A DNA stretch of 64,000 nucleotides from contig NZ_CP014229.1 in assembly GCF_001553605.1 (NCBI RefSeq), positions 1,392,501 through 1,456,500 of the forward strand. The letters are read 5' to 3'. Numbering within the stretch: the first letter of the stretch is position 1; every line of letters begins with the position of its first letter. Under the pieces are notes generated by a model. It did not search any database, was not told the DNA's origin, and saw only the letters and a program-made list of their open reading frames with translations. The translations under genes and the position numbers were made by a program. This document shows, one piece after another, positions 1 through 64,000 of the stretch. This DNA is from Desulfovibrio fairfieldensis (GTDB lineage Bacteria > Desulfobacterota > Desulfovibrionia > Desulfovibrionales > Desulfovibrionaceae).

Positions 1-620
1 GTCCCGGTCCGTGGATGCATGTCTTTGAGCGCGTGGTGGGCTTCTTTCTGCTGGGAACCGCTCTCTATCTGCTCTCCATTCTTCCGGTGGAAAAACACAT
101 GCATGTGCTCAGCGTCCTGTTGCTGGTCTCGCTGTGCGCCTGGCTCTGGGGACAGTTCTGCGGCGTCTCCGCGCCGCCTCTGCGACGCAGGGTGGCGGGC
201 ATCGCGGGCGGCCTTCTGCTGTTGACCGCCATTGTCTGGGTACTGCGCCCGGTGGCGCCGTTGCCGCAATGGCGTGAATTCAGCCCGGAATATTTTACGG
301 CGCAGATGGGCAAAAAGCCCATGTTGCTGGAATTCACCGCCGATTGGTGCCCCAACTGCAAATTCATGGAAGCCACGGTGCTGACCGACGAACGCCTGCG
401 CGCCTGGCAAGCCCGGTATGGGATGGAACTGATTCGTGTGGATCTGACCAACGCCAATGCCTATGCCGTGCGCCTGCTGGAGGCTCTGGGCAGCAAAAGC
501 ATTCCGTTGACGGCCCTTTTTCCGGAGGGAGACGGCGCGTCCTCGCCACTGGTGCTGCGCGACGTCTACGGGGTGCAAAGCCTGGAAAAAGCCATGAGCG
601 AAACCTTCACGGGCGGCTAG
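1..620 (+). CDS. DsbD-like protein-disulfide reductase, C-terminal part (5' end outside window)
   Basis: The reading frame is open from the first bases, so the N-terminal part of the gene lies to the left of the window. What remains is a hydrophobic stretch (several membrane segments in the first ~75 residues) followed by a thioredoxin-like domain with the active-site motif WCPNC in the context FTADWCPNCKFME. This order, membrane transporter then periplasmic thioredoxin-like domain, is that of DsbD/DipZ, which carries electrons from cytoplasmic thioredoxin to periplasmic disulfide partners. E. coli DsbD has WCVAC at this site. A CcdA-thioredoxin fusion is the alternative. Confidence 0.8.
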   Translation, partial: PGPWMHVFERVVGFFLLGTALYLLSILPVEKHMHVLSVLLLVSLCAWLWGQFCGVSAPPLRRRVAGIAGGLLLLTAIVWVLRPVAPLPQWREFSPEYFTAQMGKKPMLLEFTADWCPNCKFMEATVLTDERLRAWQARYGMELIRVDLTNANAYAVRLLEALGSKSIPLTALFPEGDGASSPLVLRDVYGVQSLEKAMSETFTGG

Positions 621-880
621 CCCACACCCTCACGGCAGGGTGGTCCGGGGATAAATTCGCCGTTATGGAGCATTTTTTTGCGTTCAACCCTAGGGAGGTT
701 TACGGAACTGTCGATAAAGCATAGTGTGCATTAGATATGTCTGTCCAAACACTGCTCACAGGCCGTACGGCATCTCTTGCCGTCGCCGGGTCGGAACGGC
801 CTGCTCTGGGCGAAAGCGCACGCTGTTCCGATTAGGTTTGTTAAAACAGCTTGACGAGCTATTGCAACAAGGGAGCGGAT

Positions 881-1357
881 ATGGATCCAAGTCAGAAAAA
901 ACAGGACGATGAACTCCTGCAACTGGTGACGTTCAGCATCGGTGAAGAGGAATTCGGGGTAAATATCCTGAAGGTGCAGGAAATCATCCGCACCATGGAG
1001 ATTACCAAGGTTCCCCGCGCGCCGGAATTTGTGGAAGGCGTCATCAATCTGCGCGGCAAGGTGATTCCGATCATTGATCTGCGGCGTCGTTTCGGCCTTG
1101 CGCCCAAGGCTCATGACAAAAACACCCGCATTATCGTGATCGAGATCAACAATATTATTGTGGGCTTTGTGGTGGACGCCGTTTCTGAGGTGCTGCGCAT
1201 ACCCGCCAGCACGGTGGAACCGCCGCCGCCGGTGGTGGCCGGCGTGGATTCCGACTATATCAGCGGCGTCGGCAAATTGCAGGATCGGCTTCTGATCATG
1301 CTGGATCTGGACAAACTGCTTTCCAGCGAAGACATGGACATGCTCAGCACCATGTAA
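881..1357 (+). CDS. cheW: Chemotaxis coupling protein CheW
   Basis: A 158-residue protein with the full CheW fold: the beta-strand start LVTFSIGEEEFGV, the INLRGKVIPIIDLR block around residues 55-70, and the VDAVSEVLRI and GVGKLQDRLLIMLDL blocks. CheW links chemoreceptors (MCPs) to the kinase CheA at the membrane array. The ATG at 881 was chosen over the upstream TTG at 851 because GGGAGCGG precedes it. It stands alone, with no cheA or cheY beside it, so it may serve an array encoded elsewhere, including the MCP at 34.1 kb. A hairpin with matching A/T flanks follows at 1400. Confidence 0.93.
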   Translation: MDPSQKKQDDELLQLVTFSIGEEEFGVNILKVQEIIRTMEITKVPRAPEFVEGVINLRGKVIPIIDLRRRFGLAPKAHDKNTRIIVIEINNIIVGFVVDAVSEVLRIPASTVEPPPPVVAGVDSDYISGVGKLQDRLLIMLDLDKLLSSEDMDMLSTM

Positions 1358-1399
1358 CAGTGTTCATCCGCGCTCCGGCATTCGGCGCGCTACAGCAAC

Positions 1400-1436
1400 A
1401 AAAGACGGACAGGCCTGAACGGTTTGCCCGTCTTTT
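1400..1436 (+). terminator. Rho-independent terminator of cheW
   Basis: Perfect 9-bp stem AAAAGACGG / CCGTCTTTT around a GC-rich loop, 43 nt after the cheW stop; the stem itself supplies the A and T flanks. Confidence 0.7.
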
Positions 1437-1463
1437 GCGTCAGTAACACATGGAGGTGACGCG

Positions 1464-1907
1464 TTGCGCATTGAAAAAATTACGACTGATAAGAAGCGCT
1501 TTCTGGAGCTGCTTTTGCTGGGTGACGAGCAGGAAGACATGATTGACCGCTATCTGGAGCGGGGCGATCTGTTCGCACTCTTTGATCCGGATCTGAAAAG
1601 CCTCTGCGTGGTCACCGACGAAGGCAAGGGAACGTGCGAACTGAAAAATCTGGCAACCTGCGCGCGCTCCCAAGGCCAGGGCTATGCCACGCGCCTGTTG
1701 GAACACGTCTTTCGCCATTATAGCGGCAAATATGAGACCATCCTGGCAGGCACGGGAGAAGAACCGCGCACACTCGCTTTTTATGAGCGTCGCGGCTTTA
1801 TTTTTTCCCATCGGCTGAAAAATTTTTTTACGGACAACTACCGTGAGCCCATTGTGGAATGCGGTGTCCGGCTGGTGGACATGATTTATTTGCGGAGAAG
1901 CCTGTAA
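1464..1907 (+). CDS. GNAT family N-acetyltransferase
   Basis: A 147-residue protein starting at TTG 1464, preceded by GGAGGTGA at an ideal distance. The acetyl-CoA binding motif A is visible as ATCARSQGQGYATRLLEHV (Q/RxxGxG/A type) near residues 65-85, followed by the FYERRGF block near 115. The family transfers an acetyl group from acetyl-CoA to an amine; the substrate cannot be told from sequence. The length is usual for a single-domain GNAT. It is monocistronic, lying between the cheW terminator and a convergent gene. Confidence 0.85.
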   Translation: MRIEKITTDKKRFLELLLLGDEQEDMIDRYLERGDLFALFDPDLKSLCVVTDEGKGTCELKNLATCARSQGQGYATRLLEHVFRHYSGKYETILAGTGEEPRTLAFYERRGFIFSHRLKNFFTDNYREPIVECGVRLVDMIYLRRSL

Positions 1908-1911
1908 GAAA

Positions 1912-1941
1912 GCGGCGGCACGGCATTGCCCGCACCGCCGC
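1912..1941. terminator. GC-rich hairpin between convergent genes
   Basis: GCGGCGG / CCGCCGC stem between the acetyltransferase stop (1907) and the stop of the minus-strand 76-aa gene (1967). It has no T run, so its function as a bidirectional terminator is only likely. Confidence 0.4.
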
Positions 1942-1966
1942 GAAACAGCGGAAAAAGCGCCGGTCT

Positions 1967-2197
1967 TTACTTGGCGGCGCGGGGAACGCGCAGCTTGCGG
2001 CTGGAGCGCAGGCGCAATTCCTCCACAATGACCTTTTCATAATCCGGGGCAATGGAGAAGTCCGCATTCATCTCTGTGCAAAGCAGATTTTCAATCTGTT
2101 GCGTTTCTTCCCAGATTTCCAGCAATTCGTCGTCAGCCAGGCTCTTGACGCGCTCCGCAAAAGGTTCTTCGTCACTGAAAGGAATACATGAACCCAT
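1967..2197 (-). CDS. Small hypothetical protein (76 aa)
   Basis: An acidic, helical-looking 76-residue protein with a basic C-terminus (RLRSSRKLRVPRAAK). No known domain recognised. Its ATG lies 1 nt after the stop of the SGNH hydrolase gene, and GAGG inside the end of that gene serves as ribosome binding site, so the two are translationally coupled. It is the last gene of the radical SAM - SGNH hydrolase unit. The coding call rests on this coupling and on ordinary codon use. Confidence 0.7.
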   Translation of the reverse strand: MGSCIPFSDEEPFAERVKSLADDELLEIWEETQQIENLLCTEMNADFSIAPDYEKVIVEELRLRSSRKLRVPRAAK

Positions 2198-2198
2198 C

Positions 2199-2837
2199 TC
2201 AGTTGCCCTCTTCGCCTATATCCGCATGCAGGAAATCACGCACAGTGTTTTGCGTCAGCAGCGTTTCAGCCATGACCGTGCAGCCTTCCGGGCCGGGATG
2301 CAGGCCGTCGCTCAAATCGTCCATATAGCTGTGGGAAGCCGCCAGAGCGGCGTGAATATCCGCGAACGGCAGCCCCAATTCCGCGCAGAGCGCGGCCTGC
2401 GCCGCACTGAGTTCGGCAATGCGTCGGCGCACGGTCGGGTCCGCCACCGGCGGCGGGCTTATGACCAAAGTCGGGGCCAGCGGCGCGGCCTCGGTCAACA
2501 TGGTCCGCAGGCAGTACATGGCCTTGTCCAAGGCCACGGGCTGACCGCCGCCCGGAGCGGCCATATCCACCACGCCCGCGCAAAAGACCAGATGCGGGAC
2601 CATGCCGGGCATCTGACGGCAATCCACTTCCTGCCGCCAGCGCCGGGCCAGATCCGCCGTGGACTGGCGGCGCGCGCCCAGGTTATAGAAGGTGGCCAGC
2701 GGGAAACGGTAGAGACCGGCCTCTTGCCCCAGCAGGACCAGACGGCTGACCCAGCCGCCGGGCATACGATTATCGTTGACGCCAAGCGTCAGGGAATCGC
2801 CGAAAAAGAACCAAGTATGGGTAAAAGCGCGTGGCAT
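2199..2837 (-). CDS. SGNH/GDSL-type hydrolase
   Basis: A 212-residue protein with the block I motif FFGDSLTLGV at residues 11-20 (nucleophile Ser in GDSL), an N-containing block (FYNLGARRQST) near 50 and the C-terminal catalytic SDGLHPG (Asp/His) near 180. These match the SGNH esterase/lipase fold, whose members cleave acyl esters on lipids, glycans or small molecules. No signal peptide is seen, so it is probably cytoplasmic. Start ATG 2837 has AGGA in front. It lies 6 nt after the radical SAM gene and 1 nt before the 76-aa gene, in one operon. Confidence 0.88.
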   Translation of the reverse strand: MPRAFTHTWFFFGDSLTLGVNDNRMPGGWVSRLVLLGQEAGLYRFPLATFYNLGARRQSTADLARRWRQEVDCRQMPGMVPHLVFCAGVVDMAAPGGGQPVALDKAMYCLRTMLTEAAPLAPTLVISPPPVADPTVRRRIAELSAAQAALCAELGLPFADIHAALAASHSYMDDLSDGLHPGPEGCTVMAETLLTQNTVRDFLHADIGEEGN

Positions 2838-2843
2838 GTGATC

Positions 2844-5504
2844 CTACGGATATGTTTGCGCGCTCGCAAAAATCTGTGCCGTTTTGAGCAGGCGCAGACG
2901 GGAACGCAGATGACTTTCAGGCCCCAGCGGCGCAAGAACGGCCAGACAGAAAAGCAGGGGCGACAGATACAGGATATGCCAGTCAGCCACAAATGTCACG
3001 GCCGCGGGCGCTTCCGCCCGTGCGTCGGCAAGCCCCGTGGAGCCCGCCTCCCACTGCCGCAAGAGGGGCCGGAGATCCGCGCTGCGCGGCCCGTTCTTGG
3101 TCTGGCGGGTGTGGGGGAAGGACGCCAGCGCGGCAAAATCCGTAAAACAGCGCACCGCGGCGGCATTTTCCTCCACCGTGGGCAGGACGAGGGAAAATGC
3201 CTCGGCCTCGGCCTGTTCCGTGCGGCGGCTTTTGTCCACCGCATCGACGCGCAGCACGGACATGCCCGGCGGCAGAAGCGGGTTCAGACGGGCGGCCACT
3301 TCTTCCGGCGCAAGAGCCTGATGCAGGGTCAGAGCAAACCATTCGGCCCTGCTTTCCACGCCCACGGGCAGAGCTCGGCCAAAGGAAAGCAGGGGCAGCG
3401 GATGAAATCCCTGGGAAAAGGACAGGGGCAGGCCCGCCCGGCGCAGGGCGCGCTCCAGCACGGCCTGTAGCTCAAGTTGGCTCAAATAGGCGCTGCCGCC
3501 CATTTTGCTGTGCCAGATGCGGTATTGGGCCGCCTTGAGGGTGAGCTCCGCCGCGATCTGGGGCGGGCGGCTGGACTGGGGGCGGCAGATCAGCCGCCCT
3601 TCGGCATCGCGCCGGGCTTCGTGCGCATTCTGGTCGCGCTGGCTGAAGATCAGACGATTGCGGTGCAGGGCAGCATCCGGTTCCGCCGCGACGGTGGCGT
3701 GCGGCAAACGCGAAGGCCCGGCCTTGGTGTCGCACGCGCCGCATTGGCGGCAGGCCCCGTAGCGGCAATCCTGGGTAATTTTTTCCGCCAGGGCGCGCTC
3801 CCGTTCGCGCAGTAAAAATTCCTCGGAAACTCCGGCCTCCAGATGGCTCCAGGGCAGGGGGCCGCCCGCCTCGCGCGCGCCGATGCAGGCTTGGGCGCTG
3901 ATGCCGCATTCGTCCAGGGCTTCCAGCCAGGGCGCGAGGTCAAAGCCTTCCATCCAGCTGCAAAAAATCGCTCCCTTGTGATAGGCTTTCTCCACCACGT
4001 CGGCCATGCGGCGGTCCGCACGGGACAGCACGCCTTCCAGATGACTCATGGCCGGTTCATGCCAGCGCAGTTTCAGGCATTTCTGGCCCTTGAACAATTC
4101 GCGCACCAGATGAACCCGACGGCTGATCTCCTCCCGGCTGATCTGGGCTTCCCACTGGAAGGGCGTGAAGGGCTTGGGCACAAAGGGCGACAGGGCGGCC
4201 GTGACTTGCAGGCGGGGTCCGCCGCGCCCGGCGGCGTCGCGCACCTTGCGGCAGAGATCGGCAATGGCGGCCAGGTCTTCGTCCGTTTCCGTGGGCAGGC
4301 CGATCATAAAGTAAAGCTTGACCAGCCGCCAGCCGTGTTCCAGCAGTTTCTGGGCGTGCAGCAGCAGTCCCTCTTCGCTGACGCCCTTGTTGATGACGTC
4401 GCGCAGGCGCTGGCTGCCCGCTTCCGGAGCCAGGGTGCAGCCGGTGCGCCGCAGATCGGCCATGCGTTCGATGATCTCGTCGTCGATGGAGCCCACGCGC
4501 AGTGAAGGCAGGGAAAGACTGATCTGTTCGCGGGCGCAACGGTCCAGCACGCCGTGGCAAAGTGTCTTGAGGGCGGAAAAATCTCCGGTGCTCAAGGAAA
4601 GAAAGGATATTTCGTCAAAACCGGTTTCATGCAGGCAGTCGTCCAGCAGGCTGGTAATATTTGCCAGGGAACGCTCGCGCACGGGCCTGTAGACCATGCC
4701 CGCATGGCAGAACCGGCAGCCGCGCGTACAACCACGGGCGATTTCCAGGGAAAGGCGGTTGTGCACCGCGCCCACGGGTACCACCTGCCGTGTGGGATAG
4801 ACTGCCGTGTTCAGATCCGCCACAATACGCCGCGCCGGGCGGGTGTAATCGGGCAGCAGGGGGACAAGCGCGCCGTCTTCTCCGGGCGCGAAAAGCGACG
4901 GCACATAGACGCCGGGGATCAGCCGCGCCTCGCGCAGCAGCTGATCACGGCTCCAGCCGTGATCCAGAGCGCGTTCCAGCAGGCGCAGCACGTCGGGCAG
5001 GCTTTCTTCGCCGTCTCCCAGAACCATCAGATCCATGAAGGGCGTCAAAGGTTCGGCGCTCAACAGCGCGCCGCCGCCCGCGATGACCAGGGGACAGGCC
5101 GTCAGGTCCTGGCCGCGTTGCGCGGAGCGCAGGGGAATGCCCGCCAGATCCAGCATGTAGAGCACATTGGTATAGCAGAGCTCATGCGTGATGGAAAAAG
5201 AGACGCAGTGCAAGCGGGCCAGGGGCGTGTCCGACTCCAAGGTACAGAGCGGAGCGTTATTGGCGCGCAGAACGGCCCCGGCTTCGCGGTCCGGGGCCAT
5301 GGCCCGCTCGGCCCACCAAGCCTCGTGGGCGTTGACGATGCCGTAAAGGATCTTCTGTCCCAGGTAGGACATGCCCACCTCATAGGTGTCGGGAAAAGCC
5401 AGGGCCATGCGCAAGCGCACACGCGCGGGGTCTTTGCGGCAGGCGCCGTCTTCTATACCGGCAAAACGGCTGGGTCTGGGCAGCAAGGGCAGAAGGTCGC
5501 GCAT
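2844..5504 (-). CDS. B12-binding-like radical SAM protein fused to a DUF2344 domain (TIGR03960/TIGR03936 type)
   Basis: An 886-residue protein. The N-terminal ~230 residues resemble the cobalamin-binding-like domain of this family. The radical SAM core follows with the iron-sulfur motif CTRGCRFC (Cys259, Cys263, Cys266, i.e. CxxxCxxC). From about residue 640 comes the TIGR03936/DUF2344 domain (KMGGSAYLSQLELQAVLERA, then the SFGRALPVGVES block). In many bacteria the two parts are separate neighbouring genes; here they are one chain. The reaction is not established for the family. It heads the unit that continues into the SGNH hydrolase and a 76-aa protein. Start ATG 5504 has GAGG upstream. Confidence 0.9.
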   Translation of the reverse strand: MRDLLPLLPRPSRFAGIEDGACRKDPARVRLRMALAFPDTYEVGMSYLGQKILYGIVNAHEAWWAERAMAPDREAGAVLRANNAPLCTLESDTPLARLHCVSFSITHELCYTNVLYMLDLAGIPLRSAQRGQDLTACPLVIAGGGALLSAEPLTPFMDLMVLGDGEESLPDVLRLLERALDHGWSRDQLLREARLIPGVYVPSLFAPGEDGALVPLLPDYTRPARRIVADLNTAVYPTRQVVPVGAVHNRLSLEIARGCTRGCRFCHAGMVYRPVRERSLANITSLLDDCLHETGFDEISFLSLSTGDFSALKTLCHGVLDRCAREQISLSLPSLRVGSIDDEIIERMADLRRTGCTLAPEAGSQRLRDVINKGVSEEGLLLHAQKLLEHGWRLVKLYFMIGLPTETDEDLAAIADLCRKVRDAAGRGGPRLQVTAALSPFVPKPFTPFQWEAQISREEISRRVHLVRELFKGQKCLKLRWHEPAMSHLEGVLSRADRRMADVVEKAYHKGAIFCSWMEGFDLAPWLEALDECGISAQACIGAREAGGPLPWSHLEAGVSEEFLLRERERALAEKITQDCRYGACRQCGACDTKAGPSRLPHATVAAEPDAALHRNRLIFSQRDQNAHEARRDAEGRLICRPQSSRPPQIAAELTLKAAQYRIWHSKMGGSAYLSQLELQAVLERALRRAGLPLSFSQGFHPLPLLSFGRALPVGVESRAEWFALTLHQALAPEEVAARLNPLLPPGMSVLRVDAVDKSRRTEQAEAEAFSLVLPTVEENAAAVRCFTDFAALASFPHTRQTKNGPRSADLRPLLRQWEAGSTGLADARAEAPAAVTFVADWHILYLSPLLFCLAVLAPLGPESHLRSRLRLLKTAQIFASAQTYP

Positions 5505-5527
5505 GATATCCTCATTTGAGCCGGGGT

Positions 5528-5557
5528 ATAAAAAAGGCGGCGCTCAACGCCGCCTTT
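5528..5557 (-). terminator. Rho-independent terminator of the Sm-like gene
   Basis: Stem AAAGGCGGCG / CGCCGCCTTT with a 5-nt loop; read on the minus strand it ends in a run of six T. It closes the gene at 5584-5928 just before the radical SAM gene start. Confidence 0.85.
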
Positions 5558-5583
5558 ACTAAGACTGGATGTTCGGAACCGCT

Positions 5584-5928
5584 TTACTTGATCAGGCCGC
5601 TGCCGTTGCCGCCGGGCAGGGGACCGGAGCCGAACTGCATCTTGCCGAGGCCACCGGCCACAGTGAGGTTGGTGCTGGCTTCGATGTACTTGTCCTGAAG
5701 TTCCTTGGGCGTATCGGCATAGCGGTAGAGGAAAGTTTTTCCCTCCAGCGTGCCGCTGAAATTGGGTTCAAAGGGATAACCGTAGGGCAGCATCATCATC
5801 TGCACGCCCTGCTGAGTGGGGATGCTCTGGATGGCGGCCACGTCATTGAGGCAGTCTTTTTCCTGATCATATTTGCCGATGACCAGTTCACCCGTCACCA
5901 GCTTCATCAAGCGGATATCATAAGCCAT
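5584..5928 (-). CDS. Small conserved protein with Sm/LSm-like N-terminus
   Basis: A 114-residue protein. ATG 5928 was chosen because GAGGAG precedes it; a longer frame upstream has no such site and unlikely composition. The N-terminus (VKLVTGELVIGKYD-like strand-turn-strand pattern, residues 7-20) resembles the opening of Sm-like folds, and the C-terminus is a Gly/Pro-rich tail (GSGPLPGGNGSG). The middle carries MMMLPYGYPFEPN. The Sm-like reading is a weak structural inference; it could equally be an unrelated small beta protein. It has its own terminator and is transcribed away from rnc. Confidence 0.7.
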   Translation of the reverse strand: MAYDIRLMKLVTGELVIGKYDQEKDCLNDVAAIQSIPTQQGVQMMMLPYGYPFEPNFSGTLEGKTFLYRYADTPKELQDKYIEASTNLTVAGGLGKMQFGSGPLPGGNGSGLIK

Positions 5929-6030
5929 GCTTTGCTCCTCATAAGTAGTTGGATTTAGGTAGGCATTGGCGGAGCGCATGTCAAGGGATTTTCTGTTGCC
6001 ATCAGCCGCGAAACGGCTACATTGGGGGGC

Positions 6031-6792
6031 ATGAGCAAGGATGATTTTCCTATCGGCGCGACGCCGCCGCAGGCCCGTATCGCCCTGGAAGAAAAGCTGG
6101 GCCATGTCTTCGCCCGCCCGGAACTGCTGGATCTGGCCCTGACCCACAGTTCCTGGGCCAATGAGTATTCCGGTGGGCAGCACCATAATGAACGGCAGGA
6201 ATTTCTGGGCGACGCCGTGCTGGAACTCTGCGTTTCCTGGGAGCTGTTCCGCCGTTTTCCGGAGGCGCGGGAAGGGGAGCTGACCAAGCTGCGCGCGCGT
6301 CTGGTGAGCACGGTCAGCCTAGCTGAACGGGCGCGGGAATTCGGCCTGGACAGCCTGCTGAAGCTGGGCAAGGGCGAGGAACGCCAAGGCGGCCGCAGCC
6401 GCGATTCCGTACTCAGCGACGTGCTGGAGGCGGTGCTTGCCGCAGTATACGAAGATGGCGGTTTTACCGCCGCGCAGGCGGCGGTGGCCCACATCTTCGC
6501 GCCGCATTGGCCGCGAGCGGCCGGGGAACCGCAGAGGAAGGATTATAAGACACGCTTGCAGGAAGTGGCGCAGCAATTATTCAGGGAGCGGCCGGTGTAC
6601 GTGCAACTGGCAAGCCATGGCCCGGAACACGCCAAAATTTTTGAAGTTTCCCTGCATCTGCCGGACGGCAGAGAATTCACGGCCAGCGGCACAAGCTGCA
6701 AAAAAGCCGAGCAGGAAGCAGCCCGCCAAGCCCTGAACTCGCTGGAACATGCTGAAGAAAACCCGGATGCCCGTCCTTTCCTGACTCCATAA
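6031..6792 (+). CDS. rnc: Ribonuclease III
   Basis: A 253-residue protein. Residues 1-150 form the endonuclease domain with the signature NERQEFLGDAVLEL (canonical NERLEFLGD) and the second acidic motif DVLEAVLAAVYEDGG holding the metal-binding Asp/Glu. Residues ~165-235 form the double-stranded RNA-binding domain (DYKTRLQEVAQQLF ... SCKKAEQEAARQAL). The enzyme cuts double-stranded RNA, maturing rRNA and some mRNAs. ATG 6031 follows a GGGGGG run that can act as ribosome binding site; the in-frame TTG at 6022 adds only three residues. It is alone on the plus strand, convergent with fliC. Confidence 0.95.
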   Translation: MSKDDFPIGATPPQARIALEEKLGHVFARPELLDLALTHSSWANEYSGGQHHNERQEFLGDAVLELCVSWELFRRFPEAREGELTKLRARLVSTVSLAERAREFGLDSLLKLGKGEERQGGRSRDSVLSDVLEAVLAAVYEDGGFTAAQAAVAHIFAPHWPRAAGEPQRKDYKTRLQEVAQQLFRERPVYVQLASHGPEHAKIFEVSLHLPDGREFTASGTSCKKAEQEAARQALNSLEHAEENPDARPFLTP

Positions 6793-6812
6793 GTCGGTGT
6801 ATTACGCGAAAG

Positions 6813-6841
6813 CCGGGCCGGAAAATTTTTTCCCGGCCCGG
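6813..6841. terminator. Hairpin between convergent rnc and fliC
   Basis: CCGGGCCGG / CCGGCCCGG stem with an A/T-rich loop, 20 nt after the rnc stop. No T tract follows on the plus side. Confidence 0.5.
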
Positions 6842-6897
6842 GGGCACGGCCCCCGGGCCTCCCGTCTTTGGTCTGCCACAGCCTATGTAGAGATGGC

Positions 6898-7806
6898 CTA
6901 GCCGCCGATGAGCTGCATGGCCATCTGGGGCAGCGAGTTAGCTTGCGAAAGCATGGCTACCGCACTCTGACTCAAAATCTGGGTACGGACGAACTGCGTC
7001 ATTTCCGTGGCGACGTCCACGTCGGAAATGCGGGATTCCGCGGACTGGAGATTTTCAGCCTGAGTGTTCAGGTTGGTGATGGTATTCTCCAGGCGGTTCT
7101 GCATGGCGCCCAGGTGCGCGCGGATCTTGTCCTTGGAGACGATGGCGTCGGTCAGAGCCACCAGGGTCTCTTGGGCCGCTTCCTGGGTCGAAATGGTGCC
7201 GCCGGCGCGCAACTGGCCGGTGGCGGCGTCGATGGCTTGGTTGCCCACGCCCAAGGCCGAGGCCGTGCAGCTGCCGATGGTGATGTAATAATAGTCTTCG
7301 GCGGAATCGTTGCCCGTGCCGAAGTGAACCTTCAGCTTGCCGGTGGCGGTCATGCCGCTGCCGTCGTGCGAGCTGGAAGACAGGGTGCCGTCCAACAGCT
7401 TGATGCCGTTGAAATCCGTGGCATTGGCGATACGGGTAATTTCCGAGGCCATGGCCTGGTATTCGGACTCGATCATCAGGCGCTGGGTGGAATCATAGGT
7501 GCCGGTGGCGGCCTGTTCGGCCAGTTCCTTCATGCGGGTCAGTTTTTCGTCGATGACGCCCAGCGCGCCGTCGCCGGTCTGGATCAGGGAAATCGCGTCG
7601 TTGGCATTGCGCGCGCCCTGGTGCAGGGTGGCGATGTCCGCGCGCTGCAATTCGCGGATGGCCAGTCCGGCGGCGTCGTCAGCCGCGCTGTTGACCCGCA
7701 GGCCCGTGGAAAGGCGCTCGGTGGACTTGCTCAGTTGCGAATAATGCGCGTTCAGGTTTCGGGCCGTGTTGGCGGCCATCATATTGTGGTTTATGACCAA
7801 AGACAT
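6898..7806 (-). CDS. fliC: Flagellin
   Basis: A 302-residue flagellin. The conserved D0/D1 N-terminus (MSLVINHNMMAANTARNL ... STGLRVNSAADDAAGLAI) and C-terminus (ISDVDVATEMTQFVRTQIL ... ANSLPQMAMQLI) that form the filament core are intact. The variable central part (about residues 140-200, rich in Ser/Gly/Thr) is short, so this is a compact flagellin. ATG 7806 follows a strong AAGGAGG; an upstream in-frame extension lacks a site. A sigma-54 promoter lies 42-57 nt before the start. Hook and glycosyltransferase genes lie upstream on the same strand. Confidence 0.96.
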   Translation of the reverse strand: MSLVINHNMMAANTARNLNAHYSQLSKSTERLSTGLRVNSAADDAAGLAIRELQRADIATLHQGARNANDAISLIQTGDGALGVIDEKLTRMKELAEQAATGTYDSTQRLMIESEYQAMASEITRIANATDFNGIKLLDGTLSSSSHDGSGMTATGKLKVHFGTGNDSAEDYYYITIGSCTASALGVGNQAIDAATGQLRAGGTISTQEAAQETLVALTDAIVSKDKIRAHLGAMQNRLENTITNLNTQAENLQSAESRISDVDVATEMTQFVRTQILSQSAVAMLSQANSLPQMAMQLIGG

Positions 7807-7847
7807 GGGACACCTCCTTGGGTGGTTACTAAGCTGTACCCATGAAT

Positions 7848-7863
7848 TGCAACCCATGTGCCA
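7848..7863 (-). promoter_or_regulatory. Sigma-54 promoter of fliC
   Basis: Read on the minus strand the site is TGGCAC-N5-TTGCA, an exact match to the -24/-12 consensus. Transcription would start near 7837, giving a leader of about 30 nt with the AAGGAGG site. RpoN itself is encoded at 27.5 kb. Confidence 0.85.
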
Positions 7864-8148
7864 ATTTTATTTTATTATTATATTTTAATATGTTATTTAA
7901 TTATGTTGCGGGTGGGGAAAATTTTTCCTCCTGTTGAGTGCTGCATTTTTGGCGCTGATGCGCGCTGCTTTTGGGGGCTTGGCGCGCTGTCCGGAAGGAG
8001 ATCGCCTGTGCCGCCTTCGGCCGCACGGCGCTTCGCCGGGAAAGGCACAGGGCGAGTCCGTGCCCGCAATGCGTTTCGGAATGGCCCGGCGGCGGGCGTC
8101 ATGGGCAGATAGCTTGCGTACCTTTCCGACCGGAACGAAAAGACGCGA
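7864..8148. other. Upstream region of fliC, no gene seen
   Basis: The first ~70 bases upstream of the fliC promoter are very AT-rich, then the sequence returns to high GC. No convincing ORF with a ribosome binding site is present. Binding sites for a sigma-54 activator would be expected here but none can be named from sequence. Confidence 0.5.
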
Positions 8149-8176
8149 AAAGCGCCGACCAAATGGTCGGCGCTTT
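8149..8176 (-). terminator. Terminator of flgE
   Basis: Perfect 12-bp stem AAAGCGCCGACC / GGTCGGCGCTTT with a 4-nt loop, ending in TTTT on the minus strand, 90 nt after the flgE stop. It separates the hook operon from fliC. Confidence 0.85.
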
Positions 8177-8266
8177 GTACGGAGAAAGCCGGATTGCAGC
8201 GCTATCCCTTCGCTGTCGGGCGTCCACCCGATGTGAACGCCCGATATTCCGGGCGGCGGCGTCAGC

Positions 8267-10711
8267 CTACCGCTTCATGCCGATAACCGTTTCAAGCATG
8301 GTATCCACGGTTGTGATGCCCTTGGAGTTGGCCTGGAAGCCCCGCTGGGTGGTGATCATCTGGACGAACTCGCGGGACATGTCCACGTTGGACTGTTCGA
8401 TGTTGTAGGCCTTGGTGGTGCCGAAGCCGTTATCCCCGGCTACGCCGATGCGCGGCTCACCGGAATCGTTGGTGGAAGAGAAAAGATTGCCGCCATCGCG
8501 CCAGAGCCCCTGGTTGTTCTGGAAGTCGTACATGGTTATCTGGTAGAGGGGCAGGGTGGTGCCGTTGGAATAGACGCCGTAGATAATGCCTGAGGTGTCG
8601 ATACGCACGTCGCTCAGCGTGCCCGAAGCATAGCCGTCCTGCGTGGCATTCTGCGTCACGCTGGTCTTGCTGTTGGCCGCGCTGGCCCCTTCCTGGCGCT
8701 CTGTGGTCGTCATGCTGGCGGCGTTGGTGGCGAAGTTGACGACAGCCTTGTATTTGGGATTCCCCTCCGCCGTGACGCCGTCGGCCACCAGCTGCGTCTT
8801 CAGGCTGTCCAGGCTGTTGGCCTTGGTCTCGTAATCAGGCGCGACACGCGTGGTATTATCTATCGCGACATATGTATCAGGCTTAACCTTGCTGGTGGCG
8901 ATTTTGTCAAAGTTGGTGACTGCCTGCCTAGCGTCAGCGCCGTCAATGTAAAAATATCCCGTGGCGTCATGCTGCACCAAGCGAGGAGTGCCGCCGTCGT
9001 CGAACGTGCCGTAAATTTTGCCGTTCGTGGTACCGCCGCCGGCTTGCGGGACCGTGCCGTTATAGTAGTCACCGTCGGCGTCCGAGTAGGCAGGGTGTGT
9101 TGTTCCACCGCCGTCCACAGTGACGTCATAACATTTGGCATTGGGTGTAACTGTGGTGTCCGTGAAGTAATAGCTGCTGGTGGTGTCGTCGTAGGCCACA
9201 TTCGGAGTGCCGCCATTGACATTAATGGTGCCGTAAATCTTTTCGGCTCCATTCATATAATAAAAGCCCTTGTCATCCGCCAGCAGGTCATGGCCGGCGG
9301 CATCTTTGCCATAGAATCCGGTGGCCAGGTTATAATAGCCGTATTTGCTCACACCCAGCGCATTGCCGCCCGCGTCCACGGGATTGCCCTGGGCGTCGGT
9401 CTTGATGGTGGTGGCAGTGGGATTGGTCCAGGCCGGGCTGCCGATGTTTTTCAGGCCCAGGTCAAGCTCCATGATATAGTTCTGGGCCTGGCTGAAGGGC
9501 GTGGTGGTGCCCGTGGTGGTCATGGTTTCGCTGACGCTGTTGGCCAGGGGCTGGCCGGTGAAATTGGCCGTGAACACGGGCAGGCCGTTGCTGGACAATT
9601 TGGTGGGCTGCCAGGATTCCTTGCTGTCCGGGGAACCGGCATACTGGTCGTTGGCCGCCGGAGTGCCGGTGGCCCCGAAGGTATAGGCGGTCTGGTTCAC
9701 GAGCTGGCCGCTGGCGTTGAAGATCAACTGGCCGCTCATCAGCACGCCGGCCTGCTTGTTGGTGCCGGTTGTGGGGTCGTCGTAGAATTTGGTGGGGTCC
9801 CTGGTCCAGGTATTGGTGGCCTCGTCGTAGCCTTCGCCGCCGAAGCTGCGGTTGTCTTCGGACGGGGGAATGGTCACCAGGTATTCATAGACCGTGTAGC
9901 CCGCTGGCAGGCCTTCAATTGTATAAGCCGTGGAACCGTTGGTGCCTTCCTTGCTGGTGGCGACCTGGTCATAATAGACGGAGAGTTGATGGGCGTTGCC
10001 GCCCTCGTCATAGACTTTAATCTCGGACTTGGCGGAGAAGGCATCCTTGGCTATCGGCGGGTTGCTGGTGGCGTCCCAGAGGTCAAAAAGCGCTGTCAGC
10101 GGGCTGCCGGCGCTGGTGGTCTTGTCGCCGTTGCCGTCGTTGGTCAGGCCCATGGTGAAGCTGACGTTGGTGGTCTGCTGCGGGGGCAGATTCCAGCTGC
10201 TCAGAACGATGTCCGTGGGCGAGCCGCTGCCCACATAGGATGATTCCGAGCTGGTGCCCGTACCGAGATTGGTGGCGCCGCTGCTGAAGGTCAGGGCCTT
10301 GTCGTTTTCCACTTTCCAGCCCTGCACGACCATGCCTTCCGGGTTGACCAGCTTGCGTTCTTTGTCAAAAAAGAAGTCGCCCGCGCGGGTGTAGTACTTC
10401 TGGTCGCTGCCGGTCTTGCGCACGCCGAAGTAGCCGTTGCCGTCAATGGCCAGGTCGGTGCCGGAATTGGTGGTCTCCAACGCGCCCTGGGAGTAGTCTC
10501 CCAGCACGGCATAGGTGCTCACGCCCGCGCCGATCTGGGTGGGACCACTGGCGCTGCTGCCGCTCATGTACAGATAGTCGTTGAAATCCATGCGCTGGCT
10601 TTTGAAGCCGATGGTGCTGACATTGGCAATATTGTTGCCCACCAGGTTCATCTTGTTGCCGTGGGCGAGCAGGCCTGAAACGCTGGTCCACATGCTGGCT
10701 GAAAGACCCAT
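8267..10711 (-). CDS. flgE: Flagellar hook protein FlgE, enlarged, with internal repeats
   Basis: An 814-residue hook protein, about twice the enterobacterial length. The N-terminal rod/hook signature (SVSGLLAHGNKMNLVGNNIANVSTIGFKS region, then GNGYFGVR) and the C-terminal block (QSNVDMSREFVQMITTQRGFQANSKGI) are conserved. The extra length is in the middle. Residues ~450-595 hold four degenerate repeats of roughly 30-40 residues built on KxYGT...GGTP...YDD..GYYY.NG, and the whole centre is rich in Thr, Ser and Gly. It forms the flexible joint between basal body and filament. It is the last gene of fliK-flgD-flgE. Confidence 0.95.
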   Translation of the reverse strand: MGLSASMWTSVSGLLAHGNKMNLVGNNIANVSTIGFKSQRMDFNDYLYMSGSSASGPTQIGAGVSTYAVLGDYSQGALETTNSGTDLAIDGNGYFGVRKTGSDQKYYTRAGDFFFDKERKLVNPEGMVVQGWKVENDKALTFSSGATNLGTGTSSESSYVGSGSPTDIVLSSWNLPPQQTTNVSFTMGLTNDGNGDKTTSAGSPLTALFDLWDATSNPPIAKDAFSAKSEIKVYDEGGNAHQLSVYYDQVATSKEGTNGSTAYTIEGLPAGYTVYEYLVTIPPSEDNRSFGGEGYDEATNTWTRDPTKFYDDPTTGTNKQAGVLMSGQLIFNASGQLVNQTAYTFGATGTPAANDQYAGSPDSKESWQPTKLSSNGLPVFTANFTGQPLANSVSETMTTTGTTTPFSQAQNYIMELDLGLKNIGSPAWTNPTATTIKTDAQGNPVDAGGNALGVSKYGYYNLATGFYGKDAAGHDLLADDKGFYYMNGAEKIYGTINVNGGTPNVAYDDTTSSYYFTDTTVTPNAKCYDVTVDGGGTTHPAYSDADGDYYNGTVPQAGGGTTNGKIYGTFDDGGTPRLVQHDATGYFYIDGADARQAVTNFDKIATSKVKPDTYVAIDNTTRVAPDYETKANSLDSLKTQLVADGVTAEGNPKYKAVVNFATNAASMTTTERQEGASAANSKTSVTQNATQDGYASGTLSDVRIDTSGIIYGVYSNGTTLPLYQITMYDFQNNQGLWRDGGNLFSSTNDSGEPRIGVAGDNGFGTTKAYNIEQSNVDMSREFVQMITTQRGFQANSKGITTVDTMLETVIGMKR

Positions 10712-10784
10712 GACTTCCTCCGTGTATGCTTGGGATAGCAGTTGTATGGCGGCCGTGGCCGCCGGGATAGTTCAGTTGTTATAT

Positions 10785-11651
10785 TCAGGCGGCCTGGGCG
10801 GTGGTTTCGCCCGTGCCGGAATTTTCTTCTGTACCCGGAGTTTCTTCCGTGTCGGGAGTCCCCCCAGTACCGGGCTTTTCGCCGTCGGGATCTTCCTTGT
10901 CAGGGTCCTCGCCGTCGGGCGGATTCTCATCCCCGCCGCTGCTCTTCGCCTCGGGTTCCGTGACCTGGCGCACATTGGCCAGAAGTATCAACTGCCCGCC
11001 GTCAAGGCCCAGGCAGACGGAGCCGTTGTTATTGACCACGCCGGTCACCCTGGCGTCCACCACCTGGTCCGCGAGCACGGACTCACCGTTGGAGTTGAGC
11101 AGCGCCAGGCTGACGGTATACACGCCGTCCGGCGCCACGCTGCCGTCATTCCTCTTGCCGTCCCATTCAAATTCATAGGTGGTGCCTGCGGCCTTGTTCT
11201 CGTTCAACTCCGCCACATAGACCGGGTTGTTGTCGGCGTCGCGCACAATGATCTGGCTGCCCGCCACCACGTTGTCGTTGGGAGCGTAACGGAACTTGGA
11301 AATAGTGACTTCCTTGGTCTTCTCGTCAGTGTTCTTGCCGATGGCATTGCCGGAAACGGAGACGTTTTTGCCGATATACGAGGTGGCGTTGATCATCTGC
11401 TGATTATTGGTAGCATCGGTCAGCCCTTCCATGCTCGTATTCAGATTCATGAGCTGTTCCAGACTGGAGAATTGCGCCAACTGGGCAATAAATTCCTTAT
11501 CCTCCATGGGATTGAGCGGATCCTGGTACTTGAACTGGGTGACCAGCAGCAGCATGAAGGAATCTTTGTCCATATTGCTGCCCTTCTGCTTGGAAAGGGC
11601 GCTGTTGAACTCATTGTTGGCCTGGTTAAGGGCTTGCGTAATACTGGACAT
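10785..11651 (-). CDS. flgD: Flagellar hook assembly scaffold FlgD with an acidic C-terminal tail
   Basis: A 288-residue protein. The N-terminal part carries the FlgD signature DSFMLLLVTQFKYQDPLNPME and EFIAQLAQFSSLEQL, and residues ~105-220 form the FlgD Ig/TUDOR region (FEWDGKRNDGSVAPDGVY). FlgD caps the growing hook and is lost afterwards. The last ~55 residues are unusual: short PDGEDPDKEDPDGEKP and TPDTEETPGTEEN units rich in Asp, Glu, Pro, Gly and Thr, not part of the normal family. It lies between fliK and flgE, spaced 22 and 73 nt. Confidence 0.94.
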   Translation of the reverse strand: MSSITQALNQANNEFNSALSKQKGSNMDKDSFMLLLVTQFKYQDPLNPMEDKEFIAQLAQFSSLEQLMNLNTSMEGLTDATNNQQMINATSYIGKNVSVSGNAIGKNTDEKTKEVTISKFRYAPNDNVVAGSQIIVRDADNNPVYVAELNENKAAGTTYEFEWDGKRNDGSVAPDGVYTVSLALLNSNGESVLADQVVDARVTGVVNNNGSVCLGLDGGQLILLANVRQVTEPEAKSSGGDENPPDGEDPDKEDPDGEKPGTGGTPDTEETPGTEENSGTGETTAQAA

Positions 11652-11673
11652 GATTTACTCCGCGTCGGCGAAT

Positions 11674-13542
11674 TCAGGCCACCACATGCAGGGACTGCGT
11701 GGCATATCTTGCCATTTGCGTCAGAGAATGCACAGGCTGTTCCAAAATCTCCGGTTGCATATTTTCACCAGAATTACGCAGGGTTGCGAGATTCTTGAGG
11801 CGGGCAAGTTCTTCCCGGCGGGCATCTTCTTCCTGCCGGGAATTGTGCTGATCCAGATTTTGCCACTGGCGGCCGTCGTCCCCCTGCTGGCTCTGGAGCT
11901 GCACTTCAATCTTGTCCACCTTGATGCCCTGTTGTTCCAGATTGGCGCGGATGGTGTCCAACTGGCGGGTGACCATTTCAGCGGTTTCGCTTTTTTCGGA
12001 ACGAATGCGCGCGCTCACTTCGCCGTTGCGGGCCGTAAGCGTGAGGGTAATGGCCCCCAGTTCCTGCGGATGCAGTTGGAGGTCCAGCCGTGTGCCCCCG
12101 TCCTTGAGCGCGGAAAGCAGGCCGCGCTCCACCTGCTGGGCCACTTGGCGGGAAAGCGTCTGGTCCTCGGCGGCATTGCTCTGAATCGGGTCCGCTTCAG
12201 ACAGGCGCTGCCCGCCCTGAAGCATGGAAAAGACGATGGAATTGCCGGTATTGGCCTGGGGAGCCGCAGCCCGCGTTTCAACTTTGCCCAGCAGTTCGCT
12301 CCATTCCTTGCTCTTGCCTTGTCCACTGTTGTTTTCAAAGGCAGGGGCGTCGGAGCCGGAGCCGTTTTTACCGCTCTCCGCCGTTTCTACACGCGCCGCG
12401 CCGACTCCGGGGACCGCCTCTGAAGCGGCATTGCGGGATTTATCCGTATTGGCCGAGGCGCGAGCCAGCTTGTCCGCCAGGTTGTCATGGTTTTCAGCGC
12501 CGCCCGCTTCTCCCACGGCGCCGCTCTGCTTGCCGTTCAGCTTGCGGCTCACCGCCTCGCTCTGGGAGGCGATTTCAGCGGCATCCGGACTGTCGTCGGC
12601 CTGCTGGCCTGATTGCAAGGTCTGGCTGAGGATTTCCCGGCTCTGCTCCTGCACGGTCTTGTCGATCAGAATCCGGCTTTGCTCCACCTTGCGGTTTTGC
12701 AGGGCGCTGGCCGCCTTTTCCTTTTCCATGCGGTCGCGGGCTTTGCTGATGATGGGCTTGAGCGTCTGCTCCAGAGCCGCGTCCAGCTTTTCTCGATTGG
12801 CCTTGTCCGTGGCGAACTGCATGGAGGCGGGCTTCATGAGGTTGCCGAACTGCTCGCCGGTGACGCGCAAGGCGTCGTATCTGCCGAAATTGTCGGCAAG
12901 GCTTTGCAGGCTGTTCTTGTTCAGGCCCAGGCCCCTGCCCAGAGCAAGAGCGTCGTCACGGCTGATTTCAATGCTTTCGTCGGGGTCCAGCTTGGCGAAG
13001 GCGTCGGTGATCAGAGCCAGCGCGTCCTCGCCTTTGCCTTCACCCATGCACTGCAGAACAGAAGCGGCGAGATCGCCGGTGGGGTCAATTTTGCCCAGCA
13101 GAGCGGTGATGGTTTCGGCGTCCTCATCGCTTACCCCGGCGGCCTTTTCCGTGCCCATCAGGCTGGCCATGACCTGGGCCAGGGTGGCTCCGTCAGGCTG
13201 ACCGGCCAGCACGTCGAACTGTTTCAGGCTTTCCTCGGGGGCACCGGCTTTGAGCAGTTTCTCGCGTAACTCTTGCAATTCCTGCTTGGTGAAGCAGACT
13301 TCATCCAGCGTATAGGTGACGCCGTCCGTGGTATGGCGGCTGTAGGGGCTTTCCACCATAGCCTGCTTTTGCCCGGAGCCGTTCTGCAAAGCCGCGTTTA
13401 CCGACACGTCCTGCCCGTTTTCCACGGAATTCATGGCATCCTGCATGGTCTGCATGAAATCAGTGGAGGCATCGGACTGGTTGCCCATGCTGCCCCAAAA
13501 ATTCAACGTGGTATCAGCAGTGTCGGTGGGAAGAATTTGCAT
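11674..13542 (-). CDS. fliK: Flagellar hook-length control protein FliK
   Basis: A 622-residue protein. The C-terminal hook-length domain is clear at about residues 475-570 (LDLQLHPQELGAITLTL, then SARIRSEKSETAEMV, ending in a Gln-rich segment). The long N-terminal part is low in hydrophobics, rich in Ala, Gln and Ser, and poorly conserved, as expected for the molecular ruler that measures the hook and switches export specificity to filament proteins. Start ATG 13542 follows AAGGAG. First gene of fliK-flgD-flgE. Confidence 0.9.
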   Translation of the reverse strand: MQILPTDTADTTLNFWGSMGNQSDASTDFMQTMQDAMNSVENGQDVSVNAALQNGSGQKQAMVESPYSRHTTDGVTYTLDEVCFTKQELQELREKLLKAGAPEESLKQFDVLAGQPDGATLAQVMASLMGTEKAAGVSDEDAETITALLGKIDPTGDLAASVLQCMGEGKGEDALALITDAFAKLDPDESIEISRDDALALGRGLGLNKNSLQSLADNFGRYDALRVTGEQFGNLMKPASMQFATDKANREKLDAALEQTLKPIISKARDRMEKEKAASALQNRKVEQSRILIDKTVQEQSREILSQTLQSGQQADDSPDAAEIASQSEAVSRKLNGKQSGAVGEAGGAENHDNLADKLARASANTDKSRNAASEAVPGVGAARVETAESGKNGSGSDAPAFENNSGQGKSKEWSELLGKVETRAAAPQANTGNSIVFSMLQGGQRLSEADPIQSNAAEDQTLSRQVAQQVERGLLSALKDGGTRLDLQLHPQELGAITLTLTARNGEVSARIRSEKSETAEMVTRQLDTIRANLEQQGIKVDKIEVQLQSQQGDDGRQWQNLDQHNSRQEEDARREELARLKNLATLRNSGENMQPEILEQPVHSLTQMARYATQSLHVVA

Positions 13543-13568
13543 TGTCGCACTCCTTGCGCCTGCTGGTA

Positions 13569-13584
13569 TTCAAGGAGTGTTCCA
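13569..13584 (-). promoter_or_regulatory. Weak sigma-54-like element before fliK
   Basis: Minus-strand TGGAAC-N5-TTGAA, two mismatches to TGGCAC-N5-TTGCA. The nearly invariant GC of the -12 box is GA here, so it may be inactive. The position (27 nt before the start codon) would fit. Confidence 0.25.
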
Positions 13585-13673
13585 AAAATAAAAATCTAAC
13601 GATTTTTAATAGATAGGAATGATCAACGCGGCAAGACTTGCCGGAAGCGGAAAGGGCGATGTGACATGAATTC

Positions 13674-15113
13674 TTACTGTTGCGCTTTATCGGGAAAGCA
13701 AAGGCCGCACAGCGCGGTCAGACGGTCCACGGCCGTCTGCCAGCCTTGCGGCGTGAAATCGGCATTTTGCAGAAACATATGCGTATGTCCGGCAAAAAGG
13801 CGCAGCAAGGGCGGTTCCGCACGCCAAAAGTCTGCGGGCAGCTCCCGGCTGCGCTGCTTGAGGCCGTCGGCGCATTGCGCGCAAAGGCGGGCCAGACCCA
13901 AAGCCAGGCGTTGCGCCAATTGCGGAAAGGCATTTTCCAGGGCCGCCAGGCGTTGCCGAGCCAGAGGGCGCAGTGAGGGATCATACAGAAACAAAAAAGC
14001 AGCCTGCCAGAAATCCTCCAGCAAAGAGCGGCAGGAGCGCGCCGCAGGGCGCCCTTCCTGATCTTCCACGGCTTCAAGGCGATAGAGGTCCAGGGCATCG
14101 CGGCCCGTGCGGCAGAGGGACAAGCCGGGCAGCGGTCCGCTGCGGGCCGGCGGACGGGCATCCTGGGGATTTTCCAGAACGGCCAGAGCCGCGCGCGCCA
14201 CGGAGGCCGGGCTGAAGGCCTGCTTACAGTACAGTTTCGAGCGGCGGCATTGCCAGCATCCCACACAGCTCATGGCCGCGCGCAAAACCCATTGACCGGG
14301 GGCGGTGGGGCCGGTTTCACGGGCATGAACCGGCCCCATGGAAAGGTTGAGCACGGGCACGCCGAGCCAGTCGGCCAGGTGCATTGGGCCTGTATCCGGG
14401 GTGATGCAGAGGTCCAGGCCGCGCAGGACGGCGGCCACGTCCCTGAGCGGCAGGCGGCCGCAAAGATTGGCATGCGGCAATTGTGTCAGACGGGCCACTT
14501 CCTGCCCCAGTGCGCTTTCGGCCGGGCCGCCCAGAAAGACCGGCATGGCCCCGGCACTGGCCAGCCGACGGGCCAGCCGGGCCCAGAACAGGGCATCCGG
14601 GCGTTTGGCCGCTTCACTGGCCCCCAGCACCAGAGCCACGCGACCGCTGCCCGCGCCCTTGGGCAGAATATGTCCCGCTTGGCCGGGGCGCACTGCGGAC
14701 TCCAGATCCAGACGGTACAGATCCGACCAGTGAAAAGCGTTATGGTGATTGTTCTGGGTCAGGGCAGTGCGATAGAGTTGCCAGAAACCATGGACGTGCA
14801 GGCCGTCCGGCAGCGCCGCCGGGCCCAGCTTGAGCCCGGCTTCCAGACCGGCCAGACAGGCGGCGGCCTCGGGCCGGGCGCTCAGATTGATGGCCGCCGC
14901 GTAGTGCCCGCGCGCCAGGGTGGGGCAATGCGAGGGGGGGAAAAAAACTACCTCCGGCGCCAGCGGCATCAGTTCCTGGAAAAACTGCGGCTCGGCCGCC
15001 ACCCAGATGGGATGGCCCGGCCAGCGTTTTTTAAGGGCAAGCAGCAGGGGAAAGGTAAGGATCAAGTCCCCCATGCGTTGCAATTGCAGAACCAGCAGGG
15101 GATCCGCGCTCAT
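13674..15113 (-). CDS. Glycosyltransferase family 9 (heptosyltransferase-like)
   Basis: A 479-residue protein. The N-terminus [27 protein letters not shown] and the motif [20 protein letters not shown] (residues ~235-260) are those of ADP-heptose:LPS heptosyltransferases of GT9. A Cys-rich stretch ([14 protein letters not shown]) follows, seen in related Desulfovibrio-type proteins, and then a ~150-residue C-terminal extension without recognised domain. It overlaps the preceding glycosyltransferase gene by 4 nt. Placed among flagellar genes, it may act in flagellin or surface glycan glycosylation rather than in LPS core; that is inference. Confidence 0.85.
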
Positions 15114-16855
15114 GAACGCGCCTTGCCCGCCTGGGGAGTTCCGTAGATCCGGCGCATATGTTCAAGCAGCGCTTGAAGTCTGTGCTCCCAGGTGTGGCAG
15201 GCCAGCACCCGATTGCGCGCGGCAGCGGCCAGTTTGCGGCGTTCGGCCGGGTGGGCCAGATAGTGACGCGCCAGATCGGGGATTTCTTCCGGATCGTGAT
15301 AACAGGCCATTTCATCGGGCTCGAAAAGCTGCTCCATCTGCGGCCGCCAGTCCGTGAGCACAAAAGCCCCGGCGGCGGGCACGTCGAAAACGCGCTGGTT
15401 GACCGCGCCTTTCATCTGCTTGCTGGTGCAGTTGAAATTGATGGCGGAATGCTCGTAAAAAGCGGGCAACTCCGCATAGTAGCTCAAGGCGTCCAGATAG
15501 CGGGGCTGGCAGGGCTCGCGCCGAAATTCGATCCGCCAGCCCCGGTCGCCCACGATCAGGGGGCAAAAGGGCAGCAGACGGCGCACGCATCCGTTGCGAT
15601 ACAGGCGGGTGGCCTGCCAGGTGATGGCCGTTTCATAGGCCAGCCGGGCTTCGTTGTCGGGCAGGGCCTCGTAGCGGGCATGGACCTCGGGAAAGGACAG
15701 GCGCAGAAAATCCGCGACGGAACGCTGCTCGCTGTCCATAAAGGCTTGGGAAACCTCGCGGAAGGGCAGCAGCAGTTCACGCGGGAAGCGCCCGTTCTTC
15801 AGGCGGCCGCCCACCTTGTAGAGCATGGAGTTGCCCACAAAGGAGATGTCAGCCTTCCAGGCATCGGGAACCGCCGCGCGGCTCGGGTGGAAGCGATCCG
15901 GGTCCGTCCCCAAGGGCAGATAAAAAACGTGCTCAAAGCCTGTGCGGCGCAGACTTTCGATATTGTCCGCGTCCCAGGTGAACAAAGCCGTCCAGGGACT
16001 GACACAACGCGAGTAGAGGTGGATGATCAGGTGGGGATTATCCACGAACCAGGAGGCCAGCGGCAGTTGCAGCCGGGCCAGCAGGTCCATGAGCACTCCC
16101 TCCACGTCCACACCCATATGGTTGAGCGTGATGCAGCAGTCGGGCTTGAACGAAACCACGGCCTCCAGCAACTGCTGGACAAAATCCTCGCGGGCCAGAG
16201 TGTCGTCCTTGAGGGTGATCAGCTTATAGGCGAGACCCAGCTTGCGGCAGGCCCCTTCCAGTTCGCCCATCAGGAAATATTTGCTGGTCAGCAGGAGCAC
16301 GCGCGGCGCGGCCTCGCGGAAACGGGGGTGTACCGCGCGACTCCAGAAGTCAAAACGGGCGCTGGCGGCGAGTTTTTCGCGCAGCTCGCCGTAATAGGCG
16401 CGGTCCAGACGCAGGTAAAAAGGCAGGGCCAAGGGCAGCAGGCGTTTGCCGTTGTGGCGCGTCTGCCAGTGGGTCAATTCGTTGAGCGCCGCTTGGGGGT
16501 CAGACACAGCCACCAGAAGCACGCGCTGCCGCAGATCTACAGGCAAAGAGGCCAACACGCCGGTCAGCTCTTGCAAACTATTTTCTTTTTCCACCACGGC
16601 GATGGGGCCGTCGTGCTCTTCAAGCAAAAGATGAAGGGCGTGTCCCAAACCCGCGCCCAGCAACACAGGTAGGGCGTCCCGGCACTGTTCCGGTGAAAGG
16701 CTGCTGACCACGGATTTCTCCCGCTCCGCGCCGCCGGGGCCGAGCATGGCGAAAGAGCGGCCATCCACATGGGCCAATATGTCGACCGGGACGTCGCCGG
16801 GGCATTGGCCGTCCGCGAAAACCGCCTCAAAGAGCGGAGCGCGGTGACGGGTCAT
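15110..16855 (-). CDS. CgeB-like glycosyltransferase (DUF3880 type)
   Basis: A 581-residue protein. The central region ([18 protein letters not shown] ... [17 protein letters not shown] ... [13 protein letters not shown]) is the DUF3880 pattern, and the C-terminal half ([23 protein letters not shown]) is the GT4/CgeB-type donor-binding domain. Such genes are common beside flagellar and polysaccharide genes and transfer sugars of unknown kind. It overlaps both neighbours by 4 nt (DUF342 protein before, GT9 enzyme after), so the three are translationally coupled. No membrane segment is seen. Confidence 0.85.
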
Positions 16856-17991
16856 TTTCCCTTGCCCTTGTCGGCCGGAGGCAGGGGCTCCACAATAATA
16901 TCGTCGTAACAGAGCCGGAAGAGCACGTTTTCATAAGGCCGCTCCACCAGCATGAAGGCCCGGCCCACGGAGATTTCCACACCGGGATAGACCTTTCCCG
17001 GTACCATCAGGCGGCAGTTCTGCATGTAGTTTTCGTCCAGGTAGAGCTTTGACCAGAGCTCGGTACGCTGCTTCATGATCCGTTCGCGCTGCTCGACGAG
17101 CCGGGCCAGTTTGCGGCTGGCCTCATTGGCGTCGGGCGGCAGATGTCCGGCCACGGCCTTGAGGTGGGTGATGGACTGGGACAGGCCGGAAATAATCTTG
17201 TCGATTTTTTCCAGCTGGCGAATGCTCAGTGGATCGTACCCCAGATATATCTTGGTGGAAATGGCCGCCTTGTTGCCCAGCTGTCTGCCCACATAGACGC
17301 TGCCGTAGGCGTTGATGGTGCTGCCGTAGACCTGTTCGCGCACCACCATGTTGGCCCCGGCGTAAACCGTGCTGTACAGGCAGTATTTTTCGACAACCAT
17401 GTTGCCGCGGGCGCGCGCTTCGATCTTTTCCAGAAAGGGCGTGAGCAGTTTGTCCCCCGCGTCCAGAAGGCAATGCTGGCCCGCGCCGCCGCGCGCGCCG
17501 CCGTCCACCATCAGATCACGGCGGGCACGCGCCACGCCGCCCTCCACCATGCCCATGATCCGGAGATTGTTGGCCTGCACGGAAAAACCGGAACGTACCG
17601 AACCGTGCACGGCCATGTCTCCCACAAAGAAAATGTTGCCCGTGCGGAAGCTGACGTCCTGACGTACATTGAGCAGACGCTTGACCGTGATTTTCCCGTT
17701 GTTGTAAAAAACGTAGCCGTTGGAGGTTGAGAGCAGATAGTTGGGATAGGCCGGGTCCACCCGGGTATTGGCTCCACCGGGGAGCACAGGCCTGGAAAGC
17801 ACAAAGCGCGGATCCGGTTCCGCCCCAGCCTGCTCCAGAGGGATGACCTCGGCCAGAAGCTGCCCGGCAATGACATTCTGCACGTAGCCCAGACTGTAGA
17901 GGTCTGAGCTCTCGCCGTCTTCGCCGATGCCGGGTTTCGGGCGCAGATAGTCAAAGTCCGGGTTGAAATAATGTCGAAGATAGTATTGCAC
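16852..17991 (-). CDS. FapA-like DUF342 protein
   Basis: A 379-residue protein. Residues ~90-240 show the repetitive beta-helix-like pattern of the DUF342/FapA polymerising domain ([18 protein letters not shown], then [15 protein letters not shown], ..., [15 protein letters not shown]). Residues ~255-330 form a predicted coiled coil ([18 protein letters not shown]). Family members are cytoplasmic; in Vibrio, FapA takes part in flagellar polar localisation control. The position between a STAS protein and glycosyltransferases upstream of fliK fits a flagellum-linked role. Overlaps the next gene by 4 nt. Confidence 0.85.
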
Positions 17992-18044
17992 CTTGCACCA
18001 TCCGTCTGGGCTGAAAAAACTGCCGCTACCGGCGGCGCGAAACG

Positions 18045-18398
18045 CTATTCCGCCGCGTCCGGAACGTACCCTTTAAGCTCTTCCTCACTTTCATACGTGG
18101 GGAAAAAACCTTCTACTTCAGCGTCTTTCAAAAGTTGTGCCACATGCGGCGCGGGACAGAGCAAAATCAGCCTGCGCCCCCGCCCCTGAAGTTTGGTGCT
18201 GATGCTCACAAGGACGCCCAGTCCGGCATTGTCCATTTGTCCCGCCCGGCTGAGATCCACCACCACCTGGGCGATGTCCGGTGCCGCTATGTGGTTTTCC
18301 ATCTGCTGATTGAACTCGACCACGTCAGCCAGAAGTATATCGCCGGTCAGGCGCAGGATAATGATCTTATTATATAACTCCGCTTGCAGATCAAACAT
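18045..18398 (-). CDS. STAS-domain protein (anti-sigma factor antagonist-like)
   Basis: A 117-residue single-domain STAS protein. ATG 18398 is chosen because GGAGGC lies just upstream. The fold is plain (IIILRLTGDILLADV ... VVVDLSRAGQMDNAGLGVLV ... RRLILLCPAPHVAQLL). The loop that carries the phosphorylated serine in SpoIIAA (DSSGLG) reads D56-N57-A58-G-L-G here, so both serines are absent and control by a SpoIIAB-like kinase is unlikely. It starts the STAS - DUF342 - two glycosyltransferases run. Confidence 0.88.
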   Translation of the reverse strand: MFDLQAELYNKIIILRLTGDILLADVVEFNQQMENHIAAPDIAQVVVDLSRAGQMDNAGLGVLVSISTKLQGRGRRLILLCPAPHVAQLLKDAEVEGFFPTYESEEELKGYVPDAAE

Positions 18399-18782
18399 GA
18401 CCGAGCCTCCGAAGCATTTTCTCATCGGGGATGGTGTGTTCCCAATGTGGCGGCGCTGCCTTTATTTCACGGATAGCGACGACAAAAGACGTAAAAACCA
18501 CGTCGTTACGCTCAGTCGTCATATTTAGAACTCACAACGCCAACGCGGCTGAAGCAAAGTGCATTTTTCCCGGATTGCAGACACGAATGCTTGCTTCGCG
18601 ACCGCAGGGCATTTGCATTATTACCGGCAAAAAGTTCTGCGCAGCGTGGCAAGGTTGGAAATCTTGAAATGCTGCCGACGGCAACGCGAACTGATGTCAT
18701 CCGCGCCGGAAGTCGACGCCGACCCGCATTCCCGGGTGGACGGGGAGCACGTCAGCTTGGAATCGGGTCCGACGTGCCGCCG
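18399..18782. other. Intergenic region, nothing recognised
   Basis: About 380 bases between the STAS gene start and the dtd stop. Both flanking genes are on the minus strand, so promoters for the STAS unit should lie here. No ORF with a convincing ribosome binding site, tRNA or clear hairpin was found. Confidence 0.5.
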
Positions 18783-19262
18783 TTATGAAAAAAGCCGGGT
18801 GGAATCCAGCCAAATGGTCACAGGCCCCCAGTTGCAGAGGCGCACTTCCATTTCGGCTCCAAATATACCTGAAGATACGCTTCCGTGACATGCTTCGTCA
18901 ACATGCCTGACAAAACGTTCGAACATCGCGGCGGCCCAGGCCGGGTCGCCGGCGTCAGTAAAGGAAGGCCGACGGCCTTTGCGGCAATCGGCATACAGGG
19001 TGAACTGGGGCACCAGCAACACCTGGCCGCTGAAGTCCTGAAGGGAGCAGTGGAACTTGTGAGCCGCGTCGCCCTGGCCCGGGAAAATGCGCAGATCCAG
19101 AAGCTTGCGGGCCATGCCCGCAAAGGCCGGACTTTGGTGAAAGTCCGGCCCGTCATCCCGGCCAAAACCCACCAAGGCCAGCAGCCCCTGGCCGATGGCG
19201 GCCACAACGCGGTCGTCCACGCTGACCGAGGCCTCGCGAACCCGTTGGGCCACTATGCGCAT
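18783..19262 (-). CDS. dtd: D-aminoacyl-tRNA deacylase
   Basis: A 159-residue protein starting MRIVAQRVREASVSVD, with LLVPQFTLYADCRKGRRPSF (the catalytic SQxTL region is FTLYAD type here) and the C-terminal cross-subunit Gly-cisPro motif NWGPVT. The enzyme hydrolyses D-amino acids mischarged onto tRNA. A C-terminal LDS tail is slightly longer than usual. Its ATG overlaps the stop of fadD (TGATG), so the two are coupled. Confidence 0.93.
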   Translation of the reverse strand: MRIVAQRVREASVSVDDRVVAAIGQGLLALVGFGRDDGPDFHQSPAFAGMARKLLDLRIFPGQGDAAHKFHCSLQDFSGQVLLVPQFTLYADCRKGRRPSFTDAGDPAWAAAMFERFVRHVDEACHGSVSSGIFGAEMEVRLCNWGPVTIWLDSTRLFS

Positions 19263-21046
19263 CAGGTCCCCTCCCTCGGCGTACGTTCGGTCGGAACCTC
19301 CCGGCGTGGAGACGCGTCGGCGGAGGCCGCGTTTTTCTGGCCCGCCTGCCGGTTTTTCCTGCGGCCGGCTTTGCGCTCTTCCTCTTCACGCAACGCCCGG
19401 CGCAAGACCTTGCCCACAATGGTTTTGGGCAATTCCTCGCGGAACTCCACCAGGCGCGGCACCTTATAGGAAGCCAGTTTGCTGCGGCACCAGGCAATGA
19501 TCTCGGATTTGTTCAGGCTTTCGCCGGGACAGGGCACCACATAGGCCTTGAGCACTTCCCCGCGCACATCGTCGCTGATGCCCACCGTGACGGCTTCCAT
19601 GATTTTGGGGTGCTCCAGCAATACCTCATCCACTTCACGCGGATAGACATTGTAACCGCCCACAATGACCATGTCTTTCTTGCGGTCCACAATATAAAAA
19701 TAACCGTCCTCATCCATGGTCGCCAAGTCGCCGGTATAAAGCCAGCCGTTGCGCAGGGCGCTGGCCGTTTCGTCGGGTCGCCGCCAATAGCCGCTCATGA
19801 CCTGGGGGCCCTGGATGACCAGTTCCCCCATCTTGCCGGGGGGCAAGGTCAGGGAGCCGCCTTCCATATCCACAATGCGGGCGTCCGTGCCGGGCAAGGG
19901 CATGCCGATGGAATTTTCTTTCTGGCCCTGGCGGCCCAGGGGATTGATATGGGTGATGGGCGAGGCCTCGGTCAGGCCGTAGCCTTCCAGAATGGCGGCG
20001 CCGGTAGCCTCCTGGAAGCGGCGGAAAATTTCACGCGGCAACGGGGCCGAGCCGGAAACGCAGATCCGGATGCTGTGCAGATTATAACGGGCCAGATCCT
20101 TCTGCTGCAAGAGCGAAATATAGACGGACGGCGCGCCCGGAAAAATCGTGGGCTTGTGGCGGGCGATGATGCGCAGCACGTCCTGCGGCACATAGCGCGG
20201 CAGGGGCAGGGTGGTGGCGGCAAGGGCCACGGGGATGATCAGGCCGGTGGTCAGGCCGTAGACATGAAAGAAGGGCAGCAGGGAAATAAAAATATGGTGC
20301 TCTTTGGCCGAGACGTGGATGATGTCCAGCACCTGCCGGCAGTTGGTGCCCAGATTGGCATGGGTCAGGGTGACGCCCTTGGGCAGACCGGTGGTGCCCC
20401 CGGTATACTGGAGCATGACCGGGTCGTGCAGCGTGTCCGCAATGGGCTCCGTATGGCGCTGCGCGCCTTTGCAAAAGCTCTTCCACTCAAAGACATGCTT
20501 GCCGTCGTAGGGGATGGGCTCCTTGGGATTCCGGGCCTGCTTGAAGCGGTACAGCCAGTTGAGAGGAAAGGAAAGGGCGTCGCCCACGCCGGTAATGATG
20601 AAATTGCGCAGCGGCAGGCGGTCGCGCAACGCGGCCACGCGCGGCCAGAGCAGATCCAGCAGGATCATATGTTCCGCCCCGGAATCCTGCATGTTTTCCC
20701 GCAGTTCCTTTTCCATGTAGAGCGGATTGGTCATGACCACCACGGCCCCGGCCTTGATGGCTCCCCAGAAGGCGATCATGGTCTGGGGCAGATTGGGCAG
20801 CATGATGGCCACCCGCTGACCCGGTTCCACGCCCATGCGCCGCAGAGCCCCGGCAAAGAGTTCCGCCCGTTCGAGCAAGCTTTTATAGGTAATGCGCGTG
20901 TTCTGGAAGATCAGTGCGTTACGATGGGGATAGGCCGCGGCGGCCTCGTCCAGCAGGGAATAAAGGGGCTTGTCCCAGATCTCCACGGTACGGGGCACGA
21001 AATCCTCATAATGGGCGAACCAGGGCCGATACAACTCAGTGTTCAT
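19262..21046 (-). CDS. fadD: Long-chain fatty acid-CoA ligase (AMP-forming)
   Basis: A 594-residue adenylate-forming enzyme. P-loop motif YTGGTTGLPKG near residue 215, GYGLTEASP near 355, YTGDLATMDEDGYFYIVDRKKDM near 440-465, and the C-terminal lysine domain (GKVLRRALREEE). The sequence MVFWGAIKAGAV-type N-terminal half and overall length match FadD. It activates long-chain fatty acids to acyl-CoA with ATP. A basic ~35-residue C-terminal tail goes beyond the usual end. It follows ispDF by 18 nt and overlaps dtd by 1 nt. AAGGA precedes the ATG. Confidence 0.92.
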   Translation of the reverse strand: MNTELYRPWFAHYEDFVPRTVEIWDKPLYSLLDEAAAAYPHRNALIFQNTRITYKSLLERAELFAGALRRMGVEPGQRVAIMLPNLPQTMIAFWGAIKAGAVVVMTNPLYMEKELRENMQDSGAEHMILLDLLWPRVAALRDRLPLRNFIITGVGDALSFPLNWLYRFKQARNPKEPIPYDGKHVFEWKSFCKGAQRHTEPIADTLHDPVMLQYTGGTTGLPKGVTLTHANLGTNCRQVLDIIHVSAKEHHIFISLLPFFHVYGLTTGLIIPVALAATTLPLPRYVPQDVLRIIARHKPTIFPGAPSVYISLLQQKDLARYNLHSIRICVSGSAPLPREIFRRFQEATGAAILEGYGLTEASPITHINPLGRQGQKENSIGMPLPGTDARIVDMEGGSLTLPPGKMGELVIQGPQVMSGYWRRPDETASALRNGWLYTGDLATMDEDGYFYIVDRKKDMVIVGGYNVYPREVDEVLLEHPKIMEAVTVGISDDVRGEVLKAYVVPCPGESLNKSEIIAWCRSKLASYKVPRLVEFREELPKTIVGKVLRRALREEEERKAGRRKNRQAGQKNAASADASPRREVPTERTPREGT

Positions 21047-21064
21047 GGCGCATCCTTATGGAGA

Positions 21065-22309
21065 TCAGAGATCGGGGGATGGAACAGCCTGTGCGGAAAA
21101 GGACGGCGTGCCGTCGGCCAGCGCGCTGACCACGGCATAGGCCTTGATGCCCTCGGACCGCCCGGTAAAGCCCAGGCCTTCCTCGGTGGTAGCCTTGAGG
21201 TTGACCCGCGCCGTGTCCAGGCCCAGCAGCCGGGCCACATTCTTGCGTATTTCTTCACGGAAGGGCGACAGGCGGGGCGTCTGGGCCACGATGGTCAAAT
21301 CCACATGGCTGAGCTCAAGCCCTGCGCCGCGCAGCATTTCCAGAACCTGATCCAGCAACACGGCTGAAGAAATGCCCTCATAGCGGGCCTGGCTGTCGGG
21401 GAAGTGCTGGCCTATGTCGCCCAGGGCCGCGCAGCCCAGCAGGGCGTCCATGAGCGCGTGCAGCAGCACGTCGCCGTCGGAATGAGCCACAACTTCCGGG
21501 CCGCCGGGAATGAGCACGCCGCCCAGCTTCAACGGGCGCCCCGGACCGTAACGATGCACGTCGTAGCCCATGCCCGCGCAGGGGCGGGGCATAGCCTGTT
21601 CTCCGGCCAGCAGGGAAAGATCTTCGGGATGGGTGATTTTCACGTTGGCAGCCTCACCGGGCACAATAAGCACTTCGTGGCCCTGAACTTCCATCAGCGC
21701 GGCGTCGTCGGTGACGGCCAGGCCCGCATCCAAGGCATGTTGGTGGGCCTGACGCAGCAAGGTCAGGTTAAATCCCTGGGGTGTCTGCACCGCCGCCAGC
21801 CGGGCGCGCGGCAGGGTAGCCGCAACACGCCCGTCGTCCACCATTTTGATAGTGTCAGTGACGGGCAGACCGGGAACGACCGCGGGCGCGCCCCGGCGCA
21901 GGGCCTCACAAACGCGGCGTACCAGGGCCGGGCTCAGAAAGGGGCGGGCCGCGTCATGCACCAGCACGTACCGCGTCCGATGCGGCAGGACCGCCAGACC
22001 CAGGCGCACGGAATCCTGGCGCAACGCGCCGCCGGCCGCCGCCAGCCAAGGCAGGCCGAGATCCTCTCGCGCGTAAAGGGCATGCAAGCGCTCTTCCTCG
22101 GCGGTACGCCGGTCAGGGGGGAAAACAAAAACAATACCGGCCACCACGGCGCTGCGGCTCATGGCGCGCGCCGCGTGCCAATACAGCGGGACGTCCCGCC
22201 AGCATAAAAACTGTTTGGGACAGCCGCCGACAACGGCCGCCAGACGGCTGCCGCTCCCGGCGGCCAGGATCAGGCCCCAGGGTTTTTCCGGCTGGGAATT
22301 TTCAGGCAT
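21065..22309 (-). CDS. ispDF: Bifunctional IspD/IspF, MEP isoprenoid pathway
   Basis: A 414-residue fusion. Residues ~10-235 are IspD, 2-C-methyl-D-erythritol 4-phosphate cytidylyltransferase (LILAAGSGSRL nucleotide-binding start; VLVHDAARPFL). Residues ~255-405 are IspF, 2-C-methyl-D-erythritol 2,4-cyclodiphosphate synthase (GMGYDVHRYGPGRPLKLGG, SDGDVLLHALMDALLG, NLKATTEEGLGFTGRSEG). It catalyses steps three and five of the MEP pathway. The start codon is only 15 nt beyond the 3' end of rnpB, with AGAGG in that gap, so it is probably read together with the RNase P RNA. Confidence 0.96.
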   Translation of the reverse strand: MPENSQPEKPWGLILAAGSGSRLAAVVGGCPKQFLCWRDVPLYWHAARAMSRSAVVAGIVFVFPPDRRTAEEERLHALYAREDLGLPWLAAAGGALRQDSVRLGLAVLPHRTRYVLVHDAARPFLSPALVRRVCEALRRGAPAVVPGLPVTDTIKMVDDGRVAATLPRARLAAVQTPQGFNLTLLRQAHQHALDAGLAVTDDAALMEVQGHEVLIVPGEAANVKITHPEDLSLLAGEQAMPRPCAGMGYDVHRYGPGRPLKLGGVLIPGGPEVVAHSDGDVLLHALMDALLGCAALGDIGQHFPDSQARYEGISSAVLLDQVLEMLRGAGLELSHVDLTIVAQTPRLSPFREEIRKNVARLLGLDTARVNLKATTEEGLGFTGRSEGIKAYAVVSALADGTPSFSAQAVPSPDL

Positions 22310-22324
22310 GGCAAGCCTCTGACA

Positions 22325-22693
22325 ACAAGCGGGAGCCGGACGATAAGCCGGGTTCTGTCATGCGACAAGCCGCATGTGACCGTCATTCCTCTAGGAGCGC
22401 GATTGCCCGCGCCCTCAAGCAACCTACCCGGAAGGCATGGGCCGGGCCGGCCGCCTTCCCTATTTGGTCTTGCTCCAGACGGGGTATGCCGAGCATGCCG
22501 CGTCACCGCGGCATCTGGTGGGCTCTTGCCCCACCGTTTCACCCTTACCGCGCAAAGCACGGCGGTTTGCTTTCTGTGGCGCTGTCCGAGGGTCGCCCCT
22601 CCTGGGTGTTACCCAGCGTCCTGCCCTGTGGAGCCCGGACTTTCCTCTCCGGGCCAATGGCCCGCAGCGACGGTCTGTCCGGCTCCCGCTTGT
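22325..22693 (-). ncRNA. rnpB: RNase P RNA
   Basis: On the minus strand the conserved 5' block GAGGAAAGTCCGGGCTCC (22630-22650 region), the ACAGAAA and TAAGGGTGAAA core segments and the 3' block GACAGAACCCGGCTTAT are all present, which is the bacterial type A pattern. The ends are set by a perfect 17-bp P1 helix (22325-22341 with 22677-22693). The RNA is the catalytic part of RNase P, maturing tRNA 5' ends. It lies between the zinc-ribbon gene and ispDF. Confidence 0.95.
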
Positions 22694-22713
22694 TTGCGGC
22701 CGGAGATTTTTAC

Positions 22714-22744
22714 GGACGCTTTACCGGCCGGAGGCAAAGCGTCC
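22714..22744 (-). terminator. Hairpin between zinc-ribbon gene and rnpB
   Basis: GGACGCTTT / AAAGCGTCC stem with a GC-rich loop just after the stop at 22759. Only a GTAAAAATC follows on the minus strand, so it may be a processing or partial termination site. Confidence 0.45.
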
Positions 22745-22758
22745 CAATAAGGCTCAAG

Positions 22759-23535
22759 CTAATCCGTCAGGGGTACAGGCTTGGGAGCCGCAACAGCCTC
22801 TTCCGGCAGGCTGAAATGCTCGCACCAGAAAATCAGGCGCTGGCAGTTGGGGCAGCTCAGAATCTGCTGGCCGCGCTGCAACTCAATGAAGGACTGCGGG
22901 GGCACCGCGATATTGCAGCCGGAGCAGATGCCGTCCGTCACAGCCACAATGACCGGATGTTCCAGACGCACGCGAATGAACTCATAGCGCATGAACACGG
23001 GCTGGGGAATGGCCTTGCTGACCTGAGCACGCTTCTGGTTCAGAGAATCCAGATTGATTCCGGCTTTCTTCAGCTTTTCTTCCAGACCTTCACGTTTGAC
23101 TTCCAGCTCGGCTTTAAGGGCGGAGTAATCCCGATCAATTTCGGCCAGCGTGTCGTTCTGCAACTGCAATTCTTCCATGAGGGTCATCTTTTCTTCCTCA
23201 CGGGAGCGGTTGATTTTCTCCATGCTGTCCATTTCACGCATCATGGCGTGATATTCGCGGGTATTGCCCACCTGCATGAGCTTGTTTTTGCTCTTTTTGA
23301 TCCTGGCGGAATCGTCGTCAATCTCCAGGGACAGGCGTTTCTGCTGTTCCTGGAGATGCGCCAGCTTGTCCAGGACGCGATTGCGCTGAGCCTCGGCGGC
23401 CTCAAAGCGTTGCTCCAGATCCTCAAGCTCGCGGGGCGCGCTTTCCAGCTCCTGCTTGACAGCGAAGATGGCGTCATCCACCTTCTGCAATTCCACTAAC
23501 TGCTTTATCTGATCCAAGTAAACGGCACTGCTCAT
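22759..23535 (-). CDS. Coiled-coil protein with C4-type zinc ribbon
   Basis: A 258-residue protein. Residues ~10-175 are a long charged coiled coil (heptad-like LEDLEQRFEAAEAQRNRVL and following). The C-terminal ~55 residues carry a zinc ribbon with CSGC (near 203) and CPNC (near 227). This is the family often annotated as 'zinc ribbon domain protein' (DUF164/CT398-like), related to flagellar/secretion-associated proteins in some bacteria; the role is not settled. It follows the Nif3-like gene by 16 nt and precedes rnpB. Confidence 0.88.
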   Translation of the reverse strand: MSSAVYLDQIKQLVELQKVDDAIFAVKQELESAPRELEDLEQRFEAAEAQRNRVLDKLAHLQEQQKRLSLEIDDDSARIKKSKNKLMQVGNTREYHAMMREMDSMEKINRSREEEKMTLMEELQLQNDTLAEIDRDYSALKAELEVKREGLEEKLKKAGINLDSLNQKRAQVSKAIPQPVFMRYEFIRVRLEHPVIVAVTDGICSGCNIAVPPQSFIELQRGQQILSCPNCQRLIFWCEHFSLPEEAVAAPKPVPLTD

Positions 23536-23551
23536 ATATTCCTCCTGGGAG

Positions 23552-24346
23552 TCATGGCAAAAGGACGGGGCGCAACGGTGAAACCGAAGGCACGAAAACG
23601 ACGTTCAGGCCACTGAGGCGTTGCGCCAGCAAGCCGCTCATGCGGCGCATCATTTCTTCCTCCAGGCTGTGGTGCCCCACATCCAGCAGGCAGATTTCAG
23701 CCTCCAGCGCCGTATGGTATTTGACGTCGCCGGTAATGAAAAGCTGGGCGCCTGCCGCGCGCGCTTCCCGCAGAAGGGAAGAACCGGAACCGGTGCAGTA
23801 AGCCAGGCGCGAGATGCTTTCCGGTACGGGGCCGCAGACCGTGGCCGTGGAGAGATCAATGTGCCGGGCCAGAGCGGATGTGATTTGCGCAAGGCTCAAG
23901 GGCGCGGGCAGATCACCGGCCAAACCGAAGCCCAGCGGCAGGGGAGCCGCAGCCAGCGGCGGGGCCGTGGCTTCCAACACCGCCAGGTTGCCGAGTTCCA
24001 GCTCGCGCGCCAGCCAGCCCGCCGGACCGTCGGCGTTGACGTCCAGCGAGGTGTGGGCGGCATAGAGCGGCACATCCGCAGCGAGCAACAGGCACAGAAC
24101 TTCATGGTAGGCGTCCAGACGCCGGGGCAGGGCGGGCTTGAGCGCCAGGGGGTGGTGGCTCAAAATGCACTGCGCCCCCCGTTCCAGCGCCTGACGCACC
24201 GAGGCGGGCGTGGGGTCCAGGCAGACGGCCAGCATGTCGGCTTCACTTCTGTGCGCTGCTACCTGCAGGCCCGAGATATCCCAGGGGGCGGCGGCGTCCA
24301 GAGGCGCGATTTTTTCAATGGCGCTAAATATTTCAATGAGTTGCAT
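23552..24346 (-). CDS. Nif3-like dinuclear metal-centre protein
   Basis: A 264-residue Nif3/YbgI-family protein. ATG 24346 (MQLIEIFSAIEKIAPL) matches the usual family start and follows GAGGG. Metal-binding segments are seen: CILSHHPLALKP (HHP), YAAHTSLDVNADG (H.S.D) and the C-terminal DVGHHSLEEEMM. Members form a hexameric toroid with two metals per chain; some act as GTP cyclohydrolase-like enzymes, but the physiological role is uncertain. It is in a run with the zinc-ribbon gene. Confidence 0.9.
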   Translation of the reverse strand: MQLIEIFSAIEKIAPLDAAAPWDISGLQVAAHRSEADMLAVCLDPTPASVRQALERGAQCILSHHPLALKPALPRRLDAYHEVLCLLLAADVPLYAAHTSLDVNADGPAGWLARELELGNLAVLEATAPPLAAAPLPLGFGLAGDLPAPLSLAQITSALARHIDLSTATVCGPVPESISRLAYCTGSGSSLLREARAAGAQLFITGDVKYHTALEAEICLLDVGHHSLEEEMMRRMSGLLAQRLSGLNVVFVPSVSPLRPVLLP

Positions 24347-24366
24347 TGATATTGCCCTCAATAAAA

Positions 24367-24403
24367 AAGGCACTTTCTTGCACTTGAACAGAGAAAGCGC
24401 CTT
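24367..24403 (-). terminator. Probable terminator downstream of purQ
   Basis: AAGGC-CTTTCT / AGAAAG-GCCTT stem with one internal mismatch; on the minus strand it ends in a run of six T before the Nif3-like gene. Confidence 0.65.
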
Positions 24404-24567
24404 AAAAAATCATCCGGCGTAAAAAAAGAAAGCGGGAATGTGCGGCAAACGTGTACACACCTTGTCTGACGCGCGCGGCTCTGAGCGAACCACGCGGCTG
24501 TTGCACGATGTTGCGGTTAATCTTGATATTCTGTCCGTATAAGTCGGCTTTGTCAAGGCCGGGCCAG

Positions 24568-25377
24568 CTACTGGCCGCGCAGATAGCGCACGGCATTGAC
24601 GAACAGCAGGGTGCCCGGCGGGTCCAGTTCGCCCCTGGTCCAGGCGGGATGATTGGTCACATGGTGAAAGGCTTCGGGATGCGGCATGAGGCCCAGCACG
24701 CGTCCTGTGGGGTCGGTGAGTCCGGCAATGGCCAGCGGCGAGCCGTTGGGGTTATAAGGATACTCCTGCGTGGGCTTGCCGCTTTCCGGGTCGGCATATT
24801 GGAGAGCGATGAGCTGTTCGGCCGCAATACGACGCAGACATTCCTCGTCACGGGGAATGAGCTTGCCTTCGCCGTGGCGCACGGGCATGGCCAGCAGGGG
24901 CAGGCCTTTGGTGAACACGCAGGGGCTGTCGGAATTGGGCAGCAGATGCACCCAGCGGTCCTCGAAGCGGGCGGAATCGTTGTGCCCCAAGGATGCCTGG
25001 CGCTCGAAGCGGACGCCGCCCAGCGCGGGCAGCACGCCCAGTTTGACCAGCAGCTGGAAGCCGTTACAGATGCCGAGGATCAGCTTGCCCTGGTCCAGAA
25101 ATTCCCGCAGGCTTTGCAGCAGCGGCGTGCCTTGGGCGTCTTTCAAATAGCGCCAGCGCATGGCCGCGGTCTGGGCCGCGCCCAGATCGTCGCCGTCCAG
25201 AAAGCCGCCGGGGAAAATCAGAAAATGGTAGCCCGCAAGGCATACGTTGCCCGCCACCAGATCGGAGAAATGCACCACGTCGGCCCTGTCGGAACCGGCC
25301 AAGCGGGCCGTGTGCGCGGTTTCCAGATGGGAATTGGTACCGTAGCCGGTGATGACCAGAGTATTGACTGTAGCCAT
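24568..25377 (-). CDS. purQ: Phosphoribosylformylglycinamidine synthase, glutaminase subunit
   Basis: A 269-residue class I glutamine amidotransferase. The nucleophile is Cys104 in GICNGFQ; the catalytic His/Glu follow in LGLMPHPEAFHH. The N-terminus VLVITGYGTNSHLETAH-type is that of the PurQ (subunit I) branch, with the insert typical of delta-proteobacterial forms. It supplies ammonia to PurL in the fourth step of purine synthesis. No purL or purS lies nearby. It is divergent from pyrG. Confidence 0.9.
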   Translation of the reverse strand: MATVNTLVITGYGTNSHLETAHTARLAGSDRADVVHFSDLVAGNVCLAGYHFLIFPGGFLDGDDLGAAQTAAMRWRYLKDAQGTPLLQSLREFLDQGKLILGICNGFQLLVKLGVLPALGGVRFERQASLGHNDSARFEDRWVHLLPNSDSPCVFTKGLPLLAMPVRHGEGKLIPRDEECLRRIAAEQLIALQYADPESGKPTQEYPYNPNGSPLAIAGLTDPTGRVLGLMPHPEAFHHVTNHPAWTRGELDPPGTLLFVNAVRYLRGQ

Positions 25378-25508
25378 GCGGGAGGAGCCTCCTTAGGAGC
25401 AGCCTGAAATACGCCCGGCCCGGAGCGGGGTAGGGCCGCGCGTCCAACCACACGGCGGGACGCATGCTGAAAAAGGGAAAATTACATTACTTGCCTTATC
25501 AGACTTAG

Positions 25509-27236
<1,728 letters not shown>

Positions 27237-27268
27237 GCGCCGTTTTGTCGCTTGGCTTGTGATGTCTG

Positions 27269-27295
27269 AAAGGGGAGGCCTGAGGCCTCCCCTTT
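27269..27295 (+). terminator. Terminator of pyrG
   Basis: Perfect 12-bp stem AAAGGGGAGGCC / GGCCTCCCCTTT with a 3-nt loop, 32 nt after the pyrG stop. Confidence 0.85.
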
Positions 27296-27412
27296 GCCGT
27301 AACTGAGACTTGGTTCCCTGCGGTTTCCGTAGGGGCGCGCCGCCCGGCGCAAGCCTTGCGGCCTTTCCCTTTTTGTTCGCAGCTTCCGTCTATTGCATAA
27401 TTTTTCAGCATA

Positions 27413-27428
27413 TGGCACAATTTTTGTA
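27413..27428 (+). promoter_or_regulatory. Sigma-54-like element before rpoN
   Basis: TGGCAC-N5-TTGTA, one mismatch to the consensus but at the important GC of the -12 box. It lies 51 nt before the rpoN start, so self-control of rpoN is possible but unproven. Confidence 0.35.
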
Positions 27429-27478
27429 AATGAGAACTCCGTTCAGACATTGTAGCTTATCAGCCTAAAAGAGCAGAC

Positions 27479-28909
27479 ATGGCACTGGAACTTCGTCAGC
27501 AATTGAAATTGGCTCAGCAACTGGTCATGACGCCGCAGTTACAGCAGGCCATCAAGCTGCTTCAGCTCTCGCGCGTGGAACTGCTGGAAACCGTGCAGCA
27601 GGAGATGCTGGACAATCCTTTTCTTGAGGAGCTCTCGGGTGATGAGTCTTCTTCGGATCAGGCCGCCCAGACAGAGCGCCGGGAGGCCGTTGAAGAAGAG
27701 GTCTACGACAAGGAACTCGCCAAGGATGCCTCGTGGGAGGACTATCTCGGCGAGTTCGCCAGCACTCCGCGCCAAGTACAGCCGCGTGACTTTGAAGCGG
27801 CTGAAGAAATTTCTCCTCTGGAAGCCCGTTATGCCGCCAAGCCCACATTGGAAGGGCATCTGCTCTGGCAGCTGCGCCTTTCCATGCTGACCGAGGCGCA
27901 AAAGGAAATCGGCGAGGTCATCATCGGCAATCTGGCTTCCTCCGGCTATTTGCAGGCCACCTTGGAAGAAATCGCGGAGATGACCACATCCACGCCCGAC
28001 GAGGTGCGGGCGGTACTGGAAAGAGTGCAGCTTTTTGATCCCATAGGGGTGGCCGCGCGCGACGCGCGCGAGTGTCTGCTGATCCAGCTGAAAAGTCTGA
28101 ACTATGACCGGGATCCCATTCTTCTCGATCTGGTCCAGTCTCACCTGGAAGATCTGGAGGCCAAGCGCTACAAGCCTCTGCTGCGCAAGTTCAAGCTGGA
28201 TATGGAGGAACTCAAGGAATATCTGAACATCATCCAGAGCCTTGATCCACTGCCCGGCGCCAGTTTCGGCGGCGGCGAACCCACCTATGTGAGCCCGGAC
28301 GTCTTTGTGTACAAGATGGGCGATGAATTCGTCATTCTGCTCAATGAAGACGGTTTGCCGCAGTTGCAGCTTTCCTCGCTCTGCCAGATGAATATGGGAT
28401 CTTCCTCGGATAAGGAAAAGGAATACTGTACGGAAAAAATGCGCTCGGCCTCCTGGCTGATCAAGAGCCTGTATCAACGCCAGCGTACGCTGTACAAGGT
28501 GGTGGAGAGCATTGTGCGCCACCAGCAGCCGTTTTTTGAAAGCGGCGTCACCAAACTGGCTCCGCTGATTCTAAAAGACATTGCCGACGATATCAGCATG
28601 CACGAATCAACCGTAAGCCGGATCACTACCAACAAATACGTGGCGACGCCCCACGGGATTTTTGAGCTGAAGTTCTTCTTTAACAGCGGCCTTGAGCTGG
28701 ACGACGGCAGCCAGGTCGGCTCGGAAAGCGTTAAGGCGCTGATCAAGAAGTTCATAGCCGATGAAGACTCCAAGGCCCCCTTGAGTGACGAACGCATCGG
28801 AGAAATGCTCAAGGAGCGCCTGAAAGTGAATATTGCCCGGCGTACGGTGGCCAAGTACCGCACGGCGCTGGACATTCCCTCGTCGTCACGGCGTAAGGAG
28901 CACTTCTGA
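27479..28909 (+). CDS. rpoN: RNA polymerase sigma-54 factor
   Basis: A 476-residue RpoN. Region I at the N-terminus is Gln/Leu-rich (ELRQQLKLAQQLVMTPQLQ), an acidic linker follows, the core-binding and HTH regions occupy the middle, and the RpoN box ARRTVAKYR is at residues 453-461. RpoN directs transcription from -24/-12 promoters and needs an ATP-driven activator. The start ATG matches the family. It heads rpoN-hpf-rapZ-PTS. The fliC promoter at 7.85 kb is a likely target. Confidence 0.97.
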   Translation: MALELRQQLKLAQQLVMTPQLQQAIKLLQLSRVELLETVQQEMLDNPFLEELSGDESSSDQAAQTERREAVEEEVYDKELAKDASWEDYLGEFASTPRQVQPRDFEAAEEISPLEARYAAKPTLEGHLLWQLRLSMLTEAQKEIGEVIIGNLASSGYLQATLEEIAEMTTSTPDEVRAVLERVQLFDPIGVAARDARECLLIQLKSLNYDRDPILLDLVQSHLEDLEAKRYKPLLRKFKLDMEELKEYLNIIQSLDPLPGASFGGGEPTYVSPDVFVYKMGDEFVILLNEDGLPQLQLSSLCQMNMGSSSDKEKEYCTEKMRSASWLIKSLYQRQRTLYKVVESIVRHQQPFFESGVTKLAPLILKDIADDISMHESTVSRITTNKYVATPHGIFELKFFFNSGLELDDGSQVGSESVKALIKKFIADEDSKAPLSDERIGEMLKERLKVNIARRTVAKYRTALDIPSSSRRKEHF

Positions 28910-28946
28910 TCTCACAGCGGTGCTTTGCAATCCCAAGGAGGAACGC

Positions 28947-29486
28947 ATGAATATCTCTTTCGCCTTCAAGAATTTTGAGGCCTCCGATCATTTGAAGAAG
29001 TATGCCCGCCGCCGCATGGAAAAGTTGGGGCGGTTTTATGGCAAGTCCGCGGGTCTGGAAGTAAGCGTCGTGCTGACGGTGGATAAATTCCGCCATCGTT
29101 GCGAAGTGACCGTTTCCGGCGAGGGCCTGCATATCAACGCCACCGAGCAGACCTCCGATATGTACGCGGCTATCGACCTTGTGACCGACAAGGTGGAAGC
29201 CCAGATCAAGCGTCAGGTGTCCCGCGTCAAGGAACAGCGCCGTAAGGCCCGCAATGCCGATGTGGACGTCTTTACCTACAATCTGGAAGCCCAGCCCGAG
29301 GAAAGTCAGACCGTGGTGGGCACGGACCGCTTCGCGCCAAAGCCGCTGCACCTGGATGAGGCGCTGATGCAACTGGATTCCATCGGCAGCGAATTTCTGG
29401 TCTTTCTCAATGCCGAAAGCAATCGCGTCAATGTGGTTTACCGACGGCGCACTACAGGCTACGCCCTGATTGATCCCGTGTTGTAG
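28947..29486 (+). CDS. hpf: Ribosome hibernation promoting factor, long form
   Basis: A 179-residue protein. Residues 1-100 are the HPF/RaiA domain (MNISFAFKNFEASDHLKKYARRRMEKL; MYAAIDLVTDKVEAQIKR), and residues ~120-179 are the C-terminal dimerisation domain of long-form HPF (KPLHLDEALMQLDSIGSEFLVF). It pairs 70S ribosomes into inactive dimers in stationary phase. ATG 28947 follows AAGGAGG. It lies 37 nt after rpoN, its usual partner. Confidence 0.95.
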   Translation: MNISFAFKNFEASDHLKKYARRRMEKLGRFYGKSAGLEVSVVLTVDKFRHRCEVTVSGEGLHINATEQTSDMYAAIDLVTDKVEAQIKRQVSRVKEQRRKARNADVDVFTYNLEAQPEESQTVVGTDRFAPKPLHLDEALMQLDSIGSEFLVFLNAESNRVNVVYRRRTTGYALIDPVL

Positions 29487-29508
29487 CCGTTCCGCCATAC
29501 TTTTTCCG

Positions 29509-29540
29509 CCGGGCCTGTCTTCGCACGAAGATCGGCCCGG
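29509..29540 (+). other. Hairpin in the hpf-rapZ gap
   Basis: CCGGGCC-GTCTTCG / CGAAGAT-GGCCCGG, a long stem without a T tract, between hpf and rapZ. It could attenuate, stabilise or be a processing site in the operon mRNA. Confidence 0.45.
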
Positions 29541-29562
29541 TGGTTCCCAGTGAAGTATACGT

Positions 29563-30516
29563 ATGAGCACGTCACAGCAGCCCCCCTGCCGCAGTCCGTC
29601 CGATCCGGATTCATCTGCTGACACGCCCAAAGTCGCCCATGATCGCCCTGTGCAGGTCTGTATTGTCACCGGTCTTTCCGGCGCGGGCAAAAGTACGGCC
29701 GTGCAGGTTTTTGAAGATCTGCGCTATTTCGCCGTGGACGGTCTGCCCGCAAGTCTGGCCCCGGAAATGGCCGCTATGATGGAACGCCCTTCCATGAGTC
29801 ATTTCATGGGCATTGCCTTGGGCATGGATATGCGTCAGAGCAATTTCCCGGATGAAATCAACGACGCATTGAGCGTTATGGCCGCCAAGGGTATCCGTCC
29901 GCTTTTGCTGTTTCTGGAGGCTGACGCGCAGGAGCTCATGCGCCGCTACGCCACCACCCGCCGCCCGCATCCGCTGGAGCGGGAGGGCATGGGCCTTGAA
30001 GCCGCCCTGGCCGCCGAACGCAACCGCCTGCGCCCTTTGCGGGAAATGGCCGACTTGGTTATCGACACTTCGCGTTTTTCCATCCATGACCTGCGGCGTT
30101 CCATTCAAAAGCGTTGGAGCGGCAACAAGGACAAATTGCGGGCTATCCGCGTCAATGTGATTTCCTTTGGCTTCAAGTACGGCGTGCCCCGAGAAGCCGA
30201 CACGGTTTTTGATCTGCGCTTTCTGCCCAACCCGTATTTTGTGGAAGAGCTGCGTCCCCTTTGCGGCAAGGACAAGGCCGTGGCCGATTATGTTTTCGCC
30301 TCGCCCAGCGCGGTGGAATTCCGCAAGAAACTGCTGGACCTGCTTTTTTTCATGTTGCCCCTGATGGAGGCCGAAGGCCGCTACCGGATTACCATCGCCG
30401 TGGGCTGCACCGGCGGGCGGCACCGCTCGGTGGCCATGGCCGAAGAATTGTCACAGGCGCTTCGCCAGGCGGACTACCCGACCTCTCTGGAGCACCGGCA
30501 CCTTGAACTTGGCTGA
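29563..30516 (+). CDS. rapZ: RapZ-type nucleotide-binding protein
   Basis: A 317-residue protein. Walker A GLSGAGKS at residues 37-44 after a ~30-residue polar N-terminal extension absent from E. coli RapZ; C-terminal signature [16 protein letters not shown] near 285-300 and the [23 protein letters not shown] block. In enterobacteria RapZ is an RNA adaptor for GlmZ decay and binds GlcN6P; that specific role cannot be assumed here. In the classical order hpf-ptsN-rapZ the ptsN gene lies between; it is missing here. Confidence 0.95.
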
Positions 30517-30550
30517 AAAAGCTGGCAGATTGTGAACCGTGAGGAATGCC

Positions 30551-30994
30551 ATGACGGATGAAAGCAAGACGACACAAGTCGGGATCATTGTGGTCTCCCA
30601 TGCGGACTACGGTTCTGCCATGCTGCGTACGGCCGAATTTATTTTGGGACCGCTGAGCGATTGCAGTTCCATCAGCGTTGACGTGGCGCATGAAGTTTCT
30701 GAAACAGTGCGCCGTTTGGACGACGCGGCCCAACGCCTGGATAAGGGCGCGGGCGTTATTATTCTTACGGATATGTTCGGCGGCACCCCCACCAACCTGG
30801 CCCTTTCCCTGTTGGGCAGCCATAAGGTGGAAGTGGTGACCGGCGTCAATCTGCCCATGCTTCTGAAGGTGTTCACGTCCCGCGACAAAGAGCTGAACGA
30901 ACTGGCCCGCATCGCCGGTGAAGCCGGGGCCAAAGGTATTGTGGTGGCCGGCAGCATGTTGCGGAACAAGGCCCGTGACAAAACGGGCGACTGA
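30551..30994 (+). CDS. PTS mannose-family EIIA protein
   Basis: A 147-residue EIIA-Man domain: IIVVSHADYGSAML carries the phosphorylated His (in VSHADYG), and DMFGGTPTNLALSLL is the family signature near residue 75. ATG 30551 follows GAGGAA; the GTG at 30539 is not needed. It accepts phosphate from HPr and passes it to EIIB. It sits 34 nt after rapZ and 3 nt before EIIB. With no complete transporter nearby, a regulatory role is plausible. Confidence 0.9.
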   Translation: MTDESKTTQVGIIVVSHADYGSAMLRTAEFILGPLSDCSSISVDVAHEVSETVRRLDDAAQRLDKGAGVIILTDMFGGTPTNLALSLLGSHKVEVVTGVNLPMLLKVFTSRDKELNELARIAGEAGAKGIVVAGSMLRNKARDKTGD

Positions 30995-30997
30995 GCA

Positions 30998-31456
30998 ATG
31001 TGGTTTCGTGTGGACAATCGCCTGGTACACGGGCAGGTGATCGAGGCATGGCTGCCATATACCGGCGCCAAACATCTGGTAGTGGCCAATGACGAACTGG
31101 CTACGGATCTATTACGCCGGCAGATTGTGGAGCTGGCCATACCCCAGCGCGTAATCACTCATTTTATCCCGGTGCGCGAACTGGCTGCCACACTGGATGC
31201 CTGCGGAGACGACAGCTTCGTGCTTTTCGCCAACTGCCAGGATGCCCGCCGGGCTTGTGATGAGGGCATTGAAATGCCGGTGCTCAATATGGGCAATCTG
31301 CACTACGGGCCGGACAAATTGCAATTACTGCCCCATGTGGCGCTTTCAGCACAGGACAGGGAAGATTTACGCATTATTCAGCAGCACCTTGTGCAACTGG
31401 ACTTCCGCTGCGTTCCCACTGAAAACGTACGAGGCTCTTATGATCAACTTTTCTGA
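30998..31456 (+). CDS. PTS mannose/sorbose-family EIIB protein
   Basis: A 152-residue EIIB-Man/Sor protein with the phospho-His motif RVDNRLVHGQVIEAW at residues 4-18 and the typical LNMGNLHYG block near 98. It passes phosphate from EIIA to the incoming sugar in complete systems. It follows EIIA by 3 nt; the following IIC frame starts 17 nt before its stop. Confidence 0.9.
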   Translation: MWFRVDNRLVHGQVIEAWLPYTGAKHLVVANDELATDLLRRQIVELAIPQRVITHFIPVRELAATLDACGDDSFVLFANCQDARRACDEGIEMPVLNMGNLHYGPDKLQLLPHVALSAQDREDLRIIQQHLVQLDFRCVPTENVRGSYDQLF

Positions 31457-32146
31457 GCTGATATACACGGGGCTTCCGTACGCTTTTTTTTTGTCCTGGC
31501 TGGGGCGGCTCGTTCCTCATGCATCATCGGCCTGCTGGACAGGCCCATATGCCTCGCGCTGATCACGGGCTTTTACACCTCTGATTGGGCTCTGGCGCTC
31601 TCACTCGGCATCATTCTTGAATTGCTCTGGCTGGATGTGTTGGAGTTGGGCAGCGTAGTGCCTCCCTTCGGCAGCCTGAGCTTTCTGCTGCTTTTTCCTC
31701 TGGCCTCGCATTTCGGGCTGAACCGGCCGGGTCCTCTTTTGTTGCCCCTGATACTGGTCATTCTGGCCGCCTATTTGGGCGGTTTTATGGAGCGCAGCTT
31801 GCGCATCCATGAAAATTATTTGGTGGATAGGGTAGAAGCCTGGTGCGCCGGTGATTGTTTTGCCCTTACGCCCGGTCAAGCTGTTCTGCATGTTGTTTTG
31901 CTTCGGGCCTTCTGGCAGTTCATGCTGTACGTCGTATGTTACGCCCTGTTATTTTGCCTGATCGCCGTGCTGTCGGCGCGCCAGGCCCTGCCGCAACTGT
32001 CGATACTGAGCTGGCCCATGCTGTACGGGGCGGCCCTGATGGGCGCGGTACTTTCGTTGCGAACCCGACGCGCGTACATGGTGTTGGCCTGCAGCCTGGG
32101 AGCCTTGGCCCTGCTGATCTGGGCCGGACAGAAAAGCCTGCCCTGA
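31440..32146 (+). CDS. PTS mannose-family EIIC protein, reading frame broken at a T9 run
   Basis: The frame starts at ATG 31440 with GAGG upstream and reads MINFSELIYTGLPYAFF, then runs out of frame and stops at 31562. The rest of the protein continues in the -1 frame to 32146: GLLDRPICLALITG, ELLWLDVLELGSVVPPFG and several hydrophobic segments, which is the EIIC-Man pattern. The two halves join exactly at nine T (31484-31492); ten T would give one ~235-residue membrane protein. It may be a true mutation, a phase-variable or slippage site, or a sequencing error. No EIID gene follows. Confidence 0.8.
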
Positions 32147-32233
32147 GGGCTCGGGATACCGTTCTCCCAGTGTTGCACGCCCCGTTTTGTCCGATACGGA
32201 GGGACAAGACCGAGCCTCCAGCAGGCCCTGTTC

Positions 32234-32262
32234 TTGACATGCGTAAAAAGAGCCCCTACAAG
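32234..32262 (+). promoter_or_regulatory. Promoter of tRNA-Arg
   Basis: TTGACA, 17-nt spacer, TACAAG; the start site would be 2-4 nt before the mature tRNA 5' end at 32272. An exact -35 and four of six -10 bases match the sigma-70 consensus. Confidence 0.7.
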
Positions 32263-32271
32263 TGGGGCGAC

Positions 32272-32348
32272 GCGCTCGTAGCTCAGTTGGATAGAGCGAT
32301 AGCCTCCTAAGCTGTAGGCCGCAGGTTCGATTCCTGCCGGGCGCACCA
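32272..32348 (+). tRNA. tRNA-Arg (anticodon CCU)
   Basis: A 77-nt tRNA with encoded CCA. Acceptor GCGCTCG / CGGGCGC (with a U-G pair), D arm GCTCAGTTGGATAGAGC, anticodon stem ATAGC / GCTGT with loop CTCCTAA (anticodon CCT), T arm GCAGGTTCGATTCCTGC. It reads AGG codons. No integration sign is seen at its 3' end. Confidence 0.95.
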
Positions 32349-32432
32349 GTCATGAACGCAGGCAGTTGCATTTTTGCGGCTGCCTGTTTTTTTATGCGGC
32401 CGGCAATTCAAGCGTCGGAAAAGGGAACACTC

Positions 32433-33464
32433 ATGGCGAATACCGAAATCCGGCTTTATTGCTTTATCTTCTGCGTCGTTGTGGCCTGCTGTTTGTCTCC
32501 TCTGGCGGTCTGGAGCCGGACCGATAAGCCAGCCAACATTGAGGATGCATACACTTTTGAACATCTCTGGCAGGGCACGCCCGCCGATCAGCGGCGTGCC
32601 CTGCCCAACAACATCGCCCCACCGGAACGGCGTCTGCCGCATATGCAGTTGCCGCCCCTGCCGCCTCAGGAAGAGGGGACCATTCGGCGGGTGATGCTGC
32701 CTGAGGGCACGAAGGCCGTGGCATTGACATTTGATCTCTGCGAACTGGCAACGACCACCACGGGCTATGACGCGGACGCCATCAATTTCCTGCGGCGCGA
32801 ACATATCCCGGCCACGCTGTTCATGGGCGGCAAATGGATGCGCACCCATGCGGAGCGCGCCAAGCAGCTCATGGCCGACCCTCTGTTCGAGATCGGCAAC
32901 CATGCCTGGTCGCACGGTAATTTCGGGATTATGGATCCGCAAAACATGCGTGATCAGGTTCTCTGGACGCAGGCGGAATATGAAATTCTGCGCGGGGAAC
33001 TCCTCCGGGGCGCAGCGGAAAAAGGCGCATCCTTGCCGGACATAGCCGCTGTACCGAATTTGTTTCGCCTGCCGTACGGGCGCTGTACGGATCAGGCCCT
33101 GGCACTCCTGGCCCATCTGGGGCTGCAGGTCATCCAATGGGATGTGGTGGCTGAGACCATTGCGGATAACAGCCGTCCTGAACTGGCTGCGGATGTGGCA
33201 CGCCGGGTGCGTCCCGGTTCCATTCTTCTCTTTCATGCCAATCGCGTGCCCAAGGGCACAGCGGCCTTGTTGTCAGGTGTGGTGCGTGAATTACGCGGCA
33301 GAGGATATCATTTCGTGACTGCGGGAAAGCTGTTGGCCATGGGGCAGCCTTGGCGCACGCGAGACGGTTACTTTAACAAACCCGGCGACAATAAGGCTCT
33401 GGACACTCGCTTTGGCGTGGACGGCACTGGTCGGAGGGCGTCCACAAAAGGAAAGGCGGAGTAG
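32433..33464 (+). CDS. Polysaccharide deacetylase family protein, exported
   Basis: A 343-residue protein. ATG 32433 with AAGGGA upstream gives an N-terminal hydrophobic segment (residues ~8-28) that is a signal peptide or anchor. The NodB domain follows: motif 1 is TFDLCE instead of TFDDG, motif 2 is NHAWSHG (metal-binding His), then RLPYGRC and a late FHANRVPKGT block. The first Asp is kept and the second replaced, as in the TFDAC-type branch. Likely removes acetyl groups from a cell-envelope or surface glycan. Downstream of tRNA-Arg, monocistronic. Confidence 0.85.
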   Translation: MANTEIRLYCFIFCVVVACCLSPLAVWSRTDKPANIEDAYTFEHLWQGTPADQRRALPNNIAPPERRLPHMQLPPLPPQEEGTIRRVMLPEGTKAVALTFDLCELATTTTGYDADAINFLRREHIPATLFMGGKWMRTHAERAKQLMADPLFEIGNHAWSHGNFGIMDPQNMRDQVLWTQAEYEILRGELLRGAAEKGASLPDIAAVPNLFRLPYGRCTDQALALLAHLGLQVIQWDVVAETIADNSRPELAADVARRVRPGSILLFHANRVPKGTAALLSGVVRELRGRGYHFVTAGKLLAMGQPWRTRDGYFNKPGDNKALDTRFGVDGTGRRASTKGKAE

Positions 33465-34133
33465 CCGCCCCATCACCGGATTCTCAGTTGTTCTCTGAAC
33501 ACCGGTTCCGGTGCGGTTTGTGCTATCCCATGGGAGCGTTGTCTCCGTTTTTTCTCAAAACTTTTTTATCTTCTTTGACCTTTTCCTTCACGGATCGCAT
33601 AGATCCAATCCTGGGGGAATCATCTGAAACGTATAATAATCTATATTTATATTCAAATTTTTAATATTCCTAATTTGCTAAAATAGTTCAAAAAATATAG
33701 ATTTAACGCAAGTGTGACAATTTTTTCCGGCTTCTGTCTTTATTGAAAGGCGTTAGCCTATAGGGATTGTTTTTGCTGCCGATAGGATTGGAAAAGTTTT
33801 TCATAAATATAATCTTAGTAAAAAACTATTCTTTGAGCGTAGGATATAATTTGGGGCCAGCGGGATAGTTGGGATTGCCTCGTTTGGCTTGACCGCCATA
33901 AGTTAGCGGTTGGTGACGCAGACGGAGAAGAAAAAAGTGTTTTTGCACTGGATCGACCAACGATCCGTTTTCTCTATACCCAATAGTATAACTGTGCGGT
34001 TATGCGCTGTCGTTGTCAAACAGTGTGTGGCTGTGCTCAGAATGAGGAGGTTTTTTTGCTGTCCATGTCTGGGAAATATACGGCATATTTCTCAGGTGTT
34101 CTTTAATGCGCTATCCGAAAGAGGTAAAACATC
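33465..34133. other. AT-rich intergenic region upstream of the MCP
   Basis: About 670 bases, markedly more AT-rich than the surroundings between 33600 and 33860. It contains an 11-bp inverted repeat AATCTATATTT (33639-33649) / AAATATAGATT (33694-33704) and a sigma-28-like promoter. An ORF at 33910-34209 has no ribosome binding site and unlikely composition and is not called. No tRNA or known riboswitch recognised. Confidence 0.5.
33759..33785 (+). promoter_or_regulatory. Sigma-28-like promoter candidate of the MCP gene
   Basis: TATAGGGA, 11-nt spacer, GCCGATAG. The -10-like box matches GCCGATAA at 7 of 8 bases, the -35-like box only partly. It lies about 350 nt before the receptor start. FliA control of receptor genes is common. 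Confidence 0.35.
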
Positions 34134-36023
34134 ATGTGGAGGTCATTGCGGGTTCATTACAAGCTGCTGGCTTGTAATGCGGTTTGCATTGCGTTCATCA
34201 TCACATTAGTCTGCATAGCCACATCCGGCTTGCAGCAAATGCCGGGACAGTCCACGTCCCAGGCCGACAACGTGTTTTGGCTCTGGGGTTGGGCCGCCGT
34301 ATTTTGCGTCTGTGTGTTGCTTATGGGATTTTTGGTGGGCATGGATATCGACAGGCCCATCCAGCGCGGTAAAGCCTTTGCCCGGAAGCTGGCCTCCGGA
34401 AATTTTGAAGTCCGCTGGCAGGAGACGGCCGGTAGCGAGTTGGGCGATATGGCCGAAGCCCTGAATCAGGCTCTGGATATCGTGCTGGATCAGTCGTCGC
34501 AGTACAGGGATATTCTCAATTCACTGCCCAATCCTCTGGCGACGCTGGATAAAGAGCGAAATTTCACCTTTGTCAACACGGCGGCGGAAAAGCAGTTCGG
34601 CATGCTGTGCGGGGATTTGCTGGGCAAACAGTGCTCCACCTGGGGGGCGGTTGTCTGCCAAACCGAGCACTGTGCCTTGGAATGCTATTTGCGCGGCATC
34701 AAGGATGTGGTTTTCCAGCAGCCAGGCATGGGTACGCTCAAAGCCATGGTGGTCCCGCTGAATAACTGCGCGGGAGAGCATGTCGGCTATATCGACATGG
34801 TTTTTGATATTACCGAGGAATACAGCAACCGTCAGCGTATTGCCTCGTTGCACGACACCATCGCGGAATCCGCCAGCGAGGCACAGGCAATTGCCCAGCG
34901 TCAGTCTCAGGTCTTCGACACGGTCATTGCCCAACTTGCCACCACCTCCGGCATCGCCCGCGAGCAGGACGAAGCCTCCAGGCAGACCTCCGGCGAGGTC
35001 GAGGACATGAACGCGACCATGACGCATATCGCCGAACGTGCCGCGGATGCCACGCGCAATGCGCAGGCTTCGGAGGAGGAAGCTGGGCGCGGCGCGGCCA
35101 TGGTCGAGCAAGCCATTGAGGGCGTCGGGCGGCTCACGGAGCAGATCCATGCTCTGGCGGGCAATATGGGCAAGCTGAATGAGCATTCCACCAATGTCAG
35201 CCATGTGATCACACTCATTGAGGATATTGCGGACCAAACCAATCTGCTGGCCTTGAACGCGGCCATTGAGGCGGCGCGGGCCGGAGAAGCCGGCCGGGGT
35301 TTTGCGGTGGTGGCCGACGAAGTGCGCAAGCTGGCGGAAAAGACCATGCAGGCCACCGGAGAGGTGGCCCAGGCGGTCAAAGCCATCCAGTCCAGCACGC
35401 AGACAAGTTCGCGGTCCACCAGTCAGGCTGTGGAGCTTTCCACGGAATCAAAGGAATTTATCAGTCAGTTCGGAGCGATTCTCAACCGCATTCTGGACAT
35501 GGCCCGTAAAACGGCTGTTGAAATCCACTCCATCGCGTCCGCCGCCGAAACGCAGAGTTCCATTACCGGCAGCATCAGGGAGCGGATGCAGAGCCTGAGT
35601 TCCAGCGCACAGGAATCCGCCGCCAATATGGCGGAAAGCACCCAGCAGGTGACGGAACTGGGTGAACTCTCCCAGCAGCTCAGGCGCATTATTGATTCCA
35701 TGCGCGACGACAAGCGCCGAGCCGAGCGCATTCCACTGGAAAGCCCCACGGAAGGCCATATCCAATACCAAGGACGGAAGGTGCGACTTTTTGTGGTCAA
35801 CATCAGCACTACCGGCATTTGCGTGCAGTATCTGGATCCGTTGCGGGCAAAACAGGACGAACAGGTGGAGATCGTAGTGGAACAGTCCCCTTGGCATTTG
35901 CACGAGCAGGCCACGCTCGTCTGGAAGGATGACCAGTATTGCGGCCTGCAATGGATTCAGCCCCTGGCGCTCAGTACGGAGCAACTCAAGAAGAATGCGG
36001 CGGCCTGTCTTCCAATTTCGTAA
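34134..36023 (+). CDS. Methyl-accepting chemotaxis protein with PAS and C-terminal PilZ domains
   Basis: A 629-residue receptor. Two membrane segments (about 10-32 and 48-70) enclose only ~15 residues, so there is no external ligand domain. A HAMP-like stretch ([23 protein letters not shown]) is followed by a PAS domain (~122-235) with a cysteine group Cys167, Cys175, Cys180, Cys184, then the MCP signalling hairpin with the tip [20 protein letters not shown] near 370, and a PilZ-like C-terminus from ~527 ([10 protein letters not shown] and NISTTGI motifs). The layout suggests internal sensing and cyclic-di-GMP input. ATG 34134 lies soon after AGAGGTAAA. Confidence 0.92.
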
Positions 36024-36049
36024 CAAATGCGGTGCGTTGAATCCGCGCG

Positions 36050-36099
36050 GTCATAATACGTAACAAGCCTCGGAAACGAGACTTGTTACGTATTATGAC
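36050..36099. terminator. Long inverted repeat between convergent genes
   Basis: A perfect 18-bp stem GTCATAATACGTAACAAG and its complement, with an inner CTCG-GAAA-CGAG loop stem. It lies 26 nt after the MCP stop and 6 nt before the lipoprotein stop. It probably terminates both, although no T tract follows; the loop-stem makes a very stable RNA. Confidence 0.6.
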
Positions 36100-36105
36100 T
36101 CAGAC

Positions 36106-37296
36106 TCAGGCTTTGATCACCAGACCTTGGGATGGTGGGGGAAGGGCTTCTCGCTGAACTTTCCGTTGCGGGTCCAGCGCCCACTGGGCGGCGTCAAAGA
36201 CGAAGTCTTTATTTGAGCTGTTGGCTATTTGCCAGCGCACGCGCAGCCTTCCGAGATTTTCCGCCCGCCCGGCGACCCCGGCCGAAAGCATGGAAAATTG
36301 GGCATCGCTGTGCGGTATGGCTCCCGGAGGCGTCTGGCGGAAAAGCTGCTCCAGATGCACCCGGCTGTCGGCGGAAAAATTCACCCCCGGCACCAGCGGA
36401 GCGAGCCCCCGGCCGCCTTCGGTCCTGCCGGTGGCCGTGCGGCGCACCTGCCGCAGCAGAGCAGCGCCGCCGGGCATGGCCGCATTGAGCAGTCGCTTTT
36501 CAGCACTGCCCAATTCATCGCCCCAGGAATTTTGTTTGGCGTCCGCCGTACGGATGGCCCAGACCACATTCTGAAAATCGGCGGCATAACCCGCATGTTG
36601 CCTGCCAGCCATGTGCAGCACTTTATAAAAGAGGCGGCGCAAGCGGAAGTTGATCAGGCCAGCCATGGGCACAAAACGCATGGGTTCGCCTTCTGATGGG
36701 GCCGGGCGGTCCGGATCAAGGCAGTAGCCTTGGGCTTCAAATTGGAGCACTTCGCCGGGGTGGATCGTGATGACGCCGTTCACCGCACTGCGGACGTCGC
36801 CCACGCGGGCACGTGAAGCGACCGAAGGAACAGCGGGCTTGTTCTCTTTTGGGATGGGCGCTTTCCGGCCGGATGCCGCGTCCGCGCGTCCAGCAGACTG
36901 TTTGGGGGCGACAGGGGCGGTTTTTTCAGCAGGCTTGGCTGCCAATCTGCCCTTTTGAGCGCCGTGGGCGGGTACTGTGCCCGTTTCCGGCGCGGCGGGT
37001 GGTTGGGCGGCACTGTCTCCGGATACTTCCGTAGCGGCATTGCTCAGCCAACGGCTTTCTTCCGTATCTTCCGCCACATCTTCCGCATGTAGGGGGGAAG
37101 GCTCATCCCAGGTCGCGTCCGTGAATTCCTTAAAAATCTCCTTGGCTTCAGAGGAAGAATTCGGACTGTACGCCGCACCGGCATCAGTGGGCGGCAGGCC
37201 GGAGTCTGTCGTGCCGACCCCGGATTGCGTACGGGATACGCAGCCAGTGCCCGCCAGGGTGCCCAGGGCCATCCATAAAAAAGCGCGCCGATTCAT
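36106..37296 (-). CDS. Tat-type signal, probable lipoprotein of unknown function
   Basis: A 396-residue protein starting at ATG 37296 with AGGAGG upstream. The N-terminus MNRRAFLWMALGTLAGTGC has a twin-arginine RRAFL motif and a Cys at 19 after a hydrophobic stretch, so a Tat-exported lipoprotein is likely; the lipobox (AGTGC) is not ideal. Residues ~25-175 are low-complexity, rich in Ala, Pro, Ser and Lys; residues ~180-396 look folded (RSAVNGVITIHPGEVLQFEAQGYCLDP ... WALDP). No domain recognised. Confidence 0.75.
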   Translation of the reverse strand: MNRRAFLWMALGTLAGTGCVSRTQSGVGTTDSGLPPTDAGAAYSPNSSSEAKEIFKEFTDATWDEPSPLHAEDVAEDTEESRWLSNAATEVSGDSAAQPPAAPETGTVPAHGAQKGRLAAKPAEKTAPVAPKQSAGRADAASGRKAPIPKENKPAVPSVASRARVGDVRSAVNGVITIHPGEVLQFEAQGYCLDPDRPAPSEGEPMRFVPMAGLINFRLRRLFYKVLHMAGRQHAGYAADFQNVVWAIRTADAKQNSWGDELGSAEKRLLNAAMPGGAALLRQVRRTATGRTEGGRGLAPLVPGVNFSADSRVHLEQLFRQTPPGAIPHSDAQFSMLSAGVAGRAENLGRLRVRWQIANSSNKDFVFDAAQWALDPQRKVQREALPPPSQGLVIKA

Positions 37297-37511
37297 ATTT
37301 CCTCCTGCCTCAGGGCCGCAAGCAAACGATATTGTCACTCAGTATTTTGCAGATCGGCTTTTTTGCGAAGATAGCCTCGGGGCAAGGCTTTGTCCACGCG
37401 GTGAGGGCATGCCGCCCAAGGCGATCACATTGACGGGGACGCCTTGGATGCCTACTCTACAACAGTACAGCAAAGCTGTTTTTTTATCTCTTATCCATGA
37501 CAAGGTTTTTC

Positions 37512-38174
37512 ATGACATATACACATATTTTTTTTGATCTCGACGGCACGCTGACGGATTCCAAGCCCGGCATCATCCGTTCCGTGGAGCATGCTTTGGA
37601 TTTTTTTCATATTCATGTGCCGCCGGAACAACTGATCCCCTTTATCGGACCTCCGCTACGCGATTCCTTTGCGCCTTTTTTCGAAAATGACACAGCGCGC
37701 GTGGATATGGCTATTCAAAAATACCGCGAATACTACAGCGCCAAGGGCATTTTTGAAAATAGCCTTTATGACGGCATTACGGACCTTTTGCGCGGGCTTC
37801 AGGCTCTGGGCCGCCGACTCTGCGTCGCCACCTCGAAGCCGGAACCCTTTGCCAGGCGGGTTCTGGAGCATTTCCGGATCGACGGCTTTTTCTCCTTTGT
37901 GGCCGGGGCTGAACTGCACGGCCCGCGCAACAACAAAACGGAAGTCCTGCGCTATGCCTGTACACAGTTGGGCATTGAGGACATGAACCCCTGCCTGATG
38001 GTCGGGGATCGCAAATACGACGTACGCGGCGCGCATAACGTAGGCATGGCCTGCGCGGGCGTTTTATACGGATACGGCCCACGCGAGGAACTGACAGAAG
38101 CCCGCGCGGAGTATCTGTGCGCCAGCGTGGACGATCTGGAAAAGTTACTGCTGGCCGATGCGCCGGGAGCCTGA
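37512..38174 (+). CDS. HAD-family hydrolase (phosphoglycolate phosphatase-like)
   Basis: A 220-residue HAD phosphatase: motif I FFDLDGTLTDSKPG (nucleophile Asp), motif II VATSKP, motif III Lys in NKTEVL, motif IV MVGDRKYDVRGA. The helical cap follows motif I. It resembles Gph/PpaX-type phosphatases; the substrate is not certain. ATG 37512 has AAGG upstream; an in-frame ATG at 37497 is the alternative. A perfect palindromic terminator follows. Confidence 0.88.
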   Translation: MTYTHIFFDLDGTLTDSKPGIIRSVEHALDFFHIHVPPEQLIPFIGPPLRDSFAPFFENDTARVDMAIQKYREYYSAKGIFENSLYDGITDLLRGLQALGRRLCVATSKPEPFARRVLEHFRIDGFFSFVAGAELHGPRNNKTEVLRYACTQLGIEDMNPCLMVGDRKYDVRGAHNVGMACAGVLYGYGPREELTEARAEYLCASVDDLEKLLLADAPGA

Positions 38175-38194
38175 ACCGGAAACAGAATGAAAAA

Positions 38195-38224
38195 GCGTCC
38201 CGCTGTCTATAGACAGCGGGACGC
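38195..38224 (+). terminator. Terminator of the HAD phosphatase gene
   Basis: Perfect palindrome, GCGTCCCGCTGTC paired with GACAGCGGGACGC around TATA, preceded by AAAA and followed by ATCATTTTT. Confidence 0.85.
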
Positions 38225-38245
38225 ATCATTTTTACGTTCGCGGGG

Positions 38246-38376
38246 TTAGAGCAATTTGTACTTGAAAATATCGCTTAACGGCGGAGTAAATTGGCCTTGC
38301 GATAATTTCGCGGTGCGGATTTTCACGGAAAATCCGCACCGAGCGTTGAGACATTTTCAATATCAAAACGCTCTAA
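38246..38376. repeat. 131-bp element with terminal inverted repeats (MITE-like)
   Basis: The ends read TTAGAGC and GCTCTAA; extended, 19 of 24 terminal bases match in inverted orientation (TTGAAAAT kept in both). The centre has a perfect 12-bp hairpin GGTGCGGATTTT / AAAATCCGCACC (38312-38340). There is no coding capacity. It lies directly between the HAD terminator and the lysC stop. Length and plan match the element at 60054-60183, but the sequence differs. Confidence 0.65.
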
Positions 38377-38380
38377 AAGG

Positions 38381-39607
38381 CTAACAGCCGATGTCCCAGT
38401 CCAGCCCGAAGGTGTCGTGCAGAATACGCACGGCCAATTCAACATATTTTTCCTGGATAAGGATGGTAATCTTGATTTCCGAGGTGCTGATCATCAGGAT
38501 ATTGATGCCTTCCTGGGTCAGGGCCGCGAAAGCCCGCGCCGCCACACCGGAATGATTGCGCATGCCCACGCCGATGGCCGAAACCTTGGCCACGCTCACG
38601 TCGTGCAGCACTTCTGAGGCTCCGGTCTTCCGGGCCACTTCGGTCATCAGCTCCAGGGTCTGCGGCAGGTCCTTGCGGGAGATGGTGAAGGTCATGTCGG
38701 TATGGCCGTCCTGGCTGGTATTCTGGACGATCATATCCACCAGAACGCCTTTTTCAGAGAGCGGGCCGAATACCGCCGCAGCCATTCCCGGCACGTCGGG
38801 AAGATCGCGCAGGGTCACGCGGGCCTGGTCTTTGTCATAGGCAATGCCGGAAACAAGCACAGCTTCCATGCTGGAGTCCTCCTGGGTGACAAGAGTGCCG
38901 GGATCATCACTGAATGTGGAACGCACGCGTACAGGGACTTTGTATTTCTTGGCAAATTCCACGGAACGGATATGCAGAACCTTGGCCCCCATACTGGCCA
39001 TTTCCAGCATTTCCTCATAGGCCACGCGGTCCATTTTGCGGGCAGTGGAGCAGATGTTGGGGTCCGTGGTGTAAACGCCGTCCACATCCGTATAGATTTC
39101 ACATTCCGCCGAATCCAGAGAGGCTGCCAGAGCCACGGCCGAGGTGTCCGAACCGCCGCGGCCGAGGGTGGTAATGCGCCCGTCCTGGGTGCAGCCCTGG
39201 AAACCGGCCACCACCAGCACATCGTACTGGTCGAGGTAGTTGCGCAGGGTCTTGCTGTCAATGGCGAGAATGCGCGCACGGCCGAAATCGTCGTCCGTGG
39301 TGACGGGAATCTGCCCGCCCAGCAATGAACGGGCGCGGATTCCGGCATCTTTGAGCAGCATGGTGAAAAGGCTGATGGAAACCTGCTCGCCGGTGGAAAC
39401 CAGCACATCGCATTCCGCCTTGTCCGGCGCGGGCGACCACTCATCGGCCAGGGCCAGCAGTTTATTGGTGTCCCCGGAGCGCGCCGAAAGCACGGCGACG
39501 ACCTTGCTGCCGCGCTTGAGGCCGTCCTGCACCTTTTCACGCACCTGTTTCATGCACTCCAGAGTAGCCACGGAAGTGCCGCCGAATTTCTGTACGAGAA
39601 TTTTCAT
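38381..39607 (-). CDS. lysC: Aspartate kinase
   Basis: A 408-residue enzyme. ATG 39607 gives MKILVQKFGGTSVAT, the family start with KFGGTS at 7-12; upstream in-frame ATGs add unconserved residues. The kinase domain runs to ~250 (GRGGSDTSAVALAASL, TDVDGVYTTDPN). Two ACT domains follow for feedback control (DQARVTLRDLPDVPG; VSAIGVGMRNHSGVAARAF). It phosphorylates aspartate at the entry to Lys/Thr/Met synthesis. Last gene after acpS-nnr-tsaE, 59 nt downstream of tsaE. Confidence 0.96.
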   Translation of the reverse strand: MKILVQKFGGTSVATLECMKQVREKVQDGLKRGSKVVAVLSARSGDTNKLLALADEWSPAPDKAECDVLVSTGEQVSISLFTMLLKDAGIRARSLLGGQIPVTTDDDFGRARILAIDSKTLRNYLDQYDVLVVAGFQGCTQDGRITTLGRGGSDTSAVALAASLDSAECEIYTDVDGVYTTDPNICSTARKMDRVAYEEMLEMASMGAKVLHIRSVEFAKKYKVPVRVRSTFSDDPGTLVTQEDSSMEAVLVSGIAYDKDQARVTLRDLPDVPGMAAAVFGPLSEKGVLVDMIVQNTSQDGHTDMTFTISRKDLPQTLELMTEVARKTGASEVLHDVSVAKVSAIGVGMRNHSGVAARAFAALTQEGINILMISTSEIKITILIQEKYVELAVRILHDTFGLDWDIGC

Positions 39608-39666
39608 GCCTGTATCCATTGTCCACGATTTGTTACAGTGTGCAGACGTTCCCTGCACATCGGGAC

Positions 39667-40149
39667 TCATCCGTCGCCCTCCGGCCACTGCGCGCACAGG
39701 TCGCACAAAAGCTTCGCAGCGCTGGAACCGTGGGCTTGCAGCGTCAACAGGCGACTTTTTTCGCATGCCTTCAGCGAGATGTCCAGAATTTCTTCCGGCA
39801 GATCCGCCGGAGAAAGGTATTCGGCCCATTCCACCACGGTCAGGACGGCGGGATCTTCCAGACCGTCCAGAATTTCATCGGGCAGGCCGCCGACACTGCG
39901 GTACAGATCGCAGTGCAGTACTGCCGGTGTGGTGGGGTAGTGATTACAGAGTGTGAAGGAAGGGCTGGCTGTTTCCGCTTTGTCGCCGCCGGGCAAAGCC
40001 TGGACCAGCGCGCTGGTCAGAGTGGTTTTGCCGCTGCCCAGCGGACCGCGCAGCAGCAGCGCCCGCACGCCGGAGCCCGGCAGATGATCGGCCAGCCAGC
40101 GCCCCAGACGGCGCGTCTCTTCAAGATTGTCCAGTCTTATTCCGGCCAC
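39667..40149 (-). CDS. tsaE: tRNA t6A biosynthesis ATPase TsaE
   Basis: A 160-residue P-loop protein: Walker A GPLGSGKT at 35-42, SPSFTL near 63-68, the metal-binding HCDLYR and VVEWAEYL near 110 of the TsaE family. It works with TsaB and TsaD to add threonylcarbamoyl to A37 of ANN-decoding tRNAs. Its first 13 bases overlap the end of nnr. Confidence 0.93.
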   Translation of the reverse strand: MAGIRLDNLEETRRLGRWLADHLPGSGVRALLLRGPLGSGKTTLTSALVQALPGGDKAETASPSFTLCNHYPTTPAVLHCDLYRSVGGLPDEILDGLEDPAVLTVVEWAEYLSPADLPEEILDISLKACEKSRLLTLQAHGSSAAKLLCDLCAQWPEGDG

Positions 40150-41768
40150 GGCAGCACCTCCCGCTCCGCCTTGTCCGGATTGCCGTGCGCGAAACGCGCC
40201 CGCACCCGAGGCAGGGTGTCGGCCAGTTCAGAGGCCCTGTTGCCGCGTTCCGGCCAGAAGGCGGCGCAGGCCCGTCCCGCCAAAGCATGCAAGGCCACGC
40301 CCAGGCCCGCCGTACACAGACTGGGCCGGGCGGAGGCGTCGCCGAGTGCCAGCAGTCCGCCTAAACAACCCGCCAGTACATCGCCCGAGCCGCCCATAGC
40401 CAGCTGGGGCACATCGTAGGGGCTGATCAGCAGAGGCGCGTCAGCTTGGCCGACGAGAGTGCCCGCGCCCTTCAGAACTATAACTCCCGCGCAACGGGTG
40501 CGAAGAGTGCTTAGAGCGGCCGGTCTGTCGGCCTGGACAACGGCCGTGTCGCACGCCAGCAGGGCGGCGGCCTCGCCGGGATGCGGCGTCAGGATGTCAC
40601 GGCTTGTTATCCGTTCCAGCAAATCCGGGCGGCGGCCCAGCAGTATCAGGGCGTCGGCGTCGAAAACCGTGGGCGGACGCCGGGGCATATCCAGCAGGGC
40701 GGCCAGGAAGCGGGCGGCATCCTCACCGCGCCCCATGCCGGGGCCCACGACCAGGGCCGTACAACGCGCGCAGAGTTCCCTGAACTCTTCGGGCAGCGTG
40801 CCGGGCCATTGGCGCTCGCCGGGTTCGGTCAAGGCCAGAGTCATGATTTCCGGCCAGCCGCTTTTGATCTCCGGCAGCGATGCGGCAGGGGCCGCCGCCG
40901 TCACCAGACCGGCACCCGCGCGCAAGGCGGCCCGCGCAGCCAGGTGAGCCGCGCCGCTGAGTCCCGGCGCTCCGCCCAGCACCAGCACATGGCCGAAACT
41001 GTTTTTATAGCTGTTTTCCGGCAGCGCGGGCAGGGCGTTCAGGCAATGCCCGTCCAGGAGATATGCGCTACAGGGGCTCGTGGCGCGCACCACAGCCGGA
41101 ATGCCGATGGCGCGGACATGCAGGCGGCCGGTCCAGGGACGCGCCCAAGGCAGAACCAAACCGGGCTTGGCCGCCGCGAAGCTGACCGTGGCCGTGGCCT
41201 GGACCGCTACGGGCGAAGGCCGCCCGCTCACGCCGTTAAGCCCGGAGGGAATATCCAAGGCCAGCACAAAGCAGGAGGGCGCAAGCCGGTTGATGCGTTC
41301 AATAACCTCCCGCAGGGCGGGCCTCAACTCACCGCTGAAGCCGGTGCCCAGTAGGCCGTCCACCATGATGGCCGGAGCCTCATGCCGGTCGTGCCAATCG
41401 TGACGGCCCAGCGAAGAGAACGGCACCCCGGCGGCCCTGGCTATACGGATGTGTTTGGCGGTAACGCCTTTGTAAGCGCCCAGGGCCTTGGCGTGCAGTA
41501 CCTGCGGCCGCGCTCCGGCATCCAGCAGATGGCGGGCCAGGCAGGCGGCGTCGCCGCCGTTGTTGCCGCTGCCCATGAACAGCCAGACCGTCTGCCCGGA
41601 AAGTTTCGGGCAATAGGCGCGCAGCACGTCAAAGGCCGCCCGGGCCGCATTTTCCATCAGCATGACTTCCGGCAGGCCCAGCCGTATCGCCGCCGCGTCC
41701 CAGGCCCGCATTTCCTCGGGAAACGGCAAGGGGGGCAGAGCGTTCGGAAATTCGCGAAGACTGCGCAT
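40137..41768 (-). CDS. nnr: Bifunctional NAD(P)H-hydrate epimerase/dehydratase
   Basis: A 543-residue fusion. Residues ~20-235 are the epimerase YjeF_N domain (GSGNNGGDAACLARHLLDAG; ILDGLLGTGFSGELR-like VDGLLGTGFSG). Residues ~255-530 are the ADP-dependent dehydratase (VVGPGMGRGED; TPHPGEAAALL; GGSGDVLAGCLGGLLAL). Together they repair damaged NAD(P)HX. The ATG overlaps the acpS stop by 1 nt (TAATG) and the end overlaps tsaE by 13 nt. acpS, nnr and tsaE often travel together. Confidence 0.95.
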   Translation of the reverse strand: MRSLREFPNALPPLPFPEEMRAWDAAAIRLGLPEVMLMENAARAAFDVLRAYCPKLSGQTVWLFMGSGNNGGDAACLARHLLDAGARPQVLHAKALGAYKGVTAKHIRIARAAGVPFSSLGRHDWHDRHEAPAIMVDGLLGTGFSGELRPALREVIERINRLAPSCFVLALDIPSGLNGVSGRPSPVAVQATATVSFAAAKPGLVLPWARPWTGRLHVRAIGIPAVVRATSPCSAYLLDGHCLNALPALPENSYKNSFGHVLVLGGAPGLSGAAHLAARAALRAGAGLVTAAAPAASLPEIKSGWPEIMTLALTEPGERQWPGTLPEEFRELCARCTALVVGPGMGRGEDAARFLAALLDMPRRPPTVFDADALILLGRRPDLLERITSRDILTPHPGEAAALLACDTAVVQADRPAALSTLRTRCAGVIVLKGAGTLVGQADAPLLISPYDVPQLAMGGSGDVLAGCLGGLLALGDASARPSLCTAGLGVALHALAGRACAAFWPERGNRASELADTLPRVRARFAHGNPDKAEREVLPWPE

Positions 41769-42139
41769 TATGCCTCCAGAATGACGACGGCCACCGCCAC
41801 GCTGCGCTCATGACTGATAGAGAGACGACAGTGCCGGACGCCCAGGCTTTGGGCCCGCTCAAGGGCCTGATCCAGAAAGCGGAGCAGGGGTTCCCCGAGC
41901 GCAGTGCGACCCGTTTCAATCTGCCGGGGGCCGATGCCCTGGCTGAAGCCCGTGCCCAGAGCCTTGACCGCCGCTTCTTTGGCCGCAAAGCGCCCGGCGA
42001 TGTAGGGCAGGGCCTGAACGGGCAGGGCAGCCAGCTCCGCCGGGGTAAGAATTTTTTCCAGAAAGCGGCGTCCGAATTTGTCGTACACCTTGGCAAGGCG
42101 CGCCATTTCGGCAATGTCGATGCCCAGTCCGACGATCAT
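41768..42139 (-). CDS. acpS: Holo-[acyl-carrier-protein] synthase
   Basis: A 123-residue AcpS-type phosphopantetheinyl transferase: N-terminal IVGLGIDIAEMARL (metal-binding Asp) and FAAKEAAVKALGTGF near 47-62 (Glu/Lys motif), with SISHERSVAVAVV at the end. It moves 4'-phosphopantetheine from CoA to ACP for fatty acid synthesis. ATG 42139 fits the family start; the longer frame upstream is unlikely. First gene of acpS-nnr-tsaE-lysC. Confidence 0.93.
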   Translation of the reverse strand: MIVGLGIDIAEMARLAKVYDKFGRRFLEKILTPAELAALPVQALPYIAGRFAAKEAAVKALGTGFSQGIGPRQIETGRTALGEPLLRFLDQALERAQSLGVRHCRLSISHERSVAVAVVILEA

Positions 42140-42290
42140 GACTCTACCCCCGGCAGTCTGCTTACCCGACGGTTGCCCGCTGAAAAAAATTAACATATAC
42201 TATGATATTCAAGAACACTATTCTGACCCGTTCAAGGCCGGGACGTCAAGCGTGGCGCAAGGCCGGAGAACACAGGGAGAACAGCATACC

Positions 42291-43631
42291 ATGAAATTGT
42301 GCATTGTCGGTACAGGCTATGTGGGACTGGTCAGCGCCGCCTGCTTTGCGGAAATGGGCAATACCGTGACCTGCGTGGACGTGAACCCCGCCGTGGTGGA
42401 AAAACTCAATGCCGGTTCCGTGCATATTTTTGAACCCGGCCTTGAGCCCATGGTGCAGCGCAGCCGCGCCGACGGCCGGTTGTCCTTCACCACCAGCCTT
42501 GAACAGGGCATTGCCGACGCGGACTGCGCCTTTATCTGCGTGGGCACGCCGCCGCAGCCGGACGGCTCCTGCGATCTGAGTTACGTGCGCCAGGTAGCCG
42601 CTGAAATCGGCCGTCATATGCAAAAGGAACTGGTGGTGGTGGACAAATCCACCGTGCCCGTGGGCACCGCCGACATGGTGCGCGGCATTATCGAGAAAGA
42701 ACTGGCATCGCGCGGCCTGGACCTGCGGGTGGACGTGGTGTCCAATCCGGAATTCCTCAAGGAAGGCGACGCCATTTCGGACTTCATGAAACCGGACCGC
42801 GTGGTTCTGGGCACGGATTCCGAGCGGGCTGCTTCCATTATGCGCGAATTGTACGCTCCCTTTGCCCGTACCCGCGAAAAGCTCATCGTGATGCGCGTGC
42901 GCAGCGCGGAAATGACCAAATACGCCGCCAACTGCATGCTGGCGACCAAGATTTCCTTTATCAATGAAATCGCCACGATCTGCGAAAAGGTGGGAGCCGA
43001 CGTGCGCGACGTGCGCACGGGCATCGGCTCTGACTCGCGCATCGGTTACCAGTTCATCTATCCGGGCGTGGGCTACGGCGGCTCCTGTTTCCCCAAGGAC
43101 GTCAAAGCCCTGATCCAGACGGCGGAAAGTGCCGGGGTGGAGCCCATGCTGCTCAATGCCGTGGAAGCGGTCAACGCCCGGCAGAAAAAGCATATGGCCG
43201 AACGCATTCAGGACTATTTCGCGCCCCAGGGCGGCGTCAAGGGCAAAACCCTGGCGCTCTGGGGACTGGCTTTCAAGGCCAATACCGATGACATGCGCGA
43301 GGCGGCCTCCATCAGCATTGTGAACGCGCTGACCGCCGCGGGCATGAAGATCCGCGCTTTCGACCCTGTGGCTGCGGATAACGCGCGCCGTATTTTCAAG
43401 GATAATGCCCTGGTGGAGATTCTGGACGACCAGTACGGCGTTTGCCGGGATGCCCAGGCTCTGCTGGTGGTGACGGAGTGGAACCAGTTCCGCAATCCGG
43501 ATTTTGACCGCGTCAAATCCCTGCTGACCGCGCCCCTGCTGTTTGACGGGCGCAACCTCTATTCTCCCTCGGCCATGGCCGAGCGCGGCTTTGCCTATTT
43601 TTGCATCGGCCGCCCCACGGCGGCTGTGTAG
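42291..43631 (+). CDS. ugd: UDP-glucose 6-dehydrogenase
   Basis: A 446-residue enzyme. Rossmann start KLCIVGTGYVGLVSA (GxGxxG at 7-12), the DKSTVPVGT and VSNPEFLKEGDAI blocks, the catalytic Cys266 in GYGGSCFPKD, and the C-terminal UDP-binding domain (WGLAFKANTDDMREAAS). It oxidises UDP-glucose to UDP-glucuronate for surface polysaccharides. ATG 42291 follows AGGGAGA. Convergent with the rhomboid gene. Confidence 0.96.
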   Translation: MKLCIVGTGYVGLVSAACFAEMGNTVTCVDVNPAVVEKLNAGSVHIFEPGLEPMVQRSRADGRLSFTTSLEQGIADADCAFICVGTPPQPDGSCDLSYVRQVAAEIGRHMQKELVVVDKSTVPVGTADMVRGIIEKELASRGLDLRVDVVSNPEFLKEGDAISDFMKPDRVVLGTDSERAASIMRELYAPFARTREKLIVMRVRSAEMTKYAANCMLATKISFINEIATICEKVGADVRDVRTGIGSDSRIGYQFIYPGVGYGGSCFPKDVKALIQTAESAGVEPMLLNAVEAVNARQKKHMAERIQDYFAPQGGVKGKTLALWGLAFKANTDDMREAASISIVNALTAAGMKIRAFDPVAADNARRIFKDNALVEILDDQYGVCRDAQALLVVTEWNQFRNPDFDRVKSLLTAPLLFDGRNLYSPSAMAERGFAYFCIGRPTAAV

Positions 43632-43650
43632 CCCTTATTCGATCAGAACG

Positions 43651-43687
43651 TGAGCAGCCGGGGCTGTGAAGTCCCGGCCGCTGCTCA
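43651..43687. terminator. Bidirectional hairpin between ugd and the rhomboid gene
   Basis: TGAGCAGC-CGGG / CCCGG-CGCTGCTCA stem in the short gap between two convergent stops. Confidence 0.6.
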
Positions 43688-43699
43688 TTTCATATCTCC

Positions 43700-44674
43700 T
43701 TACATGGTGCCGAAAGCCCACCACCAGGCCAGTACGGGCAGCGCAAGGGCCAACAGGCCAGCCGGAATCTGCGGCAGTGCGGGCCAACCGCGCCGTAAAC
43801 GCCAGCCTTCAGCCAGGCCCAAAGCCAACCCGCAGACCAAGCCTGCCACATGGGCCGCGTAATCGGTATTTTCACCTTCCGTTCCCAGCATGGCCAGCAG
43901 GGCCGCGCCCGCCGCAATGGGCAGGACAGCCTTGCGTCGTTGCGCTTCGCGGCTGGCCATCAGACCCGCCAGAGCGCCCACCGACGCAAACAGGGCCGTG
44001 GAAAAGCCCAGGCTCACGACGGCCCGGGGTCGCAGGAGCACGGTCAGAGCGTTGCCCAGGATGCCGCCCAGCATTGTCAGCCAGACGGCCCGGCCCACAC
44101 CGGTAAGACGCGCCAGCAGGGCCAGAAAAAGCGCGCCGAAGGCCACATTGCCCCAGAGATGGCGCAGGTCGGCGTGCAGGGTCAAAGCCGTGGCCAGGCG
44201 GTAGAATTGTCCGTAAACACGCACCAGCACGTTGTCCAGCACGCCGACACTGAACCAGGTTTGCGGCGGCGGCAGAAAATCCGGTGCGGGCCACCAGCCC
44301 ATGCGCAGGCCGTGCCAGAGGATCAGCGGCAAAAGGAAAAAGGCCGTTAGACCGCCATAGGGATGCACGGGCAAAGGGGGCAGAGCAGAGGCAGACCCCC
44401 CGCGCTCGGCATCGAAATCCGTCACTTCCCTGAGCGCCGCCTGTTCCAGCAGAGGCGGCACATAGATGTATTCCCGTCCCTGAAACACGCTCAGCACATG
44501 CGGTATGCTGCAGGCGCTGAGCACAAGTCGCCAATCGCGCCGCTGGGTATAGTCGGCCAGGCCGGTAGGGCCGGTAATGTTGCGCCAGAAGGACGGCAGA
44601 CTGCCCGGCCTGCGCCGGACGGCCCAACGGCTTCGGACATGAAGACGGAGTGAGGAGGGGGAATATGCGGGCAT
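43700..44674 (-). CDS. Rhomboid-family intramembrane serine protease
   Basis: A 324-residue membrane protein. The first ~105 residues are cytoplasmic, then six or more membrane segments. Rhomboid landmarks are HADLRHLWGN (HxxxHxxxN loop side), the catalytic Ser near 225 in GFSTALF, and His near 275 in AAHVAGL. It cleaves membrane proteins within the bilayer; targets unknown. The ATG lies in the T tract of the rpmB terminator and has no good ribosome binding site, so the start is uncertain. Confidence 0.88.
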   Translation of the reverse strand: MPAYSPSSLRLHVRSRWAVRRRPGSLPSFWRNITGPTGLADYTQRRDWRLVLSACSIPHVLSVFQGREYIYVPPLLEQAALREVTDFDAERGGSASALPPLPVHPYGGLTAFFLLPLILWHGLRMGWWPAPDFLPPPQTWFSVGVLDNVLVRVYGQFYRLATALTLHADLRHLWGNVAFGALFLALLARLTGVGRAVWLTMLGGILGNALTVLLRPRAVVSLGFSTALFASVGALAGLMASREAQRRKAVLPIAAGAALLAMLGTEGENTDYAAHVAGLVCGLALGLAEGWRLRRGWPALPQIPAGLLALALPVLAWWWAFGTM

Positions 44675-44678
44675 TGAT

Positions 44679-44711
44679 AAAAAAAGCCCCGGCAGCGGAC
44701 TGACGGGGCCT
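44679..44711 (-). terminator. Terminator of rpmB
   Basis: Minus-strand stem GCCCCGTCAG / CTGCCGGGGC (one mismatch) followed by seven T, 23 nt after the rpmB stop. Confidence 0.88.
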
Positions 44712-44733
44712 ATTGCGACAGCCTAAAGAAAAA

Positions 44734-44943
44734 CTAACCCTGCTTGCGCGCCGCGGGCTTGGTCACGGCACCCGAACGCAGGCAACGGGTACAAACGGTC
44801 AGGGTACGCACGCTGCCGTCCGGGAACTGATGACGCACGCGCTGCAAATTGGGGTTGAAGCGGCGTTTGGTCTTGATATTGGAATGGCTCACGAGATTGC
44901 CGACCTGGGGCTTTTTGCCGCAGAAATCGCATTCCTTGCTCAT
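44734..44943 (-). CDS. rpmB: 50S ribosomal protein L28
   Basis: A 69-residue basic protein starting [16 protein letters not shown], with the L28 pattern [16 protein letters not shown] and VCTRCLRSG. It is the zinc-binding form (CxxC ... CxxC: C5, C8, C52, C55 approximately). Structural protein of the large subunit. GAGG lies before the ATG, and it has its own terminator. Confidence 0.96.
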
Positions 44944-45112
44944 ACAATCCTCCGTATATGCAAAAAACAGTTCACTTCAATGCGGCAAAACCGTGGCCCG
45001 GCGCTGTGACGACAACAGCATTCATTAGCGGGCATGACCGCGCGAAACGATTCTGTAGCGCATGGGGCGGAAAAAGGCAAGACTTTTCCTAAAAAGAAAA
45101 GCAAGCCCGCAA

Positions 45113-48100
45113 CTATGCCGCCCCGCCGTTCAGGAAACGGTTCTGAAAAACCGTGGCGGGCATGGGCCGCCCGAAAAAGTAGCCCTGGATATAGTCCAAC
45201 TGCATGGGACGCACCAGTTGCAGTTCTTCTTCCCGCTCCACGCCTTCGAGGCAGACCTTGATGTCCAGATCGTGGCAGAGTGCCACGACAAAGCGGATGA
45301 ATGTGGCGTCAAAGCGGCTGTTGAGGATATCGCGCACAAAGGCGCGGTCAATTTTAACGGTATCAGCAGGGGAAGTTTTCAGCATGCTCAGCGAGGAATA
45401 GCCGGTGCCGAAATCATCCATGGCGATACGGATGCCCAGGCTGCGGATTTTTCTGAAAATCTCCTGCAAGACCGCATTTTCCCGGATCATGCAGCTTTCG
45501 GTGAATTCCACCACCACATTGGCGGCGTTGAGGCCGGTCTTTTCCAGGGTAGTTTTGATGAAGGGCAGCATATCGCTGGAAATAACCTGCAAGTAGGAAA
45601 GATTGACGCTGATGATAAAATCCGGCCGCCATTGCGTCCATTCCTTGCACTGGCGCAGAGCCTCCTTGAAAACCCATTGGCCGAAAGGCACGATCAGGCC
45701 GCTGTGCTCCATGAGCGGAATAAATTCGGCAGGGGAGACCGCGCCGTATTTTTTGCAGTTCCAGCGCGCCAAGGCCTCGGCACCCACCAGTCGGCCGCCG
45801 GTCGCCGTAACCTGCGGCTGATAGAAAAGCTCAAAGCCTTCAAACTGGCATTCGATGCTCTCACGCAACAATTCCGTAAGGTCCAGAGCGCGCTTCTGGT
45901 CCTTGCCGAGTTGCTTGTTGAAAAAAGTGATCCGGTTGCGTCCGTTCCGTTTGGAGCTGGCAAGAGCGCATAAGGCGGCCTGCAACAATTCTTCATGGCT
46001 TGAGGCGTCGTCAGGATAGCGCGCGTAACCGGCGGAAAGCGGGCAGAAGTATTTCTTGCCGTCATATTCCTGCTGATAGCGGAAGCTTTCAGCCACGGCG
46101 TTGTAGAATTTCTGCGCGTCGTCCGAATTCTCGTAGCGGACGACGGCGAACACATCTCCGTCCAGGCGGTAGAGCGACGCGGCTTCAGGCAGCATGACCT
46201 GGAGTTTCTGGGCAATGATCCGCAACACCTCGTCGCCGAACGTCCGGTTGTGCAGGTCATTAATGTGCGTGAAGTTATCCACGCCCAGCAGCATGAGACT
46301 CAGAGACGCGGACGGGCGGTTGTGTATCGCCTCTGTGACGTCTTCTTCAAATTTTATCTTGTTGTGCAGGCCGGTAATGTGGTCGATTTTGTTTTTCTGG
46401 CCCAGGTTGGTGATGAAACCGGCAAAAAGCGTCGGCTCACCGTTTTCATCCCGTTCCAGATACCCACGGCAGCGTACCCAGACCCATTGCCCGTCGCGGT
46501 TTTTCACCCGGTATTCCACGCAGTGCGTGTCGGACCGGCCGTCGGCGATGATCTGGTTGGATTCAAGAAAGGCGGCCTTGTCGTCAGGATGGACCCGTTC
46601 GCCCCAGACTGCGGCGGCATTGGGAACAACTTCGCCCGGCAGGCCGAAATCATTGACCATGGCTTTGGAATAACGGAAGACGCCCGATGGCACTTTGGAG
46701 ACATAGACATAGGCGTCCGTGCTGCGGGAGAGGGCGTCGTAAAGCTGGGCGGCGCCGCAGCTCAGGCTGTCCTCGACAGCGGCGGGGCATGCTTCGCGCA
46801 GCCGCCGGGCGGCCAGTTTGATATGAGCCTGTTTTTTCTGCTCATACATGCTTTCATCGGCCTTGGAGAGAATGGCCGTCAGGGCCAGCTGCATGTCCGG
46901 GCGTACCTCAAAACAGCCGAAGCAGAAACTCAATTCGTGTTCCAGGCGCAGCGCGGCTCTTCTCGCTTCCAGATTATGAAGCACATTTTTAAGGCTGAGG
47001 GCCGCCGTGTGGCGGTCCAGTTCATGAAAAACAACCACGAACTCGTCGCCGCTCAGGCGGAAACAGAAATCCGCCCCGGACAGACCGGCTTCAATCTCCC
47101 GCGCCACAAGGTTGATGGCCGCGTCGCCGACCATGTGCCCGAAGGTGTCGTTGATATTTTTAAGGTCATTGAGGTCAAGAAGGGCCACGATAAGCGACGC
47201 GTCTCCGGCCCTGGCCTCGTCGATAGCCTGGGCCAGCCTTTCAAGACCGGCCCGGCGGTTCAGCAGGCCCGTGAGATCGTCGCGGGAGGCCTCGCGCCGC
47301 AGGCGTTTGCTGTCGGTGATGTCAATGGATTGCTGCAAATGCACCAGCGATCCGTCGCTCCAGCGCATCAGGCTGTCGTAGTTTTCAAAGAAACGGCCCG
47401 TCCGCGTATTATGTTCTTCCCAGCGGTATACGGAGTGATCGTCAAGATGAGCGCTCAGATGGTTCACAGGGCAGAATTCGCAACGCCGTGACTTGTCGTT
47501 CTGCAAAACTTGCCAGCAGATTTTACCCTCAGGCTTTTCAAGCTGGAAGATATCCTTCATGAACTGGTTCATGTAAAGGATACGGTCCGTCTGGGGATCC
47601 GTAATGTAAATGCAGACCTTTACCCGGTCCATGGCGGCATTGAAAATACGATTATGGAAGGCTTGGTGAGAGCAGTAGGCCTGACCGGCGCTGAAAAGAC
47701 CCAGCAGTGTGGCGAACAATTCCATATAGCGGCGCTGTTCGGCATCCCAGGGCGCATCCCCAGGCGCTCGGCTGAAAAGCGCAAAGCCCAGCGCCTGTCT
47801 GTTCTGGTCCCGCAGAGGCCATGCCATGCCATGAAAAACTTTTTGAAGGGAACCGGGCAGACAGGCGCGCAATGCGCCCGCTGTGGCGTCCGGCTGATCT
47901 TGCAGGCCGCACAAGCGTTCAAAAATTTCCTGCCCGCTGAATGCCCGGCAGAGCTTCTCCTCCGGCAGATCGGGCGAGACGCTCCAGGCAACCGGGTTGA
48001 GGTGGAGATCGTCTTTGTCCCGGCGCAGAACAATCAGGGCGTTGAGGGGCAGATATGCGCGCAGAATTTCGACCAGTGACGGCAGAAGGGCGGTCAGGGA

Positions 48101-48175
48101 TTTTTCATAATCCAATCGCCCGGTTACCGCATCAATAAAGCCGAACAGCGCGGCATCGTTGCGCATATGGTCCAT
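45113..48175 (-). CDS. Multi-domain GAF-like/PAS/GGDEF/PAS/GGDEF/EAL protein
   Basis: A 1020-residue cytoplasmic protein without membrane segments. Order: N-terminal GAF-like region (~1-170), PAS (~180-310, with CEFCPVNHL), first GGDEF domain (~315-470; signature SGDEF near 375), PAS with PAC end (~485-605), second GGDEF-like domain (~610-760; signature DGDVF, clearly degenerate) and EAL domain (~770-1010; EAL in GAEALARW near 797, VEFTES, DDFGTGYSS, EGVE). The EAL residues look complete, so c-di-GMP breakdown is likely; the first GGDEF could still be active. Start ATG 48175 follows AAAGGGACGG. Confidence 0.93.
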   Translation of the reverse strand: MDHMRNDAALFGFIDAVTGRLDYEKSLTALLPSLVEILRAYLPLNALIVLRRDKDDLHLNPVAWSVSPDLPEEKLCRAFSGQEIFERLCGLQDQPDATAGALRACLPGSLQKVFHGMAWPLRDQNRQALGFALFSRAPGDAPWDAEQRRYMELFATLLGLFSAGQAYCSHQAFHNRIFNAAMDRVKVCIYITDPQTDRILYMNQFMKDIFQLEKPEGKICWQVLQNDKSRRCEFCPVNHLSAHLDDHSVYRWEEHNTRTGRFFENYDSLMRWSDGSLVHLQQSIDITDSKRLRREASRDDLTGLLNRRAGLERLAQAIDEARAGDASLIVALLDLNDLKNINDTFGHMVGDAAINLVAREIEAGLSGADFCFRLSGDEFVVVFHELDRHTAALSLKNVLHNLEARRAALRLEHELSFCFGCFEVRPDMQLALTAILSKADESMYEQKKQAHIKLAARRLREACPAAVEDSLSCGAAQLYDALSRSTDAYVYVSKVPSGVFRYSKAMVNDFGLPGEVVPNAAAVWGERVHPDDKAAFLESNQIIADGRSDTHCVEYRVKNRDGQWVWVRCRGYLERDENGEPTLFAGFITNLGQKNKIDHITGLHNKIKFEEDVTEAIHNRPSASLSLMLLGVDNFTHINDLHNRTFGDEVLRIIAQKLQVMLPEAASLYRLDGDVFAVVRYENSDDAQKFYNAVAESFRYQQEYDGKKYFCPLSAGYARYPDDASSHEELLQAALCALASSKRNGRNRITFFNKQLGKDQKRALDLTELLRESIECQFEGFELFYQPQVTATGGRLVGAEALARWNCKKYGAVSPAEFIPLMEHSGLIVPFGQWVFKEALRQCKEWTQWRPDFIISVNLSYLQVISSDMLPFIKTTLEKTGLNAANVVVEFTESCMIRENAVLQEIFRKIRSLGIRIAMDDFGTGYSSLSMLKTSPADTVKIDRAFVRDILNSRFDATFIRFVVALCHDLDIKVCLEGVEREEELQLVRPMQLDYIQGYFFGRPMPATVFQNRFLNGGAA

Positions 48176-48432
48176 TTCCGTCCCTTTGATGCTGTATGTA
48201 GTTAATCATTTTCCGGGCCCGCCTCCCTTTCGTCAAGTAAAAAATCCGAAGTTACTCGGAAATTTTCACCGCCACGGTAGTGACAAAGAAGAAGAAAAAA
48301 CGAAAAAAGTTTTTCTCGTGGAGAGTCGTGCAGGAGCCTCAACGATAGGTATAAGATCAATTATGGCACTGGCTAGTGGCGACTTTGCAGGCAGCCTGAA
48401 GCATCTGCGTTGCCTTGACCCCTGACGGCGCA

Positions 48433-49359
48433 TCAGCTCCGGCTCCGCTGATGCGGCCAATTCATCGCGCTCAGCTCCCGAGTAAGTTCGTCCGCAAGCT
48501 CTTCCCTGCCCGGCAGCACGGCCAGACCAAGCTGAACCCGCAGCAGCGCGGCTTCTGCCAACGGCGCAAAGACAAGGCCTTTCCGCTGGATGGCCGCAAA
48601 GGAAACCGGCAGCAGTCCCAGGCCCTCGCCGGAAGCAATGCGCGCCAGCAGAACATCATATTCCGCCGGTTCTTCCAGATAGGTGGGGGCAAAGCCCACA
48701 TGGGCGAACACGCCCCGCATATGATCAAAAAAGGCCGGATTGCTCTCCCGGCGGAACCAGAACAAAGACTTGCCGCTCAACGCCCTGAGAGGCGGGCTGC
48801 CATGCCGGGCTTCGGGCCAGCTTTCGGGCAGAACCGCCTGCAGCGGTTCGGCATACGGCAAAGGCCGGAGGGCGAGGCCGGGGGCTTCCAAAGGCAGAGC
48901 CACCAGCGCCGCGTCCAGCCCGCCCCTGCGCACGGCCCGCGCCAGACGGGGCGAGGTTTCCCGCGTCACGCGCAGCCGTTCGCCGTACCGGCCGCGCAAA
49001 TGCGCTTCCATGCCGGAAAAAACTCCCTGTTCAAAAGCGGTGGTCAGACCCAGAGCAATAATGTTTCCCACGGGCTGCGCCAGATCCGCCAACCGCGCGA
49101 AGGTTTTTTCCTGCAGGCGCAAAAGCGGCCGGATGATCTCCAGCACCCGCGCGCCGTCCTTTGTCAGGGTCAGCCCCTTGGTATGCCGGACAAAGAGCGT
49201 CAGCCCCAGGCGCTCTTCCAGCTTTTTGATCAAGCGGCTCAAGGGAGGCTGGGAGATCAGCAGCCGTTGCGCCGCCCGGTGCAGATTGCTTTCCTCGGCC
49301 GCGACGGCAAAACAGCGCAGTGCGTGCATGTCTGATGCATTGGGCGGAATATTTGTCAT
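48433..49359 (-). CDS. LysR-family transcriptional regulator
   Basis: A 308-residue LysR protein. The winged HTH covers residues ~10-70 (LRCFAVAAEESNLHRAAQRLLISQPPLSRLIKKLEERLG), then the effector-binding domain. ATG 49359 is chosen because the longer frame upstream has no family match. It is divergent from a CMD-family gene 75 bp away, the classical LysR arrangement, so it probably controls that gene. A 15-bp palindrome overlaps its own start codon. Confidence 0.9.
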   Translation of the reverse strand: MTNIPPNASDMHALRCFAVAAEESNLHRAAQRLLISQPPLSRLIKKLEERLGLTLFVRHTKGLTLTKDGARVLEIIRPLLRLQEKTFARLADLAQPVGNIIALGLTTAFEQGVFSGMEAHLRGRYGERLRVTRETSPRLARAVRRGGLDAALVALPLEAPGLALRPLPYAEPLQAVLPESWPEARHGSPPLRALSGKSLFWFRRESNPAFFDHMRGVFAHVGFAPTYLEEPAEYDVLLARIASGEGLGLLPVSFAAIQRKGLVFAPLAEAALLRVQLGLAVLPGREELADELTRELSAMNWPHQRSRS

Positions 49360-49372
49360 ACCTGAAAGGTAT
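49358..49372. promoter_or_regulatory. Palindrome at the lysR-type start codon
   Basis: ATACCT-GAA-AGGTAT, perfect 6-bp arms; it contains the AGG that would serve the regulator as ribosome binding site, so binding or RNA folding here could limit its expression. Confidence 0.5.
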
Positions 49373-49434
49373 CGCAAACAACGCACGATGAAAAGCCTGG
49401 ACAGGCTCCTATAACGGGGAAAAAGGAGAAAGAC

Positions 49435-49815
49435 ATGCATTCCGAACGTTACGCGACCGGTCTGAACATTCTGCGTCAAGTGGACGGCAAGAGCGGCGAA
49501 GTCGTGCTGGAAAGCCTGCGGGATATCGCGCCCGACTTTGCCCGCTACCTCATTGAATTTCCGTTTGGAGACATCTACGCCCGTCCCGGACTCGATCTGA
49601 AGAGCAGGGAAATCGCGGTGGTCGCCGCCCTGACCGCCTTGGGCAACGCAAGTCCACAGCTCAAGGTGCATATCTCCGCCGCGCTGCATGTGGGCTGCAC
49701 GCGGGAAGAGATTGTGGAAGTCATCATGCAGATGGCCGTATACGCCGGATTCCCGGCGGCTCTGAACGGCCTGTTCGCCGCCAGGGAGGTTTTTGCGGTT
49801 CACGCTGAGGCCTGA
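49435..49815 (+). CDS. Carboxymuconolactone decarboxylase family protein
   Basis: A 126-residue all-helical CMD-fold protein: [17 protein letters not shown] and [36 protein letters not shown] match the family (the usual H..xxA..GxxxEEI pattern). The CxxC pair of AhpD is absent, a single Cys (VGC) remains. Members act as decarboxylases or peroxidase-type thiol enzymes; the function here is open. GGAGAAAG precedes ATG 49435. Divergent from the LysR gene. Confidence 0.88.
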
Positions 49816-49851
49816 ACAAAGCAATCCGGACGGGTGAACGCTTCGCGGCGC

Positions 49852-50799
49852 TCACCCGCCGCCGGAAGCGTGTGCATCGCTCCCGTCCGGAGCGCCTGCG
49901 GGGCGCCTCTTGTCCGGCAGGCATGCGAGCCCGATCCCCAGCAGCACAAACAACAGACCGAACCAGTAGGCTCCGCTGATACTCTCATGCAGCACCGCCC
50001 ACGAAAGCAACACGCCGGTGAGCGGAACCAGGCCGGTGAACGAAGCGGCAATCCCCGCCGGAACAACGGCAATACCTTTAAACCAGAACACATAGGACAG
50101 AAAGGACACGAAAATTCCGTAATAACCGATGTAGAGAGCCGTGGAAAACGGCATGGCCGCAAAATCATATTCTCTGGCCTCATACACGGCGCAGGGCAGC
50201 AGGCAGAGGAAGGCGTACAGGGAAATCAGCGCGGTTCTGCGTAGCGCCGTCAGCTGCCCGCATTTTGCCCTGCTCATGACTGAAAAGCCGGATTCGCAAA
50301 GAACGGCGGCCAGAATCAGACAGTTCCCCAGAATGGCATCGGCCGCCTGAGAGGCGTCATTCAAAAAAGGATGGAGATTGACGGCCAGAATGCCGATGGA
50401 CACGCTGACGGCCCCGATCACGCGCTTTCCGGATATTTTTTCGCGCAGCAGCACAAAAGCCAGAAACGCGATGAGCGCCGGGGCCGCGCTGCTGATGAGC
50501 CCGCCCGCCGCCGCTGTGGTGTGGCGCAGCCCCAGGAAGATGAATGCACGGTACAGAACGATCCCGAACAGGGCCTGCAACAGAAGCGCAAGATGGGTTT
50601 TGCCGTCTGTTTTCCATGGACCGCGCCGCTGCCGGAAGGCCAAAGGCAGCAGGATCAGCAGGCTGACGAAGATGCCCAGCTCCGCGGCGAGAAAGACCGG
50701 CATAGACGCGACCATGCATTTTCCGGCCACTACGGCGCTCCCCGCAATGCTCATAGCCGTTGCGAGAAAAAGATACGCCTTTATTCGCTCGTTTTTCAT
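49852..50799 (-). CDS. EamA/DMT-family membrane transporter
   Basis: A 315-residue protein with about ten hydrophobic segments in two EamA repeats (first: AELGIFVSLLILL ... GLRHTTAAAGGLISSAAPALIAFLAF; second: YIGYYGIFVSFLSYVFWFKGI ... TGLVPLTGVLLSWAVLHES). Such proteins export amino acids or other small metabolites. ATG 50799 (MKNERIKAYLFLATAM) gives a normal family start; the 62-residue upstream extension is not convincing. It is divergent from a MocR gene, a common pairing. A hairpin lies between this stop and the CMD gene stop. Confidence 0.88.
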   Translation of the reverse strand: MKNERIKAYLFLATAMSIAGSAVVAGKCMVASMPVFLAAELGIFVSLLILLPLAFRQRRGPWKTDGKTHLALLLQALFGIVLYRAFIFLGLRHTTAAAGGLISSAAPALIAFLAFVLLREKISGKRVIGAVSVSIGILAVNLHPFLNDASQAADAILGNCLILAAVLCESGFSVMSRAKCGQLTALRRTALISLYAFLCLLPCAVYEAREYDFAAMPFSTALYIGYYGIFVSFLSYVFWFKGIAVVPAGIAASFTGLVPLTGVLLSWAVLHESISGAYWFGLLFVLLGIGLACLPDKRRPAGAPDGSDAHASGGG

Positions 50800-50897
50800 T
50801 GTCCAGCCCGGATGTGATGCTAAAAAATCCGAGGGAAGGCTCCGGCATCCTTGCCAGAGCCGCCTTGCCTCTTTCCGGCGGCCACTGTAGTGTGGAC

Positions 50898-50922
50898 AAA
50901 GTGGATAAAAAAGATCCACTTT
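50898..50922. promoter_or_regulatory. Inverted repeat in the EamA/MocR divergent region
   Basis: AAAGTGGAT-N7-ATCCACTTT, perfect 9-bp arms, with a second palindrome CAAAG-AA-CTTTG at 50923-50934 and another CCACTTG nearby. Likely MocR binding site controlling both genes. Confidence 0.6.
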
Positions 50923-50959
50923 CAAAGAACTTTGACCATACCACTTGAGGTGGTTGATT

Positions 50960-52384
50960 ATGTGGCTGGAGCTGCGAACAGGCATTGGCGTACCGTTGAG
51001 CAGGCAGGTTTACGAGCAGGTAAAGGCCCTGATTCTGCGCGGCGATCTGAAAGCGGAAGAAAAACTGCCCTCCAGCCGCGCCCTGGGCAAAGATCTGGGA
51101 ATAGCGCGGCACACCGTGCTTGAGGCATACGAGCAGTTGCTTGCCGAGGGCTATCTGGAAACGCGCCACGGCTCCGGAACCCGCGTTGCCCACGGCATAG
51201 CCGCCGTCATGCTGAAGCCGGGAACCGCCGTCCCCCTCCCGGCGCAAAGACGGCCGCAAGCCCACGTTATTGAAACAGGCTGCGTCAATTTCCGTTCAGG
51301 CATTCCGGCCCTGGAGAACTTTCCTCAAAAGGAGTGGGGCAGACTGTACCGGGGTATTTGTGAGAGTCTGCCCGGCCGCGCCTTTCGCTACAGCAGTCCC
51401 GGCGGCGTATGGGAGTTGCGTGAAGCCATTGCGGCCTATCTTTTCAGGGTGCGCGGCATCCGCGTGCCGCCGGAGCGGGTGATGATCACTTCCGGCTCCA
51501 CGCAGGGTTTACGGATTGTGGCCGGGCTCCTGCGCGGGGATGGCGACACGGTGCTGGTGGAAGATCCCGTCCACACGGGACTGCTGGAGGTCGTCGCCAG
51601 GGCCGGATACGCCGTGGAGGGGCTGCGGGCTGATGAGCGCGGCATGGATACTTCCGCCCTGGAGACATTCAATCGGGAAAAAGCGGCACGCATCGCCTTT
51701 GCCTATGTGACGCCATCACACCAATATCCCTTGGGCGGTGTGCTGCCAGTGCAACGCCGCCAAGCCCTGATCAGTTTTGCCCAAGCGTTTGGATGCCGCA
51801 TTGTGGAGGACGATTACGACAGCGAATTCCGCTATGAAGGCGCTCCCCTCAGTTCTTTGTATGAACTCGCTCCTGAGACAGTGGTCTATCTGGGCTCATT
51901 CAGCAAAATACTCGCACCTGCCATGCGCCTGGGCTTCGCCATCGTGCCGGAAACTCTGCAAGAGCCTTGGAGGCGGGAAAAGCTATACACTGACGTGCAC
52001 ACAGACGCCCTGTCGCAACATGCGCTGGCCGCTTTCATCAGCGGGGGCGGTCTGGAACGGCATATCTGGAAAATGCGAAAGCTGTATCAGCGCAAACGGG
52101 CGCGCCTGCTGCAAAGCCTGGTGCGGCACTTCGGCGATCGCTTCGAGCTCAGAGGACAGGCTGCGGGCCTGCATCTGGTGGCGGCTTTTCCGGGTGTTGT
52201 TTTTACAAAGGAACTTCTGGCCCGGCTTCACCAGCGCGGCGTCTCGGTCGTGCCGGTTGAGGCATATTCCCTCTGCCGGGACGGCGCGCACGGGCACGAA
52301 CTTATCCTGGGCTATGCGCACTTGAGCGAGGAAGAGCTGGACAGGGGCGTGGAGTTGCTCAAGGAGGGGCTTGCCGCCTGTTAG
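50960..52384 (+). CDS. MocR/PdxR-type GntR regulator with aminotransferase domain
   Basis: A 474-residue protein. Residues ~5-75 form the GntR winged HTH (LSRQVYEQVKALILRGDLK; LPSSRALGKDLGIARHTVLEAYEQL). Residues ~105-470 are a fold-type I aminotransferase domain with the PLP lysine in YLGSFSKILAPAMRLGF near 320. MocR regulators sense PLP or an amino compound. ATG 50960 follows TGAGGTGG; an in-frame ATG 15 nt upstream is possible. The EamA transporter is divergent and likely a target. Confidence 0.92.
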   Translation: MWLELRTGIGVPLSRQVYEQVKALILRGDLKAEEKLPSSRALGKDLGIARHTVLEAYEQLLAEGYLETRHGSGTRVAHGIAAVMLKPGTAVPLPAQRRPQAHVIETGCVNFRSGIPALENFPQKEWGRLYRGICESLPGRAFRYSSPGGVWELREAIAAYLFRVRGIRVPPERVMITSGSTQGLRIVAGLLRGDGDTVLVEDPVHTGLLEVVARAGYAVEGLRADERGMDTSALETFNREKAARIAFAYVTPSHQYPLGGVLPVQRRQALISFAQAFGCRIVEDDYDSEFRYEGAPLSSLYELAPETVVYLGSFSKILAPAMRLGFAIVPETLQEPWRREKLYTDVHTDALSQHALAAFISGGGLERHIWKMRKLYQRKRARLLQSLVRHFGDRFELRGQAAGLHLVAAFPGVVFTKELLARLHQRGVSVVPVEAYSLCRDGAHGHELILGYAHLSEEELDRGVELLKEGLAAC

Positions 52385-52407
52385 AGACGCGACCGCGTTT
52401 GCAATCC

Positions 52408-52848
52408 CTATTTCCGCAACAGCCTCAAAACCTCGCTGTTGTCTTCAACTGTTTCAAACGCTGCGCGCAGCTCGTCGGGCAGTCGGATCGGCCTGCCGCT
52501 TTTAAGGTCGATATAGACCCAGTTGGTTTCCGCCTCGGCAAGCAGCGTCTTGTCCGCGCCGCGCCAGAACAGATAGCGGCGCAGGCTCTGCCGTGGCGCG
52601 AATGCAGAAACCCAGGTGGCCGCCGTGATGACTTCGCCCAGAAACGCCGGGCGCTTGTAGGAAATGGTGTGCTGCCTGACCACCCAGCTCTGGCCCACGG
52701 CCTCGTAGCGCTCCATGCTCCAGCCCACGGAAGTGGAGTGCTGTATTGCCAAATCCTGCATCCACTGCACATAGCACAGATTGCTCACACGCTTCTGAAT
52801 GTCAATATCCTGAGCTTCGACTATAATTTCTTGTGTAAATATGCGCAT
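52408..52848 (-). CDS. 4HBT-type acyl-CoA thioesterase
   Basis: A 146-residue hot-dog-fold protein: VEAQDIDIQKRVSNLCYVQWMQDLAI is the 4-hydroxybenzoyl-CoA thioesterase-type catalytic helix region (D at ~15, Y/W following), then SYKRPAFLGEVITAATWVSAF and ETNWVYIDLKSGRP. It hydrolyses acyl-CoA; substrate unknown. GGGAGAAAG precedes ATG 52848. Convergent with the MocR gene. Confidence 0.9.
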   Translation of the reverse strand: MRIFTQEIIVEAQDIDIQKRVSNLCYVQWMQDLAIQHSTSVGWSMERYEAVGQSWVVRQHTISYKRPAFLGEVITAATWVSAFAPRQSLRRYLFWRGADKTLLAEAETNWVYIDLKSGRPIRLPDELRAAFETVEDNSEVLRLLRK

Positions 52849-53070
52849 TACTTTCTCCCTGGTCCATAGGGGACGAAAACGAACGGTCGTTCTCGTATCC
52901 TTTCAGTATTTCATAAGATCCTCACTACTTCAACGGTCCTGTCACCTGCTTTCATCAGGGCATTTTTACAGGATCATTCCGCACCGCCTGATCCGGCAGA
53001 ATCGCCGTTATAAATAGAAGATTCCCGGTTGGATAGAGCAAAAAAGAAATACCGGGGAATACTATTTTTC

Positions 53071-53098
53071 TATAGCAATCTGTCTATGTTTTGCTATA
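53071..53098 (+). promoter_or_regulatory. Inverted repeat upstream of the 59-aa gene
   Basis: TATAGCAA-N12-TTGCTATA, perfect 8-bp arms in an AT-rich stretch, 49 nt before the start; a second one, CATCAGA-N4-TCTGATG (53106-53123), lies in the leader. Possible operator or leader hairpin. Confidence 0.45.
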
Positions 53099-53146
53099 TT
53101 GAAACCATCAGACCCATCTGATGATATTATTCAAAGGAGGGTGTTT

Positions 53147-53326
53147 ATGTTGATGGAAGCGGAATGCGAAACCTTGGTAGCTGACTTCGACCGTGAAACT
53201 CGTCTTGCCCTGGCCCATTCAGCCTGCCTGATGCTGGCGCTGGACCGGGAGCTGTCCCCCAAAGATGCGGTAGCCGATGCATGCCAGGTTTTTTCCACCG
53301 TATTCCCAAAGAATGAGAAGGAATAA
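53147..53326 (+). CDS. Small hypothetical protein (59 aa)
   Basis: A 59-residue acidic helical protein (ALAHSACLMLALDRELSPKDAVADACQVFSTVF) with a strong AAAGGAGGG before ATG 53147 and a strong terminator after it. No family recognised. The upstream inverted repeats suggest a regulated gene. It lies in a patch of small genes beside the tmRNA. Confidence 0.7.
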   Translation: MLMEAECETLVADFDRETRLALAHSACLMLALDRELSPKDAVADACQVFSTVFPKNEKE

Positions 53327-53367
53327 TCAGAAGGCCGGAGCGCTGGAGGATCGTCCTTATCTGCGCA

Positions 53368-53396
53368 AGCCCCCGGTTCCACCGGAACCGGGGGCT
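53368..53396 (+). terminator. Terminator of the 59-aa gene
   Basis: Perfect 13-bp stem AGCCCCCGGTTCC / GGAACCGGGGGCT with a 3-nt loop, 42 nt after the stop. Confidence 0.8.
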
Positions 53397-53553
53397 CTTC
53401 ATTATTCGTTGGAATTTCTTCACGCGGTTCCGGAGGACGCATGTTCGGATGATCCGGCTTCTGGTCCGACCGCTTATCCGGTTGCGGTTTCATATCAAGA
53501 TGAGACTTTTTGTCCGGGCCGGCTTTGCATGGGCGGGCTTGTTCGGGGCCGGT

Positions 53554-53688
53554 TCACGTCGGGGCGGTTGCGACTTGTGCTTCGCCTCTTTCGGGAACAA
53601 GGGGCTCAGTCGGTGCGGAAAGCGCCATTCCGAACGCGCCCACAAAGCCCAAAAAGGCCATTACAAAAATCGCTATGAATTTTTTCAT
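53554..53688 (-). CDS. Small exported protein with an in-frame TGA; longer frame continues downstream
   Basis: ATG 53688 with AAAGGAG upstream starts a signal peptide (KKFIAIFVMAFLGFVGAFGMALS, split here for length: residues 1-24) followed by a short mature part APTEPLVPERGEAQVATAPT and TGA at 53554. The same frame stays open past the TGA to 53131 and reads proline- and charge-rich (GPDKKSHLDMKPQPDKR, RPPEPREEIPTNNEEPP) down to about 53400. So the gene may be a nonsense-truncated form of a ~95-residue or longer protein. Selenocysteine is not supported by a clear SECIS. Confidence 0.6.
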   Translation of the reverse strand: MKKFIAIFVMAFLGFVGAFGMALSAPTEPLVPERGEAQVATAPT

Positions 53689-54086
53689 GCTGGAACTCCT
53701 TTGAGCTAGGTAAAACTCTGTGACCTTATGGGAATAATGAAAAAATTTATAACGCATTGTTTTTTTATATGAAAATTTGCAGAGCACCAACTTACGGTGC
53801 CTTTTTTATTTTAACGGCGTGCAGCTTGACTTTTTCCAATCTTCCCGCATAGACTTTTCTTACTACTTCTAGGCAGCGGGTGTACGGCTGGTTTTTATCG
53901 TGCACACTGCCCGGCGTTTTATGCTGGGTTTTCTTTTGTGCGACTTGTCGCCATCAGCATACTATTGCCGGGTCGATAGCTCCTAATACAATACCTGCAA
54001 GGGGAATAAGAGCAGCGTTCCTAGAACGTAGTTGAGTCCCGGCATTTCTCATTTCTAATGCCGAAAACTAAATCTAGGAGTTTTTC
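53689..54086. other. AT-richer intergenic stretch in the small-gene patch
   Basis: About 400 bases without a called gene. It contains an orphan terminator-like hairpin (53784-53807), the palindrome CGTTC-CTA-GAACG (54016-54028) and a leader hairpin CGGCATT / AATGCCG (54040-54063) just before the 115-aa gene. A small RNA ending at the orphan terminator is possible. Confidence 0.45.
53784..53807 (+). terminator. Orphan terminator-like hairpin
   Basis: GCACC / GGTGC stem followed by a run of six T on the plus strand, with no plus-strand gene in the ~380 bases before it. Confidence 0.6.
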
Positions 54087-54434
54087 ATGTCTGAACCCAT
54101 CTCCCTTTCTTCCCCATCCGGCCCAGGCAATCCCAGAGACGGCGACCAGTACCGGGAATATTACATCCCGATAAGAAGCGTTGAAGAAGAACAGGAACTA
54201 TTGGAAGAATACGAAACGGATAGATTCGCCCACGCTTTGCGGGAAATCTACAATGAATTTTATTTGATGATAGAGCTAATGCGGGGCTATGCGGAAAACA
54301 ATAACGATGAAGATTATACTTATTTTCTGCTTGCGCAAAACCTCCAAAAACCCTTGGACAGGCTGAGTCTTGCTTGTTCCACGATTGTGGATTGGGAATT
54401 AGTTTGTAGGAGGACTATCGGGGTAACCTCTTAG
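54087..54434 (+). CDS. Hypothetical protein (115 aa)
   Basis: A 115-residue acidic protein with two likely long helices (EEEQELLEEYETDRFAHALREI and LMIELMRGYAENNNDEDYTYF). TAGGAG precedes ATG 54087, and a strong terminator follows. Its base composition is clearly more AT-rich than the surrounding genes. No family recognised. It lies convergent to the tmRNA 3' end, a frequent landing site for mobile DNA, but no integrase is seen. Confidence 0.7.
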   Translation: MSEPISLSSPSGPGNPRDGDQYREYYIPIRSVEEEQELLEEYETDRFAHALREIYNEFYLMIELMRGYAENNNDEDYTYFLLAQNLQKPLDRLSLACSTIVDWELVCRRTIGVTS

Positions 54435-54456
54435 GCGGCTCCTAAATTTGTTAGAG

Positions 54457-54488
54457 AAAGGCCCCCCGACATAGCCGGGGGGCCTTTT
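54457..54488 (+). terminator. Terminator of the 115-aa gene
   Basis: GGCCCCCCG / CGGGGGGCC stem flanked by AAA and TTTT. Confidence 0.85.
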
Positions 54489-54525
54489 CGCGCGCTTGTG
54501 CGCTCAACTGGCTAACGCCATAAAC

Positions 54526-54564
54526 AAAAAGGCTCACGGGTTTCATTGAAACACCGTGAGCCTT
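54526..54564 (-). terminator. Terminator of ssrA
   Basis: Minus-strand GGCTCACGG / CCGTGAGCC stem with an inner GTTTC/GAAAC pairing, then five T. Confidence 0.8.
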
Positions 54565-54578
54565 GCTGAAACAGGGGG

Positions 54579-54957
54579 TGGTGGAGGCGGGGGGAATCGA
54601 ACCCCCGTCCGCGAATACTCCACGCGAAGCATCTACAGGCTTAGGCCAGGATTAAATCTCGCCGCGCTGGTGGCCCCTGACCAAGCGCAACGCGGCAAGC
54701 CCGCCGGTGACATTCTCACGGAAAACCCCGGCGAGCGCCGGTTTCCGCCAGCCTGATAAATGTCGCCGCTCGGGATTATCAGGCGTGGTCCCGAGCAGCG
54801 CGACCGGCTATGCGGTCAGTTGCCTCGCTGACTAGGCAGCGTAAGCGTAGTCGTAATCGTTGTTGGCAATTACTGTGTTGCCGCTTTTTTACGAGGCCAG
54901 CGGCGCCTCGGCCTGCCGCTCCGGCTTCTACATCCACGTCGAAACCAGTGCGCCCCC
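54579..54957 (-). ncRNA. ssrA: Transfer-messenger RNA
   Basis: One-piece tmRNA of 379 nt. The 5' GGGGGCG pairs with CGCCTCC before ACCA; the T arm is GGGGGTTCGATTCCCCC. The tag frame reads GCC AAC AAC GAT TAC GAC TAC GCT TAC GCT GCC TAG, peptide ANNDYDYAYAA. It rescues stalled ribosomes with SmpB and marks the products for proteolysis. Confidence 0.96.
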
Positions 54958-55006
54958 ATATTCGGGTAGGTAAATAGAATAAGCCGCTTGCGCTCGCTTG
55001 GCAAGC

Positions 55007-55546
55007 TCAGCGGACATAAAAATGCGAAAGCGGGCCCTTGAGACACATATGATAGCGGCTGAACAAGGGGTTGTCGGCCTCCTGTTCCGGTTCCCGCAAG
55101 GCGGTGTGGGCCTGACAGGCCACTTCCACGCCATGCGAGAGCAGGGCCAGCCGGGCCAGTTCCTGAAAGCGGCGTTGCAAGGCGGGTTTGCGGGAAATGA
55201 GTTCACAGACTTTTTCCGCATCGTTGTCGCTGCCTTCAACCACCAAGCGGCCCTCCGGCGAGAGGTAAAGATGCAGGCGTTCTTCCAGCTCCAGCTTCCC
55301 GGCGTCCAGTTGCCCGTGCAACAGGGCCATGAACGATTCCTGCAGGCTGTCCAAATGCGCCTCCAGGGCTTGCGAAAGTTCACGGCCATCCCGGCTCAGG
55401 CTTTGCAGGGCGTGGGATGCTCTGCCCCCCAGCGACAGCGGCGCAACATCGCCGGAATCGGACTCCACAGCCGCCGCAACCGAGGCGGAAACGCCGGACT
55501 GCATATGGACCATGCTGGTGAGGTGGTTCTGACTGTCGGTATTCAC
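55007..55546 (-). CDS. Hypothetical protein (~179 aa)
   Basis: The GTG at 55546 is preferred because GGAGGAG lies 3 nt before it; an open frame continues to a GTG at 55621. The protein is mostly helical and acidic, with a clear ELEERLHLYLSPEGRLVVEG segment (beta hairpin-like) and EKVCELISRKPALQRRFQELA. No family recognised with confidence, though the codon use is normal for this genome. Its stop lies 50 nt upstream of the tmRNA 5' end on the same strand. Confidence 0.7.
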   Translation of the reverse strand: MNTDSQNHLTSMVHMQSGVSASVAAAVESDSGDVAPLSLGGRASHALQSLSRDGRELSQALEAHLDSLQESFMALLHGQLDAGKLELEERLHLYLSPEGRLVVEGSDNDAEKVCELISRKPALQRRFQELARLALLSHGVEVACQAHTALREPEQEADNPLFSRYHMCLKGPLSHFYVR

Positions 55547-55913
55547 GAACTCCTCCAGTGGAGTGATTTCTCCGGCATACAATGCTCTTGGATGTCCCCG
55601 GCTGTTTGCACGAACATCCACGGCTATTTTTTCCCTTGCGTGTGCTTACCCCGCACTTAAGCAAAATAGGTGCCAGCACGGCTTGAGCTTTCCATCGCCC
55701 TTAAAAGTCTAGAGAAATTTAAGAGAGGCGGCCCAGCCTATGGGAAAAGCAGGGCTATGCCGTATGCGTTCCCGGTTCCGACGGCGCGTTTTTGACGACT
55801 TTTCCACGGGAGATTTCAGTCCGAGAGCGACGGAAGACCGGCAGTGCGGCAAAATTTGCCAGTGGCTGTGTGTGGGGAAGGGAGCGAAAAAGAAAAGCAG
55901 TGGAACAGCGGAA
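55547..55913. other. Intergenic region between the hypothetical gene and recN
   Basis: About 370 bases. It should hold the promoter of the minus-strand hypothetical gene. Short ORFs on both strands have no ribosome binding site. Nothing else recognised. Confidence 0.5.
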
Positions 55914-57509
55914 TCAGGCTTCCAAACTGCGCGCCAGGGCTTCACCCTGAGGGCCGCCGCCCGCCATCCGGGCCAATTCCTCATGCCGGGCCGGGCCGTC
56001 AAGCGGCGAGCAAAGCGTAAAGGTGGCATCCTCGCGGACCACTTTACTGATCTGAAAATGTTTGCGCGCCCGCGCGGCCAGTTGGGGCCAGTGGGTGATC
56101 AGCAACATCTGGCGCTGTTCGGCCAGGGCATTGAGCTTTTCCGCCAGCTTGTTCAAGGTCAGGCCGCCCACACCGGCGTCCACCTCATCAAAGATATATG
56201 TGGCGCTTTCCGCGTCCCGGCGCACGCTGGTGAGGGCCAGCAAAAAGCGTGACAGCTCGCCGCCCGAAGCGATGCGGTCCAAGGGCTGTGGAGGCTGGCC
56301 CGGATTGGGGGCCCAGAGAATGCGTACCCGTTCATCCGCGACGCCCGGCCAGAGTTCCTGCGGCACAAAATCGGGAATCACCCGCACCTGTTCGGAAAAG
56401 CCCAGATCGCGTAACTGGTCTTCCAGGCTATGGGCAAAAGAGCTTGCGGCTTCCCGGCGTACAGGCCGGATACGTTCCACCACGGCCGCCAGTTTTTCCG
56501 CCAGCGCGGCTTCTTCTTTGGCAAGGCGCGAGAGGTCCAGCGCACAGACGTCCAGAAAAGAGAGGTTCTCTTCGATTTCTCCGCGCAGGGCGAGGATTTC
56601 CGGCAGGCTGCGCCGCAGCTTGCGCTTAAGCTGGGCCAAAGCAAAGAGGCGTTCCTCCACCTTGTCCATGTCCATTTCCTCATCGGGCAGGGGAGGGCGG
56701 CGCAAATGATTGCCAAGGTGCACCAGTTGCTGACGCAGAGCGGCAACAGCCTCGGCCTCCGGGGCCAGAACCGCGTCGTCCCGGCTCATGGTATGGATGA
56801 GGCGTTCAAAGCGCCCAAGCATATCAAGCAGGCCCGGTCCGTCCTCGCCGTGCAGCAGCGTCAGGGCGTTCTCATAATTCTCCCGCAGATGCTCCTGCGA
56901 GCGGAGCTGGGCGCGCAATTCTTCCAGATGCTCTTCCTCGCCTTCTTCAGGCGATACTTTATCTATCTCCTGCTGCTGCATTTCCAGCAGGTCGCGCCTG
57001 TCGGCCAAGCTGGCCTGCTTTGCCGACAGGGCCTTACGCCGGGATGAAACTTCCTGTAGTTGGCCGAGCAGGGCGTCGCGCTCTTCCAGCAGCTCGGGCC
57101 GGGGAAAGGCGCTCTCCATCAGTTTGGCCTGAAAAGCGGGCTGCAAAAGTTGCTGCTGGCCGTGCTGGCTGGTGTGCGTCACCAGACGCGCGCGCAGATC
57201 ACGCAGGCTTTCCTGTGAACTCAGGGCGTCGTTGATGTATAAGCGGCTGCGGCCGCTCTCGGCCAGCAGTTCGCGCCGCAACACCAGATCCTGATCGTCA
57301 AGGGTGAACAGCGCCTCCACCTGGGCCCGTTGCGCGCCGGGGCGCACCATTTCGGCGCTCAGCCTGTCGCCCAGCAGAAAGCCCAGAGCCTTGAGGATAA
57401 AACTTTTACCCGCGCCGGTTTCGCCGGTAAGCACATTCATGCCCGGCGAAAAGTCCAGCTCCATATCTTCGATCAGGGCCAGATTACGGATGCGCAGATA
57501 TTCCAGCAT
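55914..57509 (-). CDS. recN: DNA repair protein RecN
   Basis: A 531-residue SMC-like ATPase: Walker A GETGAGKS at 29-36, long coiled-coil middle (~155-370), signature ASGGELSRFLLAL near 420 and Walker B ATYIFDEVDAGVGG near 440. Works in double-strand break repair by bridging DNA ends. Length normal. It is monocistronic, between the hypothetical gene and the permease operon, with no clear SOS box that I can name. Confidence 0.95.
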   Translation of the reverse strand: MLEYLRIRNLALIEDMELDFSPGMNVLTGETGAGKSFILKALGFLLGDRLSAEMVRPGAQRAQVEALFTLDDQDLVLRRELLAESGRSRLYINDALSSQESLRDLRARLVTHTSQHGQQQLLQPAFQAKLMESAFPRPELLEERDALLGQLQEVSSRRKALSAKQASLADRRDLLEMQQQEIDKVSPEEGEEEHLEELRAQLRSQEHLRENYENALTLLHGEDGPGLLDMLGRFERLIHTMSRDDAVLAPEAEAVAALRQQLVHLGNHLRRPPLPDEEMDMDKVEERLFALAQLKRKLRRSLPEILALRGEIEENLSFLDVCALDLSRLAKEEAALAEKLAAVVERIRPVRREAASSFAHSLEDQLRDLGFSEQVRVIPDFVPQELWPGVADERVRILWAPNPGQPPQPLDRIASGGELSRFLLALTSVRRDAESATYIFDEVDAGVGGLTLNKLAEKLNALAEQRQMLLITHWPQLAARARKHFQISKVVREDATFTLCSPLDGPARHEELARMAGGGPQGEALARSLEA

Positions 57510-57618
57510 GGTTGTTTACAACTTCAAGCGATAGATTAAATATGTGCCGCTTTTCAGGCCGCACAGGCCTATGCCGCCGCATTCATACTAACAAAACAGG
57601 TTGCCCAAGGCAAAAGGA

Positions 57619-58455
57619 CTATTGCTTGAGACGCGGGTCCAGCAGATCGCGCAGGCTTTCACCCAGAAGATTATAACCGAGTACAGTGATCAGAATAGCC
57701 AGGCCCGGATAAACCGAGAGCCAGGGCGCGTTTTCGATGACGGTTTTGCCTTCCATGAGCATATTGCCCCAGCTGGCCGTGGGTGGCTGTACGCCCAGTC
57801 CCAGAAAACTCAGGCTCGACTCCACCAGAATGGCTCCGGCCACGCCGAGAGTGGCGGTGATCAGCACCGGCGCGAGGGCATTGGGCAGAATATGGCGGAA
57901 TAAAATCCGCCGGGTGGGGCTGCCCGCCAAGCGTGCGGCGGCCACAAATTCGCGTTCGCGCAGGCTGAGGGCCTCGGCGCGCACCAGACGGGTTACGCCC
58001 ATCCAGGAGGTCAGGCCTATGACAACCATGATATTGGTAAGGTCGGGCTCCAGAAAGGCAATGACCGCCAGGATCAGGAAAAAGGAGGGGAAGCAGAGCA
58101 TGATGTCCACCATGCGCATAATGGCTTCATCCACCCAGCGCCGGAAGTAGCCGCTGATCAGGCCCAGCACCGTACCGATGCTGATGGAGATGCCCACGGC
58201 CACGAAGCCCACCCAGAGAGACACGCGCCCCCCGTAGAGCAGGCGGGAAAAGACATCCCGCCCCAGACGGTCGGTGCCCAGCCAGAAACGGGAGGAGGGC
58301 GGTTCCAGAATGTTGTCCAGATGCTGGGCCGTGGACGGATAGGGCGCGATCAGCGGGGCGCAGAGGGCCGCCAGAGACATGAACAGCACAATGCCCAGGC
58401 CCAGGGTAAGCATGAGGTTGCGCCCGAGCAAGCGCTTTACGGCGGCGGGCAGCAT
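57619..58455 (-). CDS. Dipeptide/oligopeptide ABC transporter permease (OppC/DppC type)
   Basis: A 278-residue permease: an N-terminal cytoplasmic and first membrane segment, then the BPD domain with the loop EFVAAARLAGSPTRRILFRHILPN (EAA-type) and LSFLGLGVQPPTASWGNML near 215, the OppC hallmark. It forms the channel with the OppB-type protein. Its ATG overlaps the OppB-type stop (TGATG). No ATPase or binding protein lies in the window. Confidence 0.93.
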   Translation of the reverse strand: MLPAAVKRLLGRNLMLTLGLGIVLFMSLAALCAPLIAPYPSTAQHLDNILEPPSSRFWLGTDRLGRDVFSRLLYGGRVSLWVGFVAVGISISIGTVLGLISGYFRRWVDEAIMRMVDIMLCFPSFFLILAVIAFLEPDLTNIMVVIGLTSWMGVTRLVRAEALSLREREFVAAARLAGSPTRRILFRHILPNALAPVLITATLGVAGAILVESSLSFLGLGVQPPTASWGNMLMEGKTVIENAPWLSVYPGLAILITVLGYNLLGESLRDLLDPRLKQ

Positions 58456-59492
58456 CAGTTCTGCTCCCCGGAGGCGCGGATTCGCGGGTCGGCCAAGCCG
58501 TAACAGACGTCGGCCAGAAGATTGCCCGCCAGGGTGAGCACCGCGCCCAGCACCAGATTGCCCATGATCATAGTGTAGTCGCGGGCCATGACCGCCGAGT
58601 AAAAGAGCTGCCCCAGGCCGGGCAGGGCGAAAATGGATTCAATGATCACGCTGCCGCCGATGAGTCCCGGCACGGAAAGGCCCAGCAGGGTGATGACCGG
58701 CAGCAGGGCGTTGCGCAGGGCGTGTCGCCGGATGATCAGGCTCGGCGGCAAACCTTTGGCTTTGGCCGTGAGGATGTAATCCTGGCGCAGCACTTCCAGC
58801 ATGCAGGCGCGCATATAGCGCGACATGCCGGCCAGACCGCCGATGGTGTAGACCAGAATGGGCAGCGCCAGATGCCGGGCCAGATCACAGAGTTTCCCCC
58901 AAGGGCTCAGGCTGGCGTAATCCATAGACGTCAGGCCGGAAATAGGCAGCCACTGAAGATCGATGCCGAAGAACATCATCAACAGCAGGGCCAGCCAGAA
59001 GGAGGGCATGGCGAAACCCAGAAAGACCAGCACGGTCACGCTGCGGTCCAGCAAGGAGTTACGCTTGCAGGCCGAGAGTATGCCCACGGGAATGGCGATG
59101 ATCAGGGTCAGCACCAGGGAAATCACATTCATGGACACGGTCAGGGGCAAGCGTTCCAGAATTTTGTCCAGCACGGGCCGCGCGTCCGCGGACATGGAAT
59201 TGCCGAAATCAAAATGCAGCAGGCGCAGCAGCCAGTCCCCGTACTGAATATAGAGGGGGCGATCCAGGCCGTAGAGCGCTTCCAGCCGCTGGCGTGCCGC
59301 TTCGCCCGCCAGGGGGTTCAGGGTGGTTTCCATGTCCGTCGGTGAGCCGGGGGCCAGATGGATGACCCAGAAGGAGATCAGGGTGATGCCCCAGAGCACC
59401 AGTAACATCCAGAGGGTTTTTCTGGCGGCTCTCAGGGCAATGGCCGCGATGCGGCCCCGACGGCCGCGGACAGGGGAAGGGGACTGACTCAT
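58455..59492 (-). CDS. Dipeptide/oligopeptide ABC transporter permease (OppB/DppB type)
   Basis: A 345-residue permease with first membrane segment near 30-50 and the BPD domain ([29 protein letters not shown] loop [44 protein letters not shown]), the DppB pattern. Partner of the downstream OppC-type protein. An N-terminal basic extension of ~25 residues ([13 protein letters not shown]) is longer than usual. It follows the RdgC-partner gene by 15 nt. Confidence 0.93.
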
Positions 59493-59507
59493 AGAGGGAA
59501 GGGCGGC

Positions 59508-60035
59508 TTACTCCGTCCGCGTCAGCCACTGGCGCATATCCGCCACTTCCTTTTGCCACTCCGGCGAAAGGCGCAGCTTGAGAAAGCGGGCGTACAGAGA
59601 GTCCAGCAGGCCGACGCAGACCTCCATCAGATAAAATTTTTCCAGCAGCAGGGCGTCGGGATCGTCATCGCTGTCGCCCTTGTCCAGTTTGGGCGTCTTG
59701 AGGCTGCCCAAGCCGAAGTCCTCGGCCTTGAGCGTGAGCTGAAAAGCCAGTTCTTCTTTTTCCAGGCGGATCAGGGCCCGGCTGACCTTCTTGCCCGTGC
59801 CCAGGCCGAAGCGCGCCTCGCGCAGGGGTGAAAGCGAGCCGGAAACCGAGGCGGTTTCCTTGGCGTCGCCTTCACCGCCCTGAACCACGATGCGCTGTTC
59901 CATGGAAACGGCAAAAGGCGAGCCTTCGCTGTCCGTGAAAGCGCCGGGCGCGGTATCGCTCTGGTACCAGAGCCAGGTCAGAAATTCCTGCCCCAGAATA
60001 CTGTCGGTGGATTCGCCGGAAATGGGCATATTCAT
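59508..60035 (-). CDS. RdgC-associated hypothetical protein
   Basis: A 175-residue protein with LGQEFLTWLWYQSD near the N-terminus, an acidic middle (SDDDPD) and FYLMEVCVGLLDSLYARFLKLR near the C-terminus. The EFLTWLW motif resembles the C-terminal part of RdgC-like proteins, and delta-proteobacteria tend to have such a gene directly after a short RdgC gene. So it may supply the second half of an RdgC-like function; inference only. AGGGAG lies 11 nt before ATG 60035, and a second ATG two codons on is possible. A 130-bp repeat element sits directly upstream. Confidence 0.75.
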   Translation of the reverse strand: MNMPISGESTDSILGQEFLTWLWYQSDTAPGAFTDSEGSPFAVSMEQRIVVQGGEGDAKETASVSGSLSPLREARFGLGTGKKVSRALIRLEKEELAFQLTLKAEDFGLGSLKTPKLDKGDSDDDPDALLLEKFYLMEVCVGLLDSLYARFLKLRLSPEWQKEVADMRQWLTRTE

Positions 60036-60053
60036 TTTATAGAGTTCTCCCTG

Positions 60054-60183
60054 CTAGTGTCCAATTTGAAAAATTAGACACGGTAAAGCCGCCGTGAGTC
60101 CACGAAAAACCAGGGTTTTTCGCGGACGATCCTGCTAAAATTGAGAGCATAATCATGCTCGAAATTTTGCAATCAGACACTAG
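60054..60183. repeat. 130-bp element with terminal inverted repeats (MITE-like)
   Basis: The ends are CTAGTGTC and GACACTAG; 17 of 22 terminal bases match in inverted orientation. Inside are the hairpins GTCC-CGAAAAACC / GGTTTTTCG-GGAC (about 60098-60127) and GAGCAT-AATC-ATGCTC (60145-60160). No coding capacity. The right end supplies the stop codon TAG of rdgC, and the left end directly abuts the ribosome binding site of the next gene. It looks inserted in the gap of a two-gene operon. Confidence 0.68.
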
Positions 60184-60803
60184 GTGAGCAGCGCGAATTG
60201 GGTTGCTTCAAGCTGGTCCAGACGGATGAGGCTTTCCTCGTCCAGCATGGCGGCCGCCAGATTATACGGCGTCAGTTGCTCCAGATGCAACTCAAAGGTT
60301 TTCAGAAATTCCTCCATGAAGAGGTCGATCATCTTATTCTGTGTGGAGGCGAACCAGACTTCATTTTTGTCCGTGGCCCAAAGCACGTTGAATTCGCCCG
60401 GCACCGGCAGGAAACGCTGACGCAGGCGCAGCATGACCTGCTCCTTGAGTTCCTTTTTGCGTTCACGGGAGATAAAGGTCTTGTTCTGTTCGCGCATACG
60501 CTCTTTTTCCTGGCGCAGGGCCAGGGCCAGATGCTTTTTCACCACGCCCGCCGGAATGCGCCGCATGTCCAGGCGCAGGGAAAAGACGATATAAGCTCCT
60601 TTCTGAGGCGGTGCGGCGGCCCATTCCGAATCCAGCATATCCTCAAAGCTGACCCAGCCCTGAGCCTGCATTTCAGGGATATCGTCAATGTCGCGAAAGG
60701 CGGATTGCTTGAGCTTATCTGGAATCTGCTGCCAGAGCTCGGAGGACACGGGGTCCAGAATACGGAACCGGGTAAAACTGCAGGTGCTGTTGGCAAAGCC
60801 CAT
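60180..60803 (-). CDS. RdgC-like protein (putative recombination-associated exonuclease)
   Basis: A 207-residue protein. ATG 60803 follows AAGGAG; the longer frame adds eight unlikely residues. The block AYIVFSLRLDMRRIPAGVV then KKHLALALRQEKERM, SRERKKELKEQVMLRLRQRFLP and LWATDKNEVWFAST match the RdgC family (COG2974), but the protein is about two thirds of the E. coli length, as in other delta-proteobacteria. RdgC forms a ring on DNA and limits RecA in E. coli. The TAG stop belongs to the terminal repeat of the inserted element, so the native C-terminus may be changed. Confidence 0.78.
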   Translation of the reverse strand: MGFANSTCSFTRFRILDPVSSELWQQIPDKLKQSAFRDIDDIPEMQAQGWVSFEDMLDSEWAAAPPQKGAYIVFSLRLDMRRIPAGVVKKHLALALRQEKERMREQNKTFISRERKKELKEQVMLRLRQRFLPVPGEFNVLWATDKNEVWFASTQNKMIDLFMEEFLKTFELHLEQLTPYNLAAAMLDEESLIRLDQLEATQFALLT

Positions 60804-61098
60804 GAAAACTCCTTGGGATTGGAACACAAGACCGGTTTGTGTTGTACGTCAGAGCCGCCTTGTCGGCAAGCCCCGGCCCCGACCATCCCGGCAGTTCATC
60901 CCGAAGATGTGGGTGCGGGCGATCTACGTCTTCAGAGGTGGAGACGAGCCCTTCCCTAGGTCGACGTAAATTGAGATAAATGTCCCATAATGATAATTAT
61001 GTAAACTTTTGATTCCCAAGCGGCGAATCAGGGAATCGCGCTTGACGCGGTCCCCCTCTTCCAGCACGATGCCCTCACAAGCCAGCCAGGAGCCATTC
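60804..61098. other. Divergent intergenic region rdgC/rluB
   Basis: About 295 bases carrying the promoters of both divergent genes. Apart from the Fur-like palindrome at 60986-61001 nothing is recognised. An open frame upstream of rluB (from 61009) lacks a ribosome binding site. Confidence 0.5.
60986..61001. promoter_or_regulatory. Fur-like palindrome
   Basis: CATAAT-GATA-ATTATG, perfect 6-bp arms; it shares most of the left half of the Fur box GATAATGATAAT. It is the only AT-rich palindrome in this gap and may be a regulator site or simply promoter sequence. Confidence 0.35.
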
Positions 61099-61977
61099 AT
61101 GTTCGGAAAATCAAGGCCTCACACCGTCTCCACACGACGCCCGTCACAGGCGCCGCGCACGCATGCCGCCGACCGGGCTGATGTTCGCCGCGCCGCAAGC
61201 GCGCCGCCGGAAAGTGCAACCAGGGACTATGTGACAAACGGCGTGCGCCTGAACAAGGCCATTGCCGCCGCCGGTCTGTGCTCACGGCGCAAGGCCGACG
61301 AGCTTATTCTTGCGGGTCAGGTACGGATCAACGGCACTCTGGAGGAAAATCCGGCCCGGCGTGTACTGCCCGGTGATCGCATCGCGGTCAATGACCGGGA
61401 GCTCGCCGCCGCTCAAGAATATTATTATCTGTTGCTGCACAAACCCGTGCAGACGGTCTGCACGGTGAATGATCCCGAGGGGCGGCCCACGGTCATGGCA
61501 TATCTGCCGCCCGAGGTGCGTCATCTGCGGCTCTATCCCGTGGGACGCCTGGATTATTTTTCAGAAGGCCTGCTGCTGCTGACCAATGACGGCGAACTGG
61601 CCCAACGGCTTACTCATCCCCGGCATCACCAGCCCAAGACCTATGAGGTGCTGATTCGCGGGTCTGTGCCGGAAACGGCTCTGGCGGTCATGCGCCGGGG
61701 CATGCGCCTGGACGAAGGCCAAGCCTTGCTGCCGGTGGATGTGGAAGCGAAAACGGCTGAGAACGGCAATACCCTGTTGCGCATGGTATTACGCCAAGGC
61801 GTCAATCGCCAGATACGGCGCATGTGCCGGGATCTGGGCCTGACTATTCTGCGTCTGCGCCGCGTGGCTCAGGGGCCATTGGCTTTGGGCAGCCTTAAGC
61901 CGGGCGCTGCCAGGGCATTGGCCCCCGGAGAAGTGGCCGGTCTCAGGCAAAGCGTCGGCTTGCCGTCCCAAGTGTAA
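61099..61977 (+). CDS. RsuA/RluB-family 16S/23S rRNA pseudouridine synthase
   Basis: A 292-residue protein. After a ~45-residue basic N-terminal tail comes an S4 RNA-binding domain (VRLNKAIAAAGLCSRRKADELI), then the catalytic domain with the Asp in GRLDYFSEGLLLLTNDGEL and the block QGVNRQIRRMCRDLGLTI. It isomerises a specific uridine in rRNA; RluB (23S U2605) is the best guess, RluE/RluF or RsuA cannot be excluded. ATG 61099 follows AGGAG. Confidence 0.9.
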   Translation: MFGKSRPHTVSTRRPSQAPRTHAADRADVRRAASAPPESATRDYVTNGVRLNKAIAAAGLCSRRKADELILAGQVRINGTLEENPARRVLPGDRIAVNDRELAAAQEYYYLLLHKPVQTVCTVNDPEGRPTVMAYLPPEVRHLRLYPVGRLDYFSEGLLLLTNDGELAQRLTHPRHHQPKTYEVLIRGSVPETALAVMRRGMRLDEGQALLPVDVEAKTAENGNTLLRMVLRQGVNRQIRRMCRDLGLTILRLRRVAQGPLALGSLKPGAARALAPGEVAGLRQSVGLPSQV

Positions 61978-62092
61978 CCGCCCTGCTCCAGGACAATTTA
62001 ACACTTGAAATGCTCGTTTACGGCGAGCAAACCCGCCTACGCGCTTCGTGGCAAGGATTTGCAGACATCGCGCATGCAATGCGTCAACTGCC

Positions 62093-62443
62093 CTATTGCT
62101 GGGCGTATTGCGCAATGCCGATGACCCAAAGCGCCGAGAGGACCAGATGGATCTGGAAAAGGCGTGGCCTCTTGGCGTTGAGGCTCAGTCCCATCCCCAC
62201 GAGATACCAGAGAACCTCTCCGGCCATGCAGCTCACATAGACCGCACGCGAATGATACCACGGCAGACCGCTGACAGCCTCACTGCCGAACAGCCACTGG
62301 TATTGCGGATCGTGGAATGCATTCCGGATTTCATTTAGGTCCATGATGCAGAAAAAAGCGCAGACAGCGGCCCACAAAACGCGCGGAAACATGCCGACAC
62401 GAAAGTTGCTGTGGCAGGCCTGCCCGTCCCCGCTTTTCACCAT
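62093..62443 (-). CDS. Small membrane protein of unknown function
   Basis: A 116-residue protein with three likely membrane segments (VLWAAVCAFFCIM, AGEVLWYLVGMGLSL, IHLVLSALWVIGIAQY). Starts 3 nt after the pgm stop with no clear ribosome binding site, so it may be coupled to pgm. No family recognised. The coding call is supported by the hydrophobic pattern and absence of a better frame. Confidence 0.65.
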   Translation of the reverse strand: MVKSGDGQACHSNFRVGMFPRVLWAAVCAFFCIMDLNEIRNAFHDPQYQWLFGSEAVSGLPWYHSRAVYVSCMAGEVLWYLVGMGLSLNAKRPRLFQIHLVLSALWVIGIAQYAQQ

Positions 62444-62446
62444 GCC

Positions 62447-64000
62447 CTACCCTTCTTTTTTCAGCTGGCGTTCCAAAAAGTCGATGGCGTCCTTTTGCAG
62501 AGCGCAGAGCTGGGCTTCGCCTTTGAAACTTTCAGTATAAACCTTGCAGATGGCTTCCGTACCTGAAGGGCGCACGGCAAACCAGCCGTCTTCGCTGCTG
62601 ACTTTGACCCCGCCGATGGGCGCGTCATTGCCGGGCGCACGGGTCAGCACACTGGTCACCGGCGAGCCTCCCAAGGTTTTCAGATGCACGCTCTCCGGCG
62701 TCAAAGCCTTGAGCAGCGCGCGGGTGCGGTCGTCGGCGGGCGCGTCCAGACGCTGATAGACCGGTGCGCCGAGCTTTTCGGTCAGCTTTTGGTAGATTTC
62801 ACTGGGAGATGCCTGTTCCTTGGCCATGATCTCAGCGGCCAGAAGGCACATCAAGGGGCCGTCCTTGTCCGTGCTCCAGGGGGAGCCGTCAAAACAGAGG
62901 AAGGAAGCCCCGGCGCTCTCCTCGCAGCCCAGGCCGCACCGCCCGTTGAGCAGATAGGGCACAAACCACTTGAAGCCCACGGGCACTTCCACCACGGGCC
63001 GCCCCAGCTCCTTCCCCACTCTGTCCAGCATGGCGCTGGTCACCAGGGTTTTGCCGATGCCGCAATCCTTTGGCCAGCCCGTACGGGTACGGAAAAGATG
63101 CCAAGCCGCCACAGTCAAATAGTGATTGGGGTTCATCAGTTCCTGGCGGGTCACAATGCCGTGGCGGTCGGAATCCGGATCGCAGGCAAAGGCCAGATCA
63201 AAGTCGTCGCGTATCTCCAGCAGGCGACTCATGGCATAGGGCGAGGAACAATCCATGCGGATTAAGCCGTCTTTGTCGCAGGGCACAAAACGGAAGGTGG
63301 GGTCCACCTCCTTGTTGACCACGGTCAGGTCCAGGCCATAGGTCTCGGCAATGGGTTCCCAAAGCGGCAGGCTGGCCCCGCCCAAAGGGTCCACGCCCAG
63401 CTTGAGGCCGGAAGCGGCAATGGCCTTCATGTCCAACACCTTGGGCAGATCTTCCACATAGGCGCGGGTAAAGTCGTACTCCTCCACCAGGGAGGATCTC
63501 TGCGCCGCGCGCAAATGCACGAGCTGGACGTTGCGGTTGCCGCTGTCCAGATAGGCGTTGGCGCTTTTTTCAATCCAGGCCGTGACTTCGGTTTCGGCCG
63601 GCCCGCCGTGCGGAGGATTGTATTTGAAGCCGCCGTCGCGCGGCGGGTTATGAGATGGGGTGATAATAATGCCGTCGGCCAGACCGCTGCTCCGTCCGGC
63701 GTTCCAGCGCAAGATGGCGTGCGAGACGGCTGGGGTTGCGGTAAACTCGCCGTTTCTGGCGATGCGCACACTCACGCCGTTGGCCACCAGCACTTCCAGG
63801 GCCGAGCGGAAGGCAGCCTCGGACAGGGCATGCGTATCCCCGCCCAGAAAAAGCGGGCCGTCAACGCCCTTGGCTTTGCGGTAGTCGCAGACGGCCTGAG
63901 TGATGGCGTAAATATGCTCTTCGTTGAAGGTATGCAGCACCGATGAGCCGCGATGCCCGGAAGTGCCGAACGACACGCGCTGAGCCGGGATCTTGGGATT
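62447..64000 (-). CDS. pgm: Phosphoglucomutase, alpha-D-glucose-specific (5' end outside window)
   Basis: The frame continues through the right edge of the window (the codons before the GTG at 63976 read NPKIPAQR, as in full-length homologues), so about 30-40 N-terminal residues are missing. Present are FGTSGHRGS, the catalytic phosphoserine loop ITPSHNPPRDGG, the metal-binding FACDPDSDRHG, and EESAGASFLCFDG and VRPSGTEAICK. It converts glucose 1-phosphate and glucose 6-phosphate, feeding UDP-glucose and thus ugd. Confidence 0.95.
   Translation of the reverse strand, partial: NPKIPAQRVSFGTSGHRGSSVLHTFNEEHIYAITQAVCDYRKAKGVDGPLFLGGDTHALSEAAFRSALEVLVANGVSVRIARNGEFTATPAVSHAILRWNAGRSSGLADGIIITPSHNPPRDGGFKYNPPHGGPAETEVTAWIEKSANAYLDSGNRNVQLVHLRAAQRSSLVEEYDFTRAYVEDLPKVLDMKAIAASGLKLGVDPLGGASLPLWEPIAETYGLDLTVVNKEVDPTFRFVPCDKDGLIRMDCSSPYAMSRLLEIRDDFDLAFACDPDSDRHGIVTRQELMNPNHYLTVAAWHLFRTRTGWPKDCGIGKTLVTSAMLDRVGKELGRPVVEVPVGFKWFVPYLLNGRCGLGCEESAGASFLCFDGSPWSTDKDGPLMCLLAAEIMAKEQASPSEIYQKLTEKLGAPVYQRLDAPADDRTRALLKALTPESVHLKTLGGSPVTSVLTRAPGNDAPIGGVKVSSEDGWFAVRPSGTEAICKVYTESFKGEAQLCALQKDAIDFLERQLKKEG

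Follow-up and report, generated by a model that had tools for sequence, protein, structure and literature searches.

Does a run of nine T's that throws a predicted PTS permease gene out of frame mark a broken gene, a switch, or a programmed site at which the frame is regained during expression? The locus lies on contig NZ_CP014229.1 of Desulfovibrio fairfieldensis, within a stretch of 64,000 nucleotides that was analysed as a whole and is called the window here. A first-pass annotation, made from the letters alone, had proposed that a gene for the membrane component IIC is split at this run and that slippage there could turn the gene on and off or express it at a fixed low ratio. The features concerned are these, in window coordinates:

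27479..28909, plus strand: RpoN (sigma-54)
28947..29486, plus strand: Hpf / sigma-54 modulation protein
29563..30516, plus strand: RapZ
30551..30994, plus strand: PTS IIA (EIIA-man), intact
30998..31456, plus strand: PTS IIB (PTSIIB_sorb in Pfam), intact
31440..31562, plus strand: IIC start frame, 15 codons to the run, past which it leaves the IIC frame and ends at a stop
31484..31492, plus strand: run of nine T's, the candidate frame-change site, with this exact length in 160 of 174 species
31493..32146, plus strand: IIC body frame, 217 amino acids and a stop, its codons continuing from the TTT TTT TTT of the run
32272-32348: tRNA-Arg, 3′ of IIC

The gene order 5′ of IIC is rpoN-hpf-rapZ-IIA-IIB. 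The earlier statement that IIA and IIB are intact agrees with Pfam, and the description of the split gene was borne out in its details. A GAGG at 31431-31434, inside IIB, provides the ribosome binding site that had been claimed for the IIC start codon, ATG 31440, and the TGA stop of IIB (31454-31456) gives the two genes an overlap of 17 nt. From the ATG the start frame reads MINFSELIYTGLPYAFFLSW... and enters the nine T's in the phase NNT TTT TTT TTG, which takes it out of the IIC frame and on to a stop ending at 31562. An IIC-like membrane protein is encoded 3′ of the run in the -1 frame, as had been read, and this frame is open until the stop at 32146. One extra T would give a protein of 235 residues (15 from the start frame, the three Phe of the run and 217 from the body), the approximate length first proposed. 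Public predictions of IIC (31493-32146 in the window) mostly start inside the body. Annotation thus truncates or misses the permease, and surveys could wrongly call these PTSs permease-less. An Rfam search of 29000-34000 at gathering score returned only tRNA; further along, the window carries a tmRNA gene (54579-54957, minus strand, tag ANNDYDYAYAA).

The identity of the body protein was assessed by sequence and by predicted fold. The window's IIC body scores 15.5 bits against Pfam EII-Sor, under the cut-off of 26.3; the EII-Sor family search of its own genome gave no match, and NCBIfam had nothing above cut-off for the IIC body. EII-Sor is matched at E <= 0.01 in 17 of 18 family members, and a profile of the IIC relatives matches the E. 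coli ManY chains 7dyr and 6k1h (E about 6e-6), which places the protein in the mannose/sorbose family of PTS IIC. The model of the body has a mean pLDDT of 89.9, and its nine best PDB matches are all Man-PTS chains, with TM scores of 0.45-0.58 by query length and a best E of 5.7e-3 (none <= 0.001), so that the Man-PTS membrane fold is recovered at modest scores. The genome also encodes IID, HPr and EI, grouped far from IIA-IIB-IIC (L244:7727-10769, genome C1 about 2309726-2312768), and the PTS would therefore be complete if IIC were made.

The host genome (3.7 Mb) holds 24 runs of at least nine T's, counted on both strands with overlapping matches merged. Two runs of eleven T's occur elsewhere in it, at C1 117428-117438 (L245:529-539) and at C1 3637299-3637309. 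To judge the site in the IIC gene, we compared it among relatives. The IIC body was found in 111 of 149 genomes in a family search and in 109 of 120 in an order search, and the run length and frame of each locus were read by script; the site was scored as shared where a locus had exactly nine T's and an offset-frame start codon reading openly into the run. The resulting set of 174 genomes has one genome per species, which makes the tract comparison one between species. Three loci were excluded before counting: L239 (G014), a partial C-terminal match, and L191 and L234, whose contig ends cut the start region. L031 is the same contig as L003 and L032 the same as L004, and the named records L033-L035, all three with nine T's, are not part of the 174.

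Of the 174 assessable species, 160 share the exact run and its frame offset. They belong to 43 of 47 genera and represent every one of the six families sampled from the order (108 of 120 species in the window's family, 52 of 54 in the five others). These loci span 30 to 68% GC, and the phase of the run is identical across all 160. Their start codon, as chosen by a script that prefers ATG, is ATG in 154 and GTG in six, and in 148 of them the run begins 38-56 nt from the start. A run of ten T's was found in none of the 174 genomes. Nine T's at the identical place in 160 assemblies, the window's included, are not a matter of chance. IIA and IIB lie upstream of IIC in 177 of 179 loci; contig ends truncate the remaining two. 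Outside the order, all 23 homologues examined start in frame and have no T run longer than six; they come from 23 of 46 matched genomes, those with loci returned.

To examine selection on the two frames, we counted differences in 196 close within-genus pairs; these have branches in common and are not independent observations. Ahead of the run, differences in the start frame at codon positions 1, 2 and 3 number 371, 140 and 511, so that this frame too carries a codon-position bias in the relatives. In the body frame after the run the figures are 1516, 698 and 5215, and in the first 30 nt after it they are already 201, 108 and 612. Bias on both sides indicates that both halves are selected as protein and that the frame change is located at the run. 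The residues on either side of the run align with those of in-frame homologues (L203 beside L202 and L097 beside L092 are examples). At the run itself, all 160 loci spell each of the three Phe codons as TTT. The other Phe codons of the IIC gene comprise 1251 TTT and 1180 TTC (49% TTC) and, at the 59 loci above 60% GC, 284 TTT and 547 TTC.

The site has sequence features by which transcriptional slippage is recognised: a run of at least nine A or T stands at the frame change (the nine T's at 31484-31492), and both its length and the shifted frame downstream are conserved, with 14 exceptions. Available portions of PMC5009743 and PMC1088944 document slippage on nine A or T in bacteria, and those of PMC1088944 name, as the sign of purposeful transcriptional slippage, a nine-long run whose length does not vary from one homologue to the next. 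From the sequence comparison, we put at about 0.7 the probability that the run in this predicted IIC gene is a frame-change site, programmed and conserved, where RNA polymerase is likely to slip so that a fraction of the transcripts gains one U. Full-length IIC would then be encoded by the +1 U transcripts only, and the unslipped message would yield a stub. The +1 U messages would probably be a minority share; slippage levels at tested sites in other bacteria are 15-55% in the cases listed in the accessible part of PMC4256274. The purpose may be to keep permease levels low relative to IIA and IIB and in constant proportion to them, which would make the arrangement dosage control and not a broken gene.

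Of the two outcomes first proposed for slippage, polymerase slippage at a predicted fixed ratio is supported by the sequences, given the exact run and fixed offset in 160 of 174 species. The on/off or phase-variable switch is not supported: the tract is constant, ten T's occur in 0 of 174, and variation is seen in one subclade only and, judging from protein, in metagenome ORFs. A more speculative extension, which we regard as doubtful, is that the slip rate reports the UTP level or the speed of transcription and so ties permease dosage to the state of the cell without a regulator protein. The polymerase would in that case decide message by message, across the order, whether a regulatory PTS receives its membrane half.

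The constancy of such a slippage gate has its counterexamples, namely 13 in-frame homologues, one locus with eight T's and two full-length metagenome ORFs. Twelve of the 13 in-frame homologues among the 174 have no run of more than eight T's (L021, L025, L059, L060, L061, L077, L078, L109, L112, L115, L201 and L202). L092 (G090) retains nine T's, with an A directly 5′ of the run and the body frame open from an ATG; slippage at that locus would lessen the full-length product instead of enabling it. L229 (G215) has eight T's, and its body frame opens from another ATG. On a tree of 84 order loci and seven outgroup loci, built by a quick method with deep forks open and with L229 and L092 scored as intact, the in-frame rows are scattered among the rows with nine T's and 11 changes between the frame-changed and in-frame states are required, although change counts alone cannot separate gain from loss of the frame change. 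The branch of the order against the outgroup has 99% SH-aLRT support. In the most economical history, the frame change arose once, in the ancestor of the order, and was then lost repeatedly.

These changes of state bear on a fair rival to the dosage purpose that has the same mechanism. Slippage may be real and bring no benefit: an ancestral indel would have been tolerated since slippage supplied enough protein, and the nine T's would now persist for no other reason than that most changes would abolish IIC. The roughly 11 changes on the tree show that the gene can be tolerated in an uninterrupted form, and 'pseudo-pseudogenes' of this kind are described in the available text of PMC1088944. However, a single and presumably frequent +T mutation would restore the frame, and yet ten T's are found in none of 174 genomes, while the run is of eight or fewer in 12 of the 13 in-frame homologues. 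We therefore hold an accident of this sort to be the less likely account, though one that deserves to be taken seriously.

The main rival as to mechanism is programmed -1 ribosomal frameshifting, in which IIC would be made from the unmodified message by a shift on U_UUU_UUU. Such a shift is possible because the run holds, in phase with the start frame, a heptamer of the form X_XXY_YYZ (T_TTT_TTT), and the accessible part of PMC4066793 states that stimulatory structures are not always present at prokaryotic sites. The heptamer, however, takes up only the first to seventh T, and the eighth and ninth, which it does not need, are nevertheless fixed in 160 of 160 loci. Shine-Dalgarno-like (SD-like) motifs stand ahead of the run at 34 of 160 loci, a number within the control range (mean 22.8, range 1-60), and reach at least half of the loci in only eight of 43 genera. 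The 40-nt windows adjoining the run show no excess folding in the 70 of 160 loci analysed (at most two per genus), and no RNA structure adjoining the run was found in these 70 loci. Windows starting +60 to +180 nt downstream of the run have mildly negative folding z values (-0.39 to -0.61). No conserved frameshift stimulator, either an upstream SD or a downstream structure, was thus seen beside the run in the loci of the order. The TTT codons fixed in triplicate despite the dispensable ninth T, the SD-like motifs at control frequency and the lack of excess folding next to the run all favour the polymerase over the ribosome as the slipping machine, and we consider a ribosomal shift improbable.

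Two further routes to the body protein were considered and rejected as general explanations. Readthrough of the IIB stop into the body frame would be conceivable in the window, where the two share a frame, but IIB is in the body frame at only 49 of 161 loci with nine T's, so readthrough is not general. As for an internal start, the window's body frame has no ATG, GTG or TTG between its upstream stop and TTG 31622, 43 residues in, and a start there would lose four residues that vary little or not at all within the family (R7, R17, P18 and E43). Among the 160 loci with nine T's, 35 have a start codon of the body frame (ATG in four) in the 75 nt that precede the run, and internal initiation may occur at those 35.

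Phase variation, in which replication slippage in the tract would turn IIC on and off between cells, is very improbable. The tract is nine T's long in 160 of 174 species and ten in none, in a comparison between species with one genome each, so that the length variation expected of a phase-variable tract is not seen between species. The nearest approach to it is the T8 of G215 against the T9 of its relative G220, together with three metagenome proteins (P0011, P0012 and P0036) that suggest other tract lengths, as judged from protein. L229 (G215) and L231 (G220) both belong to relatives of the window's genus, and their difference may be true variation or assembly noise. P0011 and P0012 are full-length IIC ORFs that read through FFF; their DNA may have ten T's or a run interrupted by a TTC codon. 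A search with the 60 N-terminal residues of P0011, reaching close relatives only, had P0011 and P0012 as its sole matches. P0036, from the G215/G220 lineage, reads at the protein level as if its run were of eleven T's.

An assembly error or a decaying pseudogene can be dismissed: gene callers do truncate IIC, and two of the three named rows among 59 matches are called hypothetical protein, but the same nine T's stand in 160 separate assemblies, which refutes an error unless all share it, and third-position bias on both sides, open body frames, a confident membrane fold and the lack of any further decay in relatives speak against a dying gene.

The locus is therefore best described not as a switch but as a programmed frame change found across the order, for which slippage of RNA polymerase is the most likely mechanism; this is a wider claim than the one first made from the window. 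Santana and Crasnier-Mednansky reportedly treated the PTS of D. vulgaris Hildenborough in 2006. Among the titles and opening parts of abstracts listed in searches of the literature, none reports the T9 site in IIC. The available portions of PMC3711429 and PMC5009743 contain no mention of Desulfovibrio, PTS or phosphotransferase, and those of PMC1088944 none of Desulfovibrio or PTS; the main text of PMC4641369, on sigma-54 in D. vulgaris, mentions neither PTS nor frameshift, and PMC13008892 has EIIC only within a general list of gene products from another enrichment. In the literature examined, as far as its accessible text goes, functional slippage sites belong to mobile elements, secretion genes and dnaX. 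The site described here sits next to rpoN in a PTS cluster of the chromosome and keeps its length throughout an order (160 of 174 species). The species with nine T's, the roughly 11 changes of state and the in-frame outgroup form a natural series for testing what purpose slippage serves.

Several known systems resemble parts of this arrangement. For the slippage sites, the likenesses and differences are drawn from the accessible text of the sources cited. The A9 of Thermus thermophilus dnaX is also a nine-long homopolymer in a cellular gene where polymerase slippage sets the frame (PMC1088944). There, however, the run is of A and not T, and the unslipped product is full-length and the slipped one short, whereas the unslipped IIC message would give only a stub. 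Closer in outcome are Shigella mxiE and spa13 and Citrobacter rodentium tssM1, in which slippage at 15-55% joins two frames within a single gene (PMC4256274; PMC5009743). They are secretion genes, in contrast to an exact run kept order-wide in a PTS permease gene, and the authors of the tssM work regarded such slippage sites as uncommon and identified a single further one, in Yersinia (PMC5009743). In IS elements, a conserved run of nine A's likewise lets slippage fuse two ORFs, orfA and orfB (PMC1088944), but these elements are mobile and the A run varies from 8 to 10 in some, while IIC belongs to a core chromosomal operon. With regard to the protein, ManY (6k1h, 7dyr) is the nearest counterpart, through the profile match, the best fold matches, the adjoining IIA and IIB and the presence of IID in the genome. 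The IIC protein is divergent and has about 235 residues, where the ManY chains have 266-274; IID is here unlinked, and the IIC gene is split by nine T's.
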